Source: Nitrospinota bacterium (GTDB lineage Bacteria; Nitrospinota; Nitrospinia; JACRGO01). From it: a stretch of DNA of 29,422 nt. The translations under genes were made by a program, and so were the position numbers. The stretch is taken from contig JACRGO010000141.1 in the NCBI GenBank assembly GCA_016212295.1, forward strand, positions 1 through 29,422. The letters are read 5' to 3'. Below are positions 1 to 29,422 of this stretch, piece by piece; within the stretch, counting starts at the first letter, position 1; each line of letters starts with the position of its first letter. Below the pieces are notes generated by a model that saw only the letters and a program-made list of their open reading frames with translations, did not search any database and was not told the DNA's origin.

Positions 1-171
1 GTTAAATTATGGTTAAAAGTGGACGAAATCCCTGTATTTTCAACAATTAAAATTTAAATCAACATGTAGATTAAAACCATAATTTGCTTTGTTTTTCAAT
101 AACTTACATGCAGAAACGAAAATTTAACCGGACAGCAATGAAAAAACAAACAAGAAAAGAACATAGCTTTG

Positions 172-258
172 GACATTCAGTAAATGTAGTTTGTAATTTA
201 TTTGCGATTTGTTATTTGCCATTTTGAGTTTTGTTTTCCTTTTGGTTGAGGCCATGCC
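172..258. repeat. Dispersed AT-rich repeat, partial copy C
   Basis: This stretch shares a run of words (TTTGGACATTCA, then TTTGTTATTTG, then TTTTCCTTTTGG) with the longer copies at 16738-16893 and 19781-19937. It appears to be a half copy. It overlaps the 3' end of the maf frame, so the last residues of that protein are repeat-encoded. The first 171 bases of the window hold no gene I can support, only a loose 11-bp inverted repeat (4-14 and 75-85). Confidence 0.6.
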
Positions 259-878
259 GCGCTACAAGGAAGGGCGCAGCAGTTCGAGGCGATTTCCCGC
301 CACCGGCTTCCTCCATCCAAGCCGATTTTTCCAAGAAGTTCCATTAACAGGCAAAGAGGAAGGCCCACCACATTGTGGTAGCATCCTTCAATCGATTTGA
401 CCAGAAACCGCCCCCTTCCCTGGATTCCGTAAGCGCCCGCCTTGTCCAAGGTATCTCCGTTCTTGACGTATTCAAGGATACGCTCTTCCGTGACCTGATT
501 AAACTCCACTTCCGTGGTCCTGAACCCGGTCTCAACCATTCCCTTTTCAGGATAAATGGCCGCGATTCCGGTTATGACCTGGTGCCGCTTACCGTTCAAA
601 AGGCGGAGCATTTCCAGGGCGCGCTCTTCATCTCCAGGTTTTCCCAATATCACGCCATCAACCGCCACTATGGTGTCAGCTCCGATAATAACGCGGTCCC
701 TATGTAGTGTCGATATGGCCTCCGCCTTTGACCTGGCCATCCTGGCCGCGAAGTCCAGAGGGTCCCCTGGGACCTCAAAATCTTCCTCTATATCCGGCGG
801 AAAGCTTTCAAAGGGGAGGCCCAGACGGGAGAGGAGTTCATATCTTCGTGGCGACCCGGACGCAAGTATTATTTTCAT
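198..878 (-). CDS. maf: Maf family nucleoside triphosphate pyrophosphatase
   Basis: House-cleaning enzyme that hydrolyses non-canonical or excess NTPs to NMP and pyrophosphate in the cytoplasm. From the ATG at 878 the protein opens with the Maf signature MKIILASGSPRRYELL, followed by GADTIV around residue 68 and LDKAGAYGIQG in the C-terminal half. The last motif resembles the YhdE (dTTP/UTP) branch rather than the YceF (m7GTP) branch; that assignment is inference. The frame stays open upstream to 947, but family alignment favours 878. The stop of the upstream glycosyltransferase overlaps this start as ATGA (875-878), so the two are probably translationally coupled. The C-terminus runs about 30 residues past the usual family end, and its last 15 residues (PKGKQNSKWQITNRK) come from a dispersed intergenic repeat. 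Confidence 0.93.
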   Translation of the reverse strand: MKIILASGSPRRYELLSRLGLPFESFPPDIEEDFEVPGDPLDFAARMARSKAEAISTLHRDRVIIGADTIVAVDGVILGKPGDEERALEMLRLLNGKRHQVITGIAAIYPEKGMVETGFRTTEVEFNQVTEERILEYVKNGDTLDKAGAYGIQGRGRFLVKSIEGCYHNVVGLPLCLLMELLGKIGLDGGSRWREIASNCCALPCSAAWPQPKGKQNSKWQITNRK

Positions 879-2485
879 GTTTTTTTCCGGAAAATAAAAA
901 AGTTGACGCCTGAGACAGGAGAATAGCGCCGGGCTTCTTCCCCCCATTTATACGCAGTGAAGTTGGAAGAAATAATGTCCACCACCCCATCAATGACATA
1001 TCCTTTATCCAAGTAAGCATTGAGCCAATCAAATATCATCAGCTCTGACTCCTTTCCCGCCAGCCATGAGGTGGGGATATTGGTATATAGAATATATTTG
1101 GGGGCGGCGGATTCAATCTGCCGGACCATTTCCTTTTGCATCTTCAAGGCGAAGCCATGGGATTCCATTAAGGGATAGGCGTATATATATCCAGTCGCGG
1201 CTTTTCTATTGGAATAAAAATAGATCTGCGGTTCTGAACCTAGCACAGCGATGACGTCTCCATTGGCGGTATTCTTTTTGATGAAACGCGCGATTTCCAG
1301 TGACTCTGGAAAGGGGTTCAGACCGTAAACCGTCCGGCAAAGCTCATGGGGAGTCGAGTTTAGAAGGAGTTTTCCCTGGCTGAAAATCGGATAAGATATG
1401 AATATAATAAAAAGGGGCGAGGCGGCCGCCATCGCCCATTTTTTGGGTGGGAGTTTTTTTAAAATAAAGGAAGCTCCGATTCCGGCAAGGAGGGCAATGG
1501 AAGGCAGGAGGAGGACAAAATAATGGGGCCGGAAGAACCAGCCCGGGCATACGGCAAGAAAAGAGGCGATAAAAAATCCGTACACCCAGGCGCCTCTAAT
1601 TGGCTTTGACTTAATCCATGTCGCGCCGGCCAGTCCAAAAAAAAACAAAACAAAGATAGGGAAATGCGTGCGCATGACAGGAAAAAAGATTCTTTTGAAA
1701 TTGGAGAACCCTTCGGAAATTGGGACTTGCGAGGCATATTCAGCGGCGTATCTGAATGTCCAGAAAAAAAATTGCCCCAACAGGCCCTGGGTTGAAAAGA
1801 GGATGATCGTCAAAAGAAATGGAATCGCTGCTCCAAGGGAAAACAGGCCGGTTTTGATAAGACACGCCCGAAAGCCGCCACGTGTTTTTTTTAAATAAAC
1901 AGAACAAATATAGATGAAACCAAAGACCGGGAAAAAAACCGCGTGCTGTTTAATAAGAAAAGAGGACCCAAGGAAAAGTCCGCCGAAAAAAAGATAACTT
2001 CCCTTCTCCTTTTCCTCCGCCAGCAGGACTAAAAAAAATCCCATGGAAACGAAAAATATAACGAAGTGCTCGGAATTGGCCCAATATCCCTGGAGGGAGG
2101 GGCTTAATGTCAAAACAAGAAAACTGCTCCCGGCCACAAAACCGGAAACGCCGTCTATCCAGCGTCTCCCAATGAGATAAAGCATTAATGAGGTGGCGAT
2201 ATTGACAAGAAGGAGCGCTGAGTGGATGCCGGTATGGGTTTGGCCGAACAAAACCAAAATCGCGGCGTATACAAAGTAAATGCCTGGAAATTTCATATTA
2301 TAGGCTTCACTGTATGGAAGTATGCCACGAAGCAAGTTCTGTCCCATATAGGCATACTCCCCTTCATCACGTTCCAGCGGGACCTCCAGAAAGCACAGCC
2401 GGAGAAAAATAGCCAATAACAGAAAAAAAAACATTCCCGCGTTTGCAGGCCATGTTTTTTGCCGTTCCGTATTTTGGTTTTCCAT
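875..2485 (-). CDS. GT-C family membrane glycosyltransferase (ArnT/PMT-like)
   Basis: A polytopic inner-membrane protein of about 536 residues with roughly ten or more hydrophobic segments. The first periplasmic loop carries ERDEGEYAYMGQNLL, matching the acidic pair expected in the first loop of GT-C enzymes of the ArnT/PMT_2 group, which transfer a sugar from a polyprenyl-phosphate donor to lipid or protein. The acceptor cannot be told from sequence. I chose the ATG at 2485; the open frame reaches 2590, but that extension lies in an intergenic inverted repeat and encodes a non-family N-terminus. No strong Shine-Dalgarno is visible. It overlaps maf by 4 bases. A second GT-C enzyme lies upstream on the same strand, suggesting a small surface-glycan locus. 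Confidence 0.85.
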   Translation of the reverse strand: MENQNTERQKTWPANAGMFFFLLLAIFLRLCFLEVPLERDEGEYAYMGQNLLRGILPYSEAYNMKFPGIYFVYAAILVLFGQTHTGIHSALLLVNIATSLMLYLIGRRWIDGVSGFVAGSSFLVLTLSPSLQGYWANSEHFVIFFVSMGFFLVLLAEEKEKGSYLFFGGLFLGSSFLIKQHAVFFPVFGFIYICSVYLKKTRGGFRACLIKTGLFSLGAAIPFLLTIILFSTQGLLGQFFFWTFRYAAEYASQVPISEGFSNFKRIFFPVMRTHFPIFVLFFFGLAGATWIKSKPIRGAWVYGFFIASFLAVCPGWFFRPHYFVLLLPSIALLAGIGASFILKKLPPKKWAMAAASPLFIIFISYPIFSQGKLLLNSTPHELCRTVYGLNPFPESLEIARFIKKNTANGDVIAVLGSEPQIYFYSNRKAATGYIYAYPLMESHGFALKMQKEMVRQIESAAPKYILYTNIPTSWLAGKESELMIFDWLNAYLDKGYVIDGVVDIISSNFTAYKWGEEARRYSPVSGVNFFIFRKKT

Positions 2486-2513
2486 GATAAAAAAGTAAAA
2501 ATTATCAGCTAAT

Positions 2514-2647
2514 GGACTTACAAATACTAAAATACCATTTATTAACCGCTGAGGCGCAGTGGCGCAGAGAAAAAAATTCTTTAATTTCAATATATATTTT
2601 TTTCAGCGTCTCTGTGTCTCCGCGGTGTATTTTTAATTTATAAGTCC
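2514..2647. repeat. Intergenic inverted repeat element, about 134 bp
   Basis: GGACTTA (2514-2520) pairs with TAAGTCC (2641-2647). Inside these, AACCGCTGAGGCGCAG near 2544 is mirrored imperfectly by CTCTGTGTCTCCGCGGTG near 2610-2627. The element fills the space between the two glycosyltransferase genes and could fold into a long imperfect hairpin. The CGCAGAG/CTCTGTGTCTCCGCGG wording is, from memory, seen between genes in many environmental genomes. Confidence 0.65.
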
Positions 2648-2655
2648 CTAAGGCG

Positions 2656-4182
2656 TTACTCCTGGTCCCTGATTTTTTTTGCCGACCCTATCTTTTCCTT
2701 CAGCATCCTGATGTTTTCCCCAGCCATTTTTCGCGCGTAAGCGCTGGGACTGTTTTTCTGTTCCAGTTTGAATTTCTCCAGCGCCTTTTCGTACAGGCCC
2801 ATCTCCGCGTAAATCACCCCAAGATTGTTCCAGTCCGTCCCGCCGGAAGAAAGAGAATCAAGGCTCTTTTCGTACTCGATAATGGCGCGGGTGCGGTTTC
2901 CCCGCGTCAAATAAGCCGTGCCCAGGTTACTGTGGGCGCGTGAGTTGGCTGGATACTTTTTTACCGCGTCTGCCCATAGGTCCAGGTCGCTTGTCCAAAC
3001 GCTGTTCCGGTAAAAGGCCAGGCACCCATTAAACAAGAAAAGCAGGGCGAGGAATGAGGTCAGCAAGACTCGCCGCGCCGGGATTTTTTCACGCGCCATG
3101 CCCAGGACCGCCGCGGCGAATAAAAAGAACCCGGCGGAGGGTATATACAGAAACCGCTCGGCTATCAATATCTTCACTGGAAGGATCTGGCTGACCGGCA
3201 GCAAGGCTATGAGAAAAAAAGCCAGGCCGAAGGAGGCTAGCGGGAGGGCGTCCCTCAATTTATAAACAACAAAAAAAAGGAAAAAAAGCACGGACAGGGA
3301 AAAGAGGACCATTGGATGAAGCAGGGAAAAAAACCTGGGAAAGGCCATGTAATCAACGCAAAGGTTGATCGGGAGGACCAGCAGTTTCACGTAGTACGCC
3401 AATCCAACGGCCATGGTGCAAAATAGGGGGTAGGCCCCTCCGAAGGCGCCGTAATGGATCTGAGTCACGGACCCGACTATGAGGCCGCGCGCCAGAAAAT
3501 AAGCGGCCGCCAGGGCAAGGAGCGGAAGGTATACGGATTTGGCCCTTGAGGCAAGGGAACCATTATTGCTGAAAAAATAATAATCCAGAAGAAAAACAAG
3601 AAAGGGAAAGGTAATGGACATCTCCTTGGCAAGAAGGGCCAGGACAAACAGCGCGGGGACCTTCAGCCCAAGACTGAAAGGCGCGTCTCCCTCAATCCGG
3701 CGTTTCGCGTACACGAGCAAGGCCGACAGGAAAAAAAATCCCGACACGCAGTCATCGCCCCCGGAGATATAAGTGACGGACTCCACATGCGCCGGGGCAA
3801 GGGCGAAGAGCAAGGCGCAGAGGACGGCGGTAAACCCGCTGCCTGAAAGGAGAAGGGTTATTCCGTGCAGAAGCCAGGTCGCCCCGAAATGAAAGATCAA
3901 ATTCACCGCGTGGTATCCTGCGGGATCAAGCCCCCATGCCCTGTACTCAAGAGCGCGAATGGCGGTGCGGAGGGGACGGTATATGTCCTTTTCTCCGTCA
4001 GCGGAAAAGGTTTTAACGGAGGTGAGGAAGGAAGGGACGTTGGATAAGTCACGGATGGACTCGTTGCGCGTGATGGCGGTCCCGTCGTCCCATTGAAAGG
4101 GGGACCGTAGGGCGCCACTAAAGGACAAAAGAATGGCGAGGAAAAGTAGAACAGGGACCAATTTGTTCGAGGCAGGACGCAT
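2656..4182 (-). CDS. TMTC-like GT-C glycosyltransferase with C-terminal TPR repeats
   Basis: A 508-residue membrane protein with an N-terminal hydrophobic helix, a loop carrying SPFQWDDGTAI (the DD motif of the PMT/TMTC type), then YRPL, GYHAVNLIFH and LAPAHVESVTYISGGDD. This order of motifs matches bacterial relatives of the TMTC O-mannosyltransferases. Multiple membrane helices follow to about residue 390. Two or three TPR-like units fill the C-terminal region (SRAHSNLGTAYLTRGNRTRA and TDWNNLGVIYAEMGLYEKAL), likely outside the membrane and able to bind a protein partner. Start ATG at 4182; no strong Shine-Dalgarno. The donor is presumably a polyprenyl-phosphate sugar. With the adjacent ArnT/PMT-like enzyme it suggests protein or envelope glycosylation. 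The exact substrate is unknown. Confidence 0.82.
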   Translation of the reverse strand: MRPASNKLVPVLLFLAILLSFSGALRSPFQWDDGTAITRNESIRDLSNVPSFLTSVKTFSADGEKDIYRPLRTAIRALEYRAWGLDPAGYHAVNLIFHFGATWLLHGITLLLSGSGFTAVLCALLFALAPAHVESVTYISGGDDCVSGFFFLSALLVYAKRRIEGDAPFSLGLKVPALFVLALLAKEMSITFPFLVFLLDYYFFSNNGSLASRAKSVYLPLLALAAAYFLARGLIVGSVTQIHYGAFGGAYPLFCTMAVGLAYYVKLLVLPINLCVDYMAFPRFFSLLHPMVLFSLSVLFFLFFVVYKLRDALPLASFGLAFFLIALLPVSQILPVKILIAERFLYIPSAGFFLFAAAVLGMAREKIPARRVLLTSFLALLFLFNGCLAFYRNSVWTSDLDLWADAVKKYPANSRAHSNLGTAYLTRGNRTRAIIEYEKSLDSLSSGGTDWNNLGVIYAEMGLYEKALEKFKLEQKNSPSAYARKMAGENIRMLKEKIGSAKKIRDQE

Positions 4183-4205
4183 TATTTTTAGATCAAGGAA
4201 TGATG

Positions 4206-4250
4206 AATGTCGAAGGGGGCGGGATTTGAAGCAATTTTAGCTTCGACATT
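4206..4250. repeat. Inverted repeat with AATGTCGAAG arms
   Basis: AATGTCGAAG (4206-4215) and CTTCGACATT (4241-4250) are perfect 10-bp arms around a 25-base loop, upstream of the TMTC-like gene. The motif resembles the GAACATCGAA family that reappears at 24783-24928. Confidence 0.7.
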
Positions 4251-4283
4251 CCTTGTTCGATATTCGATATTAATCAATTAAGA

Positions 4284-4371
4284 AATTAGTCGCCAAGGAC
4301 GCGAAGTATCGCGGGGCCTTTTTGTTTTTTAGCGGCCCTTTGCGTTCTTCGCGGCTATTTTTTCAATGCAA
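4284..4371. repeat. CGCGAAG/TTCGCG-type intergenic repeat
   Basis: GCCAAGGACGCGAAG near 4293 and TGCGTTCTTCGCGGCT near 4340-4356 form imperfect complementary arms. The element overlaps the last codons of the histidine kinase and may act as its transcript end, with GGGCC/GGCCC and A/T runs, though no canonical terminator is evident. Confidence 0.55.
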
Positions 4372-5716
4372 AATAAAAAACAGATCCCTTGCCCGGCTCG
4401 CTCCTGACTCCCACCCTGCCCCCATGCGCTTCCACTATTTTTTTTACGATGGAGAGCCCGAGTCCGGTGCTCGGCTCCCCGCCAGTGGGCCTTGGGCTTA
4501 ATTTCTGGAAGGCGCCAAAGACCTTCTTTAAATCGTCCTCCCGAAGTCCAGGGCCGGTGTCCTCCACCTCCACCAGGATTTCATCCCCCAGGGCCTTTCC
4601 ACGCACCGTTACCTTGTTGCCGGCGGAGCAGTATTTAATGGCGTTACCGATCAGGTTGTCCAATACGCTGCCAATCTTGTTCTCATCGGCGCTGACGGAG
4701 GGGAGGACGCCTTCAATCTCATGGCGCAAGGATATGGATTTCCTTTCAGCGGCCATTGCGTTATTGGAGCATTTTTCCATGATTAAAAGCCTCACGTCCA
4801 GGGGGGAAAGGTTAAGCTCCACGAAACCGGAACGAATCCTGGACCAATCGAGCAGCTCGTCCACAAGATGCAGCAGATTATTGGTCTGCTTCTGGATCGC
4901 CGTTAAAAAACCAATCTGCTCCTTGTTAAGCGGGCCGATCTCCATTTTAGGGTTCAAAATAAACTCAACGGTGCTCCAGATGGTGCCGAGCGGACTACGC
5001 AGATCGTGGGCCGCGAAACTGAGCAGTTCGTCCTTGGTCTTGTTGGCCTCCTCCAATTCCTGCCTCAGGTGCGTCTCCTGGATGAGGGCCTCCTCCAATT
5101 TGCTGGACATGTGGGCGATCTGGTCCATGAGGTCTTGTTGGCCCTCCGGCTCCCTTGCATGCCTTTGCTCCATGTCGGTCCCGGCCAGGGACTCCCTTTC
5201 GGAAATCCCCATGCTCAACGCCTGGATGGACTCATGTATGTCCCTTAAAAAAAGGCTTTCATCTCCGGCATGTATCACGCACAAATCCATGCCGGCAGCC
5301 AACAGGCCGCTCGCCCTTTCCCTGTCCCGGTTTTCCAAAAGGACAATCACCTTTTGATGGATGGCGCCCGCCTCCTTTCCCTTTATCATTTCTATCCAAC
5401 CGGCGCAGTCATTCTCTATCATCTTGAAATCCACCAGGATGCACCCATAATTTTCCTGAAAGGCCAGGCCCTTCGCCATCTCCAAGTCCACGGCGCATAT
5501 GGTTTCCAGGCCCCTTGCCTCAAGGAAATTCCTGATGGACCTCAACTCCTCCAAATCCGGCTTGAAAATAAGGACCTTTTCCCTGGAGATTTCCCTTTTT
5601 TCCGATGAAAGCTGGCTGGTTGTTTTTTTCACTGCTTTAGCGTTGGAGTCTGGTTTGATGTAAAGTGTATAATGATACTTATAAAGAATTTTAAAGGAAG
5701 AGGTTGATTTAAGCAA
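4355..5716 (-). CDS. Sensor histidine kinase with N-terminal degenerate receiver domain
   Basis: Cytoplasmic two-component kinase, with no membrane segment seen. An N-terminal receiver-like domain spans about residues 47-166: beta-3 aspartate at D96 (GCILVDFKM), but the acidic pocket is weak (FKPDLEE) and the usual Lys after strand 5 is replaced (CVIHAGDE), so phosphotransfer there is doubtful. A coiled linker (about 180-230) leads to the HisKA H-box SFAAHDLRSPLGTI (H237), then the N-box DNLIGNAIKY, G1 DTGPGL and G2 GLGLSIV. The catalytic half looks intact. The listed start is a TTG at 5716 directly abutting the ATG of the divergent lipoprotein, with GAGGG upstream. A GTG at 5632 is an alternative that would free the promoter region. 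No response regulator is adjacent, so the target is unknown. Confidence 0.85.
   Translation of the reverse strand: MLKSTSSFKILYKYHYTLYIKPDSNAKAVKKTTSQLSSEKREISREKVLIFKPDLEELRSIRNFLEARGLETICAVDLEMAKGLAFQENYGCILVDFKMIENDCAGWIEMIKGKEAGAIHQKVIVLLENRDRERASGLLAAGMDLCVIHAGDESLFLRDIHESIQALSMGISERESLAGTDMEQRHAREPEGQQDLMDQIAHMSSKLEEALIQETHLRQELEEANKTKDELLSFAAHDLRSPLGTIWSTVEFILNPKMEIGPLNKEQIGFLTAIQKQTNNLLHLVDELLDWSRIRSGFVELNLSPLDVRLLIMEKCSNNAMAAERKSISLRHEIEGVLPSVSADENKIGSVLDNLIGNAIKYCSAGNKVTVRGKALGDEILVEVEDTGPGLREDDLKKVFGAFQKLSPRPTGGEPSTGLGLSIVKKIVEAHGGRVGVRSEPGKGSVFYFALKK
5643..5673 (+). promoter_or_regulatory. Possible promoter for the lipoprotein gene
   Basis: TATAAT at 5668-5673 lies 44 bases before the ATG at 5717. 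The best -35 match upstream is TTGGAG (5643-5648) at a long 19-base spacing. A purine-rich AGGAAGAGG follows near 5695-5703. The site would sit inside the kinase frame if the TTG start at 5716 were used, which argues for a shorter kinase. Confidence 0.4.
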
Positions 5717-6289
5717 ATGCGGACCCTCAGGTGGACAATTTTTCCATGTCTCTTTTTCGCCCTCGGCTGTTTCGAGAAGCTGGTAGGGGTGAATGTGACC
5801 ATAGTGGACCAGAAGACCGCCCTGGAAAACCAGGTGCTAGGCTCCTTTCAGGAGATAGACAAGGACACGGCCCTTCTGGCTTCCGTGCGCTCCGTGGATG
5901 AAAGCGGCAAGTTGAAGGCCGTGGAACCCGTGGCCAAGTCGAAACGCACCGCCGTTTTCGCCAGGCAGAGAATGGATTTCAATAAGGACGACGTGGAGAG
6001 TTTTAAGCTGGAGGGATGCGCGGGCGAAAATAACCTGGGACTCCTGGAATTCTTTGAAACCGAGAAAACCAAAAATGATCCGTCGTACAAAAAATTTGTC
6101 CAGGCGATAATTGAAGAGGAAAATGAGGACCGCCTTACCATCCTGAAGAGGGTATTGGCGACCAACGAGGCATTCGGGGAAGGGGACCTTGAAAAAGTCA
6201 GGCGCATCTACGCCGGACTGAACAGGGACAACGCCAAAAAAGGCGAGATGCTCCAAACCCCGGAAGGGGAGTGGGTGAGGAAGAAATGA
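5717..6289 (+). CDS. YdbL/DUF1318-like lipoprotein
   Basis: 190 residues with a short N-terminal hydrophobic stretch ending in FALGC (Cys18), an acceptable though not ideal lipobox, so probably a lipoprotein. The mature part starts with VNVTIVDQKTALENQVLGSF, and the C-terminus ends with DRLTILKRVLATNEAFG, a KVRRIYAGLN segment and EGEWVRKK. The closing GxW(V)xK pattern and the TALENQ segment resemble YdbL/DUF1318 proteins, assigned from memory. The family has no firm biochemical role; enterobacterial ydbL lies next to the YdbH-YnbE envelope-bridge genes. It is transcribed away from the histidine kinase. A ribosome site (AGGAAGAGG) lies 13 bases upstream, slightly far. Confidence 0.62.
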   Translation: MRTLRWTIFPCLFFALGCFEKLVGVNVTIVDQKTALENQVLGSFQEIDKDTALLASVRSVDESGKLKAVEPVAKSKRTAVFARQRMDFNKDDVESFKLEGCAGENNLGLLEFFETEKTKNDPSYKKFVQAIIEEENEDRLTILKRVLATNEAFGEGDLEKVRRIYAGLNRDNAKKGEMLQTPEGEWVRKK

Positions 6290-6438
6290 ATTCAACGCCT
6301 CCGGCGAACTGAAAATAAAACGCTGAAGTTCCCTTCAATCACTTCTCTTTCACCTGAAAAAAGTATTTTCGAATGAAAATAAACAGAAAAAAACTTGCCT
6401 CCAGCGGTGAAATACGAAGAAGAAAAGGCGGAGGCGGC

Positions 6439-7191
6439 ATGAGTGATAACTATTCCCCCCCTTTTAAAATCACTCCTGAGATAATCTCCCTCGTTGCTGA
6501 AATATCGCGGATGATTGGGCGTCTTTCGGCGCTTGAGGATGCATCAAAAACAATCCGCCTGCGCCGGATCAACCGGATACGGACAATACAGGGATCGCTC
6601 GCGATTGAAGGAAACACGCTGAGCGTTGAGCAGATCACCGCGATCCTTGAAGGTAAAAGAATAATCGCGCCGCCCCGTGAAATCCAGGAGGTCCGGAATG
6701 ACATCAAGGCATACGACAAGCTTGAGCAGTGGGAACCGCATTTGAAAGAAGCTTTATTGGATGCTCACGGCTTGTTAATGGCAGGCCTGCTGGATAGTCC
6801 TGGGAAGTTTAGAATTGGCGGAGTGGGTGTTATGGCAGGACAGGCAGTGATCCATATGGCTCCGCCTGCAGACCGCGTACCTTATCTTATTAATGATCTC
6901 TTGCATTGGTTAAAAACAACCAATCAGCACCCGTTGATTGCCGGATCGGTTTTTCATTATGAGTTTGGGTTCATGCATCCTTTTGAAGACGGCAATGGCA
7001 GGATGGGAAGACTCTGGCAAACATTGATTCTCTTCAAATGGGTTTCTCTGTTTGCCCACATTCCAGTTGAAAGCCTTGTGTATGAACATCAGGCGGAATA
7101 TTATGCGGCACTGAATAAAAGTACGGAGAATGCCGAATCATCCGTATTTATCGAGTTTATGTTGAGCATGATTCTCAACGCTGCAAGGTAG
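6439..7191 (+). CDS. fic: Fic family protein (class II, self-inhibited AMP-transferase)
   Basis: Transfers AMP (or a related nucleotide moiety) to a hydroxyl side chain of a target protein. The core motif HPFEDGNGRMGR (H180 to R191) is intact, so it should be catalytically competent. An N-terminal inhibitory motif of the [S/T]xxxE[G/N] type is seen as SLAIEGN (S53, E57), placing it in class II. Start: ATG at 6439 preceded by GGAGG at 6430-6434; the frame is open to 6373, but no family sequence is recognisable there. At 250 residues it is shorter than the 340-370 usual in this subgroup because the stop TAG at 7189-7191 cuts off the linker and winged helix, which continue at once in another frame (next entry). 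Target unknown. The codon choices look more AT-ended than in the flanking genes, hinting at transfer. Confidence 0.9.
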   Translation: MSDNYSPPFKITPEIISLVAEISRMIGRLSALEDASKTIRLRRINRIRTIQGSLAIEGNTLSVEQITAILEGKRIIAPPREIQEVRNDIKAYDKLEQWEPHLKEALLDAHGLLMAGLLDSPGKFRIGGVGVMAGQAVIHMAPPADRVPYLINDLLHWLKTTNQHPLIAGSVFHYEFGFMHPFEDGNGRMGRLWQTLILFKWVSLFAHIPVESLVYEHQAEYYAALNKSTENAESSVFIEFMLSMILNAAR

Positions 7192-7448
7192 TGTCCGCCC
7201 CCGAAGTCAACCCCGAAGTTGCCCCCGAAGTCAAAAAGCTGCTGTCTATCCTGAAAGGCGAGATGAGCCGTAAAGAGATACAGCAAAAGCTTGGATTAAA
7301 AGATGAGAAACATTTCCGCGAAGCCTATCAACAGCCGGCAGTAGCCGAGGGTCTTATTGAAATGACCGTCCCTGACAAGCCTAACAGCCGCCTACAGAAA
7401 TACAGAATTACTCCGAAAGGCATTGCGCTTGTTAATAAGAGAAAATAA
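7191..7448 (+). CDS. Winged-helix domain split from the Fic protein
   Basis: 85 residues beginning with a Pro-Glu-Val repeat linker (PEVNPEVAPEV), then a winged-helix segment (KKLLSILKGEMSRKEIQQKLG, EAYQQPAVAEGLIEM) and a typical end PNSRLQKYRITPKGIAL. In related Fic proteins this linker and domain form the C-terminus of one chain. Here the GTG start at 7191 overlaps the Fic stop by one base (TAGTG), a -1 arrangement. It may be made by reinitiation, by frameshifting, or not at all if this is a disabled gene. I would treat Fic plus this frame as one locus. AAGG lies just before the stop. Confidence 0.6.
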   Translation: MSAPEVNPEVAPEVKKLLSILKGEMSRKEIQQKLGLKDEKHFREAYQQPAVAEGLIEMTVPDKPNSRLQKYRITPKGIALVNKRK

Positions 7449-7639
7449 TGTCCGAATGCACCAATGCCGAACGCCCCTTTTTAGATAACACTGTAATGGA
7501 ACGGAGAATTCGATGAGTCATAAGCTTTCATTATGATGGTTGGAAAACTTCCTCGAAGAAATCCGTGAGAGTCCCTATGGTTGCGGTTCCGCCACGCCAT
7601 GAACCATCACAATTTTTTACCTTCGCGATTTCTTCGCGG

Positions 7640-10594
7640 TTATCCATCTTTCCTGTTTATTTGGAGCAAAGCCTCCCTGCTGAATTTAACCCCCTCCTCT
7701 TCCGCTTTATCCAAGGCGGAGTAACTGCCCAGAACAGCCACGGCGGAGGCAGCTTTCTCAAGAAGATATTTCGCCGCTTCCCTTAATCCATCCGGCGTGG
7801 CCCCTAACACGGATTCCCTTAATGCCTGGCGGAATTCCCTTGTGCGCCCGGAAAGGAGCGCCACTGTCTCGCTGAATCCACGGGCGCGGGGCGACCCCGG
7901 CTTATCTATCATGCCGATTGTCCCAATGATGCTCTGGTCCACTTTTTCCGCATCCAGCCCGGACGCTGCCTCCCTTATTGCGTTCTCGAAATTTTCCAGA
8001 GTCCTGGAAAGGTTCGGGTCGCGGTAGGACCCGCAGATAAAAACCGGATGGGAGCTCTTGGCCGCCGCCATCCCGCCATAAGCGCCTCCCTCCACGCGCA
8101 CCTTGTCCCAAAGATATCCAGTGGAGAGGTTCTTTGCTAACAGGGCATAGAGGCCCATGGACTCAGGGCTTACGGAATCAAGGGCCCATGCCTTGGCCAC
8201 GAAATTCACAGAAGAGTTGATCTCGATCCCCTGGAAAGGGCCTTCGCCGCCAGGGACATGGATTTGAAACGCCTCGCCTGCCGCCTTTTCCGGCAGCCGC
8301 CCCAGGAAGGACTCCAGCGGCTTCATGAAGGCGTCCGGGTTGTCCGCCGTGATTGTGGCCACGCAGGAATTTTTATTCACAACGAGGGCATGCAGGGCCT
8401 TCATCTTTTCAGCGGCCTCTTCCATATTGTCCTTGCGGACCAGGGAATCAAGGAAACGCAATTGCGCGATCCCGCCCAGTGTTTCGTCTAAATGTTTCGA
8501 CTTGCACAACCGCGCCGAGGCATGGTCCATTGCAAAGTAATGGCCCGCGCTTATGATGGAAGAGTTGAGATCGTTCCGCATCTCAAAGAGCAGGTCCTTG
8601 ATCTGCTTAAGGCTGCAAAGGTCAGGGGCAAGGAAAAGGTCGGATAGAATTCCCAAAAGTTCCCCGAATCTTTCAGGGAGGGCCTTTCCCCCGAAGAAGA
8701 TATTGAAAAGAAGGCGGGAAGGATAGCCTGCCTTGGACTGGCACAAAACGGAGCCGGCAAGGCCGCCGGTGGACAAGCCCACCCGCTTGGACATTTCCTC
8801 ATAGGAAAGCCCAGCCGCTCCGCATCTGGCTAACAGGCCGGAATATAACGGCAGCCACGGCAACAGATCCGAAGGCAGCGCCAAGCAATCAAATCCGATG
8901 TCCAGATAAATTATCCCGGACGTGAACAGGGGATGCGCGAATACAGGGACCCTTGAAAGGACCGTTTCAGTAGTGGGAACGTCCAACCCCCTTGGAGGCA
9001 GGTCGGATTTTGACAATTTCGGCAAGGTGGCTTTTGCCTCCGGGGACGATGCCTTTTTTTGTTCCTCCAGAAGTTCCCGGCCCAGCTCATGATATTTTTT
9101 CTTTTCACCGGCGCCGAAATCCTTGCTCAATTCCCGGGCCTGGAGCATGGTCAGATCCTCCAGCCGTTCCCCCATTTCCGGGGACGCCTTGATTATGGAG
9201 AGGAGATGGTGCGGATTTTCCAAAAATAATTCCTTCATTTTTTGCATGAAATAGGCATGACCCTTTTTCTTTTCCGATTTTATGAACTCCAGGTTTCCTT
9301 CAAATTTAAGGTGCGCCAGAGGGTCCCCTCCATAAAGCCACGAGCGGTAACAACGCCCCGCCAGTCCGAGGCTGTAAGGATAACGCGACCCGCCGTTGAT
9401 TTCCCTCAGTCTGAATTCAGTTCTCCGGATGCACCCCTCAAGCAGTTCCTCGTCAAGGCCCTCTTTCACTTCCCTTTCAATGGTGTTGAAAATGATGTCT
9501 TTCACCTTTTCAGCCCGCTCCGGCCGGGTCTTGCGGAGTCCAACTGAAAAGATCCCTTGTATGAGGTCCTGCTCAAACCCCGATATGTCATCCATATCCT
9601 CTCCGAGACCGGAGTCTATGAGCGCGCGTTTGAGCGGGGAGCTCTCCGAGCCTATCAAATACCTGGACAATATTTTTCCAAGAAGATTATGAATCGGGTC
9701 CGTGGAATTTCCCAGAAGCCAGCTTACCGCCACTGTGGCTGTCCCCTCGTCCCCTTTTGGGGCCGGGGCCTGGATTTCCATACGGCCCGGTTCAGTCCAT
9801 GGTCCTTGCGGGCGGATTTCAGAATTCACGGACAGGCGTTCGTATTCGAAAAGATATTTTTCCTCCAGGAAGCGTAATATCTTTTCCGTGGGAATGTTGC
9901 CGTAAAGAAAGATAAAGGAATTGGAGGGATGATAATATTTCGCGTGAAATTCCCTGAAGGCCGCGAAGGTAAGGTCCGTTATATGTTCCGGCTCTCCGCC
10001 GCTTTCAAAGAAGTAGGTGGTGTCCGGGAGGAGTCCCGACAGGGTTTTTCTGCTTACATGGCTTGAAAAATCCGAGAAGACCCCCTTCATTTCGTTGTAT
10101 ACGATCCCCTTGATATTGACCGGACCGTCAGGGCTCTCCAGATCGAAATGCCAGCCCTCCTGGGAAAAAACTTTTTCCGTGAGCAGGGGATGTAGCGTTG
10201 CGTCGCAATAGACGTCAACGAGGTTGAAGAAATCCTTTTCCACCTGGGACGAGACCGGATAAATGGTCTTATCCGGGTAGGTCATGGCGTTAAGGAAGGT
10301 CTGCAATGATCCCTTCAAAAGCTCCTGGAACGGGTCCTTGAGCGGAAATTTCCTTGAGCCGCACAATACGGAGTGCTCCAGTATATGCGGCGCTCCGGTG
10401 TTATCGTACACAGGGGTGCGGAATGCGATGGAAAAAAGGTTATCGGGGTCTTCGTTGAAGAGGTGCAGCGCCCTGGCCCCGGTTTTTTCGTGGACCAGGA
10501 TAACCGCCTGTGAGCGCAGTTCCGGCACGTCCTCAACCCTTTCCACCCTGAAGCCATGAAATTCCTGGGACTCCGTGATATCTTGTTTCGCCAT
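7640..10594 (-). CDS. M16 family metalloprotease, PreP/Cym1-like
   Basis: A 984-residue zinc peptidase of the M16C (presequence protease) group, which cuts short unstructured peptides inside a closed chamber. The inverted zinc motif HILEH is at residues 70-74 (His70, catalytic Glu73, His74) in the typical setting APHILEHSVLCGSRKFPLKDPF. The third ligand is probably Glu168 in YNEMKGVFSD. The two-lobed M16 architecture with an M16C-associated middle region fits the length. I see no signal peptide, so a cytoplasmic peptide-clearing role is most likely. ATG at 10594 with AAAGGA about 12 bases upstream. The stop sits at the edge of a TTCGCG-type repeat (7619-7640). Transcribed alone; repeat-rich spaces flank it. 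Confidence 0.93.
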   Translation of the reverse strand: MAKQDITESQEFHGFRVERVEDVPELRSQAVILVHEKTGARALHLFNEDPDNLFSIAFRTPVYDNTGAPHILEHSVLCGSRKFPLKDPFQELLKGSLQTFLNAMTYPDKTIYPVSSQVEKDFFNLVDVYCDATLHPLLTEKVFSQEGWHFDLESPDGPVNIKGIVYNEMKGVFSDFSSHVSRKTLSGLLPDTTYFFESGGEPEHITDLTFAAFREFHAKYYHPSNSFIFLYGNIPTEKILRFLEEKYLFEYERLSVNSEIRPQGPWTEPGRMEIQAPAPKGDEGTATVAVSWLLGNSTDPIHNLLGKILSRYLIGSESSPLKRALIDSGLGEDMDDISGFEQDLIQGIFSVGLRKTRPERAEKVKDIIFNTIEREVKEGLDEELLEGCIRRTEFRLREINGGSRYPYSLGLAGRCYRSWLYGGDPLAHLKFEGNLEFIKSEKKKGHAYFMQKMKELFLENPHHLLSIIKASPEMGERLEDLTMLQARELSKDFGAGEKKKYHELGRELLEEQKKASSPEAKATLPKLSKSDLPPRGLDVPTTETVLSRVPVFAHPLFTSGIIYLDIGFDCLALPSDLLPWLPLYSGLLARCGAAGLSYEEMSKRVGLSTGGLAGSVLCQSKAGYPSRLLFNIFFGGKALPERFGELLGILSDLFLAPDLCSLKQIKDLLFEMRNDLNSSIISAGHYFAMDHASARLCKSKHLDETLGGIAQLRFLDSLVRKDNMEEAAEKMKALHALVVNKNSCVATITADNPDAFMKPLESFLGRLPEKAAGEAFQIHVPGGEGPFQGIEINSSVNFVAKAWALDSVSPESMGLYALLAKNLSTGYLWDKVRVEGGAYGGMAAAKSSHPVFICGSYRDPNLSRTLENFENAIREAASGLDAEKVDQSIIGTIGMIDKPGSPRARGFSETVALLSGRTREFRQALRESVLGATPDGLREAAKYLLEKAASAVAVLGSYSALDKAEEEGVKFSREALLQINRKDG

Positions 10595-10933
10595 TCTTTT
10601 AAAATTCCTTTCTATTTGCCAACGTTTTATATGAACAAAGGCCTATGAACCACGAATTAATCTGAATTTATCGCCCTTTGGGCGGACAAAAAAATCAGGG
10701 GGCAGGAGTCAGGGACCAGGGGCCAGAATATAAAAAATTCCATGTTTAGTTTGTGGCATTATGGCACATTTCAGAATCCTGGCGCAATCAACATTGGGGT
10801 GTGTTTTTCGGGGGTAAAAAGGGGTCAAAAACAATACCTGATGCTTAGCATTCTTTAACCGCGAATGGACGCGAATAGCCCTGGATTTAAAGTGTGTTTG
10901 GGCTTCACGATTACTTCTTGATGAAAAAAAATA

Positions 10934-11168
10934 GTAACTATTCAGTGTGTTTTTATTTTTGTTCTCCTTAAAACTGAATTTTTATAGTTAAAGGGAGCCT
11001 GCGGTCTTTTTACATCCCCCTGGCCCCCTTTTCCAAGGGGGAATCAGGCGATGTCCGGGCGATGGACGGCACAACCCATTCCCCCTTGATAAAGGGGGAT
11101 TAAGGGGGATGTAAAGATGCATTTAACGGCGACTATCGGGGTTATATAATATTTCGCTGAATAGTTAC
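10934..11168. mobile_element. MITE-like nested hairpin element, about 235 bp
   Basis: Perfect 12-bp terminal inverted repeats: GTAACTATTCAG (10934-10945) and CTGAATAGTTAC (11157-11168). Within them lies a second inverted pair (11009-11044 and 11078-11115) reading TTTACATCCCCC outward to inward, and each of these arms contains its own small hairpin of CCCCCTT with AAGGGGG. There is no coding capacity. The CATCCCCCTTAATCCCCC wording is, from memory, a widely dispersed bacterial repeat. Confidence 0.6.
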
Positions 11169-11245
11169 CTTTATTTTTTTAGCAAAGTTTTATAAGCTTG
11201 TAGTACCTTATGGCTCCATAGCCTTGACGGGACTATACTGAAAAT

Positions 11246-11265
11246 ATTTAACAATGGAAAAACTT
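11246..11265 (+). repeat. 20-bp direct repeat, left copy (duplicate of the cysK start)
   Basis: ATTTAACAATGGAAAAACTT occurs here and, identically, at 11966-11985, where it spans the cysK start codon. The copies are 720 bases apart and bracket the MITE-like fragment, HEPN remnant and MNT gene. Confidence 0.8.
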
Positions 11266-11340
11266 ATTAACAGTCTCAAAATAGTATTGATAACCCACCC
11301 CGGCGCTCCGCGCCACCCCTCCAAGGAGGGGAATTTTATG
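11264..11340. mobile_element. Truncated copy of the 107-bp MITE-like element
   Basis: Begins with a left terminal repeat (TTATTAACAGTCTCAAAATA) differing by one base from the complete copy at 19965-20071, followed by the shared core of two GC hairpins (GGCGCTCCGCGCC and CCCCTCCAAGGAGGGG). The right terminal repeat is missing; sequence diverges after about 11340, just before the HEPN remnant. Confidence 0.75.
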
Positions 11341-11354
11341 TACGTTAATTAATT

Positions 11355-11465
11355 ATGAATGTTGATAAGCAGACGGACTATTGGCTGAACTCCGCGAAAG
11401 AGGATTGGGAGGCGGCGCATCAGCTTATTAATGGCGGCAAGTGCCGCCGAAATTACACGATTTGA
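11355..11465 (+). pseudogene. Remnant of a HEPN-domain gene
   Basis: A 36-codon frame from ATG 11355 to TGA 11463-11465 encodes TDYWLNSAKEDWEAAHQLI followed by NGGKCRRNY, which is the opening helix pattern of HEPN proteins (WLxxAxxDxxxAxxLxxxGxY). The rest of the roughly 120-residue domain is missing. The next frame (about 11440-11485) could carry a scrap resembling a later HEPN segment (AEITRF), which would fit an internal deletion; that part is weak. HEPN proteins pair with MNT nucleotidyltransferases as toxin and antitoxin, and an MNT gene follows directly. Confidence 0.6.
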
Positions 11466-11496
11466 TAAAGTTGGCATCCAGGTGGAGGATGTACCA

Positions 11497-11832
11497 ATGG
11501 TTGATAAAACAGTTGTAAACTGCGTCAGGCATTATCTTAAAACGGTCAATGAAACCGGGATACGGGTAACGTTCGGGGTTATTTTTGGCTCCCATGCGCG
11601 GGGTGAGGCCGCAGTGGAAAGCGATGTTGACGTTATGGTGGTATCCCCTGAATTTGACGGAGAAAGAAAACTGGGTGATGTGGCGAAATTGTGGAAGTGC
11701 GCGGCGAAGTCGGAGGAAAATATCGAACCTATTGCGTGTGGGGAACAACAATGGACAGAAGACGAAGGTACGCCAATTATTGAAGTGGCCCGCCAGCAGG
11801 GGCAGATCGTCAGGCTTTACGGCGGGGACTGA
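11497..11832 (+). CDS. Minimal nucleotidyltransferase (MNT), antitoxin-type
   Basis: 111 residues with the MNT signature GSHARGEAAVESDVDVMV, i.e. GS followed by DxD, the metal- and nucleotide-binding site of the small pol-beta-like nucleotidyltransferases. Solo MNT proteins of this size act as antitoxins that AMPylate HEPN toxins in the HepT/MntA type of module. Start: ATG at 11497 with a strong GGTGGAGG at 11481-11488; the frame is open to 11431, but that part overlaps the HEPN remnant. The HEPN gene upstream is reduced to about 36 codons, so this MNT seems to be an orphan antitoxin. It ends just before a word repeat and cysK. Confidence 0.82.
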   Translation: MVDKTVVNCVRHYLKTVNETGIRVTFGVIFGSHARGEAAVESDVDVMVVSPEFDGERKLGDVAKLWKCAAKSEENIEPIACGEQQWTEDEGTPIIEVARQQGQIVRLYGGD

Positions 11833-11834
11833 AT

Positions 11835-11922
11835 CAGTTGCCGGTTTCCAGTTTTCAGTTGACAGGGGAAGACAGAAGACGGAAGCGCATGACACATGAC
11901 GCACGGCCCCTGACGCCTGAAT
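11835..11922. repeat. Word-like intergenic repeat
   Basis: Runs of related short words (TTCCAGTTTTCAGTTGAC, AAGACAGAAGACGGAAG, CATGACACATGACGCACG, CCCCTGACGCCTGA) without coding features. It belongs to the same general class as the CAGGGACCAGG stretches at 10698, 15484, 19698 and 20097. It separates the MNT gene from cysK. Confidence 0.5.
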
Positions 11923-11965
11923 TCTTTTTTGTTTGCCAGAATGTCGTTAATTTTTAACAGAAAGG

Positions 11966-11985
11966 ATTTAACAATGGAAAAACTT
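11966..11985 (+). repeat. 20-bp direct repeat, right copy (cysK start)
   Basis: Identical to 11246-11265. It covers the last bases of the cysK leader and the first four codons, so the gene stays intact even though a copy of its start lies 720 bases upstream. Confidence 0.8.
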
Positions 11986-12972
11986 GTATACAAAACCGTT
12001 GAAATACCAAAACTCACCAGAGGCATAGCCAAGGACTCCACCGAGCTGGTCGGCAATACTCCGCTTGTGCGGCTGAACCGCATAACCGGCGGGGCAAAGG
12101 CGATAGTCGCCGCCAAGCTGGAATCATTTAATCCGATAGGGAGCGTAAAGGACAGGATCGGGGTGTCCATGATCGTTGACGCGGAGGCCAAGGGGCTGAT
12201 AAACAAGAACACGGTAATAGTTGAGCCCACCAGCGGAAACACCGGAATCGCCCTGGCCTTTGTTTGCGCGGCGCGGGGATACAGGCTCATCCTGACCATG
12301 CCGGACACCATGTCAATGGAGCGAAGACAGCTTCTCTCCGTCTTCGGCGCGGAGCTTGTGCTGACCCCGGGCGCGGAAGGGATGCCGGGGGCCATAAGAA
12401 GGGCGGAACAACTGGCGGCTGAAAATCCAGGTTATTTCATGCCGCAGCAGTTCAAAAATCAGGCCAACCCAGAGGTGCACAGGCTGACCACCGCCGAGGA
12501 AATCTGGAGGGACACTGACGGGCAGGTGGATATTCTGGTATCCGGCGTGGGCACAGGCGGGACCATTACCGGGGTCGCGGAAGTAATTAAATCCAGAAAA
12601 CCCGGATTCAAGGCCATCGCAGTTGAGCCTGTGCTTTCACCGGTCCTTTCCGGCGGGAAGCCGGGTCCGCACAAAATCCAGGGCATAGGCGCGGGCTTCG
12701 TCCCTGCCGTGCTGCGGACCGATTTAATCGATGAAATCGTGCAGGTAAGCAACGAGGACGCGGGCGCGACCGCGAGAAGGCTGGCAAAGGAAGAGGGAAT
12801 ACTGGCCGGGATATCCTCAGGCGCGGCAGCCTGGGCCGCCTTGCAAGTGGCCAAAAGACCGGAGAACGACGGCAAGCTCATAGTTGTCGTCCTGCCTGAC
12901 ACAGGGGAGCGGTATTTGTCCACTTGGCTTTTTCAAGAGACCCAGCCGGCTCCGTCCGGGCCGCATTTGTAA
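11974..12972 (+). CDS. cysK: Cysteine synthase (O-acetylserine sulfhydrylase)
   Basis: PLP enzyme forming L-cysteine from O-acetylserine and sulfide in the cytoplasm. The PLP lysine is in [11 protein letters not shown] (Lys59), the substrate loop is [10 protein letters not shown] (residues 85-93), the phosphate-binding loop is [10 protein letters not shown] (191-200), and GISSGAA is near the C-terminus. 332 residues, normal for CysK/CysM, with about 20 extra residues before the family start [17 protein letters not shown] at 11974 with AAAGGA seven bases upstream; the frame is open to 11929 without family support. I cannot exclude CysM or a related beta-synthase. Its first bases are duplicated at 11246. 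A hairpin with a T run follows at 13002-13029. Confidence 0.93.
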
Positions 12973-13001
12973 GGAAGGACAGGTAATTCACGATTTGAGG
13001 T

Positions 13002-13029
13002 AAGGACTTCAATAATAAATCCTTTTTTT
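13002..13029 (+). terminator. Likely intrinsic terminator after cysK
   Basis: AAGGACTT (13002-13009) pairs with AAATCCTT (13017-13024) with one mismatch, followed by five further T residues (seven in all). It lies 30 bases after the cysK stop and before the tolC-like gene. Confidence 0.5.
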
Positions 13030-13077
13030 AATGCTCCAGACCTTTTTTTTCGTCTCATTTTCATTTATCATCTTTGC

Positions 13078-14637
13078 ATGGATAAATTCAGACCCTGCTC
13101 CATTTACCTCCTCCTGTCCCTCTTGCTGGTTTCCACCGCTTTTTCTCCATCTCTTGTGGAATCCGGCGAAAAGGACAACGTTAAGCTCGCTGTCAAGGAC
13201 GCCATCAAAATCGCGCTTGAAAAAAACCTCTCCCTTAAGTTCGGGTCCCTGGAGCCTGAAATAAAAAAGACCGACATCGAGATAGGCGAGGCGGCCTTTG
13301 ATCCAAAAGTCCTCGGCGGCGTATATGGCCAAAAGGACCGCAGGCCCTTTGCCAGCGCCTTCGCCAAGCCGGATATCGGCGATAATCTGGAAGAAGAGTG
13401 GCGCATCGGGCTGGCCCAGAAATTAAAACTCGGGACCGAATACGATTTCACCCTGAGAAGCAAAATGAAGGACACCAACTCCCTGTATGCGGGACTGGAC
13501 CCGGAGTACGGCTCAGAGGTGTCCCTTAATTTCACTCAGCCGCTTTTGCGGGAATTCGGAACGGACATAAACAGCACCAACATCCTGGTGGCGAAAAACA
13601 ATAAAAATATCTCGGACCTTCAATTCAAGCAGATGATGATAGACGTGGCCACCAATGCCCAAAACGCCTACTGGGACCTGGTATACGCCAGGGAAAACCT
13701 GAAGGTGCAGGTGGAATCCCTGAATCTCGCCAAGGATTTCGAGCGCAGAATAGAGGCCCAGGTCAAGGTGGGGACCATGGCGCCCATAGAAATCCTGCAG
13801 GCCAAGGCGGAGGTGGCCGCCAGGGATGAAGACATTATTCTGGCCAAGAACAATCTGGAAAAGGCAAGCGACGCGCTCAAGGAAATCATGAATCTTGGGG
13901 ATGATCTCTACAACTGGGGAGGGCTTATCGATCCGATTGATCAGCCGTCCTTCATCGTTGAAAAGACGGAACTGGACAAGAAAATATCGGCTGCAATGGA
14001 AAAGCGGCCTGACATGCTGGAGCTTAAAAAAACCCTGGAAAATGAAAACATCCATGTGAAGTACAACGAGAATAAACTCTACCCCTCCCTGGACCTTGTG
14101 GGAAGCCTTGGACTGAACGGAATGAGCGGGACCGCCAAGGCCGTGGGTTTTGGGGCCGACGTGTCACAAAGCCGCTTTGGCGGCGGGTATGGGAAGGATT
14201 TTGACAGGATGTTTTCAGGCGATTTTTATTCATGGAAGGTGGGCGTGAATGTGGAGTATCCGCTCGGAAACAGACTGGCTAAAAATGAGCTTAGCGCCTC
14301 GAAGCTGAGGGTCCAAAAACTTCTTTTCCAATTGAAGGACATTGAGAAAAAAATCGCCCTGGAGGTGAGAAGCGGGGTCCGCGACATGGAAACTAACATA
14401 CAGAGGGTGGAGTCCACGCGGGTATCAAGAAAACTTGCGGAAGAAAAACTGGACGCTGAAGAGAAAAAATTCGAGGCCGGACTTTCCACAAGCTTTAACG
14501 TCCTGAGTTATCAAAAAGACCTGACCACACAGGAAACCGCTGAGATAAAGGCCATAATCGACTACAACCGCTCTATAGTTGGTTTGCAGAAGACGGTGGC
14601 CGAGACCCTGGACGTCAACGGCATTCAGCTTCAATGA
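13078..14637 (+). CDS. TolC family outer-membrane channel protein
   Basis: 519 residues. An N-terminal signal peptide (about 1-30, hydrophobic IYLLLSLLLVSTAFSPSL) precedes a two-repeat outer-membrane efflux protein fold: long amphipathic helices (KVQVESLNLAKDFERRIEAQ, KAEVAARDEDIILAKNNLEK) and the second set (ERRPDM-type AMEKRPDMLELKKTLEN, then KYNENKLYPSLDLVGSLGL). Such proteins form the trimeric exit duct for type I secretion or RND/ABC efflux. No inner-membrane or adaptor partner is adjacent; the nearest exporter, an MMPL protein, lies about 2.2 kb away on the other strand. ATG at 13078 lacks a clear Shine-Dalgarno. mqnA starts only 22 bases downstream, suggesting cotranscription despite unrelated functions. 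Confidence 0.88.
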   Translation: MDKFRPCSIYLLLSLLLVSTAFSPSLVESGEKDNVKLAVKDAIKIALEKNLSLKFGSLEPEIKKTDIEIGEAAFDPKVLGGVYGQKDRRPFASAFAKPDIGDNLEEEWRIGLAQKLKLGTEYDFTLRSKMKDTNSLYAGLDPEYGSEVSLNFTQPLLREFGTDINSTNILVAKNNKNISDLQFKQMMIDVATNAQNAYWDLVYARENLKVQVESLNLAKDFERRIEAQVKVGTMAPIEILQAKAEVAARDEDIILAKNNLEKASDALKEIMNLGDDLYNWGGLIDPIDQPSFIVEKTELDKKISAAMEKRPDMLELKKTLENENIHVKYNENKLYPSLDLVGSLGLNGMSGTAKAVGFGADVSQSRFGGGYGKDFDRMFSGDFYSWKVGVNVEYPLGNRLAKNELSASKLRVQKLLFQLKDIEKKIALEVRSGVRDMETNIQRVESTRVSRKLAEEKLDAEEKKFEAGLSTSFNVLSYQKDLTTQETAEIKAIIDYNRSIVGLQKTVAETLDVNGIQLQ

Positions 14638-14659
14638 CTGCCAGGGAAGTGTTTGCTCA

Positions 14660-15466
14660 ATGAAAAAATCCAGCCCTATCCGTTTCGGGTGCCACGCATT
14701 TCTTAACTCCAAGCCGATTTCCGATTTCCTTTTCCAGCATCGAAAAGACCTTAACCTGGATCTCCGCTTGGACCATCCAGCCAGGCTTGCCGACGCCTTG
14801 AGGCGCGGCGAGCTTGATCTTGCTTTCATCCCCTCCATTGAATATTTGAATATTCCCGGCGCCCTGATAGTGCCTGACATTTCCATAGCCTCAAACGGCG
14901 CTGTAAAAACGGTCCTGCTCGTTTGCAAAAAAAAACTTGAGGACGTGCGCTCCATCGCCCTCGATGAACGCTCCAGGACCTCGGTTATTTTGCTGAAATT
15001 GATTCTTAAGGATAAGAATATAACATCTTGTTTTTTCTATCTTATGCCCCCAAACATAAATGCCATGCTGGAAAATAATGACGCCGGATTGATCATTGGG
15101 GACGCAGCCTTTGCCGCGCATGGGCGCGGCATGGAAATTTATGATCTAAGCTCCGAGTGGTTCCGGATGACGCAAATGCCCTTTGTCCACGCCATTATCG
15201 CGGCTTCACAAGGATTCAGGGTAAATTCCGAATTGACGCATGGACTTCGGGAGGCCAAAAGGACCGCGAAAATAAGGGCGTGTGAAATAGCCGGAGAGGA
15301 ATCAAAAAAACTGGGAGTTTCTTTTGAGGAATGCCTTGACTACCTTCAGAATAAGATCATTTATGATTTGGGACCAAGGGAACTTGAAGGTTTAAAAAAG
15401 TTTTACGCTATGGCCGCTGAAAGCGGGCAGGCCCCGGCGGAACTTCCCGAACTTCGGTTTGCTTAA
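14660..15466 (+). CDS. mqnA: Chorismate dehydratase, futalosine pathway
   Basis: First step of the futalosine route to menaquinone: removes water from chorismate to give 3-enolpyruvylbenzoate. 268 residues with the periplasmic-binding-protein-like fold of the MqnA family. It opens with IRFGCHAFLNSKPI (family pattern of the (N/Y)xxP opening), then LAFIPSIEYL and GLIIGDAAF, matching the conserved aSxxE/GDxA positions. ATG at 14660; the frame is open to 14579 inside the tolC-like gene, but the match starts here. The assignment as MqnA is supported by mqnC directly downstream. MqnD is the main alternative, but its family motifs are not seen. Confidence 0.85.
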   Translation: MKKSSPIRFGCHAFLNSKPISDFLFQHRKDLNLDLRLDHPARLADALRRGELDLAFIPSIEYLNIPGALIVPDISIASNGAVKTVLLVCKKKLEDVRSIALDERSRTSVILLKLILKDKNITSCFFYLMPPNINAMLENNDAGLIIGDAAFAAHGRGMEIYDLSSEWFRMTQMPFVHAIIAASQGFRVNSELTHGLREAKRTAKIRACEIAGEESKKLGVSFEECLDYLQNKIIYDLGPRELEGLKKFYAMAAESGQAPAELPELRFA

Positions 15467-15483
15467 TAATAAAGTTCATAGGG

Positions 15484-15558
15484 GGCAGGTGTCATGGTGC
15501 AGGGACCAGTATATGAAAAAAATTCCTGGATTCTGAATCCTGATCCCTGACACCTGCC
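15484..15558. repeat. Inverted repeat with GGCAGGTGTCA arms
   Basis: GGCAGGTGTCA (15484-15494) and TGACACCTGCC (15548-15558) are perfect 11-bp arms; AGGGACCAG and CCTGATCCCT extend the symmetry inward. It fills the space between mqnA and mqnC and could fold in the shared transcript. Confidence 0.8.
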
Positions 15559-15578
15559 AACTATTACTTTGAATTAAA

Positions 15579-16649
15579 ATGATTGACGCAATTTTAAACA
15601 AAGCAAGAGAAGGCTCGCGGCTCTCAAGGGAAGAGATCATTTCCCTGCTCGGCTCACGGGACCTTCTCGCTCTTGGCGGCATAGCCTCGGAACTGGCGCG
15701 GAAAAGAAACCAGGACCGGCAGGGAATCGTCACGTATATCGTTGACAGGAACATCAATTACTCCAATGTCTGCGTCTCCGGGTGCCGGTTCTGCGCCTTT
15801 TACAGGGAAAAAGGAGCAAAGGACGCCTTCCTGCTTTCATGGGAAGAGATAAGAAAAAAGATCGAGGAGACCGTGGAACTAGGCGGGATACAGATTCTCC
15901 TGCAAGGTGGGCTTCACCCGGACTTGAATATCGATTATTATATCGATCTCCTCACGGAAATAAAAACGGCGTTCCCTTCCATCCATATTCATGGCTTTTC
16001 ACCGCCGGAAATTTTGCATATATCTAAACTTTCCAAGCTGGCTGTCAGCCAGACCATCGCACAATTAAAGGAAGCAGGGCTGGACTCAATACCAGGCGGC
16101 GGGGCGGAGGTCCTTTCCGACGCGGTCAGGAGCAAGATAAGCCCAGAAAAATGCGCCGCCTCCCAGTGGCTTGCAGTCATGGAAACAGCGCACAACGCCG
16201 GATTAAAAAGCTCCGCCACCATGATGTTCGGCCACCTGGAAAGTCCGGCTGACATCGCGGACCATCTTTTGGCCCTTCGAGGACTCCAGGACAAGACCAA
16301 CGGCTTCACCGCATTCATTCCATGGACCTTTCAACCAGGCAACACCGAGCTTGGAGGGGGAGGCAGCATCGGGGGTTTTGACTATCTGCGCATGGTGGCG
16401 GTTTCAAGGATCGCCCTGGACAATTTCAAGCACATCCAGGTCTCATGGGTCACGCAAGGCGCCAAGGTGGCGCAAGTGGCCCTTTTTTTCGGCGCGGATG
16501 ACATGGGAAGCACGATGATAGAGGAAAACGTGGTTAAGGCCGCAGGTGTGTCGTTCCGGATGTCAGCCGAGGAAATTAGCTCCCTTGTCCAGGACGCGGG
16601 ACTCAGGCCCATGCGGCGGAGAAATGATTATTCATTGATTGAAACGTAA
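15579..16649 (+). CDS. mqnC: Cyclic dehypoxanthine futalosine synthase (radical SAM)
   Basis: Radical-SAM enzyme that cyclises dehypoxanthine futalosine in menaquinone synthesis. The 4Fe-4S motif CVSGCRFC is at residues 65-72 in the setting NINYSNVCVSGCRFCAFYR. Family landmarks follow: GGIQILLQGGLHPDLNIDYY, HGFSPPEI, AGLDSIPGGGAEVL, TMMFGHLE, TAFIPWTFQPGNT, VSWVTQGAKV, DMGSTMIEENVV. 356 residues, normal length. These point to MqnC rather than the related MqnE aminofutalosine synthase. It follows mqnA after 112 bases of inverted repeat. MqnB, D and E functions must be elsewhere in the genome. Confidence 0.93.
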   Translation: MIDAILNKAREGSRLSREEIISLLGSRDLLALGGIASELARKRNQDRQGIVTYIVDRNINYSNVCVSGCRFCAFYREKGAKDAFLLSWEEIRKKIEETVELGGIQILLQGGLHPDLNIDYYIDLLTEIKTAFPSIHIHGFSPPEILHISKLSKLAVSQTIAQLKEAGLDSIPGGGAEVLSDAVRSKISPEKCAASQWLAVMETAHNAGLKSSATMMFGHLESPADIADHLLALRGLQDKTNGFTAFIPWTFQPGNTELGGGGSIGGFDYLRMVAVSRIALDNFKHIQVSWVTQGAKVAQVALFFGADDMGSTMIEENVVKAAGVSFRMSAEEISSLVQDAGLRPMRRRNDYSLIET

Positions 16650-16687
16650 GGCTGTTTTCTTAAAAAACTAAATAGCAAGAATTTCTT

Positions 16688-16733
16688 AACCACAAAGCGC
16701 ACAAAGTAGGCGCAAAGATCACAAAGTTTTGTG
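16688..16733. repeat. ACCACAAAG-type word repeat
   Basis: ACCACAAAGCGCACAAAGTA, then GGCGCAAAGATCACAAAG, an imperfect tandem of CAAAG words downstream of mqnC. A related CACGAAGACACAAAGGCAC string lies at 25683-25701 after the PilZ gene. Confidence 0.55.
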
Positions 16734-16737
16734 AAAC

Positions 16738-16893
16738 TCCAAATCTCAATTGTCAAATAACAAATAAATTTCAATAACCAAAATTACAAAGGAATAAACA
16801 ACGAAATGGAATTGTTTTGGACATTCAATAATTGTAATTTGTTATTTATTTGTTATTTGTCATTTGGAATTTGGAATTTGATTTTCCTTTTGG
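16738..16893. repeat. Dispersed AT-rich inverted repeat, copy A
   Basis: Left arm with TCAAATAACAAATAAATTT (about 16753-16771) and right arm with TTATTTGTTATTTGTCATTT (about 16846-16865) are complementary. The centre (GAAATGGAATTGTTTTGGAC) is shared in reverse orientation with copy B at 19781-19937. The last codons of the MMPL gene lie inside it. Confidence 0.75.
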
Positions 16894-19670
16894 CTCCTCT
16901 CGTCCTGGCCAAGGCCAAGGGACGTTTCTTTGTCTTCGCTTTCCGCCAGCTTGTCCATCAGACTGGCCAGCCTCCTGCTTAAAATCAGGCTGATATTGAA
17001 ATTAAGCTTGTTTACGACATTGGGGAAGAATTTGAGGTCCTTGTTAAGTTTCTGATAGTCAAACCGCAGGACGCTCACATTCGTCATGGCCTTAACGTCC
17101 GCCGTCCTCCTGGTTTCCGCCACGTAGCCGATCTCTCCGAAAATCTGCCCCGCCTCCAATATCGCCACCTGCCTGGCCCCGCCATTGACCCGGCGCGCTA
17201 TCTCCACCCGCCCGGAAAGTATCAGGTACATGCTCCGCCCGACCGTCCCCTGCTCCAATAGAAGCTTCCCGGCCTCGAACTCCCGCAACTCCGATATCAC
17301 TATTGCCTTCCGTATCTGGTAATCGCTCATGCCGTTGAACAGCGGACTTTTCTCAAGCGCGTCCTTTTGCATGTTCAGAGCAAGAATTTGATGCAGTCCG
17401 ACCAGGCGGGTCCGCGACAAAATAACAGGCGTTATCAACAAATTGACGAAAAGGGCAAGGAGCATGATGGCCGCGGACATGGCCCCGAATTGGGCGACCA
17501 CCGTGAAATTGGATTGCAGCAGGACGCCGAACCCCATGGCCAGGGCCAGGCTTGTGGCCACCATCGGCGCGGCCTCTTCACTCACCGCGCTGTCAATTGC
17601 CTTGCCGTAATCCGAGGTCCTTCCGCAAAAATCCGTGTAACGGGAAAACAGGTAGATGGTCCAGTCAACGGCTATGCCTATGGAGATGACCGCCACCATG
17701 ACAATGCCGGGGTTCAACGGGATCTTCAGCAGCCCCATGGCCCCGAACATAAAAATGACCGGTATCAGGTTGGGGGCAAGCGAAATAAGCCCTCCCTTGT
17801 AAGAGGTGAACATGGCCGACATGGCTATGAATATCGCCGCGACCAGGACAAAAAGCGATTTGGCTTGATCCGACATGAGCTTTTCAGCCGCGGCGTTGAT
17901 CATGAGGTTTTCCCCGACTATATAGGCGTTCATCTGTCCGCCCGCGATATGGGCCACGACGTCTTCCAACTCCGCTATGTACCGGTTGATGGAGTTTGAA
18001 TCACTGATCTTGTGGCGCACTATGATATTGGCGCGCCGGAAATCCTGGCTCACAGAGGCTTCAAGGTCCTTGCGTTGAAAAAACAGCAGGTATTGGGCTA
18101 TCAGATTGCGGCTTTCCGGGACCCTGTAATACTCCGGCCTGCCGCCGTGAAATTCCCTGTTGACGAGCGACAGTTGATCAGCAAGGGACAGGCTTTGGTC
18201 AAAAACCCCCTGCTTTTTCAGGAATTCCTGAATGCGCGCCAGCTTAAGAATGTTTTGGGAATGCTGGAACGCCTTGTCCTGGTCGGATTCAAGCGTTATA
18301 TAAAAGACCTTCGTTCCGGACAGATGCCGGTGCGCGCTGTTGATGTCCCTTATAAGAGGCCGGTCCTCGCGCAGATAAGACAAAGGATCGTTCGTAACGT
18401 ATAATCTGGAGGAGTGGTAGAGGAAAAAGACGCACAAAAGAGCGGCGCCCCAAAGAACTGCCTTGGGGAAACGGCTGCTGGCCAAGCCGAAAACACGCAC
18501 GAACAATCCGGGCAGGCCGCGGGTCCTCCCCTCTTCCATGAAAAGCCGGTGCCTCAGCGGTCCAATGAGGCTCAGGATAATGGGAAGCAGAAGGAGCGTC
18601 ACTACTCCATTGGCGGCGACAGCGAAGGCGGAGACCAGGGCAAAATCCCGTATCAGCTCCATTCCAGTAAAGACGTTGCTCCCGAACCCTATGGCAATGG
18701 CCATGGCCGCCAAAAGACACGGCGCGCCCATGCGCTTTAGCATGAAACGGACGGCAAAAGCCCGATGATTGTCCTTCGCCATGGAAAGACCGAGAAAATA
18801 GGAAAAAAGCATGTGAATGTCCTCGGTGCAGCCGATCGCCGCGACCAGGGACGGCAGCATCGCGCTCAGGATATTTAGCGGCATCCCGGACCATCCCATC
18901 ATGCCAAAGGTCCATATAATGCTGACTCCGGCCATTGCCAGCGGGACCGCCGCGGCGAACGCGCTCCGGAGAAAAAACAAGGTAGTAAGAAACAGGGTGA
19001 AGGCGGACAAGGGGACAAGCCATTTAAGGTCGTTGAAGAGGGTCTCTTTCATTTCCATGTTCATGCGAGAGGACCCCACCTGAAAAATCTCTTGAAACAT
19101 GGGACGGAGCGGGGCAATGGAGCGTTCCAGCGAGTCATTGACGCGGGCGTCGAACACATCACGGCAAAACTCCTGGCGGACAGATATCATCATGGCGAGC
19201 GCGGTCCCGTCCTCTGAAACAAAATTCCCGGCCAGGAATGGATTATACAGCGCGTCCGAGCGGGCCTGGTCAATAACGGCCTGGTCCTTCGGCGTTCCTT
19301 CAAGTATAATCCCTGAATCAACCTTTCCACCCTTTCCGCGAATGGTCCTCACACTGAAAATATCGTCCACCCTCTCCACGAAATCAAGCGCCTTGACGCC
19401 ATGGTGCAAAGCCTCCAGGGCCGATAGTTTTTCAGGGGTCCACAGTTCAGGGTCGCGCGCGAAGACCATGATCCGGTTATCCGACCCGAACTCGGAAATG
19501 ATCCTTTCATAAATCGGCTTGTGGGGATCGTCGGCGGAGATGAAGCCCCTCATGCCAGTGTCAACGCGCAATTTCGGTATGCCGGCGGCCGCGGCCGCGG
19601 TGATCAGCGACAGAAACAAAAAGGTGGCCAGCCGGTGGTTCACGCCCAGCATTAGAATTCGGAGCAGCAT
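16860..19670 (-). CDS. MMPL/RND-family exporter with C-terminal cyclic-nucleotide-binding domain
   Basis: About 936 residues. The first 760 form an RND permease of the MMPL/sterol-sensing type: helix at the N-terminus, large periplasmic loop, helix bundle (for example LVPLSAFTLFLTTLFFLRSA), a second loop and a second bundle with SIGIAVDWTIYLFSRY. Then about residues 770-900 carry a Crp-like cyclic-nucleotide-binding domain with SMYLILSGRVE and the phosphate-cassette-like IFGEIGYVAETRRTADV. This suggests an exporter of lipids or hydrophobic molecules gated or tuned by a cytoplasmic ligand; both points are inference. ATG 19670 with AGGA eight bases upstream is preferred over the TTG at 19676. 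The last ten residues (QKENQIPNSK) are encoded by repeat copy A. The LolA-like gene upstream is the usual partner type for such permeases. Confidence 0.88.
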   Translation of the reverse strand: MLLRILMLGVNHRLATFLFLSLITAAAAAGIPKLRVDTGMRGFISADDPHKPIYERIISEFGSDNRIMVFARDPELWTPEKLSALEALHHGVKALDFVERVDDIFSVRTIRGKGGKVDSGIILEGTPKDQAVIDQARSDALYNPFLAGNFVSEDGTALAMMISVRQEFCRDVFDARVNDSLERSIAPLRPMFQEIFQVGSSRMNMEMKETLFNDLKWLVPLSAFTLFLTTLFFLRSAFAAAVPLAMAGVSIIWTFGMMGWSGMPLNILSAMLPSLVAAIGCTEDIHMLFSYFLGLSMAKDNHRAFAVRFMLKRMGAPCLLAAMAIAIGFGSNVFTGMELIRDFALVSAFAVAANGVVTLLLLPIILSLIGPLRHRLFMEEGRTRGLPGLFVRVFGLASSRFPKAVLWGAALLCVFFLYHSSRLYVTNDPLSYLREDRPLIRDINSAHRHLSGTKVFYITLESDQDKAFQHSQNILKLARIQEFLKKQGVFDQSLSLADQLSLVNREFHGGRPEYYRVPESRNLIAQYLLFFQRKDLEASVSQDFRRANIIVRHKISDSNSINRYIAELEDVVAHIAGGQMNAYIVGENLMINAAAEKLMSDQAKSLFVLVAAIFIAMSAMFTSYKGGLISLAPNLIPVIFMFGAMGLLKIPLNPGIVMVAVISIGIAVDWTIYLFSRYTDFCGRTSDYGKAIDSAVSEEAAPMVATSLALAMGFGVLLQSNFTVVAQFGAMSAAIMLLALFVNLLITPVILSRTRLVGLHQILALNMQKDALEKSPLFNGMSDYQIRKAIVISELREFEAGKLLLEQGTVGRSMYLILSGRVEIARRVNGGARQVAILEAGQIFGEIGYVAETRRTADVKAMTNVSVLRFDYQKLNKDLKFFPNVVNKLNFNISLILSRRLASLMDKLAESEDKETSLGLGQDERSQKENQIPNSK

Positions 19671-19780
19671 AGTCAAAGTCCTAAAAAATAGTTAGCAGGG
19701 GCAGTTGTCAGGGTTAAGGGTGCAGCCGGATTGGCGGCTTTCCTGCCTCTCGTTTCCTGGGAGGACATGGCGCTGCTTCG

Positions 19781-19937
19781 CCGCAACCAAAGGGAAAACA
19801 AAATCCCAAATGACAAATAACAAATTACAATTACCGAATGTCCAAAACAATTCCATTTCCTTGCTTGTCGTTTGTAATTTTGGTTATTGAAATTTATTTG
19901 TTATTTGTCATTTGGAATTTTGTTTTCATTTGGTAGC
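19781..19937. repeat. Dispersed AT-rich inverted repeat, copy B
   Basis: Arms of 26 bases (ending near 19825 and starting near 19895) match with about one mismatch: AAAATCCCAAATGACAAATA against TATTTGTCATTTGGAATTTT. The whole unit is an inverted copy of 16738-16893, so copies A and B flank the MMPL gene head to head. The ends (CAACCAAAGGGAAAACAAAA) also match the 3' part of maf. Confidence 0.8.
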
Positions 19938-19964
19938 GCCTATGCAACACCGTGCTCTTTACAG

Positions 19965-20071
19965 TTATTAACCGTCTCAAAATAGTATTGATATAACCCA
20001 CCCCGGCGCTCCGCGCCACCCCTCCAAGGAGGGGAATTTTTATGTGTGCTCTATTTTGAGACGGTTAATAA
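19965..20071. mobile_element. Complete 107-bp MITE-like element
   Basis: Perfect 21-bp terminal inverted repeats (19965-19985, starting TTATTAACCGTCTCAAAATA; 20051-20071 on the other side) enclose a core with two GC hairpins, GGCGCTCCGCGCC and CCCCTCCAAGGAGGGG, followed by AATTTTT. No coding capacity. A copy lacking its right end lies at 11264-11340. No clear target duplication is visible. Confidence 0.8.
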
Positions 20072-20120
20072 TATTGCTTCCAGCCCGTGTCCTGCCCCCT
20101 GACAACTGCCCCCTATCCCC

Positions 20121-21005
20121 TTATTGCTTCTCCTCAAAGACCGGGCCGGCAACGCCCCTCACATGCCTGTTTTCAAAAAGCCAGGCCGGGGTAAAAATCT
20201 CCCGCTGTACATATTCCTGGGAAAAAATCCTGGAGTTGATCTTGATCAGCGTCTTATGCCCGTTTTCAAAGTCCTCCATCAAAATCATATTTGGCTTCCA
20301 CATATCGTTATCAATTTTTTTCAGGTCATGCCGCGTTTGGCGCTTGAATAAACGCCCCTGAAGATTGAAATAATCCGTTCGCGCTATGGTGAAATTGTCC
20401 TGTCTGATTAAATGGCGTCTGAAACTGTAGCCGGTGGACCGCTCTATTTCCCGGCTCAGAGGGTAGGCCTCCACCACGAAGCATGTGACTGTTTTGATTC
20501 TGGCGTCTCCAGCCCGCGAATAACGGAAATCGGACAGCGCCTCCGGCACCAGGTCAGCCAGGGAAAAATCCGTGTCCAGAAAACGCCCCCCCCTGTCTTC
20601 CCGCTCCCCTGCCACCAATTCCTTTCCCAAGGCGGGAAGATAAACGCCGGTCTCGACGCCGCCGGACGGAAGCAGCGCCGCCAGCAAAGCCACGCCGCGA
20701 AGCTCGGCAGGATTATCCAGCGTGAAAAGATATTTGGCGGTCCCTTCTTTTTCAGTCCTGGAAAACCTTCGCGCCACTCTGACGTCGTGGTTTCCGGCCT
20801 TGTCCATTAGAATGACCGACTGTTCCTCGAACACGAAGGGCGCGGTCTCATGGCGCTTGAAAACTTCCTGCATGATATCAAGGCCGGTCAATTCCTCTTC
20901 AGCGCACGCGCATTGAAAGCATAGCAGGACGCAGCAGACAACAGACGGGAGGCAACAGGTAATGCGCAGTAACCGGTATACCATAACCCTGAGCAATAAA
21001 GGCAT
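20121..21005 (-). CDS. LolA-like outer-membrane lipoprotein-sorting protein
   Basis: About 294 residues: a signal peptide followed by a LolA/LppX-like periplasmic fold, as in the outer-membrane lipoprotein-sorting proteins encoded beside MMPL permeases. Support: FVFEEQSVILMD at the start of the mature part, EGTAKYLFTLDNPAELRGVAL, GVYLPALGKE, DLVPEALSDFRY, and a C-terminal MILMEDFENGHKTLIKI with EIFTPAWLFE. ATG at 21005 or 20984; upstream to 21059 the frame only reads an AT-rich repeat. The signal region is odd, with seven Cys within about 20 residues (TCCLPSVVCCVLLCFQCAC), encoded by a word-like repeat. Probably carries a lipid or lipoprotein between membranes with the MMPL or Pqi system; that link is inference. 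Confidence 0.75.
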   Translation of the reverse strand: MPLLLRVMVYRLLRITCCLPSVVCCVLLCFQCACAEEELTGLDIMQEVFKRHETAPFVFEEQSVILMDKAGNHDVRVARRFSRTEKEGTAKYLFTLDNPAELRGVALLAALLPSGGVETGVYLPALGKELVAGEREDRGGRFLDTDFSLADLVPEALSDFRYSRAGDARIKTVTCFVVEAYPLSREIERSTGYSFRRHLIRQDNFTIARTDYFNLQGRLFKRQTRHDLKKIDNDMWKPNMILMEDFENGHKTLIKINSRIFSQEYVQREIFTPAWLFENRHVRGVAGPVFEEKQ

Positions 21006-21008
21006 TTT

Positions 21009-21120
21009 AAATTGAAAATTTGAAATTGCAAATTGCAAATTGGAGCCCGCTGATAACATTATGAAGAACTTTCAGGTGGATTGTTTGGTTTTCAAAATTT
21101 TCAATTAACAATTTTCAATG
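21009..21120. repeat. AATTGCAAATT/AATTTTCAATT inverted repeat
   Basis: AATTGAAAATTTGAAATTGC from about 21010 is mirrored by TTTTCAAAATTTTCAATTAA and CAATTTTCAATG (about 21090-21120). It fills the gap between pqiC and the LolA-like gene. The related words TCAAATTGCAAATCTCAATT reappear at 28505-28524. Confidence 0.6.
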
Positions 21121-21131
21121 TCTTTTATCAC

Positions 21132-21773
21132 TCATTTCGCCTGGCCATGCGCCTTCAAAATGGCCTCGCCGATGATCTTGCCCAACTCGCCGAAAAGCTC
21201 GCTCATGGCCGCGACCGTGCGCTCGTAGTCCTTTTCAGCAATCGCAGCCGGGCTCGCCAGATCAGTTATCCGCGCCTCAAGAAGCCTTTGGTCCGAGCCG
21301 CGCGATAATCGCCATTGGACGGAAAGGACCACCCGGCCATTGTAGTCCTTCTCGAACTGCATCACCTCCAGGTCAATGCGGAAATCAGGCGGCGCCAAGG
21401 GGCGGTGAGGCGCCATGGCTATATTAGGAGTGCCGAGAAGCCGGGAAAGATTTTTCGCCAGGACCCTTGCCATGTCCTTGCCCAGGTTGCCTCCCCATTG
21501 ATGAAATTCAGCCAGTTCCAGCCTGTTCCCGCTGCTTCGGGTCACTATCTGCGGCCTCTCAAGGTATTGCGGCAGGCGAAGCGACACAACTTCCACGGAA
21601 AGCCGGCCTGAGCTGCCGGACCCGGCGTCCAGCGCGGCGGCGTTGCCAAGCGGGGTGAGGACGTAGAACTTGGTGTCAGGCGCGTTAGTGGCCAGGCACC
21701 CGGACAATATACCCCCGGCCGATATCAGCGCTAGCGTAAGAATCAGCCGGATTTGAAAAAATGTTGGCGTCAT
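21132..21773 (-). CDS. pqiC: PqiC-like outer-membrane lipoprotein (DUF330/ABC auxiliary)
   Basis: 213 residues. A signal peptide ends in the lipobox LSGC (Cys26), so this is a lipoprotein, and the absence of Asp at +2 (LAT follows) fits outer-membrane sorting. The mature part shows TKFYVLTPLG, SVEVVSLRLPQYLERPQIVTR and FHQWGGNLGKDMARVLAKNL, the hallmark strings of the PqiC/YmbA family. In E. coli PqiC forms an outer-membrane ring that docks on the PqiB needle to move lipids between membranes. Start ATG 21773 overlaps the pqiB stop as ATGA (21770-21773). Third gene of the pqiABC operon. Confidence 0.9.
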   Translation of the reverse strand: MTPTFFQIRLILTLALISAGGILSGCLATNAPDTKFYVLTPLGNAAALDAGSGSSGRLSVEVVSLRLPQYLERPQIVTRSSGNRLELAEFHQWGGNLGKDMARVLAKNLSRLLGTPNIAMAPHRPLAPPDFRIDLEVMQFEKDYNGRVVLSVQWRLSRGSDQRLLEARITDLASPAAIAEKDYERTVAAMSELFGELGKIIGEAILKAHGQAK

Positions 21774-23518
21774 TGTTTTTCTCCTGGAGGGTTCTTTCCG
21801 AATATAATGGATTTGGGATTTCGCTCCAGCAGGTCTATGAAGGTCCTGATGGAGCGGGCGGTTTCGGCCAATTCCTCGGTCATCTGGTTCAGCCGGAATT
21901 GGAGCGGGGAGTCCGGCTTCAGCACGTCGCTTACCATGCCCAAGGTGATCTGGGCCTTCTCAAGGGTGGCGTTGCCGGTCCCTATGGCCTTCTCAACGTT
22001 CTCCAGAAGCGGTTCGGCGCGCTTGTCCAGTTTGCCCAGGATGCTTTGGAATTCATGCATTGACCCCTTCAGGTTTTTCACCGCCTCATGCAGTTCAGGC
22101 GCGTTGACAAACTTGTCGGCGCCCTTCAGCGTGTCCATCAGTTCCGGCGAATTCACCAGACGGTTGGTCCCTTCCAGCGCTCCGGATAGTTGCGAAAATA
22201 TCTTGTCCAGATCAAGCTTTTCAATTTTCGTAAGAATGGTCTTGACGGATGTTGCCATTTGCTCCAGGCTGGCCGGGATGGTGGGCAGTTCCGGAAACCG
22301 CGTCTTTCCGCCAACAAGCCTGGCCGGAACTTCAGGGTGCATGTCCAACGCTATGAATAATTGCCCGGTCAGGAAACTCCCTGTCCGCAATTGCGCCCTG
22401 AGGCCGCGGTCCACCAAGTCCTTGAACGTCTGGTATGGCGAGGCGTTCTCCTTCTCCCCCATATTAATGATCCGCTCAGGCTCTATCTCGATGTTGACAG
22501 GGATGCGGAAGCCGGCGTCGCGTTTATCGAACTCCAGGCGCACGTCCGTCACGGACCCTACCTTGATTCCCTTGAAATCCACCGGGGCGCCGACGGTAAG
22601 GCCCTTGACTGAATCGTCAAAGAAAAGAACGAAGGCAAGCTTTGTAGTGAATGCCTGCTCCTGGATGCTGCCAAGGTTGTCATGGAGCGTGAAAATCAGG
22701 CCCTCCACGTCCTCCTTCTCCTGGTCCTGCTCCTGCCCCACAGCGACCGGAGTGTCAAAGGCGATTCCGCCGAAGAGAAGCGATTCCACTGATTCCGCGC
22801 GAACGTTCACGCCCTCCGCTCCCATGGAAAAATCGAACCCGCTTACATTCCAGAACTGGGTCGAGCTTTGCACCATTTCATCAAAAGGGGCCTTGATGAA
22901 GGCGTGGATGAGAACGCTTTTTCTGTCGTTCGCCAATTCGTATCCAAGGACCTCGCCCGCCAGTATTTTCTGATAATAGACCGGCGAGCCCGCTCCGATG
23001 GAGCCAAGCTTTTTTGCCAGGAGCGTGATTTTTTTTCCGGACTCTTCCGCCCTCACCGCAGGCGGCGCGTCTAGTCCTATGAAGTTCTTATGAGGCGCCC
23101 CCTGGCCCGGTTCCAACTCAATATACGAGCCGGAAACCAGGGTGCCGAGGCCGGAGACCTCGCGCAGGCTCATGCGCGGCTTGACCACCCAGAAACGGGT
23201 GTCGCGGCGAAGCAATGCCCGCGCGTCCTTGTTGATTGTGGCCTTGAGAATGATATAGGAAAAATCCTTGCTGAAGAGCGCGGCGTCAACCACGCCCACC
23301 TCTATTTCCTTGTACTTGATCTTGGTCTTGCCGGCCTCTATGCCCTCCGCTGTCTTGAAGGTGATGCTGATCTGCGTCCCCTTCTCCGACAAAGTCTTAA
23401 AGATAAGCCAGCCCCCGATAAGGGCCGTTATAATTGGAATCAGCCACACTATTGAAGGCCCGGATTTATCTTTAATCACCGGGGCCGGGGCGTCGGCGTC
23501 AGGACGAAGGTCCGTCAT
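21770..23518 (-). CDS. pqiB: PqiB-like MCE protein, intermembrane lipid transport
   Basis: 582 residues from ATG 23518. A short cytoplasmic tail and one membrane helix (IVWLIPIITALIGGWLIF) are followed by three MCE domains: around residues 45-140 (TFKTAEGIEAGKTKIKYKEI), 165-260 (LGSIGAGSPVYYQKILAGEV) and 290-400 (GLTVGAPVDFKGIKVGSVTD), and a long helical C-terminus that in E. coli PqiB forms the tube crossing the periplasm. It overlaps pqiA and pqiC by four bases at either end. The frame is open to 23698 within pqiA, but family similarity begins at 23518. Acts in the inner membrane and periplasm. Confidence 0.93.
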   Translation of the reverse strand: MTDLRPDADAPAPVIKDKSGPSIVWLIPIITALIGGWLIFKTLSEKGTQISITFKTAEGIEAGKTKIKYKEIEVGVVDAALFSKDFSYIILKATINKDARALLRRDTRFWVVKPRMSLREVSGLGTLVSGSYIELEPGQGAPHKNFIGLDAPPAVRAEESGKKITLLAKKLGSIGAGSPVYYQKILAGEVLGYELANDRKSVLIHAFIKAPFDEMVQSSTQFWNVSGFDFSMGAEGVNVRAESVESLLFGGIAFDTPVAVGQEQDQEKEDVEGLIFTLHDNLGSIQEQAFTTKLAFVLFFDDSVKGLTVGAPVDFKGIKVGSVTDVRLEFDKRDAGFRIPVNIEIEPERIINMGEKENASPYQTFKDLVDRGLRAQLRTGSFLTGQLFIALDMHPEVPARLVGGKTRFPELPTIPASLEQMATSVKTILTKIEKLDLDKIFSQLSGALEGTNRLVNSPELMDTLKGADKFVNAPELHEAVKNLKGSMHEFQSILGKLDKRAEPLLENVEKAIGTGNATLEKAQITLGMVSDVLKPDSPLQFRLNQMTEELAETARSIRTFIDLLERNPKSIIFGKNPPGEKQ

Positions 23519-24744
23519 TTTTGCCTCCGCGCATTGTCCCATATCAACCTTGGGTCGAAGCTGCGGGCGGCGAACATGGTAATCACCACCATCGCTCCGA
23601 AAAACGTCGCGCCAATGCCTGGCCGTATAGTCGACAGGGAGCCAAGGTTGACCAACGCAGCCAGTATGGCCACCACGTAAATATCCACCATGGACCATGC
23701 CCCCACTGCTTCCGTGACGCGGTAAAGAAGGGTCCTGTCCCTGGCCCGCCAGGCCGATTTTTTCTGAATCGAGACCAGGAGAAAGGACAGGGCTATCAGC
23801 TTAAGGACCGGGACAACGATGCTGGCGAAAAAAATTATCATGGCAAGGACCCACATCCCGCCTTCAATAAGATGGACCACGCCGCTTAGAATAGTGTTTG
23901 GATCGCCCCTTCCGAATTTAATTATGGTCATTACAGGGTAAACGTTGGCCGGCACAAAAAGCAGGGCCGCGCTTGCGATAAGAGCCCAGGTCCGAGTGAG
24001 GCTGTTTGCCTTGCGTCCATGCAGCGGGGTTTCGCACCTGGGGCAGCGTCCATGGCCTGGTTCATCAATTTGTTTTTTGGGAACCAGCATGGAGCAGGTG
24101 TGGCAGCCGATCAGGCCCCGCTCCACGGCAGTGGCGCCAGGGACGTTATCTTCAGACGCAAGGCCCATGCGAGGCCATATAGCGGAGGCGTCCATATTGG
24201 CGTTCGCCGCTGAAAACGCAGCCAGAAGCCCCGCGAAGGAAAACAGGGAAACGCCGGGGATGATTTCGGCAAGGTCCATCAGTTTTACGAAGGAGATCAG
24301 GACCCCGAGCATGAAGACCCCGATCAGGCTCCACGGAGCAATGGCCTGAGCCACGCGATAAACCCTCGCCATTCTCGCTGGACGGCGTCCAAGGCGCAAG
24401 GGAAAAAGTATATAAAGCATGCAGGCGATGCTGAGCAGGGGAAAGAGAAAGCTTGTCAGAAACACCAGGAGGCCCAATTCGCCCATGCCCATGCGATAAA
24501 GCGCAAGCGACCCTGAAAGCAAAATGTTCTCCTCAATGCGTCCGCTCAGCTTAAGCGAGAGGAAGGGAAAGGCATTGGCCATGATGAAGAGCATCAAAGC
24601 GGCCAGGTTCAACGCCAGGGCCCTTTCAACGCTGTTAGGAATGTTTTGATATAAAACCGCTCCGCATCGGACGCACAGGGCTTTTCCGCCGGACGGAACA
24701 GGCTGAACGCGGTGCAGAAAATCACATTCATGGCAGGCTATCAA
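23515..24744 (-). CDS. pqiA: PqiA-like inner-membrane protein
   Basis: 409 residues with two PqiA halves. Each begins with a zinc-ribbon-like pair of Cys motifs (CHECDF with CVRCGAVL; CHTCSML with CPRCETPL) and continues with four membrane helices, including LALNLAALMLFIMANAFPFL and the matching LIASAALLFVPANVYPVMTI. PqiA is the inner-membrane partner of the PqiB MCE needle. Start is TTG at 24744 with GGAG five bases upstream; no in-frame ATG fits. First gene of the operon, after 466 bases of repeat-containing spacer, so the promoter is probably there. In E. coli pqi is stress-inducible; nothing visible here shows that. Confidence 0.92.
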   Translation of the reverse strand: MIACHECDFLHRVQPVPSGGKALCVRCGAVLYQNIPNSVERALALNLAALMLFIMANAFPFLSLKLSGRIEENILLSGSLALYRMGMGELGLLVFLTSFLFPLLSIACMLYILFPLRLGRRPARMARVYRVAQAIAPWSLIGVFMLGVLISFVKLMDLAEIIPGVSLFSFAGLLAAFSAANANMDASAIWPRMGLASEDNVPGATAVERGLIGCHTCSMLVPKKQIDEPGHGRCPRCETPLHGRKANSLTRTWALIASAALLFVPANVYPVMTIIKFGRGDPNTILSGVVHLIEGGMWVLAMIIFFASIVVPVLKLIALSFLLVSIQKKSAWRARDRTLLYRVTEAVGAWSMVDIYVVAILAALVNLGSLSTIRPGIGATFFGAMVVITMFAARSFDPRLIWDNARRQK

Positions 24745-25210
24745 TCCTTCTCCAGGGTAAAAGTGTGGTGGACTTTAAAAAAATTAACATCGAACATCCA
24801 ACACTGAACATCGAACGTCGAAAAAGGAAGAAAGGCTTTAAGTAAGGGCATGGAGCGCCGTGCCCAAACATTCTAAAAACTTCAAATAAATTTTCCTTAC
24901 TTCGATGTTCAATGTTCGATGTTCAAGTTTTTCCCTCTTCGATATTTAGTATCTCGTTGATTCATAAGCGAAAAAAAATCGTCCAATTTATGTGAAATAC
25001 AGCTTTATTCTAAGAGAAGTTTCCTGGATAATCAATGCGTTTTTAAATAAGGCATCCTTTAAATTCCATCAATTTCTTTTTCCTGACTTCCTGGCTTCCT
25101 TATAAATTGACACCAAAAATCCAGAAAGCCAGTAGAAAAAAAGAACCGCTTTTCAGGCGAATAAAAGTGGAAGATAGAATTAACATGAAATTTTTATTAA
25201 AATAAGTACA
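24745..25210. other. Gene-free divergent spacer
   Basis: 466 bases between pqiA and the PilZ gene, transcribed in opposite directions, so it must hold both promoters. The left part holds the GAACATCGAA inverted repeat (24783-24928). The right part (24950-25210) is AT-rich with no gene or clear promoter I can support. Confidence 0.65.
24783..24928. repeat. GAACATCGAA-type inverted repeat
   Basis: Left arm at 24783-24822 (TTAACATCGAACATCC, ACACTGAACATCGAACGTCG) and right arm at 24899-24928 (ACTTCGATGTTCAATGTTCG, ATGTTCAAGTTT) are complementary over most of 30 bases. Each arm is itself a tandem of GAACATC words. Similar to 4206-4260. Confidence 0.75.
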
Positions 25211-25645
25211 ATGATTGAGTGCAAAAGAAATTTTCCCAGGATTCCAGCCAGCTTCCCGGTAAAGTACGAGGTAGTGAAATGGAATGAATCTCCGCACCAT
25301 CCGCATAACCCCATGTCGGCGGAATGCCATGACTTGAGCGTTCGCGGAATGCGCTTCAGCCATTCCCTGGAACTCACTGACAGGATTTTAAGAAAACTGC
25401 GCGAGGGGTCCATGAAGCTTAACCTTGAATTCACCCTTCCAAACGATGGAGCCCCCATCAACCTGCACGGCAGGATGATTTACTGCGGAGAAGACGACGA
25501 AAAGGAAGAAGACAAGGAAGGGGATGGCGACCCGGAAGAGGACGTTGACAACAAGTGCATGGGAATTCTTTTTATTGACATAGACCCATCCGACTATCAG
25601 CGGATAGACCAATTCATCCAATCCGGAACTTCCGGCAAAAGATAA
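25211..25645 (+). CDS. PilZ-domain protein with acidic insert
   Basis: 144 residues. It starts with the basic CKRNFPRIPASFPVKYE (PilZ RxxxR-like element near residues 6-10) and has DLSVRGMRFS (the D/NxSxxG motif, residues 41-46), followed by beta strands KLNLEFTLPN and INLHGRMIYC. These are the two c-di-GMP contacts of PilZ domains, so it probably senses c-di-GMP; the first motif is slightly off the RxxxR spacing. An unusual acidic run (residues 94-113, about 16 of 20 Asp/Glu) sits between the last strands. No other domain, so it would act by binding a partner, for example in motility or surface behaviour. ATG 25211 has no clear Shine-Dalgarno. Confidence 0.78.
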   Translation: MIECKRNFPRIPASFPVKYEVVKWNESPHHPHNPMSAECHDLSVRGMRFSHSLELTDRILRKLREGSMKLNLEFTLPNDGAPINLHGRMIYCGEDDEKEEDKEGDGDPEEDVDNKCMGILFIDIDPSDYQRIDQFIQSGTSGKR

Positions 25646-25814
25646 CACCTGAATTTTTACCATGAAAATACAAAAAATTCTCACACGAAGACACAAAGGC
25701 ACTAAGAAATAAGAAGACAGAGGATATGAAAATCAGTTTTTATTTTTTCGCCATGGATTTTTGTAATTTTTATCAACGTGGGGGCGGCAAATTCTATATG
25801 TCAGGTAACTGATA

Positions 25815-26963
25815 ATGCAAAGGGAACAATTTGAAATTTTTGAAGCGGAGAAACTGGCCCCCTATGCCATGAAGAGCCGGGACTCAGCCGGCAGGAAGCA
25901 CCATGAAAAAGAGCACCCCTTTCGAACCGCCTTCCAGAGGGACCGGGACAGGATCGTCCATTCCTCGGCCTTCAGGCGCCTTGAGTACAAGACCCAGGTT
26001 TTTATCTACCACGAGGGCGATTACTACCGCACCAGACTCACCCACACCATAGAAGTGGCCCAAATAGCCAGGACCATCGCCAGAGCCCTTGACTTGAACG
26101 AGGACCTGGCGGAGGCCGTGGCCCTGGCCCATGACCTTGGACATCCACCATTCGGACACTCCGGCGAAAAGGCCCTGAACGAGATGATGGAGGGACACGG
26201 CGGATTCGAGCACAACCGCCAGAGCCTTCACATTGTAGAGGAACTGGAAAGCAAGTACCCCGATTTTCCGGGCCTGAATTTGTCCGAGGAAGTCAGGGAG
26301 GGCCTGGAAAAACATTCCACGGATTACGACCATCCTGAATTGCCGGAAGAAAAAAAGAAGGTCTCTCCAACGCTTGAGTCGCAGGTGGTGGACTATTCCG
26401 ACGGCATCGCCTACAACAGCCATGACCTGGATGACGGCATAACTTCTGACATGATCAACATTGAACAACTGAAGAAAATAACCCTGTGGAGGGAAAACAT
26501 AAAAAACATCGATCTCTCGGGCAAGAAGCTGGATTTCAAAATGAAGAAATACCAGATCATCCGGACCATAATCAATCAACAAGTCACTGACCTGATCGGC
26601 CAGACAAGGAAAAACCTTCTGGAAGGCGGGATCGACTCCATTGAAAAGGTCCGCTCCCACCCTTCTCCCCTCATCTCCTTTTCCCCCTCCATGCAGGAAA
26701 AAAACCAGGAACTTAAGGAGTTTTTAAAGAAAAACCTGTACAGGCATTACAGGGTGAACCGGATGGAAAACAAGGCGAAAAGGATAATCAAGAAACTCTT
26801 TTCCACATACGTCAGCCAGATCGAGCTCCTGCCCATGTTTCCCGATAATTTGCGCGAAGGGACGCCAAAGGAGAGGCTTGTCTGCGATTATATAGCCGGG
26901 ATGACCGACCGCTTTGCCCTGTCTGAAATGAAAAAGCTGTTCGATCCGAATGAGAAGGTATAG
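25815..26963 (+). CDS. Deoxyguanosinetriphosphate triphosphohydrolase-like protein (HD domain)
   Basis: 382 residues. HD-superfamily metal enzyme that removes triphosphate from dNTPs, keeping dNTP pools balanced. Motifs: HPFRTAFQRDRDRIVHSSAF, FRRLEYKTQVF, the metal ligands in RLTHTIEVAQ (His77), ALAHDLGHPPFGHSGE (His106-Asp107) and QVVDYSDGIAYNSHDLDDG (late Asp). Length and motifs match the shorter bacterial dGTPase-like group rather than E. coli Dgt (about 505). Start ATG 25815; the ribosome site is weak (CAGGTAACTGATA). It converges with the next gene across 37 bases. Confidence 0.93.
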   Translation: MQREQFEIFEAEKLAPYAMKSRDSAGRKHHEKEHPFRTAFQRDRDRIVHSSAFRRLEYKTQVFIYHEGDYYRTRLTHTIEVAQIARTIARALDLNEDLAEAVALAHDLGHPPFGHSGEKALNEMMEGHGGFEHNRQSLHIVEELESKYPDFPGLNLSEEVREGLEKHSTDYDHPELPEEKKKVSPTLESQVVDYSDGIAYNSHDLDDGITSDMINIEQLKKITLWRENIKNIDLSGKKLDFKMKKYQIIRTIINQQVTDLIGQTRKNLLEGGIDSIEKVRSHPSPLISFSPSMQEKNQELKEFLKKNLYRHYRVNRMENKAKRIIKKLFSTYVSQIELLPMFPDNLREGTPKERLVCDYIAGMTDRFALSEMKKLFDPNEKV

Positions 26964-27000
26964 GCACTTACTCGTCTATTATATTATTATCTCGCGCATT

Positions 27001-27927
27001 TCAAATATTTTTGGATAGGACTTTAATCAGGCTGTCTGCCATTTTTTCCGCTTCATCCTCTTCCGGTTCGTGTCCTGTTTCATTGAACACGTGGTCAAGC
27101 ATGCATTCCCTGAGCTTTTCCTTGAGGTGGACTTCGGATTCAGGCCAGGTAAGCGCTTCAATCAATTTTTTGATTATCAGATTGTTTTCCAGAATTAATT
27201 CAGCTATTTTTTTAAGCCTTTCCACCCTGGCTGCTTCCTGGAAACCTGCCTCCCAGGTCTTGCAAACCTCTTCCCAGTCAACGGAATTGCCATTCCTCGT
27301 ATATGAAGGCATGGCCTCGAAAACTATTTTCCAATCCCTGCAAATGCCTTCCCAATCCCTGCCGTCCCCTTTTTCCGGATCAGGGTACAAATCCACTATC
27401 TCATTACTCAGGGTTTTGCTTTTTTCCAGATATTCCGCCGGGACCATGAAATTTATTGCCTGCTTGATGACCGGAATAATCTTGCGTGGAATTCTTTCCG
27501 GGGAAACATCCTGACTGCCGCCGATAGTGATGAATTTTTCAAACGGGTTTAAAAGAAACCTGGTGAAATGGTCATATCGCTTTGTCTGGGCCTCCTTGGC
27601 AATGAGTTCCTTTTTCGTTGTTTCAGTTTTCTCCGACAAAGTCCTGGCGACGAATTTACCGCAATCATGGTTTCCCTCCAAGGCGATTTTTTTCAGGGCC
27701 GGCAATGCTTTTTTCAGGGAGGCGGCAATTTTCTCGGTGTATAAACCGTCAGTAACCAGTTGGCTTTGAATGGCCTTGATGGCCCTCTGCACGGTCTGTG
27801 TGCAGAAAGTGGAAGGGAGGACATTATCTTCTCCGGTTCCGGCAAGGAGGGAGGAAATGTCCTTTTTTTGTATGTCTCCCAGAGGCTTTTTTACCGCTTC
27901 CTCTGGTTTTTTCTTGTTTTCAGCCAT
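27001..27927 (-). CDS. Hypothetical helical protein with DWExxC repeat
   Basis: I do not recognise this 308-residue protein. It appears soluble: no signal peptide or membrane helix. The N-terminus is lysine-rich (MAENKKKPEEAVKK), most of the rest is predicted helical, and the C-terminus is acidic (ETGHEPEEDEAEKMADSL). Two copies of a motif sit 26 residues apart, DWEGICRDWKIVFEA (191-205) and DWEEVCKTWEAGFQEA (217-232), i.e. DWExxCxxWxxxFxxA. Start ATG 27927 without strong Shine-Dalgarno. Neighbours are a convergent dGTPase and, upstream in the same direction, a small XRE regulator. Codon use looks like its neighbours, so it is probably a real gene. Confidence 0.65.
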   Translation of the reverse strand: MAENKKKPEEAVKKPLGDIQKKDISSLLAGTGEDNVLPSTFCTQTVQRAIKAIQSQLVTDGLYTEKIAASLKKALPALKKIALEGNHDCGKFVARTLSEKTETTKKELIAKEAQTKRYDHFTRFLLNPFEKFITIGGSQDVSPERIPRKIIPVIKQAINFMVPAEYLEKSKTLSNEIVDLYPDPEKGDGRDWEGICRDWKIVFEAMPSYTRNGNSVDWEEVCKTWEAGFQEAARVERLKKIAELILENNLIIKKLIEALTWPESEVHLKEKLRECMLDHVFNETGHEPEEDEAEKMADSLIKVLSKNI

Positions 27928-28091
27928 TATTTCAGGCAGGATGGTGATTATTGCTTTTTACTTTATTACGGAACATTTCCTCTTTAAGGTAAGTCTTTTT
28001 GGAGTGTTGCGCCTGAAAAAATGGTTTAAACAGGCATAAATGCCTTGGTTTCCAATTTTTATCGGGGGGGTGGGCAAAAAAAGGAGAAAAG

Positions 28092-28295
28092 TCAGTCCTT
28101 CATGAAAATTTTATTTTTGTCCTCTAGTTTAAATCCCAGCGCCTCGATTATCTTTCGTTGAGTATCCATGCGGCAGGGGGCATCTGTTTTTTCTATGCGA
28201 TCCAATGTTTGCACGGATATACCGGCTTTTCTGGCCAGTTCAGCCTTGCTCATCATAAGTGACTCGCGGTATTTTTTAACACTGTTTTTAGCCAT
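28092..28295 (-). CDS. Small XRE-family helix-turn-helix regulator
   Basis: 67 residues, a single HTH_3/XRE domain: KYRESLMMSKAELARKAG, ISVQTLDRIEKT (recognition helix region) and RKIIEALGFKLED. Start ATG 28295 with AGGAG eight bases upstream (CAGGAGATCAATAAA); the open frame reaches 28355, but that is promoter sequence. A strong sigma-70-type promoter (28327-28355) and two 12-bp palindromes lie directly upstream, so it likely represses itself and perhaps the divergent ParB-like gene. No toxin partner is adjacent, although small XRE proteins of this type are often antitoxins. Confidence 0.85.
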   Translation of the reverse strand: MAKNSVKKYRESLMMSKAELARKAGISVQTLDRIEKTDAPCRMDTQRKIIEALGFKLEDKNKIFMKD

Positions 28296-28318
28296 TTTAT
28301 TGATCTCCTGAAAAATTG

Positions 28319-28330
28319 TTATAGCTATAA
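28319..28330. promoter_or_regulatory. Perfect 12-bp palindrome over the -10 region
   Basis: TTATAGCTATAA is a perfect palindrome overlapping the proposed -10 box (28327-28332) of the XRE gene. A dimeric regulator bound here would block the promoter; which regulator is inference. Confidence 0.5.
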
Positions 28331-28355
28331 TATAATATGAAAAATCGCTTGTCAA
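28327..28355 (-). promoter_or_regulatory. Promoter of the XRE gene
   Basis: On the minus strand TTGACA (28350-28355), a 17-base spacer and TATTAT (28327-28332) form a near-consensus sigma-70 promoter, 32 bases before the ATG at 28295. This is the clearest promoter in the window. Confidence 0.8.
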
Positions 28356-28365
28356 TACCTTTTTG

Positions 28366-28377
28366 TATAATATTATA
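28366..28377. promoter_or_regulatory. Second 12-bp palindrome upstream of the -35 box
   Basis: TATAATATTATA is a perfect palindrome 10 bases upstream of the -35 box. With TTATAGCTATAA it could make a paired operator, though AT-only palindromes are common in AT-rich spacers. Confidence 0.35.
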
Positions 28378-28538
28378 TGAATATTACTATTAAATTTTTA
28401 GGAAATTAGATTAACTACCACTTTTTTAATGTAGATTTACCAGCTAGTTCCTATAATATTACCATAGTATTGGGATTTCAGGTTTTTGCTTTAAAAACAA
28501 TGGGTTCAAATTGCAAATCTCAATTGCCAAATAAGCGT

Positions 28539-29288
28539 ATGCTCCAGGCTTTTGTTGAAAAAAAATTCAGGGAAACAGCCTTGAAGGATATCGATTCAGG
28601 AAACCAGGATACTATGTTTTCCTTTCCCCTGAATTACACGGAGCTTTCAGCCTCCCTTAAGGAATTCGGACTCTTTCATCCAGTTTGCCTCGCCAGGGGG
28701 GCCGATAGTTCAGGTACCCTTGTTCTAATTTGCGGCCACAGGCGGCTCCGCGCCTGGGGCGGGCTCGGACATGAAACAATCCCGGCCTTCATCCTTGATG
28801 CTTACCCAATGGATGCCTGCGAGGCGTTGCTTTTCAATGTGGCGGAAAATTCCACGCACAGGAGCTTTAACGATGTGGAGATATCCAATGTCCTCGCCAA
28901 ACTGGGCAGGGGAAACTTCCCGTCAGAGAGAATAATGGAAGAGGCCATGCCATTACTCGGACTGGACAGGAACAAAAAAGCGCTTGATGATTACCTGGCG
29001 CTTCAATCATTGGTCCCTCAATTCATGGAATACCTGGTTGAAATCGGCGCTCCGCCGAGGGTAGGGGCAAGAATTGCCAAGTGGGGAGAGGAAGATCAAT
29101 GCGAGCTATATTCCGTGGCGGCCTCCTTCCGGCCTGGAGGGAACAAGTTAAAGGAAATCCTGGATATGGTTGAGGAAATCAGCTTGCGGGAAGGGACTTC
29201 GCCTGGAATGGTTCTGAAAGCCGAAGAGGTGGCTTCCGTTTGCCGTTCCAAGGATATGGCCCCATCAGACAAGGCCAGAAGGATGTAA
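28539..29288 (+). CDS. ParB-like partition/nucleoid-occlusion family protein
   Basis: 249 residues from ATG 28539. The N-terminal ParB domain shows LKDIDSG, the segment ELSASLKEFGLFHPV, ICGHRRLRAWGGLGHETIPA (the GERRxRA box as GHRRLRA) and ENSTHRSFNDVEI (the ENxxR motif), which in ParB proteins bind CTP and close the clamp. A KorB-like HTH region follows (LLGLDRNKKALDDYLALQSL, APPRVGARIAKWGEEDQ). No typical C-terminal dimer domain is obvious. The frame stays open to a TTG at 28470 and an ATG at 28500, but 28505-28535 matches intergenic repeat words, so I chose 28539; no good Shine-Dalgarno supports any of the three. No parA neighbour is seen, so it may be a regulator rather than a partition protein. 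Confidence 0.78.
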   Translation: MLQAFVEKKFRETALKDIDSGNQDTMFSFPLNYTELSASLKEFGLFHPVCLARGADSSGTLVLICGHRRLRAWGGLGHETIPAFILDAYPMDACEALLFNVAENSTHRSFNDVEISNVLAKLGRGNFPSERIMEEAMPLLGLDRNKKALDDYLALQSLVPQFMEYLVEIGAPPRVGARIAKWGEEDQCELYSVAASFRPGGNKLKEILDMVEEISLREGTSPGMVLKAEEVASVCRSKDMAPSDKARRM

Positions 29289-29336
29289 CAGTTTAGCCCT
29301 TTCTGTGTCTTTTTTGTTCTAATACCGTCCATTATC

Positions 29337-29365
29337 TTGACAAATGGGTGGTTTTTTTATATTTT
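29337..29365 (+). promoter_or_regulatory. Likely promoter of the gene at the right edge
   Basis: TTGACA (29337-29342), a 17-base spacer and TATTTT (29360-29365), about 46 bases upstream of an ATG with a strong ribosome site. The -10 box is only a partial match. Confidence 0.5.
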
Positions 29366-29370
29366 ATATC

Positions 29371-29388
29371 AAGAGTAAAAATACTCTT
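29371..29388. promoter_or_regulatory. Inverted repeat in the leader of the right-edge gene
   Basis: AAGAGTA (29371-29377) and TACTCTT (29382-29388) are perfect 7-bp arms around AAAA, placed at the expected transcription start. It could be an operator or a short leader hairpin. Confidence 0.5.
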
Positions 29389-29410
29389 ATAAAAGATGGA
29401 GGAGGGCAAA

Positions 29411-29422
29411 ATGGCTAGGTTA
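29411..29422 (+). CDS. Start of a gene cut by the window edge
   Basis: Only four codons (MARL) are visible. The start is supported by GGAGGAGGG at 29398-29406, four bases before the ATG, and by the promoter-like boxes upstream. The product cannot be judged. Confidence 0.55.

Follow-up and report, generated by a model that had tools for sequence, protein, structure and literature searches.

Elements that integrate at the 5' ends of genes can provide the gene with a new leader. Bacteria are well known to carry TA-targeting MITEs of ~100 to 200 bp (PMC2229807), and template switching that leaves short templated insertions has been described, mostly in eukaryotes (PMC8421209). GSX10DXD is the active motif of MntA (PMC7641770). 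All these systems bear on the locus described here, the 1.4-kb gap between preP and cysK in a 29,422-nt stretch of the genome of a Nitrospinota bacterium (contig JACRGO010000141.1; this whole stretch is called the window). The gap consists mostly of repeats that are dispersed through the host genome (Table 1), and in it a 20-mer from the start of cysK occurs a second time, 720 bases upstream, with HEPN/MNT sequences between the two copies.

Table 1. Features of the preP-cysK region, with positions in the window
Feature	Position	Strand	Description
Second linker + E piece	10665..10744	-	opposite orientation, near preP start
MITE A	10934..11168	+	~235 bp; ends GTAACTATTCAG...CTGAATAGTTAC; at least 27 copies or pieces in genome
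D	11169..11206	+	one half of another dispersed palindromic repeat (CTTTGTTTTTTTAGCAAAGTTTTATAAG..GTAGTAC)
C	11209..11236	+	left part of palindromic dispersed repeat TATGGCTCCATAGCCCTGACGGGACTATGGAGCCAGC; breaks off 9 nt before left 20-mer
Left 20-mer copy	11246..11265	+	8-nt leader + ATG GAA AAA CTT; without ribosome-binding site in front
MITE B	11265..11346	+	left end and body (TATTAACAGTCTCAAAATAG...); right inverted repeat CTATTTTGAGACGGTTAATA absent
HEPN remnant	11355..11465	+	36 codons + stop; homology to HEPN genes over first 29 aa; remaining domain absent
MNT (MntA-like) nucleotidyltransferase	11497..11832	+	111 aa (start ATG 11497, with a further in-frame ATG at 11431)
Linker + E	11893..11960	+	right part of C-linker-E composite; degenerate; ends 5 bases before right copy
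Right 20-mer copy	11966..11985	+	cysK start; AAAGG (11961-11965) directly before
cysK, cysteine synthase A	11974..12972	+	TIGR01139, E 2.6e-142

A whole-genome search of the 3.74-Mb genome found the 20-mer, ATTTAACAATGGAAAAACTT, in two exact copies, which are those placed at 11246-11265 and 11966-11985 by the preliminary description. The only near-copy genome-wide, with 2 mismatches, lies at position 4102 of contig C174, at the start of another gene. Within the window, no further match with up to 3 mismatches was found, and shuffled sequences gave none. The claim that a perfect 20-mer is not expected by chance was borne out by 6,000 Markov simulations with the size and composition of 10595-11985 (orders 1 to 3, 2,000 each), in which the longest direct repeat was 17 nt and none of the 6,000 contained one of at least 18 nt. 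Moreover, it was the sole local (≤2 kb) direct repeat of at least 16 nt outside known classes in the 163 kb of genome scanned, most of it around MITE copies, the classes set aside being tandem arrays, paralogous gene pieces and dispersed repeats. Since the simulations and the rarity of such repeats in 163 kb make chance a poor explanation, the repeat is real and in need of a cause. A caution is that the 20-mer is ordinary gene-start sequence: the match on C174 also lies at a start, as does the match in the one viral contig, of 2.9 million, that carries the 20-mer, there at an ordinary ATG. The C174 gene reads like glycyl-tRNA synthetase, and its start (4105-4121) shares 19 nt, TAACAATGGAAAAACTTGT, with that of cysK. 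A regulatory motif common to gene starts was considered and rejected: a 17-mer with up to 2 mismatches occurred in 7 places in this genome (3 for the reversed control) and in 6 in the genus relative (3 in the control), numbers too few for a claim. An assembly artefact was likewise rejected, as a 20-bp repeat is shorter than the usual k-mers and a misjoin would be expected to leave one copy, not two.

Identity between the two copies ends sharply at both edges; when they were compared without gaps, similarity reached 36 nt at 83%. The right copy is indeed the leader and first codons of cysK, as described before, with the start at 11974 and AAAGGA upstream both correct. Its ribosome-binding site, acagAAAGGAtttaacaATG, resembles that of preP (agAAAGGAattttaaaagaATG), and AAAGGA is correctly spaced from the ATG; such a site is absent at the left copy, whose ATG leads only into a 32-codon dead-end frame (MEKLINSL...). 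As evidence for the native copy, AAAGGA is of moderate weight, some genes of the window being without such a site. The right copy looks native, because it has the ribosome-binding site and because the linker/E piece, the usual companion of C, lies just upstream. As for the left copy, it appears to be a leftover duplicate of that start which became trapped among repeats on the arrival of HEPN/MNT DNA. The top relatives of cysK itself are Dehalococcoidia/Chloroflexi proteins, up to 85% identical, and the only cysK of the genus relative is 60% identical and located elsewhere. The host genome carries outer-membrane genes (TolC family) despite its Chloroflexi-like cysK, and, given this and the distance to the gene of the genus relative, cysK was likely acquired horizontally.

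Comparison with other loci of the genome shows directly which repeats surround the copies, how they are ordered and where they are truncated, and that C, E, MITE A and MITE B each belong to a repeat family. At C97:39341-39466 and on C33, C135 and C81, C, linker and E form one ordered unit. In the window, C stops at 11236, and linker/E, oriented the same way, restarts only at ~11893; about 30 bp of the unit are absent. We infer that the two pieces were once one unit, guardedly since the E piece (11917-11960) is degenerate and the pieces may have come separately. In the interval from C to the left copy, the 8 bases CTGAAAAT (11238-11245) are unaccounted for. No Rfam family reached threshold.

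The MITE-like fragment reported between the copies is MITE B, present with one end only. Its family gave 39 end matches in the genome compared with 0 in the control, and full copies elsewhere are ~105 bp long with 20-bp terminal inverted repeats, the aligned copies ending TA...TA. Inverted ends, together with TA target duplication in many copies, place the family among TA-targeting MITEs; the copy next to the left 20-mer has lost its right end after 11346, where the HEPN leader follows. On its right side, the left 20-mer stops at the end of MITE B. Elsewhere in the same window, at 19965-20070, MITE B is present in full with its two inverted ends. No autonomous parent of MITE B was seen, the paired ends being ~105 bp apart, and the MITE B end had no match in the viral collection.

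The HEPN remnant and the MNT antitoxin-type gene that had been recognized from the letters of this DNA were both recovered. Over 29 aa the remnant is 48% identical to the beginning of an intact HEPN gene at C195; PF05168 matches that gene and one at C122, but not the remnant. The homology ends at a perfect short hairpin, GGCGGCA-AG-TGCCGCC (11433-11448). The MNT protein keeps an intact GSX10DXD motif (GSHARGEAAVESDVD) and matches PF01909 with an E value of 5e-8; its score against the NCBIfam MntA model NF047752 is 26.5 bits, below the cut-off of 60. The closest MNT relatives in the host genome and phylum are 31 to 35% identical, with 31 to 33% for the best in the phylum set, and the gene therefore appears to be foreign or an old arrival. 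No relative of it was found in the viral and plasmid collections. At another HEPN/MNT cluster of this genome (C195:500-5000), the last ~99 bp of an MNT gene occur three times (locus positions 1973-2070, 2794-2892 and 3460-3558), 93 to 96% identical and with other genes between, a pattern that reads as repeated partial duplication of an antitoxin gene end.

An unoccupied form of the site was not encountered among relatives. In the sole congener, the two flanking genes, preP and tolC, are on separate contigs, neither adjoining cysK. Other members of the class are much more remote, and none of the genomes compared has this cysK at this place. Furthermore, the relatives of cysK that a scan of genome contigs brought up were all distant, with Chloroflexi supplying the best, and the plasmid collection had no match to the region.

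The reading that we prefer, at somewhat better than an even chance, is that part of the cysK start was copied by local duplication or template switch during a rearrangement and survives as a relic, the left 20-mer, and that this 20-mer is neither an attachment site nor a target-site duplication. The gap between preP and cysK would then be a mosaic of the host's own small palindromic repeats, and the native order upstream of cysK would most likely have been the C-linker-E composite, AAAGGA and the ATG. DNA of a HEPN/MNT pair may have landed within this composite, with the loss of ~30 bp of it, since C lies on one side and linker/E on the other and the two form one composite elsewhere. If the native leader consists of linker, E and AAAGG together with the right copy, it follows that the left copy is the extra one, carried at the left-hand boundary of the insert. 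This junction would have kept 20 nt matching the cysK start, between the truncated C on the left and the MITE B end on the right, and later loss of most of the HEPN coding sequence would have left an orphan MNT gene. The order of these events and the copying mechanism are what we infer from the arrangement; counting against them, the C junction has no conspicuous microhomology, and 11238-11245 are left over. The preliminary description had offered, as its second option, a partial duplication of the cysK leader followed by insertion, and this option fits better than its first, with C (11209-11236) and linker/E (11893-11960) being one composite elsewhere. A more specific version, which we consider quite doubtful, is that a transposase-cut MITE end was repaired by copying 20 nt of the nearby gene start, a templated-insertion scar at a bacterial MITE; copying at the cut end would set the edge of the copy exactly on the MITE end.

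The first option had been an insertion that regenerated the gene start in the manner of an attachment site: a HEPN/MNT element would have inserted after codon 4 of cysK, duplicating 20 bp as direct repeats and supplying a new leader and ribosome-binding site from its right end, and the rest would have decayed and host repeats come in later. An exact 20-bp direct repeat at the 5' end of a gene does bracket foreign-looking DNA, and the identity halts abruptly on both sides. However, the 700 bp between the copies (11266-11965) contain no recombinase or transposase frame, MITE B, which abuts the left copy, uses 2-bp TA targets and not 20-bp ones, and the AAAGGA of cysK would fall inside the supposed insert, which would have to start at a host MITE end and finish at a host E repeat. 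Moreover, a mobile source finds little support in the collections, where just one viral contig carries the 20-mer, at the ATG of a gene start, and MNT has no viral or plasmid relative, and no comparable local direct repeat of the same kind exists elsewhere in the 163 kb. The attachment-site claim is not supported by these data, and we regard a target or attachment site as unlikely.

Similarity that runs past both edges of the 20-mer (83% over 36 nt) would also be expected if the 5' part of cysK, or all of cysK, had been duplicated in tandem before the HEPN/MNT DNA came and had then been eroded to 20 nt by MITE B on the right, C on the left and deletions. Repeat elements do lie near both edges of the left copy, and the missing right end of MITE B is consistent with a deletion there, but a copy so eroded should not stay perfect over 20 nt without selection, and the TA target of MITE B mismatches the cysK sequence (AACTTGTATAC) unless 2 bp were lost. 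An old tandem duplication of this kind therefore seems rather improbable to us. That two gene-start-like sequences came to match by coincidence is the most far-fetched account: TTTAACAATGGAAAAACTT is a common type of start, the unrelated C174 gene has 19 nt of its start in common with cysK and the viral contig carries the 20-mer at an ATG, but 0 of the 6,000 simulations gave 18 nt or more, the copies are 720 bp apart and the left one starts no gene. Three routes are to be considered, a template switch, an old eroded tandem duplication and an unknown element with a 20-bp duplication, and copying or duplication is favoured over target duplication. Between the first two, sequence alone does not separate.

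Our verdict is that the locus is a real yet ordinary scar in a repeat-rich intergenic region. Its significance outside the locus is small, but it illustrates that a gene start next to foreign genes can be repeated exactly over 20 bp without marking an attachment site, the host repeats around it giving the better explanation, and it records an orphan MNT gene with a broken HEPN partner.

With integrative elements at gene 5' ends the locus has in common a short direct repeat with the gene start inside it, but it has no recombinase, spans only ~700 bp and has no mobile relative that we found. With type VII HEPN/MNT (HepT/MntA) toxin-antitoxin systems it shares a PF01909 protein that has GSX10DXD and is encoded next to the start of a HEPN gene. 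The HEPN of such systems is intact, with RX4HXY (class I) or the full domain (class II), whereas the one here is cut to 29 homologous residues and consequently is without RX4HXY. MITE B is like RUP of pneumococcus and Correia/NEMIS in its ~105 bp, 20-bp inverted ends, TA ends and tens of copies, a likeness of architecture, and the copy at the left 20-mer is without one end. MMBIR-type templated insertions are described mostly from eukaryotes, and the left junction here is without clear microhomology, but in both cases a rearrangement junction near palindromes carries an exact copy of a short stretch from nearby.
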